Shown piece by piece: positions 1 to 64,000 of a DNA stretch of 64,000 nt. Source of the stretch: Blastocatellia bacterium (GTDB lineage Bacteria > Acidobacteriota > Blastocatellia > UBA7656 > JADIYM01). The notes below the pieces were generated by a model that saw only the letters and a list, made by a program, of their open reading frames with translations, searched no databases and was not told where the DNA came from. Position 1 is the stretch's first letter. Each line of letters starts with the position of its first letter. The DNA lies in contig JAJTWZ010000005.1 in the NCBI GenBank assembly GCA_021463145.1, positions 62,001 to 126,000 on the forward strand, given 5' to 3'. Both the position numbers and the translations under genes were made by a program.

Positions 1-169
1 ATTGCCCTGTACTCGAGAACCGGCGCTCCGGCGGACTGCGGATCGGCCCGGGTTGGATGGCGTCGCCGAGGCCTGGACACCGTCGACTAACGCCTGACAG
101 CCCTGCTGTGGCAGAATCCCGAAGATTCCTTTCTACATTGCAAGCCGCGCCTCGTGAGGTCTGTTCGTA
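1..169. other. Window edge, no gene seen
   Basis: No convincing open frame lies here. The stretch probably holds the end of an upstream unit and the promoter of the DUF1622 gene; a weak -10-like CAGAAT is visible near 112, without a clear -35. Confidence 0.4.
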
Positions 170-568
170 ATGATTCCCGCACCCGTCGATGCCGGAGCAG
201 AAGAAGTCGTAGTCAATGCGGTCCTCTGGCTCAAGCTGGGGGTCGAAGCGCTCGGCGCCCTGGTCATCGGCCTCGGTCTGGTCGCGGCCGTTGTCACGTT
301 CGCACGGGCGTACACATCGCCCGTCATCCACGACTTCGATCAGGTTCGGCTGACACTCGCTAGATACCTGGCGCTCGGACTCGAATTCCAGCTTGGCGCC
401 GACATCCTCTCCACTGCGGTGGCGCCAAGCTGGGACATGATCGGCAAGCTCGGAGCGATCGCCGTGCTGCGGACGGCACTCAACTACTTCCTCAGAAGCG
501 AGATGGAACACGCCGGCAACCACGCCGCGGCCACACCCTCCGGGGATGGAGGTGAGGCCAGCGAGTGA
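170..568 (+). CDS. DUF1622 family membrane protein
   Basis: A 132-residue integral membrane protein of unknown function, recognised as DUF1622-like by its length and organisation. A long hydrophobic segment lies near residues 22-46. A short loop with YTSPVIHDFDQVR follows, then a second amphipathic/hydrophobic part (LARYLALGLEFQLGADIL), and the conserved-looking region around KLGAIAVLRTALNYFLRSE. The C-terminal 20 residues are low-complexity and polar. The start is an ATG with GAGG about 11 bases upstream. It stands alone and converges on the ilv operon, so context gives no function. Known family: small inner-membrane proteins of unknown role. Confidence 0.75.
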   Translation: MIPAPVDAGAEEVVVNAVLWLKLGVEALGALVIGLGLVAAVVTFARAYTSPVIHDFDQVRLTLARYLALGLEFQLGADILSTAVAPSWDMIGKLGAIAVLRTALNYFLRSEMEHAGNHAAATPSGDGGEASE

Positions 569-664
569 GCGCCGGCGCGGTGGCTCGGGGATTCGCATGC
601 GACCGCGCCCGTTCGGATTGCCGCCATCGGCGCGACGGCCGGGACGATCGCCCTCGTGGGTTCC

Positions 665-2374
665 TCACGGATTTCCGTCAGTCACCGCCCCCGTGTCGCT
701 TCCCGAGACCGTGCGCGCGTACTTTCCGAGCACGCCCCGGACCGGCGTCACTGGCGGAACCCACTCGCCGCGCCTGCGCGCGAGCTCGCCTTCGTCCACC
801 CCGAGCTCGAGGCGATTTTCCCCGAGATCGATCGTGATTCGGTCTCCGTCTCGCACTAGTGCAATCGGCCCCCCCGCCGCGGCCTCGGGCGCAACGTGGC
901 CGACGACGAGACCGTGCGTCCCTCCCGAGAACCTTCCGTCGGTCACGAGGCCGACCGAAGAGCCGAGTCCCGCGCCGACCAGCGCCGACGTGACGGCGAG
1001 CATCTCTCGCATGCCCGGTCCGCCCCTTGGTCCCTCGTAGCGGATCACGAGCACGGACCCTGACTCGACCGTTCCGTCGAGCACCGCGCGAAGGCACGCC
1101 TCTTCACTGTCGAACACGCGGGCAGGCCCGGCGATCGACGAGCGCTCGACCCCGCTCGTCTTCGCCAGGGCACCCGCTGGCGCCAGACTGCCCCGCAGCA
1201 CGGCCAGGTGACCGGCGGGCGAGATCGGGCGATCCCACGGGCGGATCACCTCCTGATCCGCGGACGGCGTCTCCGGGACGTGAGCGAGCACCTCTTCAAG
1301 AGTCTCGCCGGTGACAGTCATTGCGGATCCGTCGATGGCGCCGTTGGAGAGGAGGATCTTCATCACCTGCGGCACGCCTCCCGCGCGGTGAAGGTCGACG
1401 GTGACGAACCGGCCCGACGGCTTGAGGTCGCACAGCACGGGAACCCGGCGCCGGACACGCTCGATGTCGTCGAGCACGAGGTCGACGCCTGCCGCGTGCG
1501 CGACCGCCAGCAGATGCAGCACCGCATTTGTCGAGCCTCCCAGCGCCATCACAACGGCGATCGCGTTCTCGAAGGCCGCGCGCGTGAAAAGCCGGCTCGG
1601 GAGGACGTTCCTTTCGATCGCAACGGCCAGCGCTTCGGCCGACCGCGCCGCGCTCTCGAGTTTCTCGTCGTCCTCGGCAGCCATGGTCGACGAGTAGGGC
1701 AGGCTCAGGCCCATAGCCTCGCACACGGCGGACATCGTGTTCGCCGTGAACATCCCGCCGCAGGCGCCGAAGCCAGGACACGCGTGGCGCTCCACTTCCT
1801 CGACCTCGCACTGTCCGATTTTTCCGGCCGAGTGGGCGCCAACGGCCTCGAACGCACTCACGACTGTCAGTTCGCAGCCGTCGAGCCGGCCTGGCTTGAT
1901 CGTCCCTCCATAGACGAACACGGACGGCACGTCGAGCCGGGCGATCGCGATCATCGCACCCGGCATGTTCTTGTCGCATCCGCCGATTGCCAGCAGCCCG
2001 TCCACGCTCTGCGCCCGGCAGACGGTCTCGATCGAGTCGGCGATGACCTCGCGAGACACGAGCGAATACCGCATGCCGTCCGTTCCCATCGAGATTCCGT
2101 CGCTCACCGTAATCGTCCCGAATAACTGGGGCATCGCGCCGGCTTCGCCGAGCGCCCGCCGGCACCGGTCCGCCAGCCGGTCGAGCCCGGCGTTGCAGGG
2201 CGTGAGCGTGCTGAATCCGTTCGCGACGGCGACGATCGGCTTATCGAAATCCGCGTCGGCGAAGCCAACCGCGCGCAGCATCGCGCGGCTCGCCGTGCGT
2301 TCTACACCCGCGGTTATCGCCGAACTCCTGCGATTGAAAGCACCGGGCACTTCTTCTTTTGACATCGTCGACAT
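665..2374 (-). CDS. ilvD: Dihydroxy-acid dehydratase
   Basis: 569 residues. It dehydrates 2,3-dihydroxy-isovalerate and dihydroxy-3-methylvalerate to the 2-keto acids, the third common step of valine/isoleucine synthesis, in the cytosol. Iron-sulfur cluster cysteines are visible in [10 protein letters not shown] and in [10 protein letters not shown], and the conserved C-terminal GRFSGGTHG is present. The frame remains open upstream through ilvA, but homology begins at MSTMSKEE. I therefore place the start at the ATG whose last base overlaps the TAA stop of ilvA (TAATG), which implies translational coupling. It is the last gene of the operon that starts with ilvB. Confidence 0.95.
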
Positions 2375-3405
2375 TACTGAGGCCTCCCGCCGATTTCCTG
2401 GCTTGGCATAGTCGCCGGACCCGTCCGCAGCGACCTGATCTCCGGCAGCGGCGCGTTGCCGCCACAGAGCACGAGCACGACGTGGCCACCTGGCGCGAAG
2501 CGGCGCCTGAGTTTCCACGCCGCCGACAGCGTGCAGGAAGCGGCGGGCTCCGTGAGCACCTTCGCGCGTTCGAGGATCTCCCACAGATCGCGAATCGTAT
2601 CGGCGTCGGAAACGACCACGACATCGTCGACGAATCGCTGCGCGAGCCGCAGCGTGCGCTCGGAGACAGCCGCGACGGCAAGCGTCCTGGCGATCGTATC
2701 CACACGCCGCAGCCGCTCCACGCGTCCCGCCGCGAGCGACCGCGTCATCGAAGCCGCGCCTTCTGTCTCGACGCCCCAGAGCCTGGAATCCGGACGGCGC
2801 AGCTTGAGCGCTGCGCCGACGCCACCTGCCAGCCCGCCGCCTCCAATGCTGACGATCACGTCGGTGACCTCCGGCAGGTCTTCGACGATCTCCAGACCGA
2901 TGGTGCCCTGTCCGGCGATCACGAGCGGGTCGTCGAAGGGATGTATGCATACGAACCCGGCGCGCTCCAGGCGAGCCGCTTCGGCGAAGGCGTCGTCGAG
3001 CGACGCATGAAACGCCACTTCCGCACCGTAACCTCGAGTCGCCTCGACATAGTTCGGCGGCGTCGCCTCGGGCATGAGGATGCGTGCGCGCGTTCCGAGC
3101 GCGCGGGCAGCGTAGGCAACAGCCTGCGCGTGGTTGCCGCCGCTGACCGCCACGACACCGCGTGCGCGCTCGGACCGGGTCAGCCCGAGCATCCGGTTGA
3201 ATGCGCCGCGCACCTTGAAGGCGCCCGTCTTCTGAAAGAGCTCGAGCTTGAGGTAGACGTTCGTCCCGAGCCGGTCGCTGAGCGACGCGCTTCGAACCAG
3301 TGGCGTGCGGCGAACGTGGGGCGCAATCGCCAGGGCCGCCTCCTCGATATCCTCGAGGGTGACGAACGCGTCGCGACTCGCCGCCTCCACGGCCGGCAGG
3401 CTCAC
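2374..3405 (-). CDS. ilvA: Threonine dehydratase, short form
   Basis: 343-residue PLP enzyme converting threonine to 2-ketobutyrate, the entry to isoleucine synthesis. PLP lysine is Lys64 in [11 protein letters not shown]; the phosphate loop GGGGLAGG and the motif SGGNHAQAV are intact. It lacks the C-terminal ACT-type regulatory domain of the long biosynthetic enzyme, so its length matches the catabolic/short form. Its place between other ilv genes argues that it is nevertheless biosynthetic, and the missing allosteric domain suggests that control lies elsewhere, for example in the attenuator. The start is GTG, overlapping the upstream short LysR gene by four bases (GTGA). Confidence 0.93.
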
Positions 3406-3686
3406 GACTCCACCTCGCTTCGCTGCTTCATTTCCGAAAGCGCCGCCAGAGTGGTGTGGCGCTCTCCGAGAAGCCGCGTCGCGTGGGTGTACATCGTGCG
3501 GCCCGCGTCGGTCAGGACGCGCTTCGAGCGATCCGAGCGGTCGAAGAGCGAAACGCCGATCTCACCCTCCAGCTTCCGCAATGCGATGCTGACGGCGGGC
3601 GGGGTGCGCCGCACGCGGCGGGCGGCTCTCTGAACGCTGCCTTCCTCGACGGCCGCGACGAACATCTCGAGTTGCATGAATTCCAT
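3402..3686 (-). CDS. LysR-type DNA-binding domain protein without effector domain
   Basis: 94 residues made almost entirely of a LysR winged helix-turn-helix: [20 protein letters not shown], the recognition part [24 protein letters not shown], and a linker-helix start ([16 protein letters not shown]). Classical LysR regulators are about 300 residues with a periplasmic-binding-like effector domain; that domain is absent and the stop directly overlaps the ilvA start. AAGGA lies 8 bases before the ATG, and the gene follows ilvE by 11 bases, so it is a genuine operon member rather than debris. It probably regulates the ilv operon or a relative of it, but cannot sense a ligand in the usual way. 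Either a free-standing DNA-binding factor or a shortened gene. Confidence 0.85.
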
Positions 3687-3697
3687 GTATCGATTCC

Positions 3698-4660
3698 TTA
3701 CTTCGCCCGAGCGCCGGCCGGCGCGCATACGTCGAGCGTCGCGACGGGCGCGAGCCAACTCGCATACCTGGGCTGCCGCGCGGTTACAGCCAACCGGAAG
3801 ACCTCCTGAATGCGCGCCGTCAGCGGACCCGGCAACGTGCAACTGATCGGCTCGCCGTCGAGTTCGGCGATCGGGGCAATCTCGGCGGCGGTTCCGGTAA
3901 GAAACGCCTCGTCCGCCTCGCGAAGCTCCGAAAGCTGGAAGCTGCGCACCTCCACGTCGATGCCGAGGTCGCGAGCGATGCGGATGACGGAGTCCCGGGT
4001 GATACCGAGAAGGATGGGGCTCTCGGACCCGTTCGTCACGAGCCGCCCGTTGCGCACGAAGAAGACGTTCTCTCCAGCGGCCTCCGCTACCTCGCCCGCC
4101 GTGGACAGCAGGATGGCCTCGTCGAACCCACGCGCCCTGGCTTCGCGGACCGCGAGCAGCGAGTTCGTGTAATGTCCGCAGGCTTTCGCATTCGGCGGCA
4201 ATGCCGAGGCCGGAAACTTGCGCCACGGGCTGACCGTCACGCGGATCCCCTCCGTGAGCGACCGTTCGCCGTGAAGTGCGGCCCAGGGCCACGCAAGCAC
4301 GGCGACTTCGACAGGACAGCCGGCAGCGTCGAGACCCAGCACGTTCGACCCGAGCCAGCAGACCGGACGGACGTAGCAGGCCCGCAAGCCATTTGCCCGT
4401 ATCGTCTCCAAGACGGCCTCGGCCATTTCCCCTCGGGTGAATGGAATATCGAAGCCATATGTGGCAGCCGAAGCGAACAGCCGCTCGATGTGGTCGTCGA
4501 GCCTGAAGACGGCAGGCCCGTCGCCGGTGTCGTAGCAGCGGATTCCCTCGAACACGCCGCTGCCGTAGTGAAGTCCGTGCGCCGAGATATGAGCCGAAGA
4601 CTCGCGCCAGTTCACGAGCTCTCCGTTCATCCAGACCTGAAGCGATCCATCGAAAGCCAT
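3698..4660 (-). CDS. ilvE: Branched-chain amino acid aminotransferase
   Basis: 320 residues, fold-type IV PLP aminotransferase performing the last step of valine, isoleucine and leucine synthesis with glutamate as donor. The PLP lysine is Lys159 in PPNAKACGHYTNS. Other family marks are GSGVFEGIRCYDT near residue 35, the VRPVCWLGS strand, and AGENVFFVRNG followed by ILLGITRDSVI. The length is typical. The ATG start has GGTGGAGA a few bases upstream. It lies 15 bases after ilvC and 11 before the short LysR gene, within one transcription unit. Confidence 0.95.
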   Translation of the reverse strand: MAFDGSLQVWMNGELVNWRESSAHISAHGLHYGSGVFEGIRCYDTGDGPAVFRLDDHIERLFASAATYGFDIPFTRGEMAEAVLETIRANGLRACYVRPVCWLGSNVLGLDAAGCPVEVAVLAWPWAALHGERSLTEGIRVTVSPWRKFPASALPPNAKACGHYTNSLLAVREARARGFDEAILLSTAGEVAEAAGENVFFVRNGRLVTNGSESPILLGITRDSVIRIARDLGIDVEVRSFQLSELREADEAFLTGTAAEIAPIAELDGEPISCTLPGPLTARIQEVFRLAVTARQPRYASWLAPVATLDVCAPAGARAK

Positions 4661-4675
4661 CTGCTCTCCACCTCC

Positions 4676-6013
4676 TCAGTTTCTTGCCCGGTCGACCAGG
4701 CGTCTCTCCTCGAGCCAGGGCATCATCGACCGCAGGCGCCGGCCCACGCCCTCGAGCGAGTGCTCGGACGCGGCGGCCTCGAGCGCCGTGAACCGCGCCC
4801 CGCCGGCCTCGCACTCGGCCATCCATTCGTCGGCGAATGCTCCCGACCGGATCTCGTCGAGCACGTCCCGCATTCGCTCGCGAACGCGATCGTCCACGAG
4901 GCGCGGACCGCGGGTCAGATCGCCGTACTCGGCGGTGTTCGAAACCGAATAGCGCATGTTGGCGAGACCGCCTTCGTAGACGAGATCCACGATGAGCTTG
5001 AGTTCGTGGAGGCACTCGAAGTAGGCCATCTCGGGAGCGTAGCCGGCCTCGACCAGCGTCTCGTATCCGGCTACCACGAGGGCGCTCACGCCTCCGCACA
5101 GCACGGCCTGCTCACCGAAGAGATCCGTCTCGGTCTCTTCGCGGAACGACGTCTCGAGGATCGCGGCGCGGCCGCCCCCGATGCCGGCAGCGTACGCAAG
5201 CGCAACGTCTCGCGTGTCGCCAGAAGGATCCTGGTGGATCGCGACGAGGCATGGCACGCCACGACCCTGGGTAAACTCGTACCTTTCGAGGTGGCCTGGC
5301 GCCTTCGGTGCAACCATGAAGACGTTCGTCTCCGGGGGCGGCACGACCTTCGCGAAATGGATGGCGAAGCCGTGCGAGAAGCCCAGGTATCCGCCGGGAC
5401 GAAGGTTCGGTGCCACCGCGTCGGCGTAGACCTGCGGCATCCTTTCGTCCGGAACGAGCATTACGACGACCTCGGCCCGGGCAGCGGCGTCGCCCGGTTC
5501 GAGCACGGTGAATCCGGCGTTCTCGGCCTTTGCCCACGATGGACTGTCCGGCCTCAGCCCGACTACCACGTCGAAGCCCGAATCGCGTAGGTTGTTCGCC
5601 TGCGCAAATCCCTGGGACCCGTACCCGATCACCGCGATGGTGCGAGTCTCGAGGGGTTCCCTGCCGATGTCGCTGTCTCTGTAGATTCGCATTCGACTGT
5701 CCTCCCGATTGTTGTTCTTGCGTTGGGATCCCGATTCGGCAACGAGGCCCGCGGCCGGCGGCCCGTCGAACTCGACCAGGGTGGCGGCGGGGCGCACGGC
5801 CACTTCGACGACCCGGACTTGCGACGCAAGGAGCCTGCAAAGCCGCTCGGCCTGCCGGTCGTCGCACTCGGTCAGGATGTCGATATGCATCAGGTCGCCG
5901 CGTTTTACGGCCGTGACGCCCACCAGCGGGTATCCCCGCCCGCTGCAGAGGCCGACGATGCGCGGCAGTTCGCCGAAGCGGTCGTCGGCGACGATCGAGA
6001 AAAGTTGTTTCAT
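4676..6013 (-). CDS. ilvC: IlvN-like ACT domain continuous with ketol-acid reductoisomerase
   Basis: One open frame of 445 codons holds two activities. Residues 1-76 resemble the ACT domain of acetolactate synthase small subunits ([23 protein letters not shown]). Residues 108-445 are a full ketol-acid reductoisomerase (NADPH-dependent isomeroreduction of acetolactate) with [17 protein letters not shown] and the metal-site motif [15 protein letters not shown] linker of about 30 residues joins them with no stop. A strong internal Shine-Dalgarno (5701-5707) precedes an ATG at 5692 that would give stand-alone IlvC of 338 residues. So the product may be a fusion, or both fusion and separate IlvC. 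The first ATG overlaps the ilvB stop (ATGA), the normal place of ilvN. Confidence 0.9.
5693..5707 (-). promoter_or_regulatory. Internal ribosome binding site before ilvC proper
   Basis: On the minus strand GGGAGGA lies 8 bases before ATG at 5692, exactly where canonical IlvC proteins begin ([14 protein letters not shown]). It sits inside the open frame that began at 6013 and therefore suggests a second translation start. Confidence 0.7.
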
Positions 6014-7752
6014 GAGAGCACCATCTCCTGCGGTGCCGCGCCGGGCGGGACCATTGGGAACACGTTTTCCTCGGGGTCCACGAGGATGTCCATGACGACG
6101 ACTCCGGGGCGCGAGAGGCCCTCTTCGAGCACCCCGGCGAGATCTTCGGGACGGGTCGCGCGAAGTCCCGTGGCTCCATATGCCTCGGCCAGTTTCACGA
6201 AGTCGGGATTGCCGTCCATCGCGACTGCCGAGTAGACCCCTTCATAGAAGATCTGCTGCCACTGGCGGACCATTCCCAGATAGGAGTTGTTCATTACGAC
6301 GACCTTCGTGTTCGTCCCGTACAGAACCGCCGTCGAGAGCTCCTGGGCGGTCATCTGGAATCCCCCGTCGCCCACGAATGCGATGACGAGCTCGTCTGGC
6401 CGGCCGATCTGCGCGCCGATCGCGGCCGGGAGGCCGAAGCCCATCGTCCCGAGCCCCCCGGACGTGAGTGACTGACGCGGCTCTCCGAACCGGTAGTACT
6501 GAGCCAGCCACATCTGGTGCTGCCCTACGTCGGTCGCGACGATCGCCCTGCCATCGGTGATCCTCTGCAGCTCTTCGCAGAGCTGCTGCGGCTTGATGAC
6601 GTTCGCGGACGGCTCGTAGCGGAGCGGCGCGAAGTCCTTCCATTCCTGGATCCGCTCCCACCAGCCGGACAGGCGGCCCTCGGCGGACTCCACGCCGGAA
6701 GTCGCGGCGAGCAGACCTCGAAGGGCGTCGCGTGCATCGGCAACGAGCCCAACGTGAGGTCTGACGATCTTGCCGACCGACGCCGGATCGACGTCGATGT
6801 GGACGACCTCCGCCTTAGGCGCGAACTTGTTTACGAGACCCGTGACCCGGTCGTCGAAGCGGGCGCCGACCGATACGAGCAGATCGGCCTCCGATACTGC
6901 CATGTTCGCCCAGTACGTTCCGTGCATGCCGAGCATTCCAAGGCAGAGCGGATGGCCCGCGGGAAAGGCGCCGAGGCCCATCAGCGTGGGCGTCACCGGA
7001 ATGTCTAACCGCTCCGCGAGCGCCAGCAACTCCACTGCGGCATCCGCGTGAACGACGCCGCCGCCTACGTAGAGCACCGGCCGGCGCGCCGCGACGAGTT
7101 TCTCCGCGACGCGGCGCAAAACTGACGGGTCCGGCCTGCCGCTCGAGCGAAACCGCAGCGAAGGCGCCCAACCGGATGACGAACGCGTCGCCTTGTCGGC
7201 CGTGACGTCCTTGGGAATGTCGATGAGGACCGGGCCCGGCCGGCCGGAAGTGGCCACGTGGAACGCTTCGTGGACGATGTCGTCCAGGTCGCGAACGTCC
7301 CTGACGATGTAGCTGTACTTGGTGCACGGCCGGGTGATGCCGACCGTGTCGACTTCCTGGAACGCGTCGGAGCCGATCATCGGCCTGGGAACTTGGCCGG
7401 TGATGACGACCAGAGGTGTCGAGTCGCAGTAGGCATTCGCAATTCCGGTGACGGCGTTCGTCGCGCCAGGCCCGGAAGTAACGAGAACCACGCCGGGCTT
7501 GCCCGTCGCCTTCGCGTATCCCTCGGCCATGTGGACCGCGCCCTGCTCGTGACGTACCAGGACGTGATTCAACTCGGCTCGCATAGCAGCGAGTTCGTCG
7601 TAGACGTGAAGCACGGCTCCGCCCGGGTATCCGAAGACGGTGTCGACGCCTTCGGAGACGAGCGCCTCGCACAGGAGGCGGGCGCCGCGGACGAGTTCCC
7701 TTTCGGACGCCGCCAGTCCCGCGGCGATTGGCTGTGATGCGGATGCTGTCAT
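6010..7752 (-). CDS. ilvB: Acetolactate synthase large (catalytic) subunit
   Basis: 580 residues; ThDP-dependent condensation of pyruvate with pyruvate or 2-ketobutyrate, the first common step of branched-chain amino acid synthesis. The catalytic Glu lies in [15 protein letters not shown]; the ThDP/Mg motif runs from [13 protein letters not shown] to [12 protein letters not shown]; the FAD-associated RFDDRVTG is present. The start is the ATG at 7752, preceded by GAAGGG. A longer frame with a TTG start would run into the terminator U-tract and is rejected. It is the first structural gene after the attenuator, and its stop overlaps the start of the ACT-domain reading frame, where the regulatory subunit gene is expected. 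Confidence 0.96.
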
Positions 7753-7768
7753 TGACCCTTCTCTCCAC

Positions 7769-7809
7769 AAAAAAAGAAAAAGGCCGCCCCCCTTTTACGG
7801 GTGACGGCC
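7769..7809 (-). terminator. ilv attenuator terminator
   Basis: Read on the minus strand, GGCCGTC (7803-7809) pairs with GGCGGCC (7782-7788), including one U-G pair. The loop contains a run of G residues, and the hairpin is followed at once by U5CU7 (7769-7781). This is an intrinsic terminator placed about 17 bases before the ilvB start. Confidence 0.85.
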
Positions 7810-7851
7810 TGTGCATACACGAAGTGTTCGCTAAAGTGTGGCCGTCACCCG
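7798..7851 (-). promoter_or_regulatory. ilv attenuator antiterminator hairpin
   Basis: A perfect 12-base inverted repeat, CGGGTGACGGCC (7840-7851 in mRNA sense) and GGCCGTCACCCG (7798-7809), with a 30-base loop. The 3' arm is the same segment that forms the 5' arm of the terminator, so the two structures exclude each other. The leader peptide's stop codon lies in the 5' arm. A ribosome at the stop would block this hairpin and allow termination. A ribosome stalled upstream on Val/Ile/Leu codons would leave it free and allow read-through. Confidence 0.85.
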
Positions 7852-8003
7852 GTGGGACTCGCTACGATGAGCCCGCTAATGGCGATGACTACTACTACAG
7901 CGACCGGGACAACGAGCGAGACGGCGGCGCCGCCGCGGACGAAGCGTGGAGCTTCGCCGGACAGGGCGCGGTCGATCGGACTCGTTTGCAGGTTGCGTTC
8001 CAT
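7845..8003 (-). CDS. ilvL: ilv leader peptide (attenuation)
   Basis: A 52-codon open frame from ATG 8003 to TGA 7845. Its last 24 residues contain 13 Val, Ile or Leu (core LVVPVAVVVVIAISGLIV, codons between about 7916 and 7863), including four consecutive valines. This resembles the composition and position of the E. coli ilv leader peptide, though the N-terminal part is longer. There is no strong Shine-Dalgarno; the predicted transcript starts only about 20 bases upstream. Its job would be to sense charged branched-chain tRNAs rather than to make a useful protein. The alternative, a small membrane protein, is possible because of the hydrophobic stretch, but the overlap of the stop codon with the hairpin arm favours attenuation. 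Confidence 0.8.
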   Translation of the reverse strand: MERNLQTSPIDRALSGEAPRFVRGGAAVSLVVPVAVVVVIAISGLIVASPTG

Positions 8004-8032
8004 TGCTTGCGCGGCGATTGCGCCGGACGACC

Positions 8033-8063
8033 GTTATACCAGCGAACCGGTGGCAATAGGCAA
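8033..8063 (-). promoter_or_regulatory. Promoter of the ilv operon
   Basis: On the minus strand TTGCCT (8058-8063) and TATAAC (8033-8038) are separated by 19 bases, and the -10 carries an extended TGG just upstream. Transcription would begin near 8026, about 23 bases before the leader peptide ATG. Confidence 0.6.
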
Positions 8064-8127
8064 GTTAATAGTTTTTACGAGGTGGCAATGTCATTGCGTG
8101 ACTGCCGCGTAGAGCCGATCGGGCCCG

Positions 8128-10080
8128 CTACGGATCCACCGCGATGAACTGTGCATTCACCCATCCCGCCTTGCCCCCTGCGCTCCGCACGCGGAACCAG
8201 GTCTTCTCTCCTGACGTCACGTCGCGTTTGAAGACGTACCCACGAATCGTCCGTCCGCGATCGGTGGTCTCGACGTAGAAGGAGTCGCCCGCATCTCGCA
8301 GGATGATCACCCCGCGCCCGCTTGGCAGTGTAGACGGAGAGCCCGCCGAATCGCCGCTGAACCGCGCTTCGCGGGCGATCACGCCTTCGTTCGCGTTCGT
8401 GTTCTCCTGCTCGGCGAGGACTTCGACGCGCTCCCCCGAATCGAGCAATCCGACCGCGGCGCCGCGAATGCTCGGCGAGTCGCGCACCGTCACTTTCGAC
8501 GAAGTGACCCGCCCCGTCCGCGTGCCGCCACCGGTGTTCCGATTCTCGTTCGGAACGGCCGTGTTCGTGTTCCGATTCGCCGCTGTGTTCTCGTTCTTGA
8601 CGGGCGGTAGCAGGACGTTCGAGCTTGGAGGAACGCCGGTATTCGTGTTCGTCAGGGGATCGATGCCGCCCTTGCCGCCACTCACGTCCGAATTGGAATT
8701 GGGGACGCCGCTTCCGGCGCGGTCCGCCGTGAACCGCTCGATAGCGTACTTCGCCCCGATCCCGAGTCCGACTCCGATCGCAAGCAGCACCACGCCCACC
8801 AGCACTTTCAATACGGCCGGCATCCCGGACTTCGCCGCCTCGGGTGGCGCCTGCTGCGGTACGGTGCGCCCCGGCATCTCCATCGCCGTTGGCGCATAGA
8901 CGGGCTGCGGAGGATAAGCGGGCCCGCCGTGAAGGTGCCCCAGCGGCGAGCCCTCCTGCAGATGCGCAAGCGGAGATGGCGACGGACTCGAAGGAGCCGG
9001 CGGAGTCGTGGCCGACGTCGAGACCTGGGCGACCGGAACCGTCATCGGCGCCGGCGCAAGCGGCATTGCCTCGGTCGACTGCGGCGACGCATTTGCCGCG
9101 CGAACGGCAGTTGAAAGCTCCTTCGCGAATTCGCCGGCGGACTGCTGCCTCGCCTCCGGCTTTTTCTGGAGCGCCCGCATCACGACCGACTCGACCGCCT
9201 GTGGAATCGACGGATTCCGGGCGCTCGGCGGCGGCGGAAGCTCGCTGACGTGAAGGGCGACGACTTCGGCGGAGTGCCTGGCGTAGAACGGCACGCTACC
9301 CGTCAGCATCTCGTAGAGGATTATCCCGAGGCTGTATATGTCGGAACGAGAATCGACCTCGCGGCCACGGCACTGCTCGGGCGACATGTAGGCGGGGGTC
9401 CCGATGACGGTTCCGGCTTGCGTCAACGTTGCGGAGGTCGTCGACAGGTCTCGCAGCTTCGCGATCCCGAAGTCGAGCACCTTCACCCTGTATCCATTCC
9501 CGGTGGATCGGACGAGGATGTTCTCGGGCTTCAGGTCCCGATGGACGATGTCGCGCTGATGAGCTTCGTCCAGCGCCGAGCAGATCTGGTCGAGAAGTTC
9601 GGACGCCAGGGAGAGCGACAGTTTTCCGCGACGTTCGATGAGCGCTCGAAGATCCTCTCCGTCGGCAAGCTCCATCACGAGGTAGACCGAATCGGCGGCG
9701 CCCACTCCGAAGTCGTAGATCGCCACGACGTTAGGATGTTTGAGCCTCGCCGCGGCCTGGGCCTCGCGCCGGAACCGCTCGATCGCGTTCGGATCGTGCA
9801 TCGTCTCGGTATGCAGGATCTTTATGGCCACCGAATCGCCGATGAGCAGACGCGTAGCCCGATAGACGCACCCCATGCCGCCCTCGCCGAGCAGGGCGTC
9901 GAGCCGGTACTTGCCTTCGATCGTGCGCCCGATCCGTGAGTTTGCGGCGAACGTAGGGCCTGCGGCGGCCCACTCGTCCCGCGCGCCAACGGGCGACTGT
10001 GCGGAGGGGGCGGACGCGCCGCAACGGGGGCAGAACCTGGCCCCGTCGACAATCTGCGTTCCACACGCGGTGCAGGTCAT
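8128..10080 (-). CDS. Ser/Thr protein kinase with N-terminal zinc ribbon and C-terminal SH3-like domain
   Basis: 650 residues. A zinc ribbon (Cys3, Cys6, Cys17, Cys20) is followed by a Hanks-type kinase, residues about 58-325: Gly loop GEGGMGCVY, Lys87, HRD catalytic loop at 180-182 (HRDLKPEN), DFG at 203-205, and PAYMSPEQ. A Pro/Ser-rich linker leads to one membrane helix (about 422-445), an Asn/Thr-rich linker, and a bacterial SH3-like region from about 525 to the end. The topology implies a cytosolic kinase with an extracytoplasmic SH3-like sensor, perhaps binding cell wall. I start at ATG 10080, directly before the zinc ribbon; GTG at 10107 is a longer alternative. All catalytic residues are present. 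Confidence 0.93.
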   Translation of the reverse strand: MTCTACGTQIVDGARFCPRCGASAPSAQSPVGARDEWAAAGPTFAANSRIGRTIEGKYRLDALLGEGGMGCVYRATRLLIGDSVAIKILHTETMHDPNAIERFRREAQAAARLKHPNVVAIYDFGVGAADSVYLVMELADGEDLRALIERRGKLSLSLASELLDQICSALDEAHQRDIVHRDLKPENILVRSTGNGYRVKVLDFGIAKLRDLSTTSATLTQAGTVIGTPAYMSPEQCRGREVDSRSDIYSLGIILYEMLTGSVPFYARHSAEVVALHVSELPPPPSARNPSIPQAVESVVMRALQKKPEARQQSAGEFAKELSTAVRAANASPQSTEAMPLAPAPMTVPVAQVSTSATTPPAPSSPSPSPLAHLQEGSPLGHLHGGPAYPPQPVYAPTAMEMPGRTVPQQAPPEAAKSGMPAVLKVLVGVVLLAIGVGLGIGAKYAIERFTADRAGSGVPNSNSDVSGGKGGIDPLTNTNTGVPPSSNVLLPPVKNENTAANRNTNTAVPNENRNTGGGTRTGRVTSSKVTVRDSPSIRGAAVGLLDSGERVEVLAEQENTNANEGVIAREARFSGDSAGSPSTLPSGRGVIILRDAGDSFYVETTDRGRTIRGYVFKRDVTSGEKTWFRVRSAGGKAGWVNAQFIAVDP

Positions 10081-10300
10081 GAGGAAATCCCGGCGATCGG
10101 TGTCCACAGGCTACGGTCCACACGGTGTCGAGTCAATCGGCGCTCGCCGGCGCGTGACGCCCTGGAGTCACGCCCACTCGACTTTCCGGAGGCGCAGTGT
10201 GCGGCCGCGGAGCGATCGAGGCAATATCCGCGGGTCGCGCGCAGGCGAGTCCGCGACCACGGAGCGGTCGATGTAATAGAAGACGCCAACAGGCCCTGCC

Positions 10301-10329
10301 TTGACGGGTCAGAGCCGCGAGACTAGCCT
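10301..10329 (+). promoter_or_regulatory. Promoter for the M15-hisIE-trpE-cyclophilin unit
   Basis: TTGACG at 10301-10306, a 17-base spacer, and TAGCCT at 10324-10329. The rest of the 10081-10367 gap shows no supported gene. The predicted start is about 32 bases before the ATG at 10368. Confidence 0.5.
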
Positions 10330-10367
10330 TTGCGCGACAGGCAACGCCTTCGCAACGTACCGAGTTC

Positions 10368-11297
10368 ATGCAGTTACGCCGTCCCGTCCTCGTCCGATCC
10401 GCGCTCTGCGTTGCCGCCCTCGCTGCACTCGCCGTGTTCGGAACCCGGTTCGTCCAGTCACGCTGGGAGCAGAATTCAAAGATGGAAGTTGCCGGAGACC
10501 CCGCCAGCTCCGAAATGCCCGTCGCGACCACGGCAGGTGAGCGGGGATCCGCCTCGAGCCTCGCGACGCTTCTCGGATCCAACATCGCGATCGATCGCAA
10601 CGATCCGGTACAGATGCGGATTCTTGCCGACTACGGCTCCGTGTTCGTGACCACGGCCGTCCCGCCGCCTACCGTCGTGTTCTCTGGCGACGAGCAGGTA
10701 CGTCTCTGGCAGTCGAGCGTGGAGGTTTCGCGCGAGTCGCTCGGCGGCACGACGATCGAATTGCAGTCGCCGGCGATGTCCGCCCTTCTCGAGGCTCGCG
10801 CCGAAGCAAAAGCCGCTCAGCTCGACATCACCCCGAGGGGAGCCGACGGCGCTCGCCGCAGCTACGAAGACACTGTCCGCCTGTGGACGAGCCGCGTCGA
10901 CCCGGCGCTCGATCACTGGGTAACGCGTAAGAAGCTGACCGTCGAAGACCGGACCCGCATCCGGTCGTTGACTCCGCGCGACCAGATTCCCGAAGTCCTC
11001 GCCCTCGAGAAACGCGGCGTCTTTTTCAGTACCGGCTTCGACAAGTCGATTCTCTACTCCGTTGCGGCGCCGGGCACGTCGCAGCATCTGTCGATGCTTG
11101 CCCTCGACGTGGCGCAGTTCGAGAACGCGGAGGTCCGCAGGATCCTCGCACGGCACGGATGGTTCCAGACTGTCGTGAGCGACCTGCCGCATTTCACCTA
11201 TCTCGGCGTCGCCGAGGACAAGCTCGTGACGCTCGGCCTCAAGAAGGTCTCGAGTGGCGGCCGCATCTTCTGGATTCCGGACATGTCGTTACTCTGA
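10368..11297 (+). CDS. M15/VanY-like D-Ala-D-Ala carboxypeptidase-type protein
   Basis: 309 residues. An N-terminal signal anchor (about residues 7-25) is followed by an unrecognised region. Near the C terminus lies a divergent M15 metallopeptidase segment: SQHLSMLALDV supplies the usual His and Asp zinc ligands, and PHFTYLG supplies the second His, in place of the usual SxHxxGxAxD and HxxY. The likely role is trimming peptidoglycan peptides outside the membrane. The divergence of the flanking residues leaves room for an inactive or altered enzyme. It is six bases upstream of hisIE and probably co-transcribed, although no metabolic link is obvious. Confidence 0.7.
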   Translation: MQLRRPVLVRSALCVAALAALAVFGTRFVQSRWEQNSKMEVAGDPASSEMPVATTAGERGSASSLATLLGSNIAIDRNDPVQMRILADYGSVFVTTAVPPPTVVFSGDEQVRLWQSSVEVSRESLGGTTIELQSPAMSALLEARAEAKAAQLDITPRGADGARRSYEDTVRLWTSRVDPALDHWVTRKKLTVEDRTRIRSLTPRDQIPEVLALEKRGVFFSTGFDKSILYSVAAPGTSQHLSMLALDVAQFENAEVRRILARHGWFQTVVSDLPHFTYLGVAEDKLVTLGLKKVSSGGRIFWIPDMSLL

Positions 11298-11303
11298 GCT
11301 GCC

Positions 11304-12038
11304 ATGGAACTCGAGACAATCCAATTCGACGAGCAGGGGCTTGTGCCAACCGTTGTCCAGGATCACGCAACGGGCGACGTTCTCATGGTGGCGTGGATGA
11401 ACGCCGAAAGCCTGGCAAGGACGCTGCAGACCGGAGAAACGTGGTTCTGGAGCCGCTCGCGATCGGAACTCTGGAACAAGGGCGCGTCGTCGGGAAACCG
11501 GCAGCGCGTGGTAGAGCTCCGGCTCGATTGCGACGGCGATACGCTGCTGGTCAGGGTTCATCGTGACGGACCGGCGTGCCACACGGGCGAAGATTCCTGC
11601 TTCTACAGACCGCTTGCCGGCCCGACGCCGCACGCGAACGGTTCGAGCCAGATAGTCGCGGCCACGGCCGCGCGGGAACGCACGGTTTCCGTCGTCGACG
11701 TCGAATCGATGGAAGTCGGAATCCTGCTCAACGATCTCTCCACGCTCATCAGACTGCGCGAGGCGGAGCGGCCCGAAAATTCCTACACGACTTACCTTTT
11801 TAACAGCGGGCTCGACAAGATACTCAAGAAGGTTGGAGAAGAGGCCACCGAGACCGTCATCGCGGCAAAAAACGGCTCGTCGCGCGAACTGACGTCCGAG
11901 CTGGCCGATCTCTTCTACCATCTGCTCGTCCTGATGGTGGAGCGAGGCATCGGACTCACCGACGTATGCCGCGAGCTCGCGGGGCGGGCCGGAAGACGGC
12001 CAGATCCTAAGTACGGCGTCACGGCGCGGGAGAACTGA
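11304..12038 (+). CDS. hisIE: Bifunctional phosphoribosyl-AMP cyclohydrolase / phosphoribosyl-ATP pyrophosphatase
   Basis: 244 residues catalysing steps two and three of histidine synthesis. HisI domain, about residues 5-110: [19 protein letters not shown], metal motif DCDGDT, and [12 protein letters not shown] with zinc cysteines. HisE domain, about 135-225: [20 protein letters not shown] and the helix [14 protein letters not shown]. The protein is somewhat longer than typical because of the linker. No other his gene lies in the window. The stop is followed one base later by the trpE ATG, so histidine and tryptophan genes are translationally close here. Confidence 0.95.
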
Positions 12039-12039
12039 G

Positions 12040-13548
12040 ATGGAGAACTTCTCGGACGGTACCCGCCGCCAGCGCACCTCGCCGGCCACCTACGAGGCTT
12101 TCCTCGAGCTGTGCCGCCTCGGCACCGTCGTGCCCGTCGTCAAGCGCGTCACCGCCGATCTGATGACGCCGGTTTCCGCGTTCCTCAAGATTGCCGGACG
12201 CGCATCGCACGCGTTCCTTCTCGAGTCGGTCGAAGGCGGAGAGAAGGTCGCGCGCTATTCGTTCCTCGGCACACAGCCGCACATGCTGCTCCACTGCCGG
12301 GACGGTAAGGTCTGGGTGGAGGAAAACGGCGAGCGGCGCGAGGAAGACACCCCGCCACTGATCGCCATGCGCCGGCACGCGGGACGGTTCGTGCCGGTGA
12401 AGGTCGACGACCTTCCTCCGTTCTCGGGCGGCGCGGTTGGCTTCATGGGTTACGGCGCGATCCACTGGTTCGAGAAGCTGCCGGACCGGCATCCGAACGA
12501 GACCGGCGTCGACGATGCGATCATGGCGTTCTTCGCGACCCTGGTTGCATTCGACCACGCCAGGCAGGAGATGGTCATCGTCTCGAACGTCTTCACGGAA
12601 GGCCGCAAGGAAGGCCTCGAGGCCGAATACCAGACGGCGCTCGACCGCATCGCGGAGATCGAGGCGATGCTCGAAGACCACGTCGATGTACCGCCGGATT
12701 ACGAGGGCGAAAGGAACCGCACACGGTCGAACTTCCGTCGCGAGGACTTCGAAGCCGCTGTCGAACGCGCCAAGGAATACATCGCGGCCGGCGATATCTT
12801 CCAGGTCGTGCTCTCGCAGCGCATCGAGATCACAATGGGCGTGCACCCGTTCCAGGTGTATCGCGCGCTTCGCATCGTCAACCCGTCGCCGTACATGTTC
12901 TATCTGAAGCTCGGCGACACGACGTTGCTGGGAGCCTCGCCGGAAATGCTCGTTCGCTGCACTGGCCGGCGTGTTGACTACCGCCCGATCGCCGGAACCC
13001 GGCCACGGGGGGCGACCGACGTCGAGGACATGCTGCTCGGCGAGGAACTGCGCACGGACGAGAAGGAAACGGCCGAGCACATCATGCTCGTCGACCTCGG
13101 ACGCAACGACCTTGGACGCGTATGCGACTACGGCAGCGTCGAAGTCACGGAACTCATGACTGTCGAACGCTACAGCCACGTCATGCACCTCGTTTCGGGC
13201 ATCAAAGGCCGGCTCCGCGCGGGCAGCGACCGGTTCGATGCGCTCGCGGCGTGTTTTCCGGCGGGGACGGTCTCCGGCGCGCCGAAACTGCGCGCGATGC
13301 AGATAATCGACGAGCTCGAGCCTGATCATCGAAGCGTCTACTCGGGCACGGTGTTCTACGTCGATTACACGGGCAATCTCGATTCGTGCATCGCGATCCG
13401 CACTCTGCTCGTGACCAACGGCAAGGCATACCTCCAGGTCGGCGCTGGAATCGTCGCCGACTCGCAGGCAACCAACGAATACATCGAGACGATCAACAAG
13501 GCGAGAGCGATTATGCGCGCCATCGAACTGGCCGAGGAGGGACTGTGA
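12040..13548 (+). CDS. trpE: Anthranilate synthase component I
   Basis: 502 residues. It makes anthranilate from chorismate using ammonia from TrpG, the first step of tryptophan synthesis. The LLES motif of the tryptophan feedback site is visible (HAFLLESVEGGEK). Chorismate-binding hallmarks follow: IFQVVLSQR, PSPYMFYLK, PIAGTRPRG, DEKETAEHIMLVDLGRNDLG and the C-terminal GAGIVADS. GGGAG lies about 7 bases before the ATG. Its partner trpG is some 2.3 kb downstream, not adjacent. The stop overlaps the GTG of the cyclophilin gene. No Trp-rich leader peptide was found upstream, so control by attenuation is not supported here. Confidence 0.96.
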   Translation: MENFSDGTRRQRTSPATYEAFLELCRLGTVVPVVKRVTADLMTPVSAFLKIAGRASHAFLLESVEGGEKVARYSFLGTQPHMLLHCRDGKVWVEENGERREEDTPPLIAMRRHAGRFVPVKVDDLPPFSGGAVGFMGYGAIHWFEKLPDRHPNETGVDDAIMAFFATLVAFDHARQEMVIVSNVFTEGRKEGLEAEYQTALDRIAEIEAMLEDHVDVPPDYEGERNRTRSNFRREDFEAAVERAKEYIAAGDIFQVVLSQRIEITMGVHPFQVYRALRIVNPSPYMFYLKLGDTTLLGASPEMLVRCTGRRVDYRPIAGTRPRGATDVEDMLLGEELRTDEKETAEHIMLVDLGRNDLGRVCDYGSVEVTELMTVERYSHVMHLVSGIKGRLRAGSDRFDALAACFPAGTVSGAPKLRAMQIIDELEPDHRSVYSGTVFYVDYTGNLDSCIAIRTLLVTNGKAYLQVGAGIVADSQATNEYIETINKARAIMRAIELAEEGL

Positions 13549-14651
13549 TCGCACGACACTCCGGGTCTCGCATCGCGGCCGTCGGCCTCGCCGCGGCCTT
13601 GCTCATCGCCTTCGCGCCGTCCGTCGTGCGCGCTCAGCAGGACGCGACGAAACTCGAAGCGTTCGTCGAGACGTCGAAGGGCGCGATCACGCTCCGGTTC
13701 TTCCCGGCCGAAGCGCCGCGCCACGTCGCTCACTTCATCGAAACGGCGAGCAAGGGCGGATTCGACGGAACGACGTTCCATCGGGCCATTCCGTACGCGA
13801 TCGTTCAGGGTGGCGATCCGCTCTCGAAGGATCCCAGGAAGAAGCCGCAATACGGAACTGGCGGACTGAAACTCCTTCCGGACGAGACCAGTGCGATCAA
13901 GCATCTCGCCGGAGCCGTCTCTGCCGTAATGCTCGTGGATGCGGCGGGCGCGCCGATTCCTGGAAGTTCGGGCACCCAGTTCTTCATCTGCGATACCTGG
14001 CAGCAGCAACTGGACGGGAAGTTTTCCGTGTTCGCCTGGGTGGTGGACGGAATGGACGTCGTGCGCCAGATCTCGGCACTTCCACGCATCGGCGACCGGA
14101 TCGAGGAGCGCGTCACGATCACGAAGGTGACAATCCGCCCGGTGTCGCCCCCGGATCCGGAGATCGGAACTTTGAGGGTACGGCTCGACACGACGGCGGG
14201 CGAGATGGTGTGGGATCTGTTGCCGACCGCGCCCGAGAACGCGCGCAACTTCGTGCGGCTCGCCCGGTCCGGGTACTACGACGGAGCTACGATTTACCGC
14301 GCGATCGCGGGCCTGCTGATCCAGGGCGCGTCGGCGGAAGGCTGGCCCGCCGACAGTCCCAATCGCAAGCGCAGTTTCAGCATCTGGAACGTTCCCGACG
14401 AGTTCACCGCAGAGGTTCCGTTCGAACGTGGCATCGTCGGAATGGCGCACAGCGCAGCGGCCAACAGCGCGAACGTGCATTTTTTCGTGCTCGTGAACCG
14501 CGCCGCGAACCTCGACGGGAAGTACACGCCGTTTGCGAAGGTCGTGAGCGGCATCGAGATCGCCGAAGCGCTCTCCAGGCAGCCGGCGGTCGAAGAGAAA
14601 CTGACGGCGCCGGTGACGATCCGCAAAGTGACGATCGAAAAGCGGCCGTAG
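13545..14651 (+). CDS. Exported protein with two cyclophilin domains
   Basis: 368 residues. A signal peptide probably ends after VVRA (about residue 26). Two cyclophilin-type peptidyl-prolyl isomerase domains follow. Domain 1 (about 32-195) keeps FHRAI, QGGD and GTQFFIC. Domain 2 (about 205-368) has IYRAIAGLLIQG without the GGD motif and HFFVLVNR for the FFI strand, so it may be structural or weakly active. The likely role is folding of exported proteins. The start is GTG, overlapping the trpE stop (GTGA) with GGAGG 5 bases upstream, which shows tight coupling to trpE despite unrelated function. Confidence 0.9.
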   Translation: MIARHSGSRIAAVGLAAALLIAFAPSVVRAQQDATKLEAFVETSKGAITLRFFPAEAPRHVAHFIETASKGGFDGTTFHRAIPYAIVQGGDPLSKDPRKKPQYGTGGLKLLPDETSAIKHLAGAVSAVMLVDAAGAPIPGSSGTQFFICDTWQQQLDGKFSVFAWVVDGMDVVRQISALPRIGDRIEERVTITKVTIRPVSPPDPEIGTLRVRLDTTAGEMVWDLLPTAPENARNFVRLARSGYYDGATIYRAIAGLLIQGASAEGWPADSPNRKRSFSIWNVPDEFTAEVPFERGIVGMAHSAAANSANVHFFVLVNRAANLDGKYTPFAKVVSGIEIAEALSRQPAVEEKLTAPVTIRKVTIEKRP

Positions 14652-14654
14652 CGG

Positions 14655-14690
14655 GACGATCGGAGCCGGGAGCGATGGCAACCGGGTAAG
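14655..14690 (+). repeat. Dispersed intergenic repeat, copy 1
   Basis: Contains GATCGGAGCCGGGAGCGAT followed by GGCAACCGGGT, four bases after a stop codon. It matches copies at 17413, 17481 (reverse), 42423 (reverse), 50419 and 50527 (reverse). Confidence 0.7.
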
Positions 14691-14765
14691 AACGCGGCCC
14701 GCTCTTCGTGGCTGCATCCTGGTGTCCGGTCGCGCCGCACCGGAGCGCCCTCCGGCCACGAATCG

Positions 14766-14969
14766 TCAGCGGCCGCGCGCCACTTCGCGCCACTTCGCCC
14801 GGAGCAGGTCCGCCTGGAACCGCGCTTCCGCCGCGCGACGTTCGTGCTTGAGCGCGCGCTTCCATTGACGTACCGCCTCACGGCTCGATCGCGCCATCAA
14901 GATGAATATCTGCGTGGTCGCAGCGCCGAGAATCGCCAGTCCAGCTATGGTGAGTATGTTCTGCCACAC
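14766..14969 (-). CDS. Small membrane-anchored protein, unknown
   Basis: 67 residues: one N-terminal hydrophobic helix (LTIAGLAILGAATTQIFILM), then a strongly basic, probably helical tail (SREAVRQWKRALKHERRAAEAR). I chose the GTG at 14969 because GGAGG lies 8 bases upstream; the longer frame has no comparable signal. I do not recognise a family. The look is that of a single-pass protein with a cytosolic helical tail. It stands alone between the cyclophilin gene (convergent) and a zinc-ribbon membrane gene. Confidence 0.55.
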   Translation of the reverse strand: MWQNILTIAGLAILGAATTQIFILMARSSREAVRQWKRALKHERRAAEARFQADLLRAKWREVARGR

Positions 14970-15159
14970 GACGGCCACCTCCTGAATGGCGGCCGCTACT
15001 GCGAACCGCGTGCCAGTCAACTCGGCCGGCAATTTCAGGGAAATGGCGCACGATGCCCCGACTTTCTTCACCTGTCGTGAAGAAAATCCTCACTCTCGAG
15101 CGCGGCTGGCTGGATCGAAGAGCCGTCAATCACGCGCCGCGCCGCTCACCTGGAAACGT

Positions 15160-15675
15160 CTAGCGCTCCCGCTCTTCGACCACTGGAGAAGCGTAGTCTC
15201 CCAGACGCGATGTCGTGTGCTCGACGACGCTGCCCACCGGATGCCGATACGAAGGAGCTGGCAGCGCAGCCTGTTGCGCCGGCGAAGAAACGGCGGCAGA
15301 CGTCGTGACGGAAGGCGCAAGTGGCGAGCCCTTCCTGCCCGACAGGAGCCCCAGCAACATCCGGATGATCATGACAAGGCCGAAAACGCCGAATCCCGCC
15401 GCGAAGAAGATCACCGGCACTATCGCGCCTCCAATCTGCGGCGCAAGGATGTCGGACAGGGCCAGCACAGCGCCAAAGATCGTCACGAATCCGACGACTC
15501 CGATGATCGCCACGACGGAGAGAACCCCGCCAACGTGGCGTGGTCCAATAAGCGACGACGTGTCCTGCCCTAACGGCTGCGTGAGCGCCGTCCTGAGCAC
15601 TTCCAGATTCGCTCCGCACCTGCTGCAGTAGCGCGTCGTGTCCAGATTTTGCGTGCCGCAGTCTATGCAGTGCAT
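15160..15675 (-). CDS. Zinc-ribbon membrane protein, unknown
   Basis: 171 residues. An N-terminal zinc ribbon (MHCIDCGTQNLDTTRYCSRCG, four cysteines within the first 20 residues) is followed by two membrane helices (GVLSVVAIIGVVGFVTIFGAV and GAIVPVIFFAAGFGVFGLVMI) and an Ala/Pro-rich polar tail. GGAGG is placed about 10 bases before the chosen ATG. The zinc ribbon matches that of the kinase at 8128-10080 in style, a common accessory of membrane sensors in such genomes. No function can be assigned; it is transcribed divergently from trpG. Confidence 0.75.
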   Translation of the reverse strand: MHCIDCGTQNLDTTRYCSRCGANLEVLRTALTQPLGQDTSSLIGPRHVGGVLSVVAIIGVVGFVTIFGAVLALSDILAPQIGGAIVPVIFFAAGFGVFGLVMIIRMLLGLLSGRKGSPLAPSVTTSAAVSSPAQQAALPAPSYRHPVGSVVEHTTSRLGDYASPVVEERER

Positions 15676-15785
15676 GGTAGAGGAACCTCCGGCTGGAGCC
15701 TGCTGATCGTCAGAAGCGCTCCTACGCTTTGCGGAGACCATAGGTTCAACCCGGCGTGCTGTCAAACCATGCGTCCCCGGCCGCT

Positions 15786-15815
15786 TTGCGTTCCCGGCGG
15801 ATGTGGATTTAGGAT
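15786..15815 (+). promoter_or_regulatory. trpG promoter, near-leaderless
   Basis: TTGCGT (15786-15791), 18-base spacer, TAGGAT (15810-15815). The start codon is at 15825, so the mRNA would have a leader of only a few bases, and no Shine-Dalgarno is visible. Confidence 0.55.
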
Positions 15816-15824
15816 CACGCGGAC

Positions 15825-16409
15825 ATGCTGCTCGTCATAGACAACTACGATTCGTTCACCTACAACCTCGTCCAGTATCTCGGCGAACTGCGGGCCGATC
15901 CGCACGTGGTGCGCAACGACGCCATCGGTCTCGAGGAGATCGCAATCAAGGCGCCCTCGCACATCCTCATCTCGCCTGGACCCGGCACGCCGGAAAAGGC
16001 AGGCATCTGCCTCGACATCGTTCTGACATTTGCGAAGACGACGCCGATACTGGGGGTCTGCCTCGGCCATCAGGCGATCGGACAGGCATATGGAGCCAAG
16101 GTCGTCCGGGCGCCGTACCTGATGCACGGCAAGACCAGCGAAATCTGTCACGATGGCAACTCCATCTTCGAGGGCTTGCCCTACCGCTTTCCGGCGACGC
16201 GATATCACTCGCTGGTCGTCGACCGAGAGTCGATTCCCGATTGCCTCGAGGTCTCGGCGACTACGCCCGACGGTGTCGTAATGGGCCTCCGACATCGCGA
16301 GTACCCCTGCGAAGGCGTTCAGTTCCACCCCGAGTCCATCATGACGGCGCACGGCAAGCAGATGTTGACGAACTTCCTGAAGCGCACGGGGACCGGCCCG
16401 CTCGCGTGA
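15825..16409 (+). CDS. trpG: Anthranilate synthase component II (glutamine amidotransferase)
   Basis: 194 residues. A class I glutamine amidotransferase that supplies ammonia to TrpE. The catalytic triad is visible: nucleophile Cys79 in [10 protein letters not shown], and His168 and Glu170 in VQFHPES. The N-terminal [18 protein letters not shown] and [12 protein letters not shown] are typical. The same protein may also serve p-aminobenzoate synthesis, as in species with one shared amidotransferase; no pabB lies nearby. The stop overlaps the trpD GTG by three bases. The mRNA is probably leaderless. Confidence 0.95.
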
Positions 16410-17434
16410 TTTCCGTTCTGCTTGCACGGCTGGCCGCGCGCGAGGATCTGACTCGCGAGGAAGCGGCGAATCTAGTCGCGTGCCTCGTCGACGAATCCGT
16501 ATCGGAAGCTCAGGTGGGAGCGGCACTCGTCGCGCTTTCCATGAAGGGCGAGACCGTGGATGAGCTCGCCGGTCTCGCCGAAGCTCTTCGCGAACGGGCA
16601 ATTCCGGTCCGCACGCGCCACAGCCTGTTTCTCGACACCGCCGGCACCGGAGGCGACGGTTCGGGGACGTTCAACATTTCGACGACGGCCGCCTTCGTCA
16701 TTGCGGCCGCCGGGCTGCCGGTGGCGAAGCACGGCAACCGGGCTGCTTCGTCGCGGTCGGGCAGTGCCGACGTTCTCGCGGCCCTCGGCGTTTCGATCGA
16801 TGCGGACGCCGACACGGCCGGCGCGTGCCTGGACGACATCGGGATCTGCTTCATGTTTGCTCCGCACTTCCATTCCGCAACGCGCCGTGTCGCGCAGGTT
16901 CGCCGCGAACTGGGCATACGGACCGCGTTCAACCTGCTCGGGCCGCTTACGAATCCGGCTCGCGCGCCGCGACAGATAATCGGGGTTGGAGCCGCTTCCG
17001 CGGTCGGCCGGATGGCGGAAGTCGCAGCGAGGCTCGGGACCGAACGGGCGTGGATACTTCACGGGGACGGACTTGACGAGCTGTCGATCAGCGGACCCAC
17101 AACGGTAGCCGAAGTTCGCGACGGTGCGATTACGGGCGTACGGGAAGTCTGCCCCGAGGACGCCGGCCTGCGGCGCGCGTCGGCTGACTCCTGCGCCGGT
17201 GGCACTCCGGAAGAGAACGCGGCCGTGCTCGAGGCGATCCTCGACGGCCGGATCCGCGACGCGCGACGCGACATCACCGTGCTGAATGCCGCCGCCGGCC
17301 TCGTCGTCGGAGATATCGAGAACACGCTCTCCGGCGCCGCGCGCCGCGCCGAAGCCGCAATCGATTCGGGCGCCGCCCGCCGTCTGCTCGACGCCCAACG
17401 CCAGTGGCGTAGAGATCGGAGCCGCGAGCGATAA
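16406..17434 (+). CDS. trpD: Anthranilate phosphoribosyltransferase
   Basis: 342 residues. It transfers phosphoribose from PRPP to anthranilate. The glycine-rich PRPP loop [17 protein letters not shown], the [17 protein letters not shown] segment (Ser/Arg of the active site) and LGPLTNPA are present. The start is the GTG that overlaps the trpG stop (GTGA). The last eight codons (ending RDRSRER) lie inside a dispersed repeat (17413-17445), so the natural C terminus has apparently been replaced or extended by the repeat. Confidence 0.95.
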
Positions 17435-17517
17435 GGACCGGGTCGAGGCTCTGTAACGCCACGGCACCCGTATCTGCTGACGACCCGGACGCCATCCCTC
17501 CCGGCTCCGATCGTTCC
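17413..17517. repeat. Inverted pair of dispersed intergenic repeats
   Basis: A forward copy (17413-17445) overlaps the trpD 3' end; a reverse copy (17481-17517) lies 35 bases later. Together they can form a long hairpin at the end of the trpGD transcript. There is no T-run, so it need not terminate. Confidence 0.7.
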
Positions 17518-17524
17518 ACTGCGC

Positions 17525-17530
17525 TACAAT
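17525..17530 (+). promoter_or_regulatory. -10 box of the kinase at 17541
   Basis: TACAAT ends 10 bases before the ATG at 17541, so transcription would begin about 3-4 bases before it. No clear -35 is seen. Confidence 0.4.
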
Positions 17531-17540
17531 CGGCTGCGCA

Positions 17541-19415
17541 ATGCTCGCGGAAGGGACGGTTCTCCAGAATCGCTACACCATCCTGCGCCACCTTGCCTCG
17601 GGAGGCATGGGCGCGGTGTACATCGCCAGGGACGGCAGGTTTCGGAACACCGTCGCCGTCAAGCAGGCCTTCTTCACGAGCGGCGATTCCGCTCACGCGT
17701 TCGAACGAGAAGCGCGGCTGCTGCGAAACCTCCGTCATCCTGCGCTTCCAGGCGTCATCGACTTCTTCGAGGAAGAAGGATCCTCTTACCTCGTCATGGA
17801 CTATGTCGAAGGAGACGACCTCTGGGTCATCCTTCGCCATCGCCGCGACAACGGTCTCGGTCCGTTCCCTCACGGCGCGGTGGTTTCGTGGGGAGACCAG
17901 GTTCTCGACGCGCTCGAGTTCCTCCATCGACACGACCCACCCATCCTCCATCGCGACATCAAGCCTCAGAACCTGAAGCTCACGACGGACGGACGCGTCA
18001 TCCTTCTCGACTTCGGATTGTCGAAGGGTGCCGCGGGCGAGATGTCCAGAACGGTCAACGACGAGAGCCTGTCTGGATTTACGCCGAGTTACTCGTCGCC
18101 GGAGCAGATGCGAGGGGAAGGCACGACCGTCAGAAGCGACCTCTTCTCGCTCGCGGCGACGATGTACCACCTCCTGACCGGCTCCAAGCCCGTGGATGCG
18201 AACAGGCGCAGGATCGGGGAGAGCAAGTCCGGAACGGATCCCGTCGAACCGGTCGATGCACTCAATCCATCGGTTCCGGCGAAGCTAGCCCGCGTCATCG
18301 AGCGAGCAATGCAACTCGATCCAGCCGCGCGTTTCGCTTCGGCCGACGACATGCGCCAGGCTCTTGCGGAAGCGCTGCCCGACCCGGACGAGATGTTGCG
18401 CGTGCTCGAGGACGTAATGGAGCAGATTCCCGAGCCTCCCCTTGCTCCCGGCGCCGACGAGCTCGCAACAGTGCAACCCGGCGCCTCGGGCGGCACGAAA
18501 CGTCCTGGCCAACCGGATGGCGGCGCATCCCCTGTCATCGCTGCGCTGAACGAAGACAGACGAAGGCTCGAGATGCGAATGTGGATCGCCGTTGGCATCG
18601 CCGTGGTTGCACTCGTCCTGTCGACAGGCCTGTTGCTGCGGTGGCTGCAATACAAGCCTCTGATCGACGAACAGATCGCCGCGTCGGAAACCAACGCGCG
18701 CGGGACACGGCCGGAGGGTGCGTCCGGCGGCCCGGCGAACCTTACCGTTGACCTCGGCGACGGCGCGTCGATCACGATGGTGAGAGTCCCGGCCGGCTCG
18801 TTCGTAATGGGGTCCCAGACCGCCGACAGCGACGAACGGCCGCCGCATCGCGTTACGATCGTGGGCGCGTTCGACATCTCCACCTGCGAGATCACGCAGG
18901 CGCAGTGGCTGCGCCTCATGCCTGCCAATCCTTCGCCGACTGCAGGTGCGGACCTGCCCGTTTCGAATGTTTCCTGGGTAGAAGCACAGCAGTTCGTCGA
19001 CGCACTGAACAAGTTGGCGGGCGGCGCGCATTTCCGCCTTCCGACCGAGGCCGAGTGGGAGTATGCGTGCCGCGCCGGTACGACGGGCGACTACGCTGGG
19101 GACCTCGATGCGATGGCGTGGCACGCCGGAACGTCAGGCGATCGTGTCCAGCCAGCCGGCAAGCGAGCGCCCAATGCGTGGGGCGTCTTCGACATGCACG
19201 GCAACGTCTGGGAGTGGTGCTCGGACGTCTACGGTCCGTATCCAAAGGGTGACGTCACCGATCCCACCGGTCCGGCCGTTGGCCCGTACCGAGTCGTCCG
19301 GGGCGGTGCATTCGACGAACCTGGCGAGGGTTGCCGGTCGTCGAACCGCAACCTCGAGCCCGGCGGCAAGCGTGACGCAACGATCGGCCTTCGGATCGTG
19401 CGCGTCGCGCCGTGA
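17541..19415 (+). CDS. Ser/Thr protein kinase with membrane helix and SUMF1-type domain
   Basis: 624 residues. Kinase domain about 12-280: SGGMGAVYIA, Lys41, HRDIKPQN (His137-Arg138-Asp139), DFG 157-159, SYSSPEQM. A linker leads to one membrane helix (about 348-367). A SUMF1/FGE-sulfatase-type domain then spans about 400-624 (RVPAGSFVMGS, LPTEAEWEYACRAGTT, DMHGNVWEWCSD, VVRGGAF). The architecture matches Pkn1-like kinases. The SUMF1 part has a single Cys in its final motif and lacks the CHxxYC pair of true formylglycine-generating enzymes, so it is more likely a ligand-binding ectodomain. A related kinase without a membrane helix lies at 58904. Confidence 0.93.
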   Translation: MLAEGTVLQNRYTILRHLASGGMGAVYIARDGRFRNTVAVKQAFFTSGDSAHAFEREARLLRNLRHPALPGVIDFFEEEGSSYLVMDYVEGDDLWVILRHRRDNGLGPFPHGAVVSWGDQVLDALEFLHRHDPPILHRDIKPQNLKLTTDGRVILLDFGLSKGAAGEMSRTVNDESLSGFTPSYSSPEQMRGEGTTVRSDLFSLAATMYHLLTGSKPVDANRRRIGESKSGTDPVEPVDALNPSVPAKLARVIERAMQLDPAARFASADDMRQALAEALPDPDEMLRVLEDVMEQIPEPPLAPGADELATVQPGASGGTKRPGQPDGGASPVIAALNEDRRRLEMRMWIAVGIAVVALVLSTGLLLRWLQYKPLIDEQIAASETNARGTRPEGASGGPANLTVDLGDGASITMVRVPAGSFVMGSQTADSDERPPHRVTIVGAFDISTCEITQAQWLRLMPANPSPTAGADLPVSNVSWVEAQQFVDALNKLAGGAHFRLPTEAEWEYACRAGTTGDYAGDLDAMAWHAGTSGDRVQPAGKRAPNAWGVFDMHGNVWEWCSDVYGPYPKGDVTDPTGPAVGPYRVVRGGAFDEPGEGCRSSNRNLEPGGKRDATIGLRIVRVAP

Positions 19416-19645
19416 CGGGATCCGGATTGCGGTTCGCTTGCTGGGTGTATGCCGGCACGTGCCGGAAAGGCGCGCGATTGGTGAGCGTGCCCAGGCCGGA
19501 CGGTCACGGCTCCGGATCACCGTAGATGACGCTGGCGAAGTCGCGCGTGGTGAGTGTCAGCGGGTACGCGGTCCGCGGCCGAATCGATTCCCGGTGAGTG
19601 GCGGCGTCGCCCGGGGCCCGACCCTTCCGGTATCCTACCGGGGCG
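19416..19645. promoter_or_regulatory. Intergenic region with palindromic trpC promoter element
   Basis: 230 bases without a supported gene. At 19627-19641 lies CCGGTA-TCC-TACCGG, a perfect 6-base inverted repeat that contains the -10-like TATCCT (19631-19636), ten bases before the trpC ATG. The symmetry could be an operator that overlaps the promoter. No good -35 is present. Confidence 0.4.
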
Positions 19646-20443
19646 ATGCGACCAACAGCCGGAGCCGACATTCTTCGTCAGATCCTCGAGCGGAAGGCCG
19701 AGCGCCTCGACGCCGCGCGCCGCAATCGCCCGCTCGCCGACCTCGAACGGGCGATCGCAGACGGACGTCCCCACGCGTCATCGAGTTTCGGCGAACGTCT
19801 CGCCCGGCCCGATACCGTGAACGTCATCGCCGAGGTGAAGCGACGGTCTCCGTCACGCGGCGTTATCCGCGACGACCTGGATCCTGTCGACGTGGCCGCT
19901 GCCTACGCCGAGTGCGCGGCGGCGATCTCCGTTCTCACCGAGGAAGACTTCTTCGGGGGCTCGCTCGACGTGCTGCGCGCCATCCGCGCTCGCGTCGACG
20001 TGCCCCTCCTGCGTAAGGACTTCCTCTTCGATCGCTACCAGCTTTTCGAGGCGGCGGAAGCCGGCGCAGACGCCATTCTACTCATCGCAGCCGCACTCGA
20101 GCCGTCGCTAATGGCCGACCTTCGTGACGAGGCCGTCTCGCTGGGCCTCGACGTTCTCATCGAAGTACACAGCGCAGCCGAACTCGAGGCCGTGGTACAC
20201 TGCGGACACTCGCTCATTGGCGTCAACAATCGTGATCTGTCGACGTTCGCGGTCGACCTCGAGACTTCGTACTCCCTGTCGAGGATCGCGCCTATCGATG
20301 CCATTCTCGTGAGCGAGAGCGGACTCGAATCGCGTGAGAAGATTGACGCACTGCGGGAAGCCGGATTTCGGGCATTTCTAGTCGGAGAGCACCTGATGCG
20401 CTCCGAAGATCCAGGACTGGCCTTACGCGCCCTTGTCGAGTGA
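19646..20443 (+). CDS. trpC: Indole-3-glycerol phosphate synthase
   Basis: 265 residues, TIM barrel. It closes the indole ring from CdRP. Catalytic Lys in VIAEVKRRSPSRG; ISVLTEEDFFGGSLDVL; LLRKDFLFDRYQ with the second active-site Lys; IGVNNRDL; ILVSESGL; GEHLMR near the C terminus. I use the ATG at 19646 rather than the upstream in-frame start at 19598, since homology begins near ADILRQILERK and the -10 box would otherwise be inside the gene. trpF follows after six bases. Confidence 0.95.
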   Translation: MRPTAGADILRQILERKAERLDAARRNRPLADLERAIADGRPHASSSFGERLARPDTVNVIAEVKRRSPSRGVIRDDLDPVDVAAAYAECAAAISVLTEEDFFGGSLDVLRAIRARVDVPLLRKDFLFDRYQLFEAAEAGADAILLIAAALEPSLMADLRDEAVSLGLDVLIEVHSAAELEAVVHCGHSLIGVNNRDLSTFAVDLETSYSLSRIAPIDAILVSESGLESREKIDALREAGFRAFLVGEHLMRSEDPGLALRALVE

Positions 20444-20449
20444 GTTCTG

Positions 20450-21130
20450 ATGGCAGTCAAGGTCAAGATCTGCGGCAACACGTCATACGAAGACGCGGCC
20501 TTTGCCCTGGACTGCGGGGCGGATGCCGTCGGCTTCGTCTTCTATGAGAAGAGCACGCGCCACGTCGCTCCGTCGACGGTAGCCGAGATCGCGCGCAAGC
20601 TGCCCCCGTTTGCGGTGAAGGTCGGCGTATTCGTCAACGAGTTCGACCTGGCAGTCGTGCGGTCGATCGCCGAGATGTGCCACCTGAACGTCATCCAGTT
20701 GCACGGCGGCGAATCTCCGGAGTATTGCTCGCGGCTCGCCGACTTCACCGTCGTCAAGGCCCTGCGAGTCAACGACGAGTTCGATCCTGCGCACGTTCGC
20801 GACTTTCCCGTGCCCGCGATCCTCCTTGATGCCTACGATGCCGACACCTACGGCGGCACCGGCCGGCTTTTCGACTGGAACAAGGCAGTGGCGGCCAAAC
20901 AGTACGCCTCCAGTCTCATCCTTGCCGGCGGACTCAATCCCGAAAACGTCGCACAGGCCATCAAGCTCGTGAAGCCTTACGGCATCGACGTCTGCAGCGG
21001 GGTCGAGACGAAGCCAGGGCAGAAGGACAAGCAGCTCGTCCGCTCCTTCCTGAACGAAGCCGAGAAGGCGAGAGGCGAGGCCGGAAAGACGGGATCGCTG
21101 CGCCAGGCGGGCGAGTGGTTCAGTGGGTAA
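20450..21130 (+). CDS. trpF: Phosphoribosylanthranilate isomerase
   Basis: 226 residues, TIM barrel. It performs the Amadori rearrangement of PRA to CdRP, the step before TrpC. The active-site Cys is in KVKICGNTS, and the general acid Asp is in ILLDAYDADTYGGTG. IQLHGGESPEY, ILAGGLNPENV and GIDVCSGVETKPG complete the family pattern. The last 20 residues or so are a family-atypical tail. The order trpC-trpF in one unit is common; trpA and trpB are not in the window. Confidence 0.95.
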   Translation: MAVKVKICGNTSYEDAAFALDCGADAVGFVFYEKSTRHVAPSTVAEIARKLPPFAVKVGVFVNEFDLAVVRSIAEMCHLNVIQLHGGESPEYCSRLADFTVVKALRVNDEFDPAHVRDFPVPAILLDAYDADTYGGTGRLFDWNKAVAAKQYASSLILAGGLNPENVAQAIKLVKPYGIDVCSGVETKPGQKDKQLVRSFLNEAEKARGEAGKTGSLRQAGEWFSG

Positions 21131-21166
21131 CGTCGCACCGGTGTGGCGCGTGAGAACGGTGTTGAG

Positions 21167-21784
21167 ATGACGGCGATCGGCGTGCTCATCTCGGGCCGCG
21201 GCTCGAACATGCTCGCGATCCTGGACGCGATAGATTCGGGACGGATTCCGGCTCGCGTCGAATGCGTCATCAGCAACGTGCCCGATGCACCCGGCCTCGG
21301 ACACGCCCGCGAGCGCGGGCTCCACGCCATCGCGCTCGACCACCGCGGTCTCACGCGCGAAGCGCACGACCGTCGCATGCACGGAGCGCTCGCGGAACGA
21401 GGCGTCGACCTCGTTTGCCTGGCTGGCTACATGCGCCTACTCAGCCCGTTCTTCATCCGCAGCTTCCCGAACCGGATCCTCAATATCCACCCGTCGCTGC
21501 TGCCCGCCTTCCCCGGTCTCGCGGCCCAGCGACAGGCGCTCGACTACGGCGTCAAGGTTGCCGGCTGCACCGTCCACATCGTGGACGAAGAGCTCGATCA
21601 CGGGCCGATCGTTCTGCAGCGCACCGTCGAAGTGCGCGATTCCGACACCGAGGCGTCGCTTGCCGAGCGAATACTCGCCGAAGAGCACATCGCCTATCCC
21701 GAGGCATTGCGGCTCTTCGCAACCGGACGAGTTCGCGTCGCCGGGCGCAAGGTCGTCCATACCGGCCCGCCGGCAGCCGGATGA
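21167..21784 (+). CDS. purN: Phosphoribosylglycinamide formyltransferase
   Basis: 205 residues. It transfers the formyl group from 10-formyl-THF to GAR in purine synthesis. Family marks: GVLISGRGSNM (phosphate loop), VCLAGYMRLLSP, and the catalytic Asn and His in ILNIHPSLLPAF, with Asp in VDEELDHGPI. The ATG at 21167 begins just at the family start; an in-frame GTG at 21143 is a possible longer form. It follows trpF by 36 bases and its stop overlaps the next start (ATGA). Confidence 0.95.
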   Translation: MTAIGVLISGRGSNMLAILDAIDSGRIPARVECVISNVPDAPGLGHARERGLHAIALDHRGLTREAHDRRMHGALAERGVDLVCLAGYMRLLSPFFIRSFPNRILNIHPSLLPAFPGLAAQRQALDYGVKVAGCTVHIVDEELDHGPIVLQRTVEVRDSDTEASLAERILAEEHIAYPEALRLFATGRVRVAGRKVVHTGPPAAG

Positions 21785-22926
21785 TGGCGCGCCCGTCGTT
21801 CGCCATCGTCGGAGGCGGACCGTCCGGCAGCGTAGCCGCGGCCGAACTCGCGAGCGCCGGTTTCGCGGTCACGCTCTTCGAACCGAAAGGAGCGTGGGAG
21901 AAACCTTGCGGCGGCGGCGTCACCACCAAGGCCCTGGAGCGTTACTCGTGGCTCCTCGACGATCCGTCCTGGCCGTCTCAGCCCATCGATCGGATTGCTT
22001 TGCTTTCTCCGGGAGGCCGGCGACTCGAGATGGAACTCGACCGGCCGTTCCGCATCTTCGACCGCCGACGGCTGAACGGGCTGTTGCTGGAGCGCGCGCG
22101 CAATGCCGGCGCTGACATCGCCGGCGAAGCCGTCTCGGCCTTCGAGCGTACGAACTCGGGCTGGAAGGTCTCGACGCGCACGCGGTCGATCGATGCCGGG
22201 ATTCTGGTTGGCGCCGACGGCGCCGGAAGCGTAGTGCGGCGCGACCTGGCCGGGCGTTTCCGTCCGGACGATGTCGCTCTCACCGTCGGCTACAACGCTC
22301 CACCCGCTGCCTCGCGTTCTCTTGCGACGGTCGAGATCGAATTCCCGCCGGGGCTGACCGGTTACGTGTGGGCGTTCCCTCGAACGGATCACGTCAACTT
22401 CGGCGTAATCAACCGGTTGAACGAACGGCCGGCGGCTGAACTGAAAGCGCTACTCCACAACTTCATGGGGCGTTACTACGACGGTCCCATTCCCGAGACG
22501 GCCGAATTCTACGGCGCAAAGGTGCCGATGCTCGGGCACGGGGCCTGGCGGTCGGTGCGCGCGACCGGCGACGGATGGGCGCTCATCGGCGACGCGGCCG
22601 GGTTCGTGGATCCGATCACGGGCGAAGGAATCTACTTCGCGATCCGCTCGGGGGAACTGCTCGCCGGCAGCTTCGTGAACGGTACCGGGCTTGCCGAATA
22701 CGACCGCGCCTGGTTCGAGGACTTCGGCGAAGACCTCGAAGTTGCGTCGAAGTATCTGGACCGCTTCTACCGCGGACGATTCCTCGGGGCACCGGTCATC
22801 GACCGGGCGGTGTGGTTCTCTGCACGCCACGCGGGCTTTCGTCGCGTGATGGCGCGAGCGCTCGGCGGCGAACAGAGCTACCTGACCCTCAAGCGGGACC
22901 TCGTGTCGAATGCGTTTCGCTTCTGA
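21781..22926 (+). CDS. Geranylgeranyl-reductase-family flavoprotein
   Basis: 381 residues. An FAD-dependent oxidoreductase of the geranylgeranyl reductase / digeranylgeranylglycerophospholipid reductase family. The N-terminal dinucleotide motif is IVGGGPSGSVAAAELA; KPCGGGVTTKALERY is the family signature; VGADGAGSVVRRDLA and LIGDAAGFVDPITGEGIYFA bind FAD. Substrates in this family are polyprenyl chains (quinones, lipids, carotenoid-like pigments), and which one applies here cannot be told. It is translationally coupled to purN by a four-base overlap, without an evident pathway link. Confidence 0.88.
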   Translation: MMARPSFAIVGGGPSGSVAAAELASAGFAVTLFEPKGAWEKPCGGGVTTKALERYSWLLDDPSWPSQPIDRIALLSPGGRRLEMELDRPFRIFDRRRLNGLLLERARNAGADIAGEAVSAFERTNSGWKVSTRTRSIDAGILVGADGAGSVVRRDLAGRFRPDDVALTVGYNAPPAASRSLATVEIEFPPGLTGYVWAFPRTDHVNFGVINRLNERPAAELKALLHNFMGRYYDGPIPETAEFYGAKVPMLGHGAWRSVRATGDGWALIGDAAGFVDPITGEGIYFAIRSGELLAGSFVNGTGLAEYDRAWFEDFGEDLEVASKYLDRFYRGRFLGAPVIDRAVWFSARHAGFRRVMARALGGEQSYLTLKRDLVSNAFRF

Positions 22927-22965
22927 TTTCCTCCCACTCTCTTCTCGTTGCCCCCGCGACTTTCG

Positions 22966-22971
22966 TATACT
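22966..22971 (+). promoter_or_regulatory. -10 box before 23008 gene
   Basis: TATACT at 22966-22971, with no good -35. It would give a 5' leader of about 30 bases, which contains GGAGGGG. Confidence 0.35.
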
Positions 22972-23007
22972 GGCCGTCGCGTCCGTTCGCCGGACGCTGG
23001 AGGGGCA

Positions 23008-23349
23008 ATGAGCCAGACTGGCGCCGATACCGCAGCGATACAGAAAGTTATTCTTCGCGCAGCCGCCGCCGCAGTGAGCGGTGCACCGCTGCAGCGGTTC
23101 CCGAACGAGACAGCTGAAAGCGTCAACGATGCATTCGTTCAGGCCCTCGGGATGATCTCGCGATCGGCCAGGCTCGAAGCCATCGTCGAAGCATCGAAGC
23201 CGATCGCGGCGCGACTGGCGTCGATGCCGATCGAGGGCGACAGCGAAAACGCCGAAGGATTCCGAAGCGACGTACAGCACCTTCTTGCTGCGATTGCCGC
23301 CCTGCACGCGTTCGATCATCGCGAAGCGGATCACACGATCACTGACTGA
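23008..23349 (+). CDS. Hypothetical protein, 113 residues
   Basis: A small, Ala-rich, predicted all-helical soluble protein with no recognised domain (AAIQKVILRAAAAAVSGAP, DVQHLLAAIAALHAFDHRE). GGAGGGG is correctly spaced before ATG 23008, and a TATACT box precedes it, so expression looks genuine. It ends in a His/Asp-rich tail. Function unknown; it stands alone and converges on the LTxxQ-repeat gene. Confidence 0.65.
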   Translation: MSQTGADTAAIQKVILRAAAAAVSGAPLQRFPNETAESVNDAFVQALGMISRSARLEAIVEASKPIAARLASMPIEGDSENAEGFRSDVQHLLAAIAALHAFDHREADHTITD

Positions 23350-23364
23350 TCCGGTGTTGGCCGC

Positions 23365-23393
23365 GCCGTAACCCACGTTCCCGGGGCTACGGC
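23365..23393. terminator. Small inverted repeat between convergent genes
   Basis: GCCGTA (23365-23370) and TACGGC (23388-23393) can pair. The position between convergent genes suggests a shared terminator, but there is no T-run. Confidence 0.3.
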
Positions 23394-24655
23394 TGATTCG
23401 GAGTTTTCCTGCTCGCCGTGGCCACGAGCTTCGCGAGCTGCTGCCCGGTCAGCGTGTCGGCAACCGATCTCGTGATGCGGTCGTGCTCGGTCTGAAGCAC
23501 AGCTCCGACCTTCCGCAACTTGTCGCGCACTCCCGCCAACTCCATCGACTGCGGATCCCCTCCCTTCATCTGATCGCGCAACTCCTTCGCCTCCTGCCTC
23601 TCTTCCCGGGTGGCTCTGTTGAACCCGAAGAGCGCCTCGCGAAGCCGCGCCTGCTGCTGGGGCGTCACGTCGTCGAGTTCACGGATCCGCTCCGGCGTAA
23701 AGACGATCCCGCGCGGCGGCCCTGGCGCGCTCGCCGCCAGCTCATCGAGTTGGTCAGCCGTGAGCACCGTCTTCAACTCCTCGTACGCCTTTTCCTCGCG
23801 GGCGTTGACCCGCTGAGCTACCTCGCGCCGTTCGGATCGGCGCGATCCGGAATCCGCCGCCGGCGGCAGGTCGCGATCGCCGTTGAGGGCCTTGAGCCGA
23901 GCCCTGTCAGCGCCATTCTCGTCTTCGAGGGCGGCATAGATCGCACGCACACGGGCCTCCTGCTCGAGCGTTAGTGAAGGCAGCCTGAAGACGATCTTTT
24001 CGCGCAGTCCAACCATCTTCAGCGAGTCCGGCAGAAAGCGCTTCACTGCCAGCATCTGGTCCTGGGTGAGCAATGCTTCGGTCACCTCGAAGAGCGCCTG
24101 ACGACGCTGGCGCTGGGCCGACCGTTCCTTCTCGCGCGCCTGCACGTCCGCCGGAGCCGCACCGGCGTCTCCACGACGGCGGCCGAACCCTCCAGAGTCA
24201 GCCGCTTCTTTGCGGGCCTCGCCGAGCAGGGAGCCGTAAATCGCGTCGAGTTTCGCGCGGCGGCCAGCCTCCAGGTCGGGGAGTGCCACGATCGCGTAAT
24301 ATACGATCTCCTCGACGGACAGCGGCCCGCGAGGCTCTTTCCGGGCGAGCTCGAGCTGTTCGGGCGTCACGACCGCCGTGATCCGGCGCTGCGCCTCGGC
24401 CATCGCAAAGGCCCTCTCTCGCCTGCCGGCGCCGTCGTCTCGAGCGTCCCGCATCTCGCGGATCAGCTCGACCTGCAGGGCGCTCATTCGAAGCCGCTGC
24501 TCCATCGTCAGCGTCCGCACTCTCCACACTTGTGACGGGGTGACGCCGGCTGGGCCGAACTGAGCTGCGCGCTCACGGAAGAACCGCTGTTTCGCCATGA
24601 CCACAACCGGCGAAACGAGGAGGATGACGAGGAACCCGAAGACGATGCGTTTCAT
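23387..24655 (-). CDS. Secreted protein with multiple LTxxQ-like motifs
   Basis: 422 residues with an N-terminal signal peptide (hydrophobic core about 5-20, ending near VVMAKQ). The mature part is charged and helical. It carries at least six LTxxQ-type motifs (LTMEQ, VTPEQ, LTQDQ, LTLEQ, LTADQ, VTPQQ, LTGQQ), the hallmark of the Spy/CpxP periplasmic chaperone family, whose members have about two in 150 residues. It looks like a several-fold repeated Spy-like protein. It is the last gene after DUF1800 and DUF1501 on the same strand, so it may support that export system; this is inference. GGGAG precedes the ATG. Confidence 0.75.
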   Translation of the reverse strand: MKRIVFGFLVILLVSPVVVMAKQRFFRERAAQFGPAGVTPSQVWRVRTLTMEQRLRMSALQVELIREMRDARDDGAGRRERAFAMAEAQRRITAVVTPEQLELARKEPRGPLSVEEIVYYAIVALPDLEAGRRAKLDAIYGSLLGEARKEAADSGGFGRRRGDAGAAPADVQAREKERSAQRQRRQALFEVTEALLTQDQMLAVKRFLPDSLKMVGLREKIVFRLPSLTLEQEARVRAIYAALEDENGADRARLKALNGDRDLPPAADSGSRRSERREVAQRVNAREEKAYEELKTVLTADQLDELAASAPGPPRGIVFTPERIRELDDVTPQQQARLREALFGFNRATREERQEAKELRDQMKGGDPQSMELAGVRDKLRKVGAVLQTEHDRITRSVADTLTGQQLAKLVATASRKTPNQP

Positions 24656-24822
24656 GACTACTCCCGTGTTGTCCGAAATCGCCGTGCACTGCGTACGGCA
24701 GTTGGAGCAAGAGCCCCGGGCTCACGCCGTTCCACGGATAGTCCGTGGCCGCTTCGTACGCCGCGAGCCGGAGCTCCTGATCGAACCGCCCACGCGACGG
24801 ACCGGAGTCCGCCACGCACGGC

Positions 24823-26019
24823 TCAGAAAAGACCGAGCGGCGTGATGCCGCGAAACACAGCCGATGGATCGCCGCCGAGACAGTCGCGCACGATCCCGCC
24901 GAAAACAGATCGAAAATCCGTGGTGAACCGAAGGTTGCCGCTGTCGAGCGACGTGAGCGACGGCGCTTCGCCGTGCAATCCGCCTCGCACTCCTTCCCCG
25001 ATCACGAAGACCGGGCCAGCCGAGCCGTGATCGGTTCCACCGCCAAAGTTCTCCGCCGGCCGGCGCCCGAACTCCGAATAGACGACCGTCACGACCTTCC
25101 TGGCGAGCCCGCGGCGCTCGAGGTCCTGCTGGAACGCCGCAAATGCGCTCCCGACCTGGTTGAGCAGTTGCCGGTGCTTGCCCATCTGATTCACGTGAGT
25201 ATCGAACCCACCGAACGAAATATGGAGGACTTCGACGCCGACGCCTGCCGCCAGCAACTCGGCAGCACGACGAAGGTCCGCCGACAGCTCTCCTGGCGGG
25301 TAGTTCACGGCGCTTTCGCCGCGCAGGCGCGAAATCGTCGTCGCGGCGTCGAGCGTCTCGATACCCGCCGCACCGACGACGTGCCTGGTTGCCGGCTGCT
25401 TCACATAAGCGGAGTACATCGCACGGATGGCGGCCTCGTTGGACGGCGGACGGAAGCTCGCCGGATCGCTTACGGTGACGGCGGGCGACGACGACGATGC
25501 GAGGACGAGCGGAGGCTGTTCCTTGCTGAGCGCAACCGCGCGCAGTCCGCGTCCCGACGCCGACTCGTCGAGGTACCGGCCGATCCATCCCGACGCGCCG
25601 CCATTCGGATCGCCTGCTTCCCAGATCTCGGTCGCCCGAAAGTGCGAGAAGTCGGGATTCGGATAGCCGACACCCTGCACGACCGCAAGCTGGCCGCGCT
25701 CGTACAGTTTCCGAAAGCCGCCGAGTGCCGGATGGAACGCCATCCCCCGATCGATCGAGAGAACGTCGGACTTCGCCAGCGCCAGCGCGGGCCGCAGCTT
25801 CGCGTAAGCGGGATCGCCGATCGGGACGACGGTGTTCAGTCCGTCGTTGCCACCGGCGAGGTGGACCATGACAAGAGCCCGTCGCGCCGCCGGATCGAGT
25901 CCGGGATCAATGGCGGAGAGGCGGCCCCCCGCCTGCACGATCCGCGATCCCACCACCGCGAACGCGGGAAGCGTGAAGAGACCTTTCACAACGCTTCGTC
26001 GATCGATTCGATTACTCAT
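24823..26019 (-). CDS. DUF1501 family exported protein
   Basis: 398 residues with a Tat-like signal (DRRSVVKGLFTLPAFAVVG). It contains the DUF1501 segments LVMVHLAGGNDGLNTVVP, FHPALGGFRKLYERGQLAVVQGVGYPNPDFSHF, FGGFDTHVNQMGKH, VVYSEFGRRPAENFGGGTDHGSAGPVFVIGE. These belong to the alkaline-phosphatase/sulfatase superfamily, and the His/Asp-rich segments could bind metal. The family's substrate is unknown. It directly follows the DUF1800 gene (13 bases), the usual pairing. GGAG lies about 8 bases before ATG 26019. Confidence 0.9.
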   Translation of the reverse strand: MSNRIDRRSVVKGLFTLPAFAVVGSRIVQAGGRLSAIDPGLDPAARRALVMVHLAGGNDGLNTVVPIGDPAYAKLRPALALAKSDVLSIDRGMAFHPALGGFRKLYERGQLAVVQGVGYPNPDFSHFRATEIWEAGDPNGGASGWIGRYLDESASGRGLRAVALSKEQPPLVLASSSSPAVTVSDPASFRPPSNEAAIRAMYSAYVKQPATRHVVGAAGIETLDAATTISRLRGESAVNYPPGELSADLRRAAELLAAGVGVEVLHISFGGFDTHVNQMGKHRQLLNQVGSAFAAFQQDLERRGLARKVVTVVYSEFGRRPAENFGGGTDHGSAGPVFVIGEGVRGGLHGEAPSLTSLDSGNLRFTTDFRSVFGGIVRDCLGGDPSAVFRGITPLGLF

Positions 26020-26032
26020 CGCAATGCTCCGG

Positions 26033-27223
26033 TCAATTCAACTGAAACTCAGGCGACGCGAGCGCCAGGGTGACACGATCCGCCGCGCCTGCGCTGGCAA
26101 GCACGCCGGCGACTTCGGCGGGCGTGCGGCCGTCGAACGCAAGGCCGATGGTTTCGTCAACTGCCCGGGCCTCGGCAGCGAGGCGCGCCGCGAATCGCAT
26201 TCGCTCGAGCAGCGCGCCGGCCGACAGCCAGGCTCCCCCTCCGTCCCAACCCTTCACGGTCGGGGGCGCGAAAAGCGTCTGGCCCATTCGTCCCATCGAT
26301 TCCACGGCCCAGGAAGGCGTCGCCCCGATGCCCGCAACCTTGAGGGCGCCGACGACGAACTCCGCTGGGCTCTTTATCAGCGCCCGGTAGGAAGCATCCG
26401 ACCGGAACGCCGGCGCGAGCAGGATGTGCCGGACCACGTCCGCTATCGAGCCCTTCGACTTCGTGAATACCGCAGCCGCCGCGGCGACATCCGATGCCTG
26501 CGGTTCAGGGTGAGAGAGGAAGGCCACGAGCTTTCGCGATATGAACCTGGCGCATTCAGGACGCGACGTGACGATCCGGACGATGTCGTCGCCGTCGAAC
26601 GCCCCTGTTTCTCCCAGCACCGTTTTGGGTCCTGGATCGTGGTACTCCTGACGAAACTTGAAAACGCCGCTCTCGGCGCCCCATCCCGTGAATGCGCGCG
26701 CCGCCTCGCGCACATCGCGCTCTGTGTAGTTCCCGCGGCCGATCGTGAACAACTCCATCAGCTCGCGCGCATAGTTCTCGTTAGGTGCGCCCTTGCGATT
26801 CGAGTTCCCATCCAGCCATCGGATCATCGCCGGATCGCGACTTACACTTGCCACGAGCGCGGGAAACGTTCCGGCGCCTGCGGACCGGAACAACGCCACC
26901 TGCTTCCACATCAGCTTCGGGTCTTCGACCTTCCGGACCGAGGTCGCGAAGTGGCCGTGCCAGAACAGCGCGAGTTTCTCGGCGAGAGGCGAGGCGCTGG
27001 TTCGCATGCGGTCGACCCACGCCGCAGCGGCCGCGCCAGGTGCGTATACGCTGAATCCCGGCGGATCGGCAGATGGCGGTGCGGCCAGCCCGCTGACCAG
27101 GCGATCCACGGCCCGCTCGAAGCCGAGCGCGGCATACGAATCAAGTTCGGATCGAGAAGGACCAAATCCCGTGCGGCGGAGAAGGTGTGCGATCTCGCGG
27201 GTTGATGTGGATTTCGACGTCAT
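26033..27223 (-). CDS. DUF1800 family protein
   Basis: 396 residues. Typical DUF1800 landmarks: IAHLLRRTGFGPSRSELD at the N terminus, WVDRMRTSASPLAEKLALFWHGHFATS, NYARELMELFTIG, FTGWG, and a C-terminal VKGWDGGGAWLSAGALLERM. No signal peptide is obvious. The function is unknown; members are almost always paired with DUF1501, as here, and are thought to act together outside the cytoplasm. GGGAGG lies 9 bases before the ATG. An operon with DUF1501 and the LTxxQ gene is likely. Confidence 0.9.
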   Translation of the reverse strand: MTSKSTSTREIAHLLRRTGFGPSRSELDSYAALGFERAVDRLVSGLAAPPSADPPGFSVYAPGAAAAAWVDRMRTSASPLAEKLALFWHGHFATSVRKVEDPKLMWKQVALFRSAGAGTFPALVASVSRDPAMIRWLDGNSNRKGAPNENYARELMELFTIGRGNYTERDVREAARAFTGWGAESGVFKFRQEYHDPGPKTVLGETGAFDGDDIVRIVTSRPECARFISRKLVAFLSHPEPQASDVAAAAAVFTKSKGSIADVVRHILLAPAFRSDASYRALIKSPAEFVVGALKVAGIGATPSWAVESMGRMGQTLFAPPTVKGWDGGGAWLSAGALLERMRFAARLAAEARAVDETIGLAFDGRTPAEVAGVLASAGAADRVTLALASPEFQLN

Positions 27224-27301
27224 TCCCGGTGCCTCCCTGTTCCGGGGCTTCAGACGCCGAACGGAAAGAGAAAGTTTGGAGGCGAGCCGTACGTGATTCC
27301 T

Positions 27302-28174
27302 TTACCCGCCCTCGCCCTTTCCTCGCGACCAGTCCACCTCGGGCGCTTCGGTGTGCAGAACCCGCTGCTTCTCCAATTCCGCAATGCGGCGCGCGACGTA
27401 GTCGGCTTCCTCTGGCTCCTCGATTCGCCTGAGTGTCGCCACGGCCTCGTCGAACCGGAACATATCGGCGAAAGTCTCGCTCAGACTCTTGAGCGCCATG
27501 CGCCGCACCGCCGCGTCCGAGGTGGAAGCGATCACGCGCTCGTACAGGGGCACCGCCACTTCGCCACGCGAACGCACCTTTGCAGCGATCGATGCGAGCC
27601 TGAGCAGCGCCTGCTCGGTCAGTTCGTCGTACGACGCGTTCTCGACGACCTTCGCGTACTCGATATCGGCCTGATCGTAGTCTTCGAGCCGGTAGTAGAG
27701 ATCCGCGATAGTCGACCGAATCTTCCTCCAGCCGGGAGGATTCGGATGCTCGACGAGCAGCATCTCGTACTGCGCGATCGCTTCTCGCAGGTTCTTCAGC
27801 TCGACGTTCACCTCGGCCAGCCTCTCGCGCGCTTCATATGCCCCGGCGCCCGTCGGGAACGCCTCGAGGTAGGCCGCATAGTGTTTCCGCGCTTGTTCGT
27901 ACTCCTTGAGGTTGTGGTAGTAGACGCCGGCCAGCGTGAATCGGGCGTCCGCCTCCTCGTCGCCGCCAGGGTTCGTAGCCAGGTACTCCTCGTACGCCTG
28001 CGCGGAGGCAACGTAATCCTGGTCGCGCCAGGCCTCGCGGGCTCGCGCGAGGGGCGGTTCGGCCGATGCCCCGCACCCCGCGTTGAGAGTTCCGAGGAGG
28101 ATCAGGCCTGCGAGCACCGCGCCGGCGCGACGCCGGCCGGGCACGGGTTGGCCATCCCCTCTCCAAGTCCGCAT
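27302..28174 (-). CDS. TPR-repeat lipoprotein (BamD/YbgF-like)
   Basis: 290 residues. A basic N terminus and hydrophobic stretch end in LLGTLNAGCGASAEP, consistent with a lipoprotein signal and lipidated Cys34. At least five tetratricopeptide-like helix pairs follow (DYVASAQAYEEYLATNPGGDEE, YEQARKHYAAYLEAFPTGAGAYEAR, LREAIAQYEMLL, DYDQADIEYAKVV, VPLYERVIA). This organisation is shared by BamD and related outer-membrane assembly or cell-division lipoproteins, but the exact partner cannot be named. The ATG has GGGGAG about 9 bases upstream and follows gyrA by 18 bases. Confidence 0.82.
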   Translation of the reverse strand: MRTWRGDGQPVPGRRRAGAVLAGLILLGTLNAGCGASAEPPLARAREAWRDQDYVASAQAYEEYLATNPGGDEEADARFTLAGVYYHNLKEYEQARKHYAAYLEAFPTGAGAYEARERLAEVNVELKNLREAIAQYEMLLVEHPNPPGWRKIRSTIADLYYRLEDYDQADIEYAKVVENASYDELTEQALLRLASIAAKVRSRGEVAVPLYERVIASTSDAAVRRMALKSLSETFADMFRFDEAVATLRRIEEPEEADYVARRIAELEKQRVLHTEAPEVDWSRGKGEGG

Positions 28175-28192
28175 CCGTTCCAGCTCCCCTCG

Positions 28193-30652
<2,460 letters not shown>

Positions 30653-30799
30653 GCGTTTGGGTGCCTTCCCTTGTTGGTGTCTCCGCGCCGGCGCGGGGCC
30701 GTAAGGCGGAGAGTTCGTCGTGGTTCCGAAGCGCCTGAGTTTACCCGATCGAGGGCCGAAACGGCAGTCGGAATGGACGCCTGGCGCCAACCCGGAAGC

Positions 30800-30828
30800 T
30801 TGCGTGCCCCGTTGCCGGTGGGGACAAT
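30800..30828 (+). promoter_or_regulatory. plsC promoter, near-leaderless
   Basis: TTGCGT (30800-30805), 17-base spacer, GACAAT (30823-30828); the ATG is at 30839. The transcript would begin 3-4 bases before the start codon. The remainder of the gyrA-plsC gap (30653-30838) has no gene. Confidence 0.5.
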
Positions 30829-30838
30829 ACGCAGTCCA

Positions 30839-31507
30839 ATGTCAGACAGGCTCATCAGGATCCTGCGACCGGCCGCGCACGCGTGGACGCGCGCGTGCTA
30901 TCGGATCGAATGCGAGGGCGTGGAGAACGTTCCGCTCACGGGGCCGGTCGTTCTGACACCGAACCACGTGACATATCTGGACCCGATCTGGGCGTCGGTC
31001 GGCATCGACAGGCGGATCTACTACATGGCGTGGGACGCGATTTTCCGGATCCCGTTGCTGTCGAGTCTCGTCCGTGCCTGTGGCGCGTTTCCCGTGAGAC
31101 TGCAGGGTCACGACAAGGCCGCGATGCGCGAGGCACGGTGTCATCTGGCCGCCGGGCGCGCATTGATGGTCTTTCCGGAAGGCGGACGCACGACGACTCG
31201 CCAGTTGATGCCGTTCAAGGCCGGAGCCTTCCGTCTCGCTCTCGTGGCAGGCGTGCCGGTAGTGCCGGTGACCATAGACGGAGGATTCGATCTGTGGCCG
31301 CCAGGGACCATCTTCCCAAGGCCGTTTGGAAAGATCCGGATCGTGTACCACCCCCCGATTCAGGTGGAAAAGGCGCCCGAGAATGCGGATTTCGCCGAGC
31401 TGCGGCACCGAGCGCGGGAACTGGCGGACGAGGCGCACGATGCGGTGGCGCGTTCCCTCGATCCGAGCCGCGTGCCGAGGCGGGCGCATGTGGAAGCCCG
31501 CGCGTAA
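30839..31507 (+). CDS. plsC: 1-acyl-sn-glycerol-3-phosphate acyltransferase
   Basis: 222 residues. Adds the second acyl chain to lysophosphatidic acid at the inner membrane. The acyltransferase motif HX4D is [12 protein letters not shown]; the second block FPEGGRTTT binds glycerol phosphate; the third block [11 protein letters not shown] is present. A much longer open frame extends upstream antisense to gyrA and is a shadow; homology starts with [11 protein letters not shown]. The start is close behind a good promoter, implying a leaderless mRNA. Divergent from gyrA. Confidence 0.92.
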
Positions 31508-31703
31508 CTGGTGCGAGTCGAGAAGCTTCCGCCATCGGAGAGTGTTGCCTTTCTGAAGCGCCGGCGCTCTCCAGAAGGCGACGCACGGCCTTCCGCGTTG
31601 TAGCCAACTCGACGGCCTGCTTCGTTACTCCACGCACCTGGTCGCGCCCCGCGAGCCCGTTATGACCCTCCGCGTGCCCATCGGCCACGCTCCGAATCCG
31701 TGT
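31508..31703. other. Intergenic, no supported gene
   Basis: Gap between convergent plsC and rsmI. A minus-strand open frame spans part of it but lies mostly antisense to plsC. A short GCGCCGGCGC palindrome near 31559 may serve as a terminator stem. Confidence 0.35.
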
Positions 31704-32561
31704 CTACCCGCGTTCCGCCCTGGAAGGCGATCGGTTCTCGTCGTCCACGATCTCGCGATAGACCTCTCGCTTCGGCAATCCTCGCTCTTTCGCGACGCGC
31801 TTCACTGCGTCCATTCGAGACACGCCCTCGGCCTCGAGTTCCGCCACCCGATCGCGAATCGGCATCGTCTCGGCCTTCCGATCCGGCGCCTTGGCTCCTT
31901 CGACTACCACGACGAACTCTCCTCGACGCCGATCGGCCGCAAGGGCCGCCGCCACAGCCGCGATCGTCCCTCGCAGGGTCTCCTCGTGAACCTTGGTCAA
32001 CTCGCGCGCGACGGCAACCTCTCGCGGTCCAAACGCCTCGGCCAGGTCTTCGAGCATCGCCCCGATTCTGTGCGGCGCCTCGTAGAACACGACGGTCTCG
32101 CGAACGCCCGCCAGTTCCTCCAGTCGCGCCCGTCGCGCACCTCGCTTCGCCGGCAGGAACCCGGCGAACAGGAACGCATCGGTCGCGAGCCCGGAAGCCG
32201 AAAGCGCGGCAATACACGCCGAAGCGCCCGGAACCGGCACCACGTCTATTCCCGCCGCCGCCGCCTCGCGGACGAGGCGGTATCCCGGATCGGAGATACA
32301 CGGCGTCCCGGCGTCCGAAACCAGCGCAACCGAATCGCCGTCGAGCAGCCGGCTGACCAACTGGGCTGCCCGCGCCGTTTCGTTGTGCTCGTGATACGAA
32401 ACGGCCGGCGTGGAGAGTCCGAGATGAGTAAGCAGTGCGCGCGTCCTGCGCGTGTCCTCGCAGGCCACAACCGTCACTTCACCGAGCACGCGGACCGCCC
32501 GGAGCGTCACATCCTCGAGGTTGCCGATCGGCGTCGCAACCACGTAGAGCGTGCCGCTCAA
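31704..32561 (-). CDS. rsmI: 16S rRNA (cytidine 1402-2'-O)-methyltransferase
   Basis: 285 residues. Methylates the ribose of C1402 in 16S rRNA with SAM. It shows the tetrapyrrole-methylase-like fold: N-terminal YVVATPIGNLEDVTLRA, CEDTRRTRALL, SDAGTPCISDPGYRLV, PVPGASACIAALSASGL, FLPAKRGARRARLEEL, YEAPHRI, ARELTKVHEE. The C-terminal 50 residues (GVSRMDAVKRVAKERGLPKREVYREIV) match the family's helical domain. The ATG overlaps the stop of the next upstream gene by four bases. Confidence 0.95.
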   Translation of the reverse strand: MSGTLYVVATPIGNLEDVTLRAVRVLGEVTVVACEDTRRTRALLTHLGLSTPAVSYHEHNETARAAQLVSRLLDGDSVALVSDAGTPCISDPGYRLVREAAAAGIDVVPVPGASACIAALSASGLATDAFLFAGFLPAKRGARRARLEELAGVRETVVFYEAPHRIGAMLEDLAEAFGPREVAVARELTKVHEETLRGTIAAVAAALAADRRRGEFVVVVEGAKAPDRKAETMPIRDRVAELEAEGVSRMDAVKRVAKERGLPKREVYREIVDDENRSPSRAERG

Positions 32562-32920
32562 CCCGAATCACCGAAGAGCGATCCAGGCCTGTAGCGCTCG
32601 CGCTTCCGGTAATCCTCGATCACCGACACCACACGGTTGGCATCGTCTCTCGGATTGTGGATTTCGTAGACCGCGCCGCTCACGAGCGAGATGCGGATGC
32701 TGAGCGAAAGAAACAACGTCTTCGGAGACCGAACCACGTGCGTCGCCCGGACGCCGTCGAGATCGAACTCGAAAGCCGAGGCGTGCGCGAAGCGGTTGGG
32801 CTTCCAGGCGAGGCGGTAGTTCGTGACGGTCAGCTCCCCGCCCTCCCACCATCCCGTGTCGGCCTTCGTGCGCAGCACTTCGAACTCGCCGGGATATGTC
32901 AACGAATCCGATTCCGTCAC
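32558..32920 (-). CDS. Hypothetical protein, possible GRAM/PH-like fold
   Basis: 120 residues, no signal or membrane segment. The pattern GGELTVTNYRLAWKP, then alternating strands (KTLFLSLSIRISLVSGAVYEIHNP) and a final helix (ANRVVSVIEDYRKRERY), is like GRAM or bacterial PH domains, in which a first strand reads 'elxlTnyRl'. That is an inference from pattern only. It overlaps both neighbours by four bases (ATGA), so it is co-translated with the membrane protein upstream and rsmI downstream. Confidence 0.7.
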   Translation of the reverse strand: MTESDSLTYPGEFEVLRTKADTGWWEGGELTVTNYRLAWKPNRFAHASAFEFDLDGVRATHVVRSPKTLFLSLSIRISLVSGAVYEIHNPRDDANRVVSVIEDYRKRERYRPGSLFGDSG

Positions 32921-33576
32921 GGCGGAGAGACAATGAAACGCGCTTCGGCGAGCGCCAGGGGCTCGGGCTCTCTGTCCCGGCTGCGACGGCTCCCGACGGC
33001 TTCAGCCGCGGCGACTCGGAGAGTGAGCGGCTGCGTGGAGACTCCCGCTTCGCGAACTGCGGCCGCGTTTAGCGAGACGGTGAGCGCGCCGGTGGATCCG
33101 GCGGCGTCTCCGGTGTTCAGGACGTTGCCGAACAGCCGGCGGTCTCCGTCGAGTACGGTCACCGAAAGCAATCCTGCTTTTCGTCCGTCTATCCCAGTAG
33201 ACGCCAGCCCGAGCGACACGACCGCGCGCCCATCCGAGATCGGAACCGTAACCGGGGCCTGGCCACCCGCCACGATTGGCGTGGCGCCCGGCGCCTCGCC
33301 CCACGATACCTTGGCGAACGCACTGTCGCGCTCCATCGCCGTCGCGTCCGCGACCATGGCACGTCGCACGTCCGCGTTGAATTCGGGTCTGGGCGCCGAT
33401 TCCGGCTGAGAGAGCCCGTCCCAACTCCAGATCGTCAGTCCCACGATCGTAACGAAGATCGCGAGTCCGCCGGTCACGGACAGAATCGCCTGTCGCGACC
33501 ACGGTTCGAAGGCGAGATCGGGCGGCGGCGGAACGGGCCGGGGAGGCCGGCGCTTCGGAGGTGTCTTCTTCGGCAC
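32917..33576 (-). CDS. Hypothetical single-pass membrane protein
   Basis: 219 residues. A Pro/Arg/Lys-rich cytoplasmic N terminus (about 1-28), one membrane helix (ILSVTGGLAIFVTIVGLTIW), and an extracytoplasmic region rich in beta strands (VPISDGRAVVSLGLAS, GLLSVTVLDG, GALTVSLNAAAV). No family recognised. It is the first gene of a three-gene unit with a PH-like protein and rsmI; the coupling by overlaps is conserved-looking, but the functional link is unclear. Confidence 0.7.
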   Translation of the reverse strand: MPKKTPPKRRPPRPVPPPPDLAFEPWSRQAILSVTGGLAIFVTIVGLTIWSWDGLSQPESAPRPEFNADVRRAMVADATAMERDSAFAKVSWGEAPGATPIVAGGQAPVTVPISDGRAVVSLGLASTGIDGRKAGLLSVTVLDGDRRLFGNVLNTGDAAGSTGALTVSLNAAAVREAGVSTQPLTLRVAAAEAVGSRRSRDREPEPLALAEARFIVSPP

Positions 33577-33741
33577 GCCCGCGATTCTAGCACTGCACCA
33601 ATCGGCCTGGACGCTCCGGGACGGTCTTTACCCGAGCGCAACCGGTCGAGGAGCCGTCGCACACCCCGCCGCCTTCACCGTCCCTGGCCCCTTGCCAACA
33701 CCTGGGGACGTCCGGCGCCGGCCCTCGGCTGACGGTCCTGC

Positions 33742-33747
33742 TATCAT
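33742..33747 (+). promoter_or_regulatory. -10 box of polymerase gene
   Basis: TATCAT ends 10 bases before ATG 33758, another leaderless-type arrangement. There is no clear -35. Confidence 0.35.
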
Positions 33748-33757
33748 CCAAAGCCAC

Positions 33758-35506
33758 ATGTCCGGGAGGCCCACCACTCTCGTCACGGATCCGGCCGCGC
33801 TCGCCTCGTGTTTCGAGACCCTTCGAAATCAGCCCGTCATCGGTCTCGATACCGAGACCACGGGACTCGATCCCTTCACGAGCCGCGTGCGCCTGATCCA
33901 GTTTTCTACCCCGAACGACCTGTTCGTCATCGACTGTTTCGCATTCGAAGCGCTGCGCGACCGAGAGCTCGCCGACCTGCTCGAACAGCCCCGGCCCATC
34001 AAGATCCTCCACAACGCAAAGTTCGACGCCCGAATGCTGGAGCGGCACGCCGGCGCGCGGCTCCAGGGCGTTTTCGACACCTTTCTCGCGAGCCAGCTCA
34101 TCGCCACCGGGGCTCACGGTGTCGGACATTCCCTGCGCGCCGTCGCGGACCGTCATCTGGGAGTCACACTGGACAAGCGCCAGCAGGCCAGCGACTGGAG
34201 CGGCGCCCTCAGCCGCGAGCAGATCGACTATGCGTCGGAGGACGTCCGCATTCTCCTGCCCTTGCGTTCGAAGCTCGTCGAGAGGATCCGCGAACTCGGG
34301 CTGGTCGACGTGGCGAAGATCGAGTTCGACTGCGCCCCGGTCGTCGCGCGGATGGAGAACGCCGGAATTTACATCGACCGCGATAAATGGGAAGTGCAGT
34401 GCGAGACGACCGAACGCGCGCACGCATTGCTCCGCGACCGTCTGGTGGAAGACTTCGCCAGCGCGGTTCCGCAGATGTCGCTGTTCGGCAAAGCCGAGAT
34501 CAACCTCGACTCACCGGCGCAGGTGCAGGACGCGCTGAACCGGCTCGGGATTCCCGTCGAGGGAACGCGGGCGAGCGAGCTGCAGCACTACTCCAAGCAC
34601 GAGATCGTCGCGCGACTGCTCGAATACCGGACGGTAGCCAAACAGTTGACGAGCTACGGCCGGTCGATGCTCGAGCACATTCACCCGGTCACGGGCCGGA
34701 TCCACCCGCACTTCATCCAGATCGGCGCGACGTCGGGGCGCTTCAGCTGTATGGACCCGAGCGTGCAGCAGATCCCAAATGCGCCCGAATACCGCGACTG
34801 CGTCCGCGCTCCGGAGGGCCGGATGCTCGTCGTAGCCGATTACTCGCAGATCGAACTTCGAATTCTCGCGGACTGGTCGCAGGATACCGTCCTGATGAAG
34901 GCGTTCCAGTCCGGAGAGGACCTGCATCGCGTCACGGCCAGCCAGATGTTCGGCATTCCGCTCGATGACGTGTCGAAGACCGAACGGTCCGCCGCAAAGG
35001 CCCTGAATTTCGGGCTGATGTACGGGATGGGCGCGCAGGGCCTCGCAATGCGAATCGAGTCGACGGTCCAGGAAGCCGAGCGGCTCGTCCACAAGTACTT
35101 CTCCGCTTATCGGGGTGTCGAGCGATGGCTGCGCGATGCGGGCGAGCACGCGATCCGGGATCGGGAATCGCGCACACGGTCCGGGAGGCTCGTACGGTAC
35201 GAGTTCGACGAGAGCGACCGCAGCCAGACGGCCGGAATCGCGAGGCTTGGAAAAAACGTGCCGATCCAGGGGACTAGCGCCGACATCACCAAGCTTGCAA
35301 TGGTCGAGCTGGACCGCTCGCTTCACGGCACGGATGCATTCATCGTGAACACGATCCACGACGAGCTCGTCGTGGAGTGCGACGAGTCCATCGCCGATGC
35401 CACGCGTGACTCGGTCGAGCGCGCGATGACCTGGGCGGGCAGGCAGTTCATAAGCAGCATCCCGGTCGTCGTCGAGACGATGGTCTCGCAGGCGTGGAAC
35501 AAATGA
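33758..35506 (+). CDS. Family A DNA polymerase with 3'-5' exonuclease, no 5'-nuclease domain
   Basis: 582 residues, against about 900 for full Pol I. The N terminus is a DnaQ-like/RNase D-like 3'-5' exonuclease (VIGLDTETTGLDPF with the DxE pair, ILHNAKFDARML, ASEDVRILLPL). A family A polymerase follows: motif A VVADYSQIELRILA, O helix RSAAKALNFGLMYG, motif C NTIHDELVVE. The 5' flap nuclease module is missing altogether, and the gene starts cleanly, so this is a true short form rather than a truncation. It probably complements a full Pol I or a separate nuclease elsewhere in repair. Start at ATG 33758, since upstream codons carry no homology. Confidence 0.88.
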   Translation: MSGRPTTLVTDPAALASCFETLRNQPVIGLDTETTGLDPFTSRVRLIQFSTPNDLFVIDCFAFEALRDRELADLLEQPRPIKILHNAKFDARMLERHAGARLQGVFDTFLASQLIATGAHGVGHSLRAVADRHLGVTLDKRQQASDWSGALSREQIDYASEDVRILLPLRSKLVERIRELGLVDVAKIEFDCAPVVARMENAGIYIDRDKWEVQCETTERAHALLRDRLVEDFASAVPQMSLFGKAEINLDSPAQVQDALNRLGIPVEGTRASELQHYSKHEIVARLLEYRTVAKQLTSYGRSMLEHIHPVTGRIHPHFIQIGATSGRFSCMDPSVQQIPNAPEYRDCVRAPEGRMLVVADYSQIELRILADWSQDTVLMKAFQSGEDLHRVTASQMFGIPLDDVSKTERSAAKALNFGLMYGMGAQGLAMRIESTVQEAERLVHKYFSAYRGVERWLRDAGEHAIRDRESRTRSGRLVRYEFDESDRSQTAGIARLGKNVPIQGTSADITKLAMVELDRSLHGTDAFIVNTIHDELVVECDESIADATRDSVERAMTWAGRQFISSIPVVVETMVSQAWNK

Positions 35507-35545
35507 GCCCGCCGCAACGGGGGCAAATCGAAAGGAGCGAAAACG

Positions 35546-36247
35546 ATGACGAACATCACGCGACGTAGTGCACTGCAATCGATGGCGATTGCGGGAACCG
35601 GTCTCGCTGTTGGCGTAACGGCGTCTGCGCAGGACGCGGCGACGAAACCGGCAACTGCCGGAATGAAAGTGCCGGCCTACTCGGCGGCCGTCTACAAACT
35701 CGACGACCTTGTCGGACTCAACAAGGATCTGCTCGAACAGCACTACAAGCTCTACACCGGCTACGTGAACAACACGAACAAGGCGAACGCGGCGCTGTCT
35801 GAGATGCTCGCCGCCGGCAAGGCCGATTCGGCGGAGTTCAACGAGTATCGCCGCCGGCTTGGCTTCGAGTACAACGGCATGCGTCTGCACGAGTACTACT
35901 TCGGCTGCATGAAGTCTGGCGGCTCGCCGGTCGACGCGAAGCTCAAGAAGGCCGTCGGGGACGTCTGGGGGTCGTGGGAGGCCTGGATGACGGACTTCGT
36001 TCGGACCGGGATGATGCGCGGCGTCGGCTGGTCGATTCTCTACCAGGATCCGATGAACGGCGCTCTTTCGCACCACTGGATCGGCGATCACGAGTACTTC
36101 CATCCCGCCGGTTTCTCGCCGATTCTCGTGATGGATGTCTGGGAGCACGCGTTCCTGCTCCAGTTCGGCGCCGGGGGCAGGAAGGCATACGTCGATGCAT
36201 TCTTCAAGAACGTCGACTGGTCCATCGTCGGCAAGCGTTTGAAGTAG
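35546..36247 (+). CDS. Exported Fe/Mn-family superoxide dismutase
   Basis: 233 residues with a Tat-type signal (ITRRSALQSMAIAG) of about 30 residues. Likely metal ligands: His in LEQHYKLYTGYVNN, His in MRLHEYYFG, Asp and His in VMDVWEHAFLLQFG. The gateway Tyr (GYVNN) is kept. The usual KHH stretch between the first ligand and this Tyr is replaced by KLY and one residue shorter, and the tryptophan normally after the second ligand is absent. So the enzyme is divergent; activity is likely but not certain. AAAGGAG precedes the ATG. Role: removal of superoxide outside the cytoplasm. Confidence 0.82.
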   Translation: MTNITRRSALQSMAIAGTGLAVGVTASAQDAATKPATAGMKVPAYSAAVYKLDDLVGLNKDLLEQHYKLYTGYVNNTNKANAALSEMLAAGKADSAEFNEYRRRLGFEYNGMRLHEYYFGCMKSGGSPVDAKLKKAVGDVWGSWEAWMTDFVRTGMMRGVGWSILYQDPMNGALSHHWIGDHEYFHPAGFSPILVMDVWEHAFLLQFGAGGRKAYVDAFFKNVDWSIVGKRLK

Positions 36248-36300
36248 TTCGGGGCGGAGAATGTGAACCGGTCCGTTCCTTAGAACTTCACTAGACATGA

Positions 36301-36369
36301 TTTAGGAGGTGCTAAAGATCTAGGCGCACGGCAGGTCCCAGGATGTGAGTGTGAGGGTGGAGCCCTCAC
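36301..36369 (+). promoter_or_regulatory. Leader hairpins before FG-GAP gene
   Basis: TTTAG-GAGGTG-CTAAA (36301-36316) holds a consensus AGGAGGT in its loop without a start codon to serve. GTGAGGG-TGGAG-CCCTCAC (36351-36369) is a second hairpin, 25 bases before the real ATG. Neither is followed by a T-run. A structured 5' leader is suggested. Confidence 0.4.
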
Positions 36370-36394
36370 GACATTCACTTCGGAGGAACTCGCC

Positions 36395-38029
36395 ATGACT
36401 CGCATTTCAAGGGCCTCGCTCGGCATCGCGTTGTTGACGGCGCTGGGCTGCGGCCTTCCCGCTTCCGCACGATCTGCCTCGGCGCAGGTCGTTAACGTAT
36501 CGATCAATCCGGTCACGTCGGGCGAACGCTGCGACTACGACGGCGACGGCATCGACGATCTCGTCGTCGGATCGCCCGGCGAGAGTATCGGCATAGCACC
36601 GTTCACATTTCCGATACTGGACGCCGGGCAGATCAACGCCCTTTACGGCACGACGTCCGGGCTTTCGTCGCAGGGCGATCAGGCGTTCGACATGCGCGAC
36701 GCAGGCGTCCAGGGAACTCCGGCGGATGGCGACAACTTTGGCGGGTCGCTCGCGTCCGGCGATTTCAACGGCGACGGATTCTCGGATCTGGCAATCGGAG
36801 CTCCACACATCGCCGAGATCTCAGGCCCGCTCGGTGGTCGCGTGAACGTTTTCTACGGCGATGCTGGCGGCCTGGATCGCAACCATGACCAGAGCTTCTC
36901 GCAGGACACCGCGGGCGTAGAAGACGACGCGGAACTTGGCGATCTCTTCGGATTCGCGATCGCATCGGGCGACTTCAATGCCGACGGCAGAACGGACCTC
37001 GCAATTTCGGCGCCTGGCGAGTTCATAAATTCCATTGCGGGAACCGATCACGGCGCGGTTCACATACTCTACGGTACCGCATCAGGACTGTCCGCTGCCG
37101 CGGATCAATTTTTCACCCAGAACTCGCCCGATATAGGCGACTCGGCAGAATCGGGCGATCGGTTCGGCCACGCGCTGGCTACTGGCGATTTCAACGGCGA
37201 CTTCGTTTCCGACCTCGCCATCGGCGTCCCGTTCGAGGACAACGGGGCGACTCCCAACGAAGGCACCGTGCACGTTCTGTTCGGCGCAGCAAATGTCGGC
37301 CTGTCGGGAACCGGATCTCGTCAACTGCAGCGCCGTACAAGAATCGTCGCGGGCCTGCCCGACGACACGGGCTACCAGTTCGGATTCGCGCTCGCGGCCG
37401 GCGACACGGACGGGGACGGTTTCGACGACCTGGCTGTCGGGATGCCCGGCGACGACACGAGCAGCGCAATCGACTCGGGCTCGGTCATGCTCTTCGAAGG
37501 CACGGCGACCGGAGCATTCACGCGATTCGCGGCGGTGATCAACGAGGAACCGAACGGAATCCAGGGTCTCGCCGAAACCGGCGACCGGTTCGGGGCTTCG
37601 CTGACGATTGCGAAGCTCGGCGCCGATGCCTTCGAGGATCTCGTCATCGGAGTGCCTGGCGACCGCGTCGGTTCACAGGACGGCGCCGGAAGCGTCCACG
37701 TATTCATGTCGAAATTCTTCGGCGTCGACCTCGGCGACCAGTTCGTGCTCACACAGGAATTCCTGGACTCGGGCGCTGCGGAGGCCGGCGATGCGTTCGG
37801 TTCGGCTGTCTCGAACGGCGACTACAACGGCGACGGCTTCGACGACCTGGTCATTGGCGTGCCACTCGAAGACATCGGCATCGATACGGATTGCGGCGCC
37901 GTGCACGTCGTTTACTCGAGTCTCTCCGGTCCCATCACCGACGAAGGCGTACAACTCTGGTCACAAGGCGCGTCGGGAATCGATGGCACGCGGAAGAGTC
38001 ACGAGAGATTCGGCTCGGCGATGCGCTGA
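36395..38029 (+). CDS. Secreted FG-GAP (integrin alpha-like) beta-propeller protein
   Basis: 544 residues with a signal peptide (cleavage probably near SARSASAQ). At least seven FG-GAP blades follow, each with a Ca-binding-like loop: DYDGDGIDDLVVGSP, DFNGDGFSDLAIGAP, DFNADGRTDLAISAP, DFNGDFVSDLAIGVP, DTDGDGFDDLAVGMP, a degenerate LGADAFEDLVIGVP, and DYNGDGFDDLVIGVP. The fold is an extracellular seven-bladed propeller used for adhesion or ligand binding. GGAGG lies 8 bases before the ATG. It is a stand-alone gene with a structured leader. Confidence 0.88.
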   Translation: MTRISRASLGIALLTALGCGLPASARSASAQVVNVSINPVTSGERCDYDGDGIDDLVVGSPGESIGIAPFTFPILDAGQINALYGTTSGLSSQGDQAFDMRDAGVQGTPADGDNFGGSLASGDFNGDGFSDLAIGAPHIAEISGPLGGRVNVFYGDAGGLDRNHDQSFSQDTAGVEDDAELGDLFGFAIASGDFNADGRTDLAISAPGEFINSIAGTDHGAVHILYGTASGLSAAADQFFTQNSPDIGDSAESGDRFGHALATGDFNGDFVSDLAIGVPFEDNGATPNEGTVHVLFGAANVGLSGTGSRQLQRRTRIVAGLPDDTGYQFGFALAAGDTDGDGFDDLAVGMPGDDTSSAIDSGSVMLFEGTATGAFTRFAAVINEEPNGIQGLAETGDRFGASLTIAKLGADAFEDLVIGVPGDRVGSQDGAGSVHVFMSKFFGVDLGDQFVLTQEFLDSGAAEAGDAFGSAVSNGDYNGDGFDDLVIGVPLEDIGIDTDCGAVHVVYSSLSGPITDEGVQLWSQGASGIDGTRKSHERFGSAMR

Positions 38030-38042
38030 CCGAAAAGGGGAA

Positions 38043-38101
38043 CTGGACGGGGTCAACGAATTTTCCCGAATGGTCCGCGGCGATTCCAGATTCCCGTCCA
38101 G
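38043..38101. repeat. Inverted repeat downstream of FG-GAP gene
   Basis: CTGGACGG (38043-38050) and CCGTCCAG (38094-38101), 13 bases after the stop. It may end transcription, but no T-run follows. The rest of the gap to 38308 shows only a TATTCT -10 candidate at 38280-38285. Confidence 0.4.
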
Positions 38102-38308
38102 ATCCTCGGTTGTCAATTCCTGAACCGGCCTGGCCAGCCGAAAGGCCTGTTGCCGCATCATGCGTGGAGCGCGATAATCCCCCCGGTTCCCATCGCGCCA
38201 GGGCGACCCCCACTCTCCACTTCGAACACGGCGCCCGATCGGACCCGCACGCCGGAGGAGTCCCACACCTCTTCCGATCTATTCTGACGCCGCGACGAGG
38301 TCGCAAAT

Positions 38309-41300
38309 ATGAGCGTCGACTGGCATCGCGTAAAGGAACTGTTCAACGAGGCAGTGGACCTGCCGGCGGATGAGCGGGATGTCTTCCTGAGCACGGCGTG
38401 CGCGGGCAATGCAGCCCTGCGGTGCGAAATCGATGCACTGCTCGAGACCGAATCGGTGGCTGCAGGAGTGCCGCCTGACCCTGAACCTGGAACCGGCGCG
38501 ACGGCCACGGCCGATGCCGCCGAAATCTCGACCGAGCCCCGGGCCCGGCAGAATGTCATCTCGAGCGGCAAACTCCGGTTCTGTCCGCGCTGCAGCGGCC
38601 GGTTCTCGACGGCCGACACGATCTGCCCCGTCGACGGAGAATTGCTCGTCGAGGACCCTGAAGCGCTGGTCGATACGACGATCGACGGGCTTTACCACGT
38701 TACCAGGTTGATCGGCCGGGGCGGGTTCGGCGTCGTCTATCTGGCCCGCCACGTCCTGCTCCGTGACATGGTGGCGATAAAAGTGCTGCCGAGCCATCTC
38801 AGTTCGGATCCCGAGCGCATCGAGCGGTTCCTGCGCGAGGGACAGGCGGCACGCGCAATCAGCCATCCGAATCTCGTCACCGTGTACGACTTGCGAGCGA
38901 CGAAGGACGGCCTGACCTTCATGGTGCAGGAGTTCGTCGAAGGACGTACCCTGCGTGACGAGCTTCAGTTGCGGGGCTCGTTCGCGCCGGCCGACGCCCT
39001 GACGATTCTCGACCCCATTGCGGCCGCCCTGGACGAAGCCCACGCTCACGGTATCGTCCATCGCGATCTGAAGCCCGACAACATCATGTTGAGCGTGTCC
39101 GGCGCCCGGCGATCGGCCAAATTGCTCGATCTCGGGATCGTGAAGCTCCAGGAGATCCTGTCGGAGCCGTCCGGCTCGAACCACGACGTCACGCACCCCG
39201 GCCATTTCATCGGCACTCCGTCTTACATGTCGCCCGAACAATGGGGAACGCCGCAGGCCGATGGCGGTCCGGATATCGACGGCCGCGCCGACGTGTACAG
39301 CCTGGGCGTCGTGATTTACGAAATGCTGAGCGGGCGACAACCGTTTCGCGGCCGGAATCTCAGCGAGATCCGGCGGGCACACCTGATCGACCCGCCGCCG
39401 AGGATCAGCGAATGGGATCCCACCCTGCCGCTCTCATTTTCGGAAACGCTCGCGCGGTCCATGGCCAAGTCGCGAGCGGATCGCCCCGCCTCGGCCGGCG
39501 CATTGCTGCTGGACTTGCGCAGGGCGCTTGGCGGCTCGGCGGCTTCCGAGCGGCCGAGCCATTCGGCAGGATCGCTGCCGACGCGAGAGATTCCGCCGAC
39601 CGACGTTGCGACGACTCACGCCCTCGGCGAGACCGCGCGGGATCGCGGCGCCGCGAACTGGCGCGGCGCCAGGCTCGTCGCGGTTGCAGTCCTGGTCGCG
39701 GCGGTGCTCGGTGTCGCGCTGCTCGGCGCGTGGAGGTATTTGCAACCTCCGGAGAACGGCCCGTCGAAACCCCGCGTCGCGGATGCGGGCGAGCTCATCA
39801 CGAACACGGGCAATGCGGTCGATGCGGCCATCTCGCCTGACGGAACGCGTGTCGCGACGGTGCTTCGCGCCGGGTCGAAGTACCAGTTGAACGTCGTGCA
39901 CCTGCCCACCCGCGGAACACAGCCACTGGGCGAGCCGGTGGACGCGAGACTCTACGGCCTGACGTTCTCTCCCGATGGGAACTACCTGTACTTCGTCGAA
40001 GAGCCTCCGGTCTCGGGTCCAAGCACGCTTCAGAGGGTTTCGATCGGCGGAGGGACGCCGCAACGGGTGCTGACGGGGATCGAAAGCGCCATCGCGTTTT
40101 CACCGAAGGGCGACGAGATCGCGTTCGTGCGAGGCGGTTCGAGCGCGGGTGTGCGGGAGCTCGCGGTGGCCGCGGTCGACGGGACGAACGTCCACGCAAT
40201 GGCGTCCACCGAAGGAACCCAGCTATTCGCACCGGAAGGCCCGGCCTGGTCGCCTGCTGGCGACCGGATCGCTTGCTCGGTAATGGATACCGGCAACGGA
40301 TTCCGCGGATATGTCGGCATCGTAACTACGGCGGATGGGCTCCTCACACCTCTTACCGGACTCGACTGGTTCTATGTCGGCCGCGTGCAATGGCTCGCGG
40401 ACGGCGAGCGGATCATCGTTTCCGCGGCGAAGGACTCGCTCGGCTCGATGCAGCTCTGGAGTGTAGCCTTTCCGTCCGGTGAGCTGGCGCCGGTGCGCGC
40501 CGATCTCAACAGTAACGACGGTGTCGGCGTCTCGGCCGACATGCGAACTCTCGTGACCGTCCGAACGAGCTTACCGACGAGCGTGTGGCAGCGATCGCTC
40601 TCCGAGTCTGGCGACGATCGTCCGCTGCCGCTCGGGACGACACGTTTCTACGGCGTGTCGTGGACGGCGGATGGACGCCTGCTCTACTCGTCGGCGTCGG
40701 CCGGTTCGGCGGACGTCTGGATCGCCGACTCTGACGGTCGCAATGCCCGTCAACTGACATTCGAGGACTCTCTCGATCGCGACCCGGTGATGACAAGGGA
40801 CGGCCGGTACATCTTCTATGCGTCGAACCGCGCGGGGACGTTCAATATCTGGAGGATGACCGCCGATGGAGCGGAGCATCGACAGATCACGTTCGGAACC
40901 GACGACGAGTTCCCGTCGTGCTCGCCGGACGGCAGGTTCATCGTCTACCAGACCTTTGTGGACCTGGCGCCGCAGGTGTGGCGCGCTGGAATCGACGGCG
41001 GCGATCCGTCGAGGATTTGCGAGGCGCCCGCCAAATGGCCCGTGATCTCGCCGGACGGCTCGCGTGTCGCGTGCGCGCAACTCGACACGACTTCGATGAC
41101 GTGGAAGGCGGCGGTCTTTCCTTTGTCCGGGGGCGGCCCTACGAGCGCATTCGATATCCCGATGTTGTCCGTTCCGCGATTCGAGTGGCAGCGAGTCCGG
41201 TGGTCTACAGATGGACTCTCGATCACCTACCTAGCGGATGAAAACGGAGGCAGTTCTCTCTACTCGATCGCACTCCTGGATGGCTCGCGGAACCTCGTTG

Positions 41301-41419
41301 CAACTTTCCAGCGTGACCAGGTACTCAGCTACGATGTCCGCGATCGGGTGATGATCGCAACACGATCGCCAATGACGAGCGACATACTGCTCATCCGTGA
41401 CTTTGCATTGGATCGGTGA
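38309..41419 (+). CDS. Ser/Thr protein kinase with TolB-like beta-propeller ectodomain
   Basis: 1036 residues. N-terminal helical module (WHRVKELFNEAVDLPADERDVF) and a partial zinc-ribbon-like segment (FCPRCSGRF, then CPVDG). Kinase about 127-415: GRGGFGVVY, Lys158, HRDLKPDN (251-253). The DFG position reads Asp274-Leu275-Gly276, a DLG variant that keeps the metal-binding Asp. One membrane helix lies near 455-475, then a long TolB/WD40-type propeller with repeated SPDG blades (AISPDGTRVA, TFSPDGNYLYF, SPAGDRIA, MTRDGRYIFYASN, SCSPDGRFIVY, VISPDGSRVA). The architecture is frequent in Acidobacteriota. The propeller probably senses an extracytoplasmic partner. Confidence 0.92.
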   Translation: MSVDWHRVKELFNEAVDLPADERDVFLSTACAGNAALRCEIDALLETESVAAGVPPDPEPGTGATATADAAEISTEPRARQNVISSGKLRFCPRCSGRFSTADTICPVDGELLVEDPEALVDTTIDGLYHVTRLIGRGGFGVVYLARHVLLRDMVAIKVLPSHLSSDPERIERFLREGQAARAISHPNLVTVYDLRATKDGLTFMVQEFVEGRTLRDELQLRGSFAPADALTILDPIAAALDEAHAHGIVHRDLKPDNIMLSVSGARRSAKLLDLGIVKLQEILSEPSGSNHDVTHPGHFIGTPSYMSPEQWGTPQADGGPDIDGRADVYSLGVVIYEMLSGRQPFRGRNLSEIRRAHLIDPPPRISEWDPTLPLSFSETLARSMAKSRADRPASAGALLLDLRRALGGSAASERPSHSAGSLPTREIPPTDVATTHALGETARDRGAANWRGARLVAVAVLVAAVLGVALLGAWRYLQPPENGPSKPRVADAGELITNTGNAVDAAISPDGTRVATVLRAGSKYQLNVVHLPTRGTQPLGEPVDARLYGLTFSPDGNYLYFVEEPPVSGPSTLQRVSIGGGTPQRVLTGIESAIAFSPKGDEIAFVRGGSSAGVRELAVAAVDGTNVHAMASTEGTQLFAPEGPAWSPAGDRIACSVMDTGNGFRGYVGIVTTADGLLTPLTGLDWFYVGRVQWLADGERIIVSAAKDSLGSMQLWSVAFPSGELAPVRADLNSNDGVGVSADMRTLVTVRTSLPTSVWQRSLSESGDDRPLPLGTTRFYGVSWTADGRLLYSSASAGSADVWIADSDGRNARQLTFEDSLDRDPVMTRDGRYIFYASNRAGTFNIWRMTADGAEHRQITFGTDDEFPSCSPDGRFIVYQTFVDLAPQVWRAGIDGGDPSRICEAPAKWPVISPDGSRVACAQLDTTSMTWKAAVFPLSGGGPTSAFDIPMLSVPRFEWQRVRWSTDGLSITYLADENGGSSLYSIALLDGSRNLVATFQRDQVLSYDVRDRVMIATRSPMTSDILLIRDFALDR

Positions 41420-41437
41420 TGGTGCGGCTGGAAACGG

Positions 41438-41731
41438 TCAGGCTCCCGTGTCGTCCCCGCCCCCCGGCCAGTTCTCGGGCCGAACGCTCGGGCCGCTGCC
41501 ATCGCGAAGGCACCATGGCGGACACTTCGGAAGCCTTTCGCCGGCGAGTACCTCAGCGAATGCGGTGAGGATGCGTCCCTGGTCGTGCGCGCTTAGCGGG
41601 ACCTTGCCCGTGGCCGGCAGGTCGGATAGTGACTTCGTCCCGGTCATCAACGCGGCGAAGTTGTAGAGCGTCTCTTCGAGAAACGCCACGCGGGCCTGCA
41701 AGTCTTCGATCGGATCGGTGGGAGTCGTCAC
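41438..41731 (-). CDS. Hypothetical protein, 97 residues
   Basis: A short soluble protein: an N-terminal helix with coiled-coil-like spacing (IEDLQARVAFLEETLYNFAALM), a middle helical part (QGRILTAFAEVLAGERL) and a Cys/Trp/Pro-rich end (CPPWCLRD). The start is GTG with GAGGTG about 6 bases upstream. No family recognised. It converges on the kinase gene, 18 bases apart. Confidence 0.55.
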   Translation of the reverse strand: MTTPTDPIEDLQARVAFLEETLYNFAALMTGTKSLSDLPATGKVPLSAHDQGRILTAFAEVLAGERLPKCPPWCLRDGSGPSVRPENWPGGGDDTGA

Positions 41732-41868
41732 GATCTACACCTCTAGCTTCACTTGAGTGGGCGGGGGCCGGCCCATAGTCGTCCAGCAGCGGCCGCGAGT
41801 CAACAGAATCGGTTTGAAATCGGGGGAATCGGAGGTCAACTTTCCCGCCGAGGTTCCGATCATGGGGC

Positions 41869-42297
41869 GTGAAATTTCCAACACTCTATTTCCCGAGCCG
41901 AGCGCGCTTCTGCTGCGACTGCGGCGAATCGCTGACGGACCGGAATCGGCCGCGGACCGGCGGGCCGCGATGCCGCGGTTGCCGGTCAATCGCCAACCCG
42001 CGTCCCGGGCTCGTCGCGGCACTTGTGCTTACAGCGGCCGCCGCGGCGGCGTTCGCGGCTGGCAGGTTCTTCGGGCCGATTGGGCCACCCGCGTATTCCA
42101 CGGCGTCACCGCCGCACCTCGACGTGTCGAACGTGCCGGCGAACCCGGACGCGGCGCCGGAGCCGCCCGAACCGCCGTCGCCGTGCGGGGGCCGCACGCG
42201 AAAGGGAACGAAGTGCAAGCGGCTGGTCCGCGGCGGCGGCCGCTGCTGGCAGCACGGCGGCCCCCAACAAGGCAACAAGAGCCGGGACCACCAATAG
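41869..42297 (+). CDS. Small membrane protein with zinc ribbon and C-terminal CxxxTxxGxxC...CWQH motif
   Basis: 142 residues. N-terminal Cys-rich finger (FCCDCGESL ... GPRCRGC), one membrane helix (LVAALVLTAAAAAAFAAG), a Pro-rich linker, then CGGRTRKGTKCKRLVRGGGRC followed by WQHGG. The last motif resembles a small metal-binding domain found in unrelated short proteins (DUF5763-like, by memory). The start is GTG. Two potential metal sites on both sides of one helix would be an unusual arrangement. Function unknown. Its stop codon lies inside an arm of the dispersed repeat pair. Confidence 0.6.
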   Translation: MKFPTLYFPSRARFCCDCGESLTDRNRPRTGGPRCRGCRSIANPRPGLVAALVLTAAAAAAFAAGRFFGPIGPPAYSTASPPHLDVSNVPANPDAAPEPPEPPSPCGGRTRKGTKCKRLVRGGGRCWQHGGPQQGNKSRDHQ

Positions 42298-42457
42298 CGG
42301 CCGGGTCCAGATCTGCTTCGGTCCATACCGGATGAACCGAGTTTCTACGCTGGTCCCGATCGTCAATACTCGACGGGCGGGCCGAAGACTGCTTCATCCC
42401 GCACGGACGCAACCACATCTCCACCCGGCCGCTATCGCTCCCGGCCCCGATCTGGCA
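42295..42457. repeat. Inverted pair of dispersed repeats (one partial)
   Basis: TAGCGGCCGGGT (42295-42306) is the exact complement of ACCCGGCCGCTA (42423-42434). The second arm continues into a full reverse copy of the repeat (to about 42457). It lies between the small membrane gene and the deoxyhypusine-synthase-like gene. Confidence 0.65.
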
Positions 42458-42488
42458 ACCTAGACGCTCTGTTCGTCAGGAGGTCTTC

Positions 42489-43466
42489 GTGAGCCAGTCA
42501 CCCGTCAGCGATTTCGTCCGCCATCACTTCCGGCACTTCAACGCCGCCGCGCTCATCGACGCGGCCGATGCCTACCGCCGGCACCTCGGCGGCGGCGGCA
42601 AGATGCTCGTCACTCTGGCCGGCGCGATGAGCACGGCCGAGCTCGGCCTGTCGCTCGCCGAGATGATCCGCCAGGACAAGGTCCACGCCATCTCGTGCAC
42701 CGGCGCAAACCTCGAAGAAGACCTCTTCAATCTCGTTGCCCACGACTTCTACGAGCGCGTCCCGCATTACCGCGACCTCACGCCGGACGACGAAGCCGCC
42801 CTGCTCGCCAGGCACATGAACCGAGTCACCGACACGTGCATTCCCGAAGAGGAGGCCATGCGCCGCCTCGAGTCCGCTCTCGTCGAGGTCTGGACTGCCG
42901 CCGACAGCGCTGGCGAACGGCATTTCCCGCACCAGTTCATGTACCAGGTGCTGCGCTCCGGCGTGCTCCGGGACTCGTATCAGATCGACCCGAAGGACTC
43001 GTGGATGATCGCCGCGGCCGAGAAGGACCTGCCGATGATCGTGCCCGGCTGGGAAGACTCGACCATGGGTAACATGTTCGCCGGACACGTGATCACCGGC
43101 GACGTGAAGAACGTCCACACCGTCCGCACCGGTATCGAGTACATGACGTGGCTCGCCGACTGGTACAGCGAGACCAGCGCCGGCCATTCGATCGGGTTCT
43201 TCCAGATCGGCGGCGGTATCGCTGGCGACTTCCCGATCTGCGTGGTGCCGATGCTGCATCAGGACCTGGGGCGCACCGGCGTGCCTGTATGGGGATACTT
43301 CGCACAGATCTCGGATTCGACTACTAGCTACGGATCGTATTCGGGCGCCGTGCCGAACGAGAAGATCACGTGGGGGAAACTGGCGGCGGACACGCCGAAA
43401 TTCATCGTCGAGTCGGACGCGTCGATCGTGGCCCCGCTGATCTTCGCGATGCTGCTCGGTTGGTAG
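42489..43466 (+). CDS. Deoxyhypusine-synthase-like protein
   Basis: 325 residues, NAD-dependent deoxyhypusine synthase family. The reactive lysine is Lys297 in NEKITWGKL, with ESDASIVAPLIF after it. Earlier family marks are VTLAGAMSTAELGLSLAEMI, ISCTGANLEEDLFN, PGWEDSTMGNMF, and IGGGIAGDFPICVVPML. In archaea and eukaryotes the enzyme modifies eIF5A with spermidine. Bacteria have no eIF5A, and bacterial homologues are thought to make homospermidine or another polyamine, which is likely here. AGGAGG lies 6 bases before the GTG start. No polyamine genes are adjacent. Confidence 0.88.
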   Translation: MSQSPVSDFVRHHFRHFNAAALIDAADAYRRHLGGGGKMLVTLAGAMSTAELGLSLAEMIRQDKVHAISCTGANLEEDLFNLVAHDFYERVPHYRDLTPDDEAALLARHMNRVTDTCIPEEEAMRRLESALVEVWTAADSAGERHFPHQFMYQVLRSGVLRDSYQIDPKDSWMIAAAEKDLPMIVPGWEDSTMGNMFAGHVITGDVKNVHTVRTGIEYMTWLADWYSETSAGHSIGFFQIGGGIAGDFPICVVPMLHQDLGRTGVPVWGYFAQISDSTTSYGSYSGAVPNEKITWGKLAADTPKFIVESDASIVAPLIFAMLLGW

Positions 43467-43576
43467 AATGCCGCGATGCCCTGTATTTCTCTTTTGTCGT
43501 CACGGGCGGTGCTCGGGCACGCCCAATGTGACCCGACGATATCCGGTCGATCCCGATGTTTCTGGAGGCGAATGAA

Positions 43577-44008
43577 ATGAGATCCCGACTGACTGTCATT
43601 CCCGCACTCGTACTTTCGATGGCGTTTTGTGGTCTGTTTCCCGCGGCCGTATCAGGCGGCGTTCCGTTCGAGGGTGAGCAGTTTCCGACGCCTGCGCTCA
43701 AGGCGTTCCACGATGCGATGCAGCCGCTGGTTCACGAGGCGGCGCCCGCGAAAGACGCTGCGCGGATCCGCGCGGCCGTGCCCGACCTCGACGCGAAGCG
43801 AAGCGCCATCCTGCGCGGTGGCACAGGCTCGGCCGCCGGAAAGGCGAAGCTCGATGTCGTTAAGTTGCTGGAGGCGTTCAACAGTTCGGTGACGAAGCTC
43901 GTCCAGGCGTCGAAGGGAAGCGGAAACGACGATGCCGTGCTCGCGGCGCTCGATTCGGTACATACGGCGTTCGAGGCGCTCGTCGCCGGGTATCCGGCGA
44001 AGGGCTAA
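43577..44008 (+). CDS. Exported hypothetical protein, 143 residues
   Basis: A signal peptide (LTVIPALVLSMAFCGLFPAAVSGG) is followed by an all-helical mature part (ALKAFHDAMQPLVHEAAPAK, KAKLDVVKLLEAFNSSVTKLVQASKGSG, AALDSVHTAFEALVAG) that looks like a cytochrome-c'-type or four-helix bundle, but with no heme motif. GGAGG stands 8 bases before ATG 43577. The TAA stop is the last base before the insertion sequence end at 44009, so the IS landed exactly at the gene end or supplied the stop. Confidence 0.7.
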   Translation: MRSRLTVIPALVLSMAFCGLFPAAVSGGVPFEGEQFPTPALKAFHDAMQPLVHEAAPAKDAARIRAAVPDLDAKRSAILRGGTGSAAGKAKLDVVKLLEAFNSSVTKLVQASKGSGNDDAVLAALDSVHTAFEALVAGYPAKG

Positions 44009-44032
44009 CCGACATTTGAAGTAGAAAAAGGG

Positions 44033-45388
44033 CTATAGCTCACCCTTCGCCAGCAGATTCGTCAGTGTAGAAATCGACGCTCCGAAGTCGAGCCAAAGCT
44101 GTTCCGGCTCCCGGTGAAGGCTGCCTGCGGGCAATCGGTACAGCACCCCGGGCTCCGTCATTCCATAGGTCGTGTTCACGCCCTGCGGAGCCCGGCGGGG
44201 GAGCTTCGTTCGAACCCGTACGTCCTTTCGAAAGAGCATCTTCGCCCGGATCGCCCCGAACGAATAACCCCGGCCGGCCCGGTTCGCCTGGCGGACCAGG
44301 CCATTCAGGGCTTCTGTCGCCGCATTGGTTTCACGCACGTCGAAATAGTTGAAGATGCACGTCCCCCAGTTTCTGAATGCCGTCACGACTGGCTTGAAGG
44401 CCGCAGCCACTTCGCCCGAAGCCGGGAGTTGCGCCTTCCATGCGGCAAACGTCGCCTCTGCCTCCTCGCGGGTTGAACAGTCGTAGATGGCGTAGAACGC
44501 TTCCTTCAGTCGGTAGGTCTCGCCCAGGTTCGGGAAATTCACGATCCAGGTGTCGAGCTTGATCCGCTCGTCCATCTTCAACGCCTTCTCGCGTTTGGCC
44601 AGGATGCGCTTGTCGTAGCGGAGCGTTCGCCGCACGGCATCGCTCAGTTCCGTGCGAAGGGCGCGGCGGACCTTTTCCAAGGCGTCGTTGGCCATGCGGA
44701 CGACGTGGAACTTGTCGATCACGATGATTGCGCGGCGGAAATACTTCCTGGCCAGGTCACGATAGGCAGGCCACATGTCGATGGCCACCACCTCGACCAG
44801 GTGCGGGTTGGGCATCTGGGAGATGTATGGCTCCAGGGTCGCCTTCGTTCGGTCGCGGATCATGTCGATGATCGTCCGCTTCTCCAGGTTCGTCAGCACC
44901 GCCCGCGACTTGCGGATCAGGTAGATTTCGTCCATCCCGAGCCAGCGCGGTGTCTCGACGCGGTAATCCTTCCCGAGTTGCTCGCTGTGTTTCTTGAACA
45001 GCCGCCGAACTGTGATCTCATTCAGGCCCGTCTCCTGGGCGACGCTCGCGAAGGTGCGCTTGATGGATTCCTTCATCACGTACTCGACCAGGCGAGTGGT
45101 GGCGTGGTGCGAGTCGTCCATTTCGAGCAAGTTCTGCATGAACGTGGCCTTGCAGCTTCGACACCGGTACCGCCTGCGGTTGACGATGATGATCGTCGCT
45201 TTCCCGAGCGTGGGTAGGTCGCGGTAACTTCGCACCTTTATCCCGTGCCCGTAGAAAGGCGGGTCTGCCCTGCAGACAGGACAGAATTCGGTGATGTTGT
45301 AGGTCGGCTCGGCCGTCACCCACCGGGCGTTTTCGTCCTCTTTAACCCTCACAACGGTCCACTCAGGCAGGTGCAGAATGTTGGCCAT
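44033..45388 (-). CDS. ISL3-family transposase
   Basis: 451 residues. N-terminal zinc-binding region (FCPVCRADPPFYGHG and RRRYRCRSCKATFMQ), a helix-turn-helix (TFASVAQETGLNEITVRRLFKKH), then a DDE domain: LGMDEIYLIR, VAIDMWPAYRDLARKYF, VIDKFHVVRMANDALEKVRR, and the Glu in TNAATEALNGLVRQANRAGRGYSFGAIRAKML. The order and length match ISL3 transposases, and the gene appears intact. I start at ATG 45388; a TTG further upstream falls in the terminal repeat. Confidence 0.93.
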   Translation of the reverse strand: MANILHLPEWTVVRVKEDENARWVTAEPTYNITEFCPVCRADPPFYGHGIKVRSYRDLPTLGKATIIIVNRRRYRCRSCKATFMQNLLEMDDSHHATTRLVEYVMKESIKRTFASVAQETGLNEITVRRLFKKHSEQLGKDYRVETPRWLGMDEIYLIRKSRAVLTNLEKRTIIDMIRDRTKATLEPYISQMPNPHLVEVVAIDMWPAYRDLARKYFRRAIIVIDKFHVVRMANDALEKVRRALRTELSDAVRRTLRYDKRILAKREKALKMDERIKLDTWIVNFPNLGETYRLKEAFYAIYDCSTREEAEATFAAWKAQLPASGEVAAAFKPVVTAFRNWGTCIFNYFDVRETNAATEALNGLVRQANRAGRGYSFGAIRAKMLFRKDVRVRTKLPRRAPQGVNTTYGMTEPGVLYRLPAGSLHREPEQLWLDFGASISTLTNLLAKGEL

Positions 45389-45390
45389 GG

Positions 45391-45415
45391 GGCCGCATTC
45401 TACCCGCAATGTCGG
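45391..45415 (-). repeat. Right terminal inverted repeat of the ISL3 element
   Basis: On the + strand it reads TTCTACCCGCAATGTCGG at its outer part; complement of the left end at 44009-44033. Confidence 0.7.
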
Positions 45416-45491
45416 AGTTCACCGAAAGGAGGGAGAGCCGCCATCAGGAGCCGGTCGGACCCGAGCCAAGGAGCGCCCCTGGCTCCGACGC

Positions 45492-46118
45492 TCAAGTCCC
45501 GAGACCGGTACCCCCTCGCTCGTCGGGCGTCGACTGGAGTTGTCGAATCAGCGCCCTCAACGGCGTCCGATCGATGCCCTCACGCGCTTGCCAGAGAACG
45601 TCTTCGAATCGCTTCAGGCGATCAAGGAGGGCTGCTTGCTCAGGTAACTGCGCGACCAACGCCGCACGCTCCACCAGGGTCGACATCGAGGCGAGACCTG
45701 ACGCGAGCACGTCGATGAGGAGCGGCCAATCCTTGTCCCGACCAGCCATCAGCTTCGCCACGCACGTATCGTGAATCTCGGTGCAGAAGGCGACCGTGTG
45801 ACCGTGCTCGTCCTTAAGCGGTTGAAGACGATCCTCCTATCCCGGCGGAAGCACCACGCTCGATCGCCCAAGAGCATCGGCGTGATAGCCCATGCGCTCC
45901 TGAAACGCGCTCAACACCCCGAGTTCCTGGCGCACCCGCATGAGGGCATCGATTCCGGCGCCACCCAACAAGAAATCGCACTCGGTCGAACGCTCCACCG
46001 CGCCAGGGACCGACCGCGCCGCCGCGTACAGGGCTTGGGACCCTACGATGATCGGAGTCTCAACTCCGGCAACGGCGCTAACGCGCCGCGTCAAGGAGAT
46101 GACGTGCTCTTTCTTCAC
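45492..46118 (-). pseudogene. DUF6036-like nucleotidyltransferase with in-frame amber stop
   Basis: 209 codons in one frame, interrupted by TAG at 45837-45839. Before it: VAGVETPIIVGSQALYAAAR and a TECDFLL segment typical of nucleotidyltransferase-like proteins (GS motif, then acidic residues). After it the frame continues with EDRLQPLKDEHG, FCTEIHDTCVAKLMAGRDKDWPLL and a helical end, as the family requires. The TAG stands where a tryptophan (TGG) would be natural, so a single G-to-A change explains it. Start GTG 46118, inside the upstream gene by 41 bases. Two-gene modules of this sort often act as defence or toxin-antitoxin units. Either inactivated or read through. Confidence 0.75.
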
Positions 46119-46461
46119 ATTCCCTCATGAGTACGGCGCGCTCCTCGTCCGAAAGCAGGCCAGCGAAGGGACTCGACTGCCGCAACTGCTGTCCGCGATC
46201 CGAGTCCTGCGTGATGGCCGCCACGATCTCGTCGGGATCGCCACCCTCGAGGATTCGCTCCCACTCGCACAGCGCGCGCCGCTCGGTCTGGTCGAACGCC
46301 TCATTGCGCATCCACCGCGCGAGCGTTCGCCGCGCGTGATCGAGCGTCACGTGCGAATCACGGCAGATCCTGGCACTGACCTGGCGATGGTACGCCAGGG
46401 CGAAATCGTCCAGGAACTCGTGCGACTCGAGGTAGTGGGTGAGGTCCTGAAACTGGCGCAT
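46078..46461 (-). CDS. Hypothetical partner of the nucleotidyltransferase
   Basis: 127 residues, soluble, probably helical: RICRDSHVTLDHARRTLARWM looks like a helix-turn-helix-type segment, followed by LCEWERILEGGDPDEIVAAITQD and the motif SSPFAGLLSDEERAVLM. The pair (this protein, then a nucleotidyltransferase overlapping by 41 bases) is a recurrent two-gene arrangement in bacteria as I recall, with the SPFAG-LS-EER motif in the first partner. Role unproven: perhaps antitoxin or specificity subunit. AAAGG lies a few bases before ATG 46461. Confidence 0.7.
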   Translation of the reverse strand: MRQFQDLTHYLESHEFLDDFALAYHRQVSARICRDSHVTLDHARRTLARWMRNEAFDQTERRALCEWERILEGGDPDEIVAAITQDSDRGQQLRQSSPFAGLLSDEERAVLMRECEERARHLLDAAR

Positions 46462-46558
46462 GCGGTGCCCTTTCCGAAGGTTACGCCCCTCATTGTACAC
46501 GAGCAATGTTCTATGCCAACACGAAATGTCGGTTTCATAGAATACCGTACGCGAGCAA

Positions 46559-46578
46559 GAATCTACATTTAATGTCGG
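46559..46578 (-). repeat. Solitary ISL3-type terminal repeat
   Basis: Complement begins CCGACATTAAATGTAGATT, matching both ends of the IS at 44009-45415 in the CCGACATT and GTAGA blocks. It has the same orientation as the right end at 45415, so the segment 45416-46578 is bounded by two direct copies of the right end. Confidence 0.6.
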
Positions 46579-46692
46579 AAAGCCCGGCGAAGTAGCGCCC
46601 TCGTGCGCGGCCCGAGGCGCCGCTCTGGTCGTTGCCGATTCGAGCGCGTTGCGCTTCCTCGACAGGGTTCCCCTCCCCACTCCCTCAAAGCG

Positions 46693-46748
46693 GCGCTTCA
46701 CGCCGCACTCCAAGGTGCTTCACGCCGCACTCCAAGGCGCTTCGCACC
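46693..46748 (+). repeat. 22-base tandem repeat, about 2.5 units
   Basis: Unit GCGCTTCACGCCGCACTCCAAG at 46693-46714, then 46715-46736 with one change, then a partial third unit. It is not coding in any supported gene. Confidence 0.7.
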
Positions 46749-46795
46749 AGAGTCCTTGGGGGAGGGCGCGCCGGATTCGTCGTGGAACCGTCTGA

Positions 46796-46801
46796 TATAC
46801 T
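46796..46801 (+). promoter_or_regulatory. -10 box of ABC exporter genes, leaderless
   Basis: TATACT ends 9 bases before ATG 46811, so the mRNA would start within 2-3 bases of the start codon. There is no Shine-Dalgarno. Confidence 0.45.
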
Positions 46802-46810
46802 CGGCCGCCC

Positions 46811-48574
46811 ATGTCGCCGATGACGAACGCCCAGCGCATCCGCGGGTATTACTCCAGATACAGGCGAGCCTTGGTGCTCGGCGGCCTCTCGGTCATCCTC
46901 TCCTACCTCGTCAAGCTCTCGGCCCCTTCGATCGTCAAGCTTGCAATCGACGATCTTCGCGCCACGACCGAATCTGGCGCGACGATGCAGCGGCCGCTGG
47001 TCTGGTACGGGGCCGTCTTCCTCTCGATCATCCTCGTGCAGGGGCTCTTCCTGTATGCGCAACGATGGATCCTGATCGGAATGTCGCGCAACGTGGAGTA
47101 CGACCTCCGCAACGACTTCTTCGCGCACCTCGAAAGGCTTTCGCAGTCGTTCTACGTAACGAATCGGACCGGCGACCTCATGGCTCGCGCCACGAACGAC
47201 CTCGGCGCCGTCAGGATGATGATCGGCCCGGCTCTGATGTACGCACTAGGCACGGCGACCGTCGTCGTCCTGGCGTTTCCTCTCATGCTGAACATCAGCG
47301 TGAGCCTCACGCTCCTGTCGCTCTGCACGCTGCCGTTCGTCTCGATTGCAACGAAGTTCTTCGCCAAGCGCATCCACGACCGCTTCGAAAAGGTTCAGGA
47401 GGAGTTCTCCGCCATTACCGCCCGCGCGCAGGAGAATCTCGCCGGCGTGCGCGTCGTTCGCGCCTACGCGCGCGAAGACACCGAATCCGAAGCCTTCTCC
47501 GAGTTCAACCGCACGTTCGTGGATCGAAACCGCGCCATCGCAACGCTCCAGTCACTATTCCATCCCTGTCTGACGACGTTCACCGGTCTGGGATTCGCCG
47601 CAGTCGTCTGGTATGGCGGACACAAGGTCATCGCCGGCGACATCTCGCTCGGCCAGTTCGTCGAGTTCAACTTCTATCTGACGTACCTCATCTGGCCGAC
47701 CATCGCTCTCGGGTGGGTCATCAATCTCTACCAGCGCGGCATGGCGTCCATGGGACGCCTGAACAGCATCCTCAATACCGAACCGGAAATTGCCGACGCC
47801 CCTGGCGCAAGCGACACGGCCGTGCACGGAGCCATCGAGTTCCGCGAACTGACGTTTACCTACCCCGGCGCGTCGAAGCCCGTGCTGTCGGACATTTCGC
47901 TGCGAATCGAAGCGGGAACCACGCTTGCCGTCGTCGGCCGGACCGGATCGGGCAAGTCGACGCTCGTCAATCTCATTCCGCGCCTCATCGACGCGGCGCC
48001 CGGAATGGTGCTCATTGACGGCCGGCCGATACAAGGCGTGTCGCTCGCGTCGCTCAGGGGCAGCATCGGCTACGTCCAGCAGGAGACCTTCCTCTTCTCC
48101 GACACCGTTGCCGGGAACATCGCTTTCGGCGTGCCCGGCGCTACCGGCGATGCCGTCGAACTCGCCGCCGAACAGGCAGGACTCGCCCGCGACGTCGTGA
48201 CGTTCCCGAAGGGTTTCGAGACGATGGTCGGCGAACGCGGCATTACGCTCTCGGGCGGACAGAAGCAGCGCACGGCCATCGCCCGCGCCCTGCTGCGCCA
48301 GCCGCGAATCCTCATCCTCGACGACGCGCTCTCGGCGGTCGACACCTACACCGAGGAACGCATTCTCAAGCGACTGCGCGGCCTGATGCAGGACCGCACC
48401 AGCATCCTGGTCTCGCATCGCGTGTCGACCGTGAAGGAAGCCGACCTGATCGTCGTTCTCGAGGACGGACGCATCGCCGAGCGTGGCGCCCACGACGAGC
48501 TCCTCGCGCTCGGCGGCCTCTACGCCGACCTGCACGCCCGGCAGTTGCTCGAGGAAGAGCTCGCCGCGAGCTGA
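46811..48574 (+). CDS. ABC exporter half-transporter, degenerate-site subunit
   Basis: 587 residues. Six-helix type I exporter domain (about 1-320), then an ATPase domain: Walker [10 protein letters not shown] near residue 376, signature [15 protein letters not shown], and Walker [12 protein letters not shown], where the catalytic Glu is replaced by Asp. The H-loop SHRVST is present. With the next gene it forms a heterodimer of the BmrCD/TmrAB/TM287-288 kind, in which one ATP site is degenerate. Substrates of such pumps are drugs, lipids or peptides; none can be named here. Thirteen bases separate it from its partner. Confidence 0.93.
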
Positions 48575-48587
48575 GAGTCGAAGCCCC

Positions 48588-50408
48588 ATGAGCGACGAGA
48601 CGACAAAGAACCCGCACGAAGAGGAAGCCCTTGGGAAAGCCTATGACGGCCGGCTCGCCCGCCGCCTGGCCGGATACCTTCGTCCCTATCGTGGCCGCGT
48701 CATGGCCGGTGTAGTGCTGCTGATGTTCGGCTCGCTCGTCGAGCTCGCGGGTCCACTGCTTACGGCAACGGCAGTCGACTGGTATATCCCGAAGCGCGAC
48801 TACGCGGGGCTGAACCTGCTCGCCGCGGGCTATGTCGGGTGCCTGCTGCTCGCGTTCGGGCTGGCCGCCGCCAACACGTACCTGATGCAGATGCTCGGTC
48901 AGTACGTGCAGTACGACCTGCGGCAGCAGATCTTCGCCAAGCTGCAGCGAATCGACGTCAGCTACTACGACCGGAATCCCGTCGGGCGGCTGATCACGAG
49001 ATTGACGGGTGACGTCGACGCCTTGAACGAGTTGTTCACGTCCGGCTTCGTTGCGATCTTCGGCGACATCATCACCCTGTCGGCCATAACGATCGTCCTG
49101 TTCGTATTCGACTGGCGCCTCGCCTGCGTAACGCTGGTCATCCTGCCGGCGATGCTGATGGTGACGGCCTGGTTCCGCCGCGGAGCGAGAGAGGGCTTCC
49201 GGAAGGTGCGGCTGCGAATTGCGCGCATCAATTCGTTCGTTCAGGAACACGTCTCCGGAATGTCGGTCGTGCAACTGTTCGGCCGCGAGAAGCTCGAGCT
49301 CGGCCGCTTCGATCGGATCAACGACGAGCACCGAGTCGCAAACATTGAAACGATCTTCTACTACGCGGTCTTCTTCCCTGCGATAGAGGTCATTTCGTCG
49401 GCTGGAATCGCGCTGATCCTCTGGTACGGCGGCGGACGCGTCCTGACGAGCGCGATGACGCTAGGCGCGCTGATAGCCTTCATCCAGTACGCCCAGCGCT
49501 TCTATCAGCCGATCCGCGACCTGTCGGACAAGTACAACATCCTGCAGGCGGCGATGGCTGCATCGGAGCGCATTTTCAACCTGCTCGACGAGAAACCGGC
49601 TATAACTTCGCCGGAAAAACCGGCCGCGGTTGCGCCGCGGGCGCTCGGACGAATCGAGTTCCGCAACGTATGGTTCGCCTACAAGGGCGAAGACTGGGTA
49701 CTGCGCGACGTATCGTTCACGGTCGAACCCGGCCAATCGGTCGGCGTCGTCGGACATACGGGCGCGGGCAAGACGACGCTCACGAACCTCCTGCTGCGGT
49801 TCTACGACATTCAGAAGGGCCAGATTCTGCTCGACGGAGTCGACGTGCGCGAGTACGAGCTGAACTCGCTGCGCCGCAATTTTTCGATCGTTCTCCAGGA
49901 CGTGTACCTGTTCTCGGGATCTGTGCGTCACAACATCACCCTCGGCAACCCTGACATCCCTGACGAGCTTGTGCGGCGGTCCGCCGCCGAGGTTCACGCG
50001 GATTCGTTCATCCGCGAGCTGCCCGACGGCTACGACACGGCGATTCACGAGCGGGGAGCAGGCCTTTCGGTCGGCCAGAAGCAGCTCATTTCGTTCGCGC
50101 GTGCGCTGGCGTACGACCCGCCGATCCTCATCCTCGACGAGGCGACTTCTTCGATCGACAGCGAAACCGAACTTCTGATACGCGACGCCGTCGTACGGCT
50201 GATGGACGGCCGGACCAGCTTGATAGTGGCGCATCGGCTGTCGACCATTCAGCGGGTCGACAAAATCATGGTGATGCACAAAGGCGAACTGCGCGAGGAA
50301 GGCTCGCACCAGGAACTGCTTGCGAAGCGCGGGCTGTACTACCGCCTCTACGAACTGCAGTACAGGGATCAGGAGATCGGCGATCGTGCGCCGGCAATGG
50401 GCGACTAG
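48588..50408 (+). CDS. ABC exporter half-transporter, consensus-site Walker B subunit
   Basis: 606 residues. A cytosolic N-terminal extension of about 30 residues rich in Glu precedes a type I exporter membrane domain, then an ATPase domain with Walker [11 protein letters not shown] (about residue 389), signature [15 protein letters not shown] and Walker [13 protein letters not shown] with the catalytic Glu; H-loop AHRLST. In heterodimeric exporters the active site is built from the Walker B of this subunit and the LSGGQ of its partner, as fits here. Its own LSVGQ signature is the noncanonical one. The start at ATG 48588 follows the first subunit directly. Confidence 0.93.
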
Positions 50409-50418
50409 GCCCGCAGCC

Positions 50419-50560
50419 GGAACGATCGGAGCCTGGAGCGTTAGCGTCGGCGCGAACAGCCGATCCGTTCGCCTCGGCCGATTTTCACGCCATCAGGGGC
50501 CATTTCCGCCGAATGGTTCCGGTGCCCGCCCGGTCGCCATCGATCCCGGCTCCGATCTCG
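50419..50560. repeat. Inverted pair of dispersed intergenic repeats
   Basis: A forward copy from 50419 (GGAACGATCGGAGCCTGGAG...) and a reverse copy 50527-50560 (complement contains GATCGGAGCCGGGATCGAT). The pair lies just after the ABC exporter stop and frames about 75 bases of non-coding DNA. Confidence 0.7.
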
Positions 50561-50610
50561 CATTGGACGTCACTATCCCGTGACCGACGGTCCGTGATTT
50601 ACTGCCCGCT

Positions 50611-51633
50611 ATGTCAGCACCCGTCATCGCATCCATCGACCCTCGCGCGGGAGTCGAGGGCGGAGAGATCGTCATCGCTCCCAGGCAGTTCGAACCGCGC
50701 AATTGGAACGAGATCTCCGTCACGTTCGACGGTGTCGCCTCGCGCCCCCAGAGCGCTTCCGCTTCTCGCGTGGTCGCATCGGTGCCTGGCGGACTTTCCG
50801 GCCGGGTCAATCTCCGTATTGCCGACGGCGCCGGCACGAGCGACGCCATTGGGTTCGAGGTAGGAGCACGGCTCGCCGACAGCCTCCATCCGGTTGCGAA
50901 CCCGGCGTTCGATCACGACAACGGCAACATCTTCACGACTCTGTCCGGAACGCGCGGGCAGGAAGTTCCGGTCTCCGTCTACAAGGTCACGTCGAACGGA
51001 GAGTCGCAGCCGTTCCTTTCCGACATGACCAATCCCACCGGCCTGGCCTTCGACCCCGACGGTACGCTGTTCATCACGAGCCGGTACGACGGCGTCGTCT
51101 ACCGTGTCACGCCTTTCAAGCAGGCCGAAGCCTTCGCTCGCAACCTCGGCGTTGCAACGGGAATCGCTTTCGATTCGAGCGGAGCAATGTTCGTCGGCGA
51201 CCGGTCCGGTACGATCTATCGAGTCAGCGAGATCGGAGAACCGGAAGTATTCTCGACGCTGGAGCCGTCGATGGCCGCGTACCATCTGGCGTTCGGACCT
51301 GACGGCGCGCTCTTCGTGACCGGCCCGACGGCTTCCAGCTTCGATTCGGTCTACCGCATCGACGCCGACGGCAACGCCACGAACTATTTCACCGGCCTCG
51401 GGCGCCCACAGGGACTCGCTTTCGACGGCGACGGCAACCTGTTCGTAATCGCGAGCTATCGCGGACGGCGCGGCGTATTCCGCATCACGCCGGACGGCAC
51501 CATCACGATGGAGGTAGCGGGGCCGTCGCTCGTCGGGATCTGCTTCGACGACTCCGGGAACGCAATCCTGGCGGCCACGCGCGAGATTTACCGGGTGCAG
51601 CTCGGCGTGAAGCCCTACTGGCCGTTTACGTGA
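50611..51633 (+). CDS. TIG and NHL-repeat (SMP-30-like) propeller protein
   Basis: 340 residues without a signal peptide. An N-terminal IPT/TIG-like beta sandwich (VIASIDPRAGVEGGEIVI, ISVTFDGV, VVASVPGGLSGRVNLRI) is followed by a six-bladed propeller of NHL type with repeated LAFDPDGTLFI, IAFDSSGAMFV, LAFGPDGALFV, LAFDGDGNLFV, ICFDDSGNAIL blades. This suggests a scaffold or a lactonase-like fold, with no clear catalytic residues. A TTTACT box ends 7 bases before the ATG, so the mRNA is probably leaderless. Its stop overlaps the truB GTG. Confidence 0.8.
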   Translation: MSAPVIASIDPRAGVEGGEIVIAPRQFEPRNWNEISVTFDGVASRPQSASASRVVASVPGGLSGRVNLRIADGAGTSDAIGFEVGARLADSLHPVANPAFDHDNGNIFTTLSGTRGQEVPVSVYKVTSNGESQPFLSDMTNPTGLAFDPDGTLFITSRYDGVVYRVTPFKQAEAFARNLGVATGIAFDSSGAMFVGDRSGTIYRVSEIGEPEVFSTLEPSMAAYHLAFGPDGALFVTGPTASSFDSVYRIDADGNATNYFTGLGRPQGLAFDGDGNLFVIASYRGRRGVFRITPDGTITMEVAGPSLVGICFDDSGNAILAATREIYRVQLGVKPYWPFT

Positions 51634-52520
51634 TCGGCGGACTGATCGTCGACAAACCGGAAGGATGGACGTCGCACGACGTGGTGGGGCGAATCCGGCG
51701 ACTGGCGAACACGCGTCGCGTCGGCCACACCGGCACGCTCGATCCCTTCGCGACTGGGGTGCTCGTCGTGTGCGTCGGGCCGGCGACTCGATTGTCGCAA
51801 CTCCTGGCCGGATGCGAGAAGCGGTACCGTGGCACGATCCGCCTTGGATGGGCCACGGACACTCAGGACAGGACGGGCACGGCCGCCGGCGAGATGACTG
51901 CTCCGGAGCGAATTCCCGACGATCCGGCCGTGCTCGCGGCTGCCGTTCGCGGATTGAACGGCGACATCGAGCAGCTCCCGCCAATGTATTCCGCTAAGAA
52001 AGTCGACGGGCGCGCGCTATACAAGCACGCGCGGGCCGGGCGCGAGATCGAGCGCACTGCCGTGCGTGTGCGGGTGGCGATGGACATAATCGGAACACCC
52101 CGTCGCCAGAACGAAGGCTGGGTGGACATCGACGTGGACGTCGTCTGCTCGGCGGGCACTTACGTGCGGACACTTGCGCACGACCTCGGCGAGGCGCTTG
52201 GCTGCGGCGCTCATCTGCTGGAATTGAGGCGCGTGCGCGTCGGGCGATTCACGATCGACGAAGCGGCAACACTCGATGACCTGGCAGGAAGTGTCGCCAG
52301 CCGGCTGGTCGCGCCGGCCGACCTCGTTGCGCATCTGCCGCGGATCGACTTACTGGAGATGGAACTCGCCCATATCGCGAACGGCCGCGCCGTCGGAGTG
52401 GATGGACGTGTCCCCGCCGCCGATGGCGAGGATGTGGCGCTGCTTTGCGAGGGACGCCTCGTCGCAATTGCGCGCATCGACGGCGCGCTGGCGCGGCCGC
52501 GAATCGTGCTCGAGCGATAG
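51630..52520 (+). CDS. truB: tRNA pseudouridine(55) synthase
   Basis: 296 residues. It makes pseudouridine 55 in the T loop of tRNA. The catalytic Asp is Asp38 in GHTGTLDPFATGVL. GLIVDKPEGWTSHDVV, QLPPMYSAKKVDGRALYKHARAG and SAGTYVRTLAHDLGEALGCGAHL are family hallmarks, and a C-terminal PUA-like region follows. The GTG start overlaps the NHL gene's stop (GTGA). Usual neighbours (rbfA, infB, rpsO) are absent, so truB has moved out of its common context. Confidence 0.95.
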   Translation: MIGGLIVDKPEGWTSHDVVGRIRRLANTRRVGHTGTLDPFATGVLVVCVGPATRLSQLLAGCEKRYRGTIRLGWATDTQDRTGTAAGEMTAPERIPDDPAVLAAAVRGLNGDIEQLPPMYSAKKVDGRALYKHARAGREIERTAVRVRVAMDIIGTPRRQNEGWVDIDVDVVCSAGTYVRTLAHDLGEALGCGAHLLELRRVRVGRFTIDEAATLDDLAGSVASRLVAPADLVAHLPRIDLLEMELAHIANGRAVGVDGRVPAADGEDVALLCEGRLVAIARIDGALARPRIVLER

Positions 52521-52821
52521 GACGACGGCGCCGTCCAGGTGTCCGCTTGCCTGGCACGCGACTGCTGTGTTGCCCGCTCGCTGAAGCCGGCCGGGCAAAG
52601 GACTTCCGAAGCGGCCCGGCCGATAGTTCCTCGCACGATCCCGGCGCCGAAGCGCCAGGCATTCTGCCGCATTGCGAGAAACGGCTGAAAGCCGGAAGGC
52701 ACGCGGCGTTCACGCACGTTTCACTCGTGCTGAAGCACGGACAGACGCGCACTCAGTTGCGCCGGCTCGCGGCGACGCGGTAGTGCAGCGGACTTCGAAC
52801 AACCCGTCTGGCAACGCGTGC

Positions 52822-52827
52822 TATACT
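52822..52827 (+). promoter_or_regulatory. Candidate promoter -10 upstream of prkA
   Basis: TATACT; no strong -35. Transcription would begin near 52834, 192 bases before the prkA start. Confidence 0.4.
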
Positions 52828-52845
52828 CGGAAACGTCATTGCTAT

Positions 52846-52878
52846 CGAGAGCCTTCGACACTGCTCTCGTTGCTTTTT
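52846..52878 (+). terminator. Intrinsic terminator in the prkA leader
   Basis: CGAGAGC (52846-52852), 10-base loop, GCTCTCG (52863-52869), then TTGCTTTTT. It reads on the + strand, only about 12 bases after the predicted start of transcription. Confidence 0.6.
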
Positions 52879-53025
52879 CCGACTGACGCGACCGGCGGTT
52901 CGGGCTGAACGCCCGCCCGAATCGCTCGAGAATTCGGCGATCGCCGCGGTTCGACTTTTTCGGTTCCATTGCGGGTGAACCGTGGCAAAGCACGCCCCCA
53001 GCGCGCCCGGTACGAGGTCACCGCC

Positions 53026-54951
53026 ATGGATGAGATCCGGCCGAACCTGTCCGACATGCTCGACGCCCATCGTCGCGAGCGCGAACAGCTCGCGTGGGAG
53101 GGCTCGTTCCGTGACTACTTCGAGCTCGTCACGCAGAATCCGCGCCTGGCCCAACTCTCCCACGCCCGCATCTCCGAGATGGTTCTCGCCGGGGGAGTCG
53201 ACAAGATCAACGAGGGCTCGCGCGACGAGCTGCGCCGCTATCGCTTCTTCGCCGACGACCTGTACGGCATCGAGGAGTCGATCGAGCAGATCGTCGAGTA
53301 CTTCAAGTCCGCCGCACAGCGCCTCGAAGTGCGCAAGCGAATCCTCCTGTTGATGGGTCCGGTCGGCGGCGGCAAGTCGACGATCGTCACGCTACTCAAG
53401 CGCGGGCTCGAGTCGTGGACGCGGCGGGCGGACGGCGCCGTCTTCGCCATCAAGGGCTGTCCTATGCGCGAAGAGCCGCTCCACCTCATCCCGCAGGAAC
53501 TGCGCGCCGAGATCGAACGCCACTACGGCCTCTACATCGAGGGCGAGCTCTGCCCGCAGTGCCGCTACAGCCTCGAAAACACGTTCCACGGCCATCACGA
53601 AGACGTGCTGGTGGAACGCGTCGTGTTCTCCGAAAAGGACCGCGTCGGCATCGGCACCTTCGCGCCGTCCGATCCCAAGAGCCAGGACCTTTCGGAGCTC
53701 ACCGGCTCGATCGACCTGGCGACGATCGGCGAAGTCGGCGTCGAGTCCGATCCCCGCGCGTACCGCTTCGACGGCGAGCTGAACGTCGCGAACCGGGGCC
53801 TCATGGAATTCATCGAGCTGCTGAAGTGCGACGAGCGCTTCCTCTATTCCCTGCTGACGCTATCGCAGGAACAGTCGATCAAGACCGGCCGCTTCGCGAT
53901 GATCTACGCCGACGAAGTCATCGTTTCGCACACCAACGAGAACGAGTACAACGCGTTTGCGGCGAACCGGAAGAGCGAAGCGCTGCAGGACCGGATCATC
54001 ATGATCAAGGTCCCCTACAACCTGAAGGTCTCGCAGGAAGAGCGCATCTACCGGAAACTGCTGCGGCAGTCCGATGGGCTGAACGCCGTCCATATCAGCC
54101 CTAACACCCTCAAGGTCGCCGCTGTCTTCGCCGTAATGACGCGGCTCGAGGAGCCGAAGCGCGCGAACATCGACATCGTGAAGAAGCTGAAGCTCTACGA
54201 TGGCGAGGACGTCGAAGGCTTCAAGTCGAAGGACGTCCGTGAGCTTCGCGAAGAGACCGAACGCGAAGGCATGGACGGAATCTCGCCGCGCTACATCATC
54301 AATCGCCTCTCGGGCGCGCTCGTGCGCGACGGCGCGCGCTGCATCAATCCGATCGACGCCCTGCGGGCGATCAAGAACGGCTTCGACCAGCACACGGGGA
54401 TATCCGTCGAGCAGCGCGAGCGATACCTGAACCTCATCGCGACCGCCCGCCGCGAATACGACGAGATCGCGAAAAACGAGGTGCAACGCGCGTTCGTCTA
54501 CAGCTTCGAGGAGATGGCGAAGCATATGTGCGAGAACTACCTCGACAACGTCGAGGCGTTCTGCAACAAGGACCGCCTGAAGGATCCGATCACCGAGGAC
54601 GAGCTCGAACCGGACGAACGGCTCATGAGATCGATCGAGGAGCAGATCGGCGTGTCCGATACGTCCAAGAACACGTTCCGGCAGGAGATCCTCATCCGCA
54701 TCTCTTCGTATGCGCGGAAGGGAAAACCGTTCGACTATCGGGCGCACGACCGTCTGCGTGAAGCAATCGAGAAGAAGATCTTCAGCGACCTGAAGGACGT
54801 CGTGAAGATCACGACGTCTACCAAGACGCCGGACGCGGACCAGGTGAGAAGGATCAACGAGGTCGTGGACCGGCTCGTCGACGAGCACGGCTATTGCAAG
54901 ATCTGCGCGAACGAGTTGCTGACTTACGTGGGGTCATTGTTGTCGAGGTAG
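53026..54951 (+). CDS. prkA: PrkA-family Ser protein kinase (AAA-like)
   Basis: 641 residues, the family's usual length. An N-terminal AAA-type domain with Walker A LLLMGPVGGGKSTIV near residue 108 is followed by Cys-rich LCPQCRYSLE and the PrkA C-terminal kinase-like region (YIINRLSGALVRDG, RISSYARKGKPFDYRAHDRLREAIEKK, CANELL near the end). The family includes E. coli YeaG and B. subtilis PrkA, tied to nitrogen-stress adaptation or sporulation. GAGG lies about 8 bases before ATG 53026. It is the first gene of the conserved prkA-yhbH-spoVR cluster, behind a leader with a terminator. Confidence 0.93.
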   Translation: MDEIRPNLSDMLDAHRREREQLAWEGSFRDYFELVTQNPRLAQLSHARISEMVLAGGVDKINEGSRDELRRYRFFADDLYGIEESIEQIVEYFKSAAQRLEVRKRILLLMGPVGGGKSTIVTLLKRGLESWTRRADGAVFAIKGCPMREEPLHLIPQELRAEIERHYGLYIEGELCPQCRYSLENTFHGHHEDVLVERVVFSEKDRVGIGTFAPSDPKSQDLSELTGSIDLATIGEVGVESDPRAYRFDGELNVANRGLMEFIELLKCDERFLYSLLTLSQEQSIKTGRFAMIYADEVIVSHTNENEYNAFAANRKSEALQDRIIMIKVPYNLKVSQEERIYRKLLRQSDGLNAVHISPNTLKVAAVFAVMTRLEEPKRANIDIVKKLKLYDGEDVEGFKSKDVRELREETEREGMDGISPRYIINRLSGALVRDGARCINPIDALRAIKNGFDQHTGISVEQRERYLNLIATARREYDEIAKNEVQRAFVYSFEEMAKHMCENYLDNVEAFCNKDRLKDPITEDELEPDERLMRSIEEQIGVSDTSKNTFRQEILIRISSYARKGKPFDYRAHDRLREAIEKKIFSDLKDVVKITTSTKTPDADQVRRINEVVDRLVDEHGYCKICANELLTYVGSLLSR

Positions 54952-55116
54952 CAGTTGAATGAGCTCGCGCAACGGCGCGAGGGAGCAGTGGCAGGGACGG
55001 GCGCAACGCCGCGAGGCCGAGGGATCCGGGACGCCGATGGCGCCAGCGTCCGTCCGGCTCCAATTCGCCGGTGCGCCGTTACGCGACGGAACCTCTCGGA
55101 CCGATCGAGGATTCAC

Positions 55117-56283
55117 ATGGGCGTTCAACGCAATGACTGGAGCCTCCAACGTAAGGGCCAGATCGACCAGGACCGCCACGCGGAGCGCGTTCGCGACGCC
55201 ATTCGCCAGAACCTCGGCTCCATCGTCTCGAACGAGTCGATAATCCTCGCCGACGGCCAGAAGCGGGTGAAGGTCCCGATCCGTTCGCTCGACGAGTACA
55301 AGTTCCGTTTCGACCACCGCAAGCGGAAGCACGTGGCCCAGGGCGACGGAAAGACCTCTGTCGGCGACGTCGTGGGCCACGAACCGCAGCCTTCGCAGGG
55401 CGCTGGGCGGGGCCGCCGTGCCGGCGACCAGCCTGGCGTCGACTACTTCGAGGCCGACGTCGAACTCGACGAAATCGCGCGCCTCGTTTTCGAGGATCTC
55501 CATCTGCCCAACCTCCAGGAGAAGGCGAAGCGCGAGGTGCCGTCGCGCGCCACCAGGTTCACCGAGATCCGCCGCACCGGCATCATGTCGAATCTCGACA
55601 AACGCAGGTCGCTCGTGGAGAACATCCGCCGCCAGGCGCGCGAAACCGGCCGCGCACACCTCGGACCGTTTCGCCCCGAGGACCTGCGCTACCGGACGTG
55701 GGAGGAGCAGCAGTCCTACGAGTCCAATGCAGTAGTCATCGCGATGATGGACGTTTCGGGCTCGATGGGAGAGTTCAAGAAGTACGTCGCCCGTTCGTTC
55801 TACTTCTGGATGGTGCGATTCCTTCGCACGCGCTACGACAACGTCGAGATCGTGTTCATCAGCCACCACACCGAGGCCAGGGAGGTCACCGAAGAGCAGT
55901 TCTTCACGCAGGGCGAGTCCGGCGGCACCGTCGTCAGCTCGGCCTACCGTCTCGCGCTCGACGTAATCGCGTCCCGCTTTCCGCCGCGCGACTGGAACGT
56001 GTATCCATTTCACTTCTCGGACGGCGACAACTACTACTCAGACAACGACGAGGCTGTCAGGCTCGCCGACGAGCTCGCGTCTACATGCAATCTCTTCGGC
56101 TACGGAGAGATCGGCGACGAAGAGGGTCCGGGTTACCGCCGGCAGTCCGGCGCTCTACTGTCGATATTCTCCGACCGGCTGCGCAATACCGAACGTTTCG
56201 CCGGCGTCCGTATCGACGACCGCGCCGATGTATATCCGGCACTGAAGCACTTTTTCCGGAAGCGCGGAGAGGAGATCGGCTGA
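55117..56283 (+). CDS. yhbH: YhbH/YeaH-family protein (DUF444) with VWA-type domain
   Basis: 388 residues. The N-terminal third carries DUF444 features ([38 protein letters not shown]). The C-terminal half is a von Willebrand factor A-type fold with a metal-ion site [13 protein letters not shown] and downstream [10 protein letters not shown] and [13 protein letters not shown]. Partner of PrkA in stress response; the exact biochemical role is unknown. The frame is open further upstream, but family homology begins at [14 protein letters not shown], and GAGG lies 6 bases before that ATG. The 165 bases after prkA have no other gene. Confidence 0.9.
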
Positions 56284-56284
56284 A

Positions 56285-57625
56285 ATGGATCGCGAAGTCG
56301 CCGAGCTCGAGCGCGCGATCGAGCGCATCTGGGAAGTCGGCCGCGCCTTCGGTCTGGATCCGTTCCCGACCAACTTCGAGATCGTGCCCTCGACGGTGAT
56401 GTACGAGATCGGGAGTTACGCACTGCCCGGCCGCTATTCGCACTGGACGTTCGGCAAGGCCTACCATCGGATGAAGACGATGTACGACTTCGGACTCTCG
56501 CGGATCTACGAGGTCGTGATCAATGCGAATCCGTCCTACGGGTTTCTGCTCGAAACGAACTCGCCGCTGCAGAACCGGCTCGTCATCGCGCACGTGATGG
56601 GCCACGTCGACTTCTTCAAGCACAACGCCTGGTTCGCGGCGACGAACCGGCGCATGGTGGACGATGCCGCAACGCACGCGCGGCGAATTGCCGAGTATGA
56701 ATTCCAGCACGGGCGGAAAGTCGTCGAACGGTTCCTCGACGCGGTGCTCTCGATCGAGGAACACGTCGATCCGGACACGTTCCTGAAGCGGCCGGCGAAC
56801 GGCCCTCAGGCCGTCCGGGCGCCCGTGCCCGGACGGTACGACGACCTGTTCGATCCCTGCGAACTGCCTCCACCTCCGGCTGCTGCCGCTCGAATCGACG
56901 GTCCGGAACTGCCAGAAAAGGATCTGCTCGGATTCCTCGCCGCGCACTCGCCGGTGCTCGAACCCTGGCAGCGCGACGTCGTCGCGATGATCCGCGAGGA
57001 GATGCTCTACTTCGTTCCGCAGATGCGGACGAAAACGATAAACGAGGGATGGGCGAGCTTCTGGCACTCGCGGATCATGCGCGAGCTGGACCTTTCGGAC
57101 GACGAACACCTCGAATTCGCGGAACTGCACGCCGGCGTGGTTTCGCCTCACACGGGTCAGCTCAATCCGTACTTCGTCGGATATCGGATTCTGGAGGACA
57201 TCGAACGGCGGTACGGACGAGACCGGCTTTTCGAGGTGCGCGAGGTCGAGAGCGATGTGTCGCTGCTGCGGAACTACCTGACGGAAGACTTGTGCGAGGA
57301 ACTCGACCTGTTCGTCTACGAACTTGTCGACGATGAGGCGTGGACGATCACCGACAAGCGCTGGGAACGGGTCCGCGACCAGCTCGTCGCGAACATGTCC
57401 AATTTCGGGTTCCCCTACATCGAGGTCGCGGACGGCGACCATCGGGGTAACCGTGAGCTGTTTCTGAAGCACAGGTACGAGGGGTCGGAACTCGACCTTC
57501 GCTACGCGCGCAAGACACTCGAGAATTGTCAGACGCTTTGGGGGCGGCCGGTCTGGCTCGAGACAGTGGTCGACGGCGTGCCAAGAACGCTGCACTACGA
57601 CGGCAGCGATCACTCCGAGAGTTGA
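56285..57625 (+). CDS. spoVR: SpoVR family protein
   Basis: 446 residues. Typical SpoVR segments: [62 protein letters not shown] with clustered His, [58 protein letters not shown]. Originally a spore-cortex protein in Bacillus; in non-sporulating bacteria it accompanies PrkA and YhbH in stress response. It starts one base after the yhbH stop. No sporulation genes are present, so a general stress or nutrient role is more likely. Confidence 0.93.
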
Positions 57626-57660
57626 CGTTCGCGCCTTTGCGCGAAGCGCGCTGGAATCCG

Positions 57661-58665
57661 TTACGACACCAGCCCTCTGCGTGTCAGCGCCTTCGCCGCC
57701 GCCGCCTTCAGCGTCGTGCAGTCAACGACCCCTTCCTTGACGTTCACCGAGCCCGATGCATCGGTCGTGCACAACCGGTACTCCATGGTCGCCGGCAGCC
57801 CCGCCATCTGACGCAGCGCGTCGATTCCGATCTTCATGTTGGGCCGCTCCAGCATCTTGAGGAGCGCGTTTACGCCGACGACCTGTTGCTCGGTGCCAAG
57901 CAACCCGATGAGTGCAGAGACTGCGCGGCCGTCTCCTATCTTTCCAAGTGCCTCCGCCGCGGCTTCTCGCACCACGTTCACGTTGTCGGAAAGCGCCGCG
58001 ACCAGCGAATCGACGGCCTGCAGCGTCTTGTTCTCGCCAAGTTCCTGAGCCGCGGCTAGCCTGACATCGAAATCGATGTCGGTGAGCGCAGCCATGAGAG
58101 GCTCGATCGTGCGGTTCGACCTGATTCGGCCGAGGGCTCGCACCACCCACTGACGGCCGCTCCGCTCCTCGTCCTTCAACGCCGAAACCAGGACTTCGGC
58201 AGATCGCACGTCCCCGATTAACCCAAGCGCGTGAACCGCCTCGCGACGCACGGCGTCGTCCTCGTCCTCGAGCACTTTCGAAAGCGGATTGACTGCCGCG
58301 CCGCCGACGAAACCGAGCGCCTCGGCGGCCGCGCGCTTCACATCGTTGTCACGCTCGTGCAGCGCCGTCATAAGCGGCGCGACCGCCGGCTGACCAAGCT
58401 TTCCGAGTGCCTGCGACGCCGCTTCGCGCAGTTCCGTGTCCTTTGACTTGAGTACCGCGAGCAGCGGACGGACGGCCCGGGCGTCGCCAAGCAATCCGAG
58501 CGAGTGCATCGCCGCCTTCTTCACCTCGCGGCTCTCGTCGGTCGTGGCCACGGAAATGAGCGCCGTAACCCCGCCCTTGTCTCCGGCCTGTCCAATCTTC
58601 TTCGCGGCGTCGAACCGCGCCCATTTGTCCCGCGACTTGAGCTTCTGCAGGTTCCACCACAGCAT
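57661..58665 (-). CDS. HEAT-repeat protein
   Basis: 334 residues, cytosolic, almost wholly HEAT/PBS-lyase-type repeats of about 31 residues. Recurrent pattern: DDAVRREAVHALGLIGDVRSAEVLVSALKDE, and similar units at roughly eight positions (REVKKAAMHSLGLLGDARAVRPL, TELREAASQALGKLGQPAVAPL, NDVKRAAAEALGFVGGAAVNPL). Such solenoids are protein-binding scaffolds. The C-terminal 60 residues depart from the repeat. It converges on spoVR and diverges from the kinase at 58904, so context suggests no partner directly. Confidence 0.85.
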   Translation of the reverse strand: MLWWNLQKLKSRDKWARFDAAKKIGQAGDKGGVTALISVATTDESREVKKAAMHSLGLLGDARAVRPLLAVLKSKDTELREAASQALGKLGQPAVAPLMTALHERDNDVKRAAAEALGFVGGAAVNPLSKVLEDEDDAVRREAVHALGLIGDVRSAEVLVSALKDEERSGRQWVVRALGRIRSNRTIEPLMAALTDIDFDVRLAAAQELGENKTLQAVDSLVAALSDNVNVVREAAAEALGKIGDGRAVSALIGLLGTEQQVVGVNALLKMLERPNMKIGIDALRQMAGLPATMEYRLCTTDASGSVNVKEGVVDCTTLKAAAAKALTRRGLVS

Positions 58666-58903
58666 CCGTCAACGTCCTCCCCGTCGGTTGAGGCAGCACT
58701 CGACCCGAGTGCCGTTCCTGCCGTCCTTTCCCGTGCGCTTCACGAAACCGTCGAAATGCACGAATCCGCGCCGCAGCGGTTTTGAGTTTCTCTTCGGCCT
58801 TTTGGCCGCATGACTTTACGGTGACCGGTCGAGCCAGATTCGCACATGCCGGACCGATGTTCCATGTGCATAATGACTGCGCGGCCCTGCCGGCCGCATT
58901 CCC
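58666..58903. other. Divergent intergenic region, HEAT gene and kinase
   Basis: 238 bases with no supported gene. A -10-like CATAAT (58869-58874) precedes the kinase by 29 bases, but no -35 fits. Nothing else is recognisable. Confidence 0.35.
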
Positions 58904-60871
58904 ATGCTCGAAGCCGGCACAATCCTGCAGAACAGATACAGAATCGTCAGGCCCCTGGGGCAGGGCGGAATGGGTGCGGTCTACATGGCGACCGACCTGA
59001 GACTGCGCAGCACGGTCGCGCTCAAGGAGACGCTCGTCGACGGCGATTCGTTCCGGCGCGCCTTCGAGCGTGAAGCGCACCTGCTCGCGTCGCTGCGCCA
59101 TCCGGCGCTGCCCGTCGTCAGCGACCATTTCAACGAGGGGGATGGACAGTTTCTCGTCATGCAGTACATCCCGGGCGAGGACCTGTCGAAGCTCTGCGAA
59201 GCGAACGCGGGGCCTTTCCCCGTGTCCGTGGTGTTGCGCTGGGCCGATCAACTGCTCGACGCGCTCGATTACCTTCACACGCGCACTCCGGCGGTACTGC
59301 ACCGCGACATCAAGCCCCAGAACATGAAGCTGACGGAACGCGGCGAGCTCATCCTCCTCGACTTCGGCCTCGCCAAAGGCACGGCCTCGAGCCAGGGCAA
59401 GTCGCAACTTTCGGGCGGAAGCTCGGTTGTGGGATTCACGCTGGCGTACGCGCCTCTGGAACAGATCGAGGGATCGGGCACCGAGCCCAGAAGCGACCTC
59501 TACTCGGCGGCCGCCACGCTCTACCACCTGCTTACTAACGTCAGGCCCCCGGACGCGATTGCCCGGGCGATGGCACTCGTAAGCGGAAGGCGCGATCCGC
59601 TTCGTCCGGCCAACGCCGTGAACCCGCAGGTGCCGGCCGAAGTTGTCGCCCTGCTCGACGCCTCGATGGCGAATTCGCCTGAAGATCGGCCGGCGTCGGC
59701 GGCGGAACTGCGCCGATTGTTGCGCGACGCAAGAAGGACGTCGGGCCTCGCGACGCCAGACGTCGGCGACGCGACGTTCTTCCAGAAGCGGCCGGACGAC
59801 GTGCCTTTACCCAGTGGCCGGCCGGCGTCCAGGCCACCCGCGGCTCCACCTGCGGCGCCCGGGCAGCCTGGAACACAATTCCAAGATCCGTTCCCCCCCG
59901 TGGAGGGCGGACCGCTCGCGCGTACGAACTTTCGGGCCTCCGGCGTGCTGCCCGCTGACTGGGTGCCTCCGGCACCGCCTGCACCCGAGCAGACGAAGTT
60001 TCAGACCGCGATGGCGCTGCCGGCTTCGCACGGCCTTGCGCTGCGACCGATCGAGTTCCCGATCGTCACGCTCACGGAGACCGGACAGGAAGCGGGGCGG
60101 GTGCCTGGATCCGCGCAGGTATTCGACGAGATTCTCGGAGCATCGGCGACTCTCGAGATGGTGGCAGTTCCTGGCGGAGCGTTTCGTATGGGTTCGGCCG
60201 AATCGCCGGACGGTAAGGAATCGAAGGAATCGCCGGCGCACGACGTCGAGGTGCGGCCGTTTTTCATGGGACGCACGCCGATCACGCAGGATCAGTGGCG
60301 ATGCGTTTCGGCGATGCCCCAGGTCCGGCAGCCGCTCGATCCCGATCCGTCGCATTTCAAGGGCGGAGGGCGGCCTGTCGAGAAGGTCTCGTGGGGCGAC
60401 TGTCAGGAGTTCTGCGCGAGGCTGTCGCGGCACACCGGGCGGTCATACCGCCTTCCGACAGAGGCAGAGTGGGAGTATGCGTGCCGGTCGGGAACGGCGA
60501 CGCCGTTCCACTTCGGACCCACGCTGACGACGGAAGTTGCGAACTACGACGGCAGTTTTCCGTTCGGGAAGGCGCCGAAGGGCCAGTACCGTAAGGAAAC
60601 CACGACATCGTCGACTGTCTCGAACTCTTTCGGGCTTTCCGACATGCACGGCAACGTCTGGGAGTGGTGCGAGGACGTCTGGCATCCGGCCTATCACGGA
60701 GCGCCCACCGACGGCAGCGCCTGGACTACCGGAGGCGACGCCCAACAGCGCGTGCTGCGCGGGGGGTCGTGGTACGGACGGGCCGACTATTGCAGATCGG
60801 CTTCCCGCGTAGGGCTTGCGGCAGACGGCCGCAACGGGCGTGGCGGGTTCCGGGTGGTGATGACGGTCTGA
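58904..60871 (+). CDS. Ser/Thr protein kinase with SUMF1-type domain, no membrane helix
   Basis: 655 residues. Kinase about 12-270: QGGMGAVYMA, Lys41, HRDIKPQN (133-135), DFG 153-155, APLEQIEGSG instead of the commoner SPEQ. A Pro/Ala-rich linker (about 290-380) follows, then a SUMF1/FGE-type domain (about 415-655: AVPGGAFRMGSAESPDG, LPTEAEWEYACRSGTA, DMHGNVWEWCEDVW, VLRGGSWYGRADYCRSASR). Unlike the kinase at 17541 there is no membrane segment. One Cys only is left in the final motif, so formylglycine synthesis is unlikely. The two kinases are clearly paralogous in both modules. The SH3 gene follows after 13 bases. Confidence 0.93.
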   Translation: MLEAGTILQNRYRIVRPLGQGGMGAVYMATDLRLRSTVALKETLVDGDSFRRAFEREAHLLASLRHPALPVVSDHFNEGDGQFLVMQYIPGEDLSKLCEANAGPFPVSVVLRWADQLLDALDYLHTRTPAVLHRDIKPQNMKLTERGELILLDFGLAKGTASSQGKSQLSGGSSVVGFTLAYAPLEQIEGSGTEPRSDLYSAAATLYHLLTNVRPPDAIARAMALVSGRRDPLRPANAVNPQVPAEVVALLDASMANSPEDRPASAAELRRLLRDARRTSGLATPDVGDATFFQKRPDDVPLPSGRPASRPPAAPPAAPGQPGTQFQDPFPPVEGGPLARTNFRASGVLPADWVPPAPPAPEQTKFQTAMALPASHGLALRPIEFPIVTLTETGQEAGRVPGSAQVFDEILGASATLEMVAVPGGAFRMGSAESPDGKESKESPAHDVEVRPFFMGRTPITQDQWRCVSAMPQVRQPLDPDPSHFKGGGRPVEKVSWGDCQEFCARLSRHTGRSYRLPTEAEWEYACRSGTATPFHFGPTLTTEVANYDGSFPFGKAPKGQYRKETTTSSTVSNSFGLSDMHGNVWEWCEDVWHPAYHGAPTDGSAWTTGGDAQQRVLRGGSWYGRADYCRSASRVGLAADGRNGRGGFRVVMTV

Positions 60872-60884
60872 AGAGGAGACAGGA

Positions 60885-61979
60885 TTGTCGAGATATTCAA
60901 AATCGGTCGAGGTTACCTTCTTGATGAACCCTGTAATTCGGCACAGTCCATTCAACTCCGAGCCCCGGCGAATCCAGGTGAACCTGCGTCACATCTTCGC
61001 CGCCGCCCTTCTCGTCTCGCTCGCCGGGTCAGCCTCCGCCCTTGCCCAGACGCAGCCCGGCCTCAAGCGAATTACCGTGGCGTCCGCCGTGCGCGTTCGG
61101 TCGGGTCCGGGCACGTCCTCCGCTGTCATCGATTCCTTGTCGATCGGCGTTCTCCTCGACGAGAAGGGTCGTTCGCCACAACTGGACCGGATCGGAGACC
61201 AGCAGGATTACTGGTATCGCGTTGCGATTCCCGGTGGAAGGGAAGGATGGGTGTTCGGCGGCCTGACGATGGCTGTCGACCCGGCGGCGGTCGACGATGC
61301 CTATGTTCGAATCGCAAGTGAGCGGCTGTCGCGCACGGACCTCGGTTTCAACGACCTTACGGATGCCGTAGCGTTCCTGAGCAAGGCGGAGCGTAGCGCG
61401 GCGTCTCGCGAGGCCAGGGGCCGGCTTGCGATGTCACGCCTTCAGATGATCCAGAAGGCGGCCGATTCGATCCTCTACGAACAACGCACGGTGGCGCCAT
61501 ACAAGGCGTGGATCTCGCAACAGGAGGCGTCGACGATCCGGCTCGACGAGGTTCAGGGCGCGTTGCTCGTAAGGGACGATCTTTACCGGCAGATTGCGGA
61601 CGAGTATGCGGACACGAAGGTAGGCGACGAACTCGCGTGGATTGCGGCCGAAGCCCGGCTTGGCGGCGAGTGCGAAGGCGATGTCTCGTGCAACCTCGGC
61701 GCATTCAATCGAATGCACGGCAGATATCTGTCGTCGTTCCCCGAGGGAGCTCACGCGTCAAAGGTGGTCAGCGATCTGGTGACCTACCTCGAGGAGACGG
61801 TCGCGACCGTCAAACGCGAGCCGGGGACCTTTACCGGCCTGGCGGACGATGCGGTCTACATGACCGAGTACCGCGCGATGATTGCGGAAGCGAAGGCGTC
61901 GGTGAAAAAGACGACGGCCAGCGGCCGCGACCGGGCCATTGCCCTGCTCGACGAGTTGGACGCATTGTCGAGAAAGTAG
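60885..61979 (+). CDS. Exported SH3-domain protein
   Basis: 364 residues from the TTG at 60885, chosen because AGGAGACAGGA stands just before it and it follows the kinase by 13 bases. In that case the signal peptide (HIFAAALLVSLAGSASALA) sits after about 33 extra residues. ATG 60924 or GTG 60978 would give a normal-length signal. The mature part begins with a bacterial SH3 domain (VASAVRVRSGPGTSSAVIDSL, YWYRVAIPGGREGWVFGG), then long helical regions. It is likely co-transcribed with the kinase and may be its extracytoplasmic partner. No enzymatic motif is seen. Confidence 0.78.
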   Translation: MSRYSKSVEVTFLMNPVIRHSPFNSEPRRIQVNLRHIFAAALLVSLAGSASALAQTQPGLKRITVASAVRVRSGPGTSSAVIDSLSIGVLLDEKGRSPQLDRIGDQQDYWYRVAIPGGREGWVFGGLTMAVDPAAVDDAYVRIASERLSRTDLGFNDLTDAVAFLSKAERSAASREARGRLAMSRLQMIQKAADSILYEQRTVAPYKAWISQQEASTIRLDEVQGALLVRDDLYRQIADEYADTKVGDELAWIAAEARLGGECEGDVSCNLGAFNRMHGRYLSSFPEGAHASKVVSDLVTYLEETVATVKREPGTFTGLADDAVYMTEYRAMIAEAKASVKKTTASGRDRAIALLDELDALSRK

Positions 61980-61991
61980 CGCGGCGAATGA

Positions 61992-63776
61992 CTACCGCGC
62001 CGGCCTTGCGTCCTTGATCACGAGTTGAGGGCGCGCCACGCCCTGCCATTCGTTCACGCTGCACGTCGCAAGCAGGTCGAGCCGGCTCCCGAGGGCGCAA
62101 TCGCCCGCGAACTGAGCGCCGTCCCACCATACCGCCTCCACGGTGCCGGCCTCCTCGCCCGCGATCACCAGTTTCAGGTGACGGTCCTTCATGATCGTCA
62201 CGCGTCGAACCATCGCCGCTTCAACCAGGAAAACAGGGCGAGGATTGCCGATGCCGTGCGGCTCGAGGCGCAACAACTCGCGCACCGCATCGATCGTCAC
62301 TTCGTCGGGTGAAAGGGATGCGTCCGCCCGGAAGCGGGGCAGGAGGTCTTCGTCTCCATCCACACGCGCCGACACGTACTCGAAGAGTCGCGCTTCGAGC
62401 GCCCCGATCTTTTCTCGCTCGACCGTGAACCCGGCGGCCGCGCGATGTCCACCGAACTTCACGAGCAGATCCGCCGCCGACTCGAGGGCCTCGACGAGGT
62501 GAATGCCGTTCGCCGTGCGCGCGCTACCGCGCCCGACTCCGTCCGCGTCGAACGCGACGATGAACGCCGGGCGGTTCATCGCGTCGACTACTTTCGACGC
62601 CACGATCCCGACGACGCCACGATGCCAGCCGTCCGATTCGTCACCGGCAAAGAGCGCGACCATTGGCGTCGCTTTCAGTCCTCGAATTTCGTCCATTACG
62701 CGCTCGACGAGCCGTTGCTGCACCTCCTGCCGCTCGCCGTTCAAACGGTTGAGCTCTCGCGCGAGCTCCATCGCGGATTCGGAATCCCTGGCGTTGAAGA
62801 GCTCGATGACCGTCGATGCGGCCGCAAGCCGGCCGGCAGCGTTGATCCGGGGGCCAAGCTTGTAGCCACAGTCGGTAGCCGTCACCGCTCGACCTCCGAG
62901 TCCCGAGACTTCCAGCAGCGCCGCGAGTCCGGGGTTTCGGGACGGCTGCGACAGCCCGGCGAGACCGGCCGAGACGATCGCGCGATTCTCGAGGTCGTCC
63001 AGTTCCACCATGTCGGCGACTGTGCCGATCGCCGCAAGCTTCACCAGGGACGCAATTACGTCCGCGCGCCGCGGATGATCGGCGAGCAGTGCCTGGGCGA
63101 CCTTCAGAGACAGTCCGCACGCCGCGAGAAAACTGTTTGGATAGTTGCAGTTGTCCTGTTTCGGACAGAGCACCGCGAGAGCGCGCGAAGGCACGTCCTC
63201 GCCGGGCGGCAAGTGGTGATCGCAGATAATGACGTCGATTCCCAGTTCGGCAGCCCGGTCGACGGCCGCGTGATCGCGGACGCCGATGTCGCACGTCACC
63301 ACGATCTGGGCCCCGTCGAGTGCCGCCCGCTCCGCCGCGGCCACGCTGAACCCATAGCCTTCGTCGAACCGGCTCGGGATGTGGTAGCTGACGCGGTCGC
63401 CGGCGCCAAGCAGCCTGAGCGAGTGTTGCAGTATGACCGACGCGGTCGTCCCGTCCACGTCATAGTCCGAAACGATTCGAATCCGCTCACCCCCGTCGAG
63501 CGCCCGGCGCAGCCGGTCGACAGCTCGATCCATTCCGAACATCGCGAAAGGGTCGTGTAGATGCCGGTCGAGCGAAGGACTGAGGAACTCCCCGGCGCGC
63601 TCGGTGTCGGACAGGCCCCGGCCGAGGAGTATTCGGGCCACCGGCGACGGCACGTCGAGCTCGCGTGAGAGCCTCAGAACAGCACGCTCATCTGCTTCGG
63701 CGAGTTCCCAGCGGGCTTGGCGGAAGGAAGTCATGCGTGAATCGAGAGCGCGGGAGACGTCAGCATTAGTGTTCAT
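61992..63776 (-). CDS. recJ: Single-stranded-DNA-specific exonuclease RecJ
   Basis: 594 residues. 5'-3' exonuclease of recombinational and mismatch repair. The DHH phosphoesterase motifs are intact: VSDYDVDGTTAS (Asp104, 106, 108), Asp163 in TCDIGVRDH, and DHH at 186-188 in ICDHHLPPGED. The DHHA1 motif KFGGHRAAAGFTVE lies near residue 440, and an OB-like C-terminal part follows. Start ATG 63776 with AAAGG at good spacing; ATG 63734 is a shorter option without a ribosome site. It stands convergent to the SH3 gene. Confidence 0.95.
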   Translation of the reverse strand: MNTNADVSRALDSRMTSFRQARWELAEADERAVLRLSRELDVPSPVARILLGRGLSDTERAGEFLSPSLDRHLHDPFAMFGMDRAVDRLRRALDGGERIRIVSDYDVDGTTASVILQHSLRLLGAGDRVSYHIPSRFDEGYGFSVAAAERAALDGAQIVVTCDIGVRDHAAVDRAAELGIDVIICDHHLPPGEDVPSRALAVLCPKQDNCNYPNSFLAACGLSLKVAQALLADHPRRADVIASLVKLAAIGTVADMVELDDLENRAIVSAGLAGLSQPSRNPGLAALLEVSGLGGRAVTATDCGYKLGPRINAAGRLAAASTVIELFNARDSESAMELARELNRLNGERQEVQQRLVERVMDEIRGLKATPMVALFAGDESDGWHRGVVGIVASKVVDAMNRPAFIVAFDADGVGRGSARTANGIHLVEALESAADLLVKFGGHRAAAGFTVEREKIGALEARLFEYVSARVDGDEDLLPRFRADASLSPDEVTIDAVRELLRLEPHGIGNPRPVFLVEAAMVRRVTIMKDRHLKLVIAGEEAGTVEAVWWDGAQFAGDCALGSRLDLLATCSVNEWQGVARPQLVIKDARPAR

Positions 63777-64000
63777 CGTGCCTTTCTGAACTCAATGGGT
63801 CTACCGTGCCGAGCAGTAATGCGGGGGGCCATTTCATCTGCTCCGCTCCCACTCTGGTGACGTGGATAGCGCGAAATTCATTCAAGCAGACCACGGTGGC
63901 GCAGACATGCCGCCGGCCCGGCGAGGGGCTCGTAGCCGGCCCCCGTGGTCTTCGAGCGCAAGAGCAACGGTGTTTCCTGTCAAGGTGGAAATGCCTCGAG
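63777..64000. other. Window end; possible structured RNA element
   Basis: No gene found. GACCACGG (63889-63896) pairs with CCGTGGTC (63943-63950). Inside, two further hairpins are possible (GGCG/CGCC near 63898-63914 and GGCCCGGC/GCCGGCC near 63914-63941), a three-way-junction shape of about 62 bases. Confidence 0.35.

Follow-up and report, generated by a model that had tools for sequence, protein, structure and literature searches.

A probable ribosome-mediated attenuator upstream of the ilv cluster in Acidobacteriota and related sites before other amino acid genes of the phylum

Attenuation of ilv genes through a leader peptide is a textbook mechanism in enterobacteria, and the E. coli thrABC leader contains Thr and Ile codons. 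T-boxes control ilv genes in other bacteria. The leader attenuators listed for E. coli ilvBN (ivbL) and ilvGMEDA (PMC1183508) consist of a leader rich in Val, Ile and Leu (V/I/L) codons, a terminator before the first ilv gene and two mutually exclusive hairpins. For ilvB, leader-peptide attenuation has also been described from Actinobacteria (PMC1262725) and from Corynebacterium (PMC10272879), and it has been proposed for the ilvB-OMG RNAs of several phyla (PMC10272879). Resemblance to an attenuator is not proof, as illustrated by Streptomyces coelicolor, where the candidate leader codons of ilvB could be altered without effect according to work cited in PMC1262725. Acidobacterial attenuators are mostly without assigned functions (PMC2965389), and a survey of leader-gene spacing that covers Acidobacteria describes, in the part of the article available, no attenuator there (PMC4833913). 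A literature search for leader peptides or attenuation in Acidobacteria or Acidobacteriota found no such system; a survey from 2010 (Lopatovskaya et al.) may hold earlier predictions.

Here we describe an element upstream of an ilv cluster in the window, i.e. the whole stretch of 64,000 nucleotides that was analysed. Judged by its sequence and by its relatives, this element very probably controls the cluster by classical ribosome-mediated transcription attenuation. The features are, in the direction of transcription:

8063-8033, minus strand: possible promoter, TTGCCT (8063-8058) and TATAAC (8038-8033) with a 19-nt spacer, from direct reading.
8003-7845, minus strand: leader ORF, 52 codons plus TGA, MERNLQTSPIDRALSGEAPRFVRGGAAVSLVVPVAVVVVIAISGLIVASPTG, from ORF reading, V/I/L density and counterparts in relatives.
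7922-7863, minus strand: control-codon tract, leader residues 28-47, from codon reading.
7851-7840, minus strand: arm 1, 5' arm of the antiterminator, CGGGTGACGGCC, enclosing the leader stop codon, from reading and covariation with arm 2.
7809-7798, minus strand: arm 2, common to antiterminator and terminator, GGCCGTCACCCG, from reading and covariation.
7792-7782, minus strand: arm 3, 3' arm of the terminator, GGGGGGCGGCC, from reading and covariation with arm 2.
7781-7769, minus strand: U-tract of the intrinsic terminator, TTTTTCTTTTTTT, from reading.
7752-6010, minus strand: ilvB, the gene with which the cluster begins, for the large subunit of acetohydroxyacid synthase (Pfam TPP_enzyme N/M/C).
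6013-4676, minus strand: ilvC (KARI) with an N-terminal extension in a single frame (Pfam KARI_N and KARI_C from residue 121).
4660-3698, minus strand: ilvE-like class IV aminotransferase (Pfam).
3405-2374, minus strand: ilvA-like threonine dehydratase (PALP; Pfam).

The controlled cluster is ordered ilvB-(ilvN)ilvC-ilvE-ilvA, where the PALP dehydratase is taken to be IlvA from its gene context. About 115 residues precede ilvC in frame without an intervening stop, as KARI_N begins only at residue 121. A Pfam search of this extension matched no domain; it may resemble an IlvN/ACT-type regulatory domain, and an IlvN-IlvC fusion is possible. Between ilvE and ilvA lies a short LysR-type HTH segment (Pfam HTH_1; 3690-3402, minus strand), and elsewhere in the class the attenuator module is also carried by complete LysR genes that start similarly (L179, L183).

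The leader begins with ATG at 8003 and ends with TGA at 7847-7845, upstream of ilvB. The sequence-only reading had described a 52-codon frame with a V/I/L-rich end, a perfect 12-base hairpin with the leader stop in its 5' arm, and a mutually exclusive terminator with a U-tract just before ilvB, and each of these was confirmed. V/I/L residues make up 13 of the 24 in the stretch SLVVPVAVVVVIAISGLIVASPTG, and the best 24-residue stretch of the leader contains 14, a value equalled in none of 4000 dinucleotide shuffles. The control-codon tract includes GTA GTA GTA at 7898-7890 (minus strand), and its last control codon, GTA at 7865-7863, is located 11 nt upstream of arm 1; GTA accounts for 4 of the 10 Val codons of the leader vs 7% in ten window genes. 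No clear Shine-Dalgarno sequence was found upstream of the leader ATG. The promoter proposed earlier stood in part: hexamer-like boxes can be read, but a sigma-70 scan did not detect them, and the promoter is uncertain and at best weakly consensus-like.

Arms 1 and 2 form a perfect 12-bp complement, which was matched by 0 of 300 shuffles, and the pairing of arms 2 and 3 contains one A-G mismatch. The resulting antiterminator and terminator exclude each other, and both are placed before the first structural gene. The ilvB ATG at 7752 follows the U-tract by 17 nt and is preceded by a ribosome site, GAGAAGGG. Since leader and ilvB share one transcript, with 92 nt from leader stop to ilvB start, the leader might couple translation rather than transcription, by reinitiation or by exposing the ilvB ribosome site, and reinitiation at leader peptides has been proposed for many phyla including Acidobacteria, at about 10-16 nt (PMC4833913). 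However, 92 nt is far above this optimum, the hairpin runs into a U-tract and the ilvB ribosome site is left free, so that coupling of translation is very unlikely.

Folding predictions fit transcription attenuation. The free RNA was predicted to fold into the antiterminator, and when arm 1 was masked, mimicking a ribosome at the stop codon, the predicted fold became the terminator. For the window, the predicted stabilities are -29.5 kcal/mol for the antiterminator alone vs -16.1 kcal/mol for the terminator. As the antiterminator is the more stable structure and the terminator carries a mismatch, termination would depend on good translation of the leader. With the stop codon inside arm 1 and the last control codon just upstream, it is the geometry that argues for coverage of arm 1 by a ribosome at the stop codon but not by a stalled one. 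A conserved upstream segment that could protect arm 1 by pairing was sought among perfect matches and none was found, the longest upstream complement in this search being 5.5 nt vs 4.8 nt in shuffles. Because no such protector was found in this search and the free RNA is predicted to adopt the antiterminator, an untranslated leader should lead to read-through.

In the mechanism that we propose for the window, well-charged Val, Ile and Leu tRNAs would let the ribosome get to the leader stop with its footprint over arm 1; arms 2 and 3 would then form the terminator and transcription would stop before ilvB. If one of these tRNAs were scarce, the ribosome would stall within the control tract at a point that leaves arm 1 free, the antiterminator would form from arms 1 and 2 and RNA polymerase would continue; if the leader were not translated at all, read-through would likewise be expected.

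The locus shares the V/I/L leader, the terminator before the first ilv gene and the two exclusive hairpins with E. coli ilvBN and ilvGMEDA, but differs from them in that the stop codon lies inside the antiterminator arm and that no conserved protector stem was found. The predicted read-through of an untranslated leader would also set it apart from the E. coli trp design. With the ilvB systems of Actinobacteria, Corynebacterium (ilvB-II) and the ilvB-OMG RNAs it has in common a uORF rich in branched-chain codons together with a terminator and an antiterminator (PMC1262725, PMC10272879). However, the ilvB-II uORF of Corynebacterium usually has 15-17 aa compared with the 52 codons here, the actinobacterial and ilvB-OMG motifs differ in RNA sequence and phylum, and the acidobacterial module also occurs before thr, phe and cys genes. 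In the trp attenuators of Actinobacteria a complementary triple, gGCC-rGCy-GGCC, is conserved between distant species (PMC1262725) and resembles the GGCC/GGCC of the present module; these attenuators serve another control amino acid and operon, and this is a likeness without demonstrated homology.

IlvB was located at 56 places in 54 genomes of the class, and the upstream DNA was read for nearly all of them. At 36 of the 56 loci, the window included, a V/I/L-rich leader ends at the antiterminator arm and is followed by a terminator hairpin with U-tract; at the remaining 20, no attenuator is present directly upstream. In three genomes of the latter group (G081, G142, G149) the same module is found 5-7 kb upstream of ilvB, on the strand of that gene, where it precedes gltB, and gltB through ilvB presumably form one operon there. 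Three layouts were observed. The stop codon is inside arm 1 in most families, arm 1 lies about 12 nt upstream of the stop in family f6 (GCTCGCCG), and it lies just upstream of the stop in family f4 (GGTGGCT). In each layout, arm 1 should be covered by a ribosome that has reached the stop codon.

At codons -24 to -5, V/I/L codons make up 51% in the leader frame vs 26% and 7% in the other frames, a measure that is inflated because the loci were partly picked by V/I/L content, which affects neither codon choice nor covariation. V/I/L codons are absent at codon -1 (0%, 36 loci) and scarce at codon -2 (11%), which points to clearance before arm 1. GTA accounts for 45-50% of the leader Val codons vs 10% in ilvB (45% vs 10%, p 7e-25), and A-ending codons in the other four-fold boxes of the leaders reach 21% (compared with GTA, p 1.5e-7); attenuators are known to have a biased choice of control codons (PMC1183508). 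The bias lends indirect support to translation of the leader and to regulation through its codons.

The C-terminal half of the leader peptide is hydrophobic enough for a membrane segment, and the ORF could encode a real small membrane protein, in which case ilvB would be regulated independently and the hairpins preceding it would be an ordinary terminator. The amino acid order is, however, not conserved among the leaders (mean identity 15%) while V/I/L codons are kept, and Phe (3%) and Met (0.7%) of the control-codon tract are low for membrane segments in general. The GTA bias and the position of the stop codon in a covarying arm also speak against a membrane protein, as do homologous modules that hold Thr, Phe/Tyr or Cys tracts instead. 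The short distance from terminator to ilvB leaves no room for another promoter. We regard this explanation as extremely unlikely.

Covariation was analysed for the attenuator stems in two alignments. In the first, 26 sequences from the class, paired cells reached 83.9% for the antiterminator, while slid partners gave 19-48%, and 32 double-change cells were counted vs 10.8 after shuffling (0/500). The corresponding values for the terminator were 92.9% paired cells and 39 double-change cells vs 13.3 (0/500). Changes of TGA to TAA or TAG in arm 1 are matched by C to T in arm 2, the pair being G-C in 15 and A-U in 7 sequences. The second alignment comprised 34 sequences from other classes, mostly upstream of other genes, at sites detected by a model into which the terminator stem, but not the stem of arms 1 and 2, had been built; here the terminator had 29 double-change cells vs 6.0 shuffled (0/500) and the antiterminator 12 vs 5.7 (1/500). 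The shuffle control does not remove kinship of the sequences; the slid controls retain it and agree. Sequence and comparison show that the two stems and the choice of codons are under selection. The comparison with relatives that the sequence-only reading had proposed thus came out in its favour, with covarying arms and V/I/L codons kept in no fixed order, and conservation of the leader frame and of both stems supports its reading as ribosome-mediated attenuation. In alignment columns 40-51 of the second set, arm 1 outside the class often reads GGRTGATGTAGCC, i.e. TGA followed by a close TAG in another frame.

The terminator might instead be governed by a tRNA-sensing T-box, a riboswitch or a bound protein, leader translation being incidental. 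Elsewhere, ilv genes are indeed under T-boxes. Others are under ppGpp riboswitches (PMC10272879). However, an Rfam scan of the window found no family at threshold and nothing relevant at a relaxed E-value, the Rfam leader families likewise giving no match at gathering or relaxed thresholds, and conserved sequence among the relatives is confined to the three arms and the surroundings of the stop codon, with no aptamer-like core. Control of this kind is therefore most improbable.

The distribution of the attenuator module was studied with two models. R1 was built from the ilvB sites of the class and used to scan genomes of the class (162) and of the phylum (396). Among 80 named IlvB loci, of which nearly all belong to other phyla, it had no match. 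R2 was built from 34 sites, all outside the class, and its single match in the whole 5.28-Mb genome of the window was the window site (E 1.1e-10). As controls for R2 served 40 genomes reached via named IlvB loci, one of which (L105) is titled Acidobacteria and had no R2 match. Half of the 40 had matches at E<=0.01, the best at 1.5e-6, and six of the seven matches inspected resemble ordinary terminators without a convincing leader. The specificity of R2 is moderate. As the control matches were mostly bare terminators, phylum matches above E of about 1e-4 were not counted on score alone. Several weak matches look like plain terminators, among them L195, L199, L243, L245 and L248, while L191, L193, L236, L238, L239, L247 and L250, also weak, are credible by leader and gene rather than by score.

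Beyond sites directly before ilvB, the module with a V/I/L leader was found before cimA (citramalate synthase; L174, L178, L181, L226, L247), ilvA (threonine dehydratase; L180, L210, L212), ilvD-ilvB (L214, L215, L217, L218) and ilvN-ilvB (L213, L220, L223). Thr leaders with the module (L219, TITRTTITTGDHSSG; L239, MTRTTTITTGDSSGG; L228, L231, L238, L250) precede genes for a bifunctional aspartokinase-homoserine dehydrogenase (thrA-like) or for homoserine dehydrogenase-threonine synthase; the latter assignment, like those of ilvD and ilvN, is a reading of the translations. The Thr/Ile leaders L219 and L239, before aspartokinase-homoserine dehydrogenase, are similar in composition to the leader of E. 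coli thrABC but differ in having the RNA arms of the acidobacterial module. Phe/Tyr leaders (L188, FNNFSFYFYFSG; L177, FFRTFGFYYFYLLDG; L191, L193) are followed by genes for prephenate dehydratase (pheA), DAHP synthase or chorismate mutase, and a Cys leader, CPICSCCC, occurs with the module (L236:501-604) before a siroheme synthase N-domain gene (cysG).

By sequence, the window's site is one member of a phylum-wide module that would serve several amino acids. We lean, with reserve, towards a leader-peptide attenuator regulon throughout the Acidobacteriota, derived from one RNA module (GGRTGAYG / GGCCRTCAYCC / GGRTGAYGGCC-U) with the stop inside arm 1. With only the control codons exchanged, this module would have been put to use for genes of branched-chain amino acids, threonine, aromatic and sulfur amino acids, and perhaps for those of glutamate synthase and LysR as well.

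Several further sites were recorded. Modules with mixed Ile/Val/Leu/Thr leaders precede gltB (glutamate synthase) at L173, L175, L176, L184, L185 and L189 and also at L190, L194, L196, L201, L203 and L206. At L182, L186 and L187 the module with a Leu-rich leader is followed first by a small cupin-like ORF and then by an MqnD-like gene; an NCBIfam search of two proteins from these loci gave no match. At L209, L211, L224 and L240 a Leu-rich leader with the module stands opposite a convergent ilvB-ilvC pair, whose 3' end it faces, and no long ORF is found on the strand of the module between the two. In Nitrospira (L261), a terminator and a Leu-containing ORF, ATLTLASLLKTAVSP, precede a 2-isopropylmalate synthase gene, possibly a Leu attenuator outside the Acidobacteriota.

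In one genus (g16) of the class, five genomes encode the bacteriochlorophyll protein FMO (PF02327, E about 1e-85), which was absent from 14 control genomes. FMO occurs in Chlorobi and in Chloracidobacterium. Because it is present in a sister genus, the class is most likely Blastocatellia of the Acidobacteriota, and the earlier assumption of an acidobacterium holds on the strength of FMO and general knowledge. That the locus would extend classical attenuation was borne out as to range, i.e. to the Acidobacteriota, but not as to principle, since leader control of ilvB is known or proposed in several phyla; the mechanism is of a known kind, here in a phylum for which no report was found.

One acidobacterial attenuator, and related sites across the phylum, would herewith be given a function. 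Acidobacteriota are abundant in the environment and hard to culture, and their amino acid regulation would become predictable from genomes. Across the sites, which form a natural set, a single RNA switch appears fitted with various control codons, and with its Val codons shifted to GTA this set may help to test theories on how attenuators choose their codons (PMC1183508). For specialists, part of the interest lies in the apparent reuse of a single RNA module throughout the phylum.

Follow-up and report, generated by a model that had tools for sequence, protein, structure and literature searches.

The window, i.e., the whole stretch of 64,000 nucleotides analysed here from a Blastocatellia bacterium (contig JAJTWZ010000005.1), contains three neighbouring genes on the minus strand, whose coordinates and order were correctly given in the preliminary description. 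A DUF1800 gene is followed after 13 bp by a DUF1501 gene and, after another 167 bp, by an ORF encoding a 422-aa protein made of four tandem units. The features of the locus are the following:

26033..27223, minus strand: DUF1800 protein (PF08811, Pfam E 2.7e-109 by hmmscan)
24823..26019, minus strand: DUF1501 protein with a Tat-like N-terminus (PF07394, E 4.5e-32)
24837..24851, minus strand: weak terminator-like hairpin with a T-rich tail, at the 3' extreme of the DUF1501 gene
24656..24822, minus strand: 167-bp gap between the DUF1501 gene and the four-unit gene
23387..24655, minus strand: 422-aa four-unit protein P0001, probably exported (ORF, coding score, motifs, unit profile, unit 4 fold)
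24593..24655, minus strand: residues 1-21, probably a Sec signal peptide (MKRIVFGFLVILLVSPVVVMA, followed by K), read from the sequence
24323..24547, minus strand: unit 1, residues 37-111 (VTPSQ, LTMEQ ... VTPEQ, short middle)
24026..24322, minus strand: unit 2, residues 112-210 (LEAGR ... LTQDQ)
23714..24025, minus strand: unit 3, residues 211-314 (LTLEQ ... LTADQ)
23408..23713, minus strand: unit 4, residues 315-416 (VTPQQ ... LTGQQ)

Both Pfam matches bear out the DUF1800-DUF1501 pair that had been recognised from the sequence, and its gene order, DUF1800 then DUF1501, is that of 99 out of 100 such pairs, the window pair being a bona fide one. The DUF1800 protein has no N-terminal hydrophobic segment (hydrophobicity 0.18) and the N-terminus of the DUF1501 protein is Tat-like (RRSVVKG). 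The 422-aa ORF was scored as coding (97) by a simple codon-usage gene caller. Its product starts with a hydrophobic segment (score 2.93 in a hydrophobicity window), suggesting that it is exported by Sec and that the signal peptide is cleaved, which would leave a basic protein with few metal-binding side chains (residues 23-422: pI 9.8, 0 Cys, 1 His, 8 Met). Five strict LTxxQ motifs and eight [LVIM]TxxQ motifs were counted in this protein, numbers reached by none of 20,000 composition shuffles of residues 22-422 (means of 0.13 strict and 0.26 loose, maxima of 3 and 4). The runner-up among the 53 called genes of the window, a 641-aa protein, has three matches to the looser pattern [LVIM]Txx[QE]. 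Hence, the secreted-type protein with at least six LTxxQ-like motifs that was reported directly after the pair is indeed encoded there, and the figure of about two motifs given for Spy holds for the E. coli Spy sequence.

The motifs are not scattered but bracket four tandem units of about 100 residues, the unit boundaries listed above being our own choice. The TxxQ caps are retained at seven of the eight bracketing positions: both bracketing motifs are found in units 1, 3 and 4, and unit 2 keeps the second only, its first having decayed to LEAGR. The remaining one of the eight motifs, VTPSQ at residue 38, falls at the short helix that opens unit 1 and lies outside both bracketing positions. 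In the full-length single-sequence model, which was poor (pLDDT 61, pTM 0.32) and was left out of the fold search, the helix order short-long-long-short occurs four times over, e.g., at residues 40-43, 51-73, 78-95 and 98-106 in unit 1, 114-123, 130-153, 168-195 and 198-207 in unit 2, and 217-220, 230-259, 269-297 and 300-309 in unit 3. The units are strongly diverged from one another. Similarity was detected between units 1 and 3 (z 5.2) and between units 2 and 3 (z 7.4), with 0/300 shuffles in each case, and was not significant for the pairs 1-2, 1-4 and 2-4. A block copy of units 1-2 into units 3-4 received mixed support, the z of 5.2 for units 1 and 3 being set against -0.7 for units 2 and 4, and is not claimed.

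The relationship of these units to known families was assessed with a Spy-like unit profile built without the window protein. The protein scored 33.7 bits, none of 2,000 shuffles exceeded 8.8 bits and the reversed sequence gave -14.0, and profile-profile alignment with Spy-like units (hhalign) gave a probability of 95% (E 1.7e-8). By domain, unit 4 (i-E 8.1e-6) and unit 3 (i-E 0.0022) matched the profile, units 1 and 2 being individually weak (i-E 2.5 to 9.4). PF07813 (LTXXQ) and PF13801 were absent from the hmmscan of the window protein at E <= 1, its whole-protein score falling short of the curated PF07813 cut-off of 24.3 bits. NCBIfam and PDB sequence searches with the protein gave no match, and hhalign against E. 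coli Spy alone failed (probability 0.6%). When the PDB sequences were searched with a profile restricted to the four units (A1), the sole matches were to a ribosomal protein and to a V-ATPase subunit (E 3.6 and 5.8). Pfam matches to Phosphonate-bd, CYP38 PsbQ-like, DUF3106 and Sororin (E 0.023 to 0.11) were all below cut-offs and were attributed to chance similarity of charged helices.

Unit 4 was modelled alone (pLDDT 86, pTM 0.68). In a Foldseek search of this model, no match reached E <= 0.001 and ranks 1-15 were all CnrX, ZraP or NccX (probability 0.92-1.00). VIA-align gave Z scores of 10.3 for CnrX, 9.0 for ZraP (1.4 A over 75 residues), 8.7 for CpxP and 8.6 for Spy (PDB 3o39; 89 residues), interspersed with other names (Salmonella VirG-like 9.7, T4 Vs.4 9.2, TGA3 8.5), and for helical models values below about 13 may reflect a common arrangement. 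The repeated Spy-like units for which structure prediction had been suggested are thus recovered as four helical repeats in the full model, with unit 4 resembling CnrX, ZraP, CpxP and Spy, and the four-helix LTxxQ-hairpin fold is predicted from the model of this one unit. Profile similarity and the fold predicted for unit 4 both relate the protein to the Spy/CpxP/ZraP/CnrX superfamily.

Among 98 genomes, only the protein's own genome was matched in the search for close homologues, and a pattern scan of the genome_contigs collection revealed none. Of the 147 genomes of the class that were searched with profile A1, 77 had some match at E <= 1, and the only two matches below 1e-3 outside the own genome (3.3e-5 and 6.2e-4) were both one-unit LTxxQ proteins. 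Two-unit relatives are present within the genome (L115_6 and L116_8, which exceed the Pfam LTXXQ cut-off whereas the four-unit protein does not) and at 8 of 20 places fetched elsewhere in the phylum. The 20-place count was repeated on six-frame translations (20/20 match), L191, L192, L193 and L207 having no matching called gene. These two-unit proteins (L115_6, L116_8, L199_2, L200_1, L201_3, L202_0 and others) are likewise tandem arrays of Spy-like units, and among the frames examined four units were found only in the window protein. Within a limited search of papers under open licences, we noticed none that dealt with multi-unit Spy/CpxP proteins.

A close parallel is E. coli Spy (PDB 3o39; NP_416257.1), which shares with each unit the succession of a motif, two long helices and a motif, as well as a basic charge (pI 9.5, 0 Cys and 5 His without its first 23 residues). 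Spy is a one-unit protein of 161 aa that, according to PMC8144458, dimerises and has a positive concave face, whereas the window protein carries four units in a single chain. We consider it fairly probable that the latter is a general Spy-type envelope holdase, exported by Sec, whose four units derive from internal duplication and which is not dedicated to the DUF1800-DUF1501 pair. The four-unit chain would have arisen by internal duplication, as the two-unit relatives in the genome and the phylum seem to have done. Its arginine-rich, positive helical hairpins may bind unfolded or aggregation-prone envelope proteins without ATP, and adjacent units would probably pair inside one chain, because Spy acts as a dimeric cradle; the breadth of its clients would likewise be that presumed for a general holdase. 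More tentatively, the four units may pair into two built-in cradles, making a large multivalent holdase that dispenses with homodimerisation. If true, such a chain could hold on to long unfolded proteins of the envelope or outer membrane, and the two-unit relatives in the phylum, as single-chain versions of the Spy dimer, would represent an intermediate step.

The tandem helical repeats, their high charge and the strong divergence between units would also suit an envelope spacer or scaffold, in which the four hairpins serve as a linker, rigid or elastic, that binds no clients. This appears unlikely, since the TxxQ caps have been kept, suggesting that the hairpin fold is maintained, and since the two-unit relatives retain full Spy-like profile matches.

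It had also been proposed that the protein serves the DUF1501/DUF1800 system as a dedicated periplasmic chaperone, encoded by the co-transcribed third gene of its operon. The gene lies third in a row on the same strand, same-strand genes downstream of such pairs start after gaps of 10-663 bp (n=58), a range that takes in the 167 bp seen here, and the region 23300-27500, which includes the gap, yielded no sigma-70-like promoter. The gap holds a 7-bp perfect hairpin (24732-24748). The weak terminator-like hairpin ending the DUF1501 gene argues against co-transcription, with one such hairpin observed in 23300-27500 against a shuffle mean of 2.5. Excerpts of PMC5122149 describe the Tat system as transporting folded proteins, so that a periplasmic holdase would be less needed by a DUF1501 protein with a Tat-like N-terminus. 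Above all, a Spy-like protein was detected by profile within three genes of only 2 of 100 pairs, the window included (1/99 others), three genes being visible on both sides in 71 of them. The other positive pair has a one-unit gene located two genes upstream. No Spy-like protein occurs within three genes of the genome's other five pairs, nor at any of the 12 loci from a DUF1800 scan of the genome_contigs collection. Absence near the pair in relatives, which the preliminary description had itself named as evidence against its proposal, is therefore what was found, in a sample whose only member of the family is the genome itself and whose eight genomes of the order include seven from one other family. 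Hence, the Spy-like repeats and the signal-peptide-like start uphold the chaperone-like character of the protein, and dedication to the pair has become very unlikely. The third gene of this row is not a conserved accessory gene of these pairs in the sample; the commonest downstream third gene noticed was instead a CxxCH choice-of-anchor V protein (9/95 by a strict rule). The adjacency is probably lineage-specific and incidental to the pair, and the DUF1501 protein is probably not a functional partner of the four-unit protein.

The metal ligands of CnrX and ZraP are His-rich or Cys residues (His/Cys/Met clusters). A metal sensor or buffer of this kind, to which the top fold match of unit 4 (CnrX, labelled a metal sensor in the fold-match listing) and two further LTxxQ genes of the genome adjoining sigma-factor-like genes (L115 and L117, assigned by eye) might point, is highly improbable, since with 0 Cys and 1 His residues 23-422 lack these ligands and inspection by eye of the window's gene calls showed neither a sigma nor an anti-sigma gene beside the four-unit gene. 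The CnrX match also recalls that chaperone activity is not universal in the superfamily.

The function of DUF1501 and DUF1800 proteins should not be inferred from their four-unit neighbour, and their more frequent neighbour, the CxxCH choice-of-anchor V protein, is a better lead. Spy has been studied extensively as a model of ATP-independent folding assistance, in which the symmetry of the dimer restricts variation. Natural chains of two or four units would offer tests of how cradle number, linkage and asymmetry relate to client size and affinity.

Three genes were found on the minus strand in the order DUF1800, DUF1501 and a 422-aa open reading frame, with gaps of 13 bp and then 167 bp:

26033-27223, minus strand, DUF1800 gene (Pfam E 2.7e-109)
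24823-26019, minus strand, DUF1501 gene (Pfam E 4.5e-32)
23387-24655, minus strand, 422-aa ORF, chosen as the gene of its stretch by a codon-usage gene caller

No sigma-70-like promoter was found in 23300-27500, and the one terminator-like hairpin of this interval, over the final DUF1501 codons, falls short of the 2.5 given by shuffles. The product of the third gene begins with a signal-peptide-like segment, MKRIVFGFLVILLVSPVVVMA, as read from the sequence. Elsewhere in the window (53026-57625, plus strand), three consecutive genes presumably resemble those of a PrkA kinase, a YeaH-like protein and a SpoVR-like protein.

The preliminary description of a secreted-looking, 422-residue LTxxQ-repeat protein right after the pair was confirmed, and could be sharpened to four tandem Spy-like units (residues 37-111, 112-210, 211-314 and 315-416 of what is called here the four-unit protein). 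The protein holds five LTxxQ and eight [LVIM]TxxQ motifs, the maxima in 20,000 composition shuffles being 3 and 4. In a single-sequence model of overall poor quality (pLDDT 61), short-long-long-short helices recur at 40-106, 114-207, 217-309 and 321-414, and seven of the eight [LVIM]TxxQ motifs sit, in four rounds, where a long helix begins or immediately before the short terminal one. Similarity beyond 300 shuffles each was obtained for unit pairs 1-3 (z 5.2), 2-3 (z 7.4) and 3-4 (z 5.1) and not for 1-2, 1-4 and 2-4. This points to considerable divergence among the units, and the evidence for units 1 and 2 comes in part from their likeness to unit 3.

The structure prediction proposed earlier as a check for repeated Spy-like units returned the helix pattern four times and, for unit 4, a model resembling the Spy-superfamily fold. 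This model, built from a four-row alignment of the units, was of good quality (pLDDT 86, pTM 0.68). Using Foldseek, ranks 1-15 were all CnrX, ZraP or NccX (probability 0.92-1.00), none at E ≤ 0.001. VIA-align returned CnrX (Z 10.3), ZraP (Z 9.0; 1.4 A over 75 residues), CpxP (Z 8.7) and Spy (Z 8.6), interspersed with other names (Salmonella VirG-like Z 9.7, T4 Vs.4 9.2, TGA3 8.5 and more besides), and Z values of this size, taken alone, are not decisive for a helical model. Sequence profiles weigh more in the placement. The main Spy-like profile was made of nine units, all from proteins other than the four-unit protein, E. coli Spy among them. In a search of 1,235 called proteins it matched the four-unit protein at E 4.9e-9. 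The score was 33.7 bits, whereas 2,000 shuffles reached 8.8 at most and the reversed sequence scored -14.0. Only units 3 (i-E 0.0022) and 4 (i-E 8.1e-6) reached such values individually. Profile-profile comparison with eight Spy-like units gave a probability of 95% and E 1.7e-8. Conversely, neither PF07813 nor PF13801 was reported by Pfam at E ≤ 1, no NCBIfam model or PDB sequence matched, and hhalign gave no significant alignment with E. coli Spy alone. Hence, fold and profile place the four-unit protein as a predicted member of the Spy/CpxP/ZraP/CnrX superfamily, whereas membership of the Pfam LTXXQ family as defined was rejected, PF07813 being unreported.

The genome that the window belongs to encodes other LTxxQ proteins, all exceeding Pfam cut-offs: L115_6 (two units, 278 aa), L116_8 (two units, 359 aa) and L117_5 (one unit, 173 aa), on contigs different from those of its six DUF1800 matches. 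Of the phylum's 199 genomes searched, at least 169 were hit once or more at E ≤ 1e-5 by a ten-unit profile that drew two of its units from the window protein. Twenty places were picked among the matches listed, by long frames or two hits. In six-frame translations, two full units were present at eight of them (L196, L199, L200, L201, L202, L203, L206 and L208), one at the remaining 12 and three or more at none; gene calls agreed at the 16 places where a gene was called. Thus, among the places examined, four units are the extreme of a known tendency: what is new is the number of units in one chain, the kind itself being known. In two genomes (L115:3924-6223 and L201:170-2490), a two-unit Spy-like gene lies near a small LTxxQ gene on one strand, with sigma-factor-like and small-regulator-like genes (by eye) in between at L115; this group may be an envelope-stress cassette.

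Residues 23-422 of the four-unit protein are basic (pI 9.8), containing 56 Arg but a single His and no Cys, which argues for Spy-type client binding and against metal sensing. The client-binding face of Spy is described as a positive concave cradle formed by the dimer (PMC8144458); by likeness to this dimer, neighbouring units could pair within one chain. Of the periplasmic chaperone or holdase initially suggested for the pair, the chaperone-like nature is plausible, whereas the dedication to the pair is not supported.

A total of 100 adjacent same-strand DUF1800-DUF1501 pairs were collected in 95 loci by gene caller and profiles, with DUF1800 first in 99. The sources were the window's own genome (6, window included), 29 stretches from seven other genomes of the order (most DUF1501 places listed there), 12 loci from a DUF1800 search of genome contigs, and 60 stretches chosen from a longer phylum list, near-repeats within one genus being partly skipped. 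Three genes on each side were visible for 71 pairs, and the downstream gene for 95. A combined unit profile that includes the window protein's own units (E < 0.01, within three genes) flagged two pairs, the window and L047, and a rule of at least four [LVIM]TxxQ in fewer than 600 aa flagged the window only; strongly diverged LTxxQ proteins could escape both. The L047 gene encodes a one-unit, 146-aa protein two genes upstream of its pair, and a profile without the window units scores both proteins. With no such gene flagged among the visible neighbours of the other 98 pairs, a chaperone dedicated to DUF1501/DUF1800 is not supported. The closest DUF1800 match outside the own genome, among the matches listed, is just 47% identical, so a lineage-specific coupling is possible.

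Regarding the pair itself, the window's DUF1501 has a Tat-like start. By a loose pattern applied without a control, 83 of the 100 pairs have an RRxFL-like N-terminus on DUF1501, and DUF1800 had no N-terminal hydrophobic segment in 64, including the window. DUF1800 may be carried out on DUF1501 via Tat. As this route transports folded proteins (PMC5122149), DUF1501 would have no obvious need of a periplasmic holdase. DUF1501/DUF1800 genes are described next to bacterial chitin synthases in PMC5122149 and occur in a single table entry of PMC6653060, the relevant passages of both papers giving no function for the pair. In five genomes of the same order (L046, L047, L052, L068 and L070), two tandem pairs flank a peptide-deformylase-like gene (by eye). 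Directly downstream on the same strand, a protein with a hydrophobic N-terminus and an early CxxCH was found by a strict rule at 9 of 95 pairs (L068, L070, L071, L073, L134, L046, L052, L072 and L171) and by eye also at L042 and L047. It is mostly 380-390 aa long (458 aa in L072, 639 aa in L171), and the three examined (L042, L070 and L134) match the NCBIfam choice-of-anchor V model. This CxxCH choice-of-anchor V protein is the commonest third gene noticed, and constitutes a better lead to the function of the DUF1800-DUF1501 pair.
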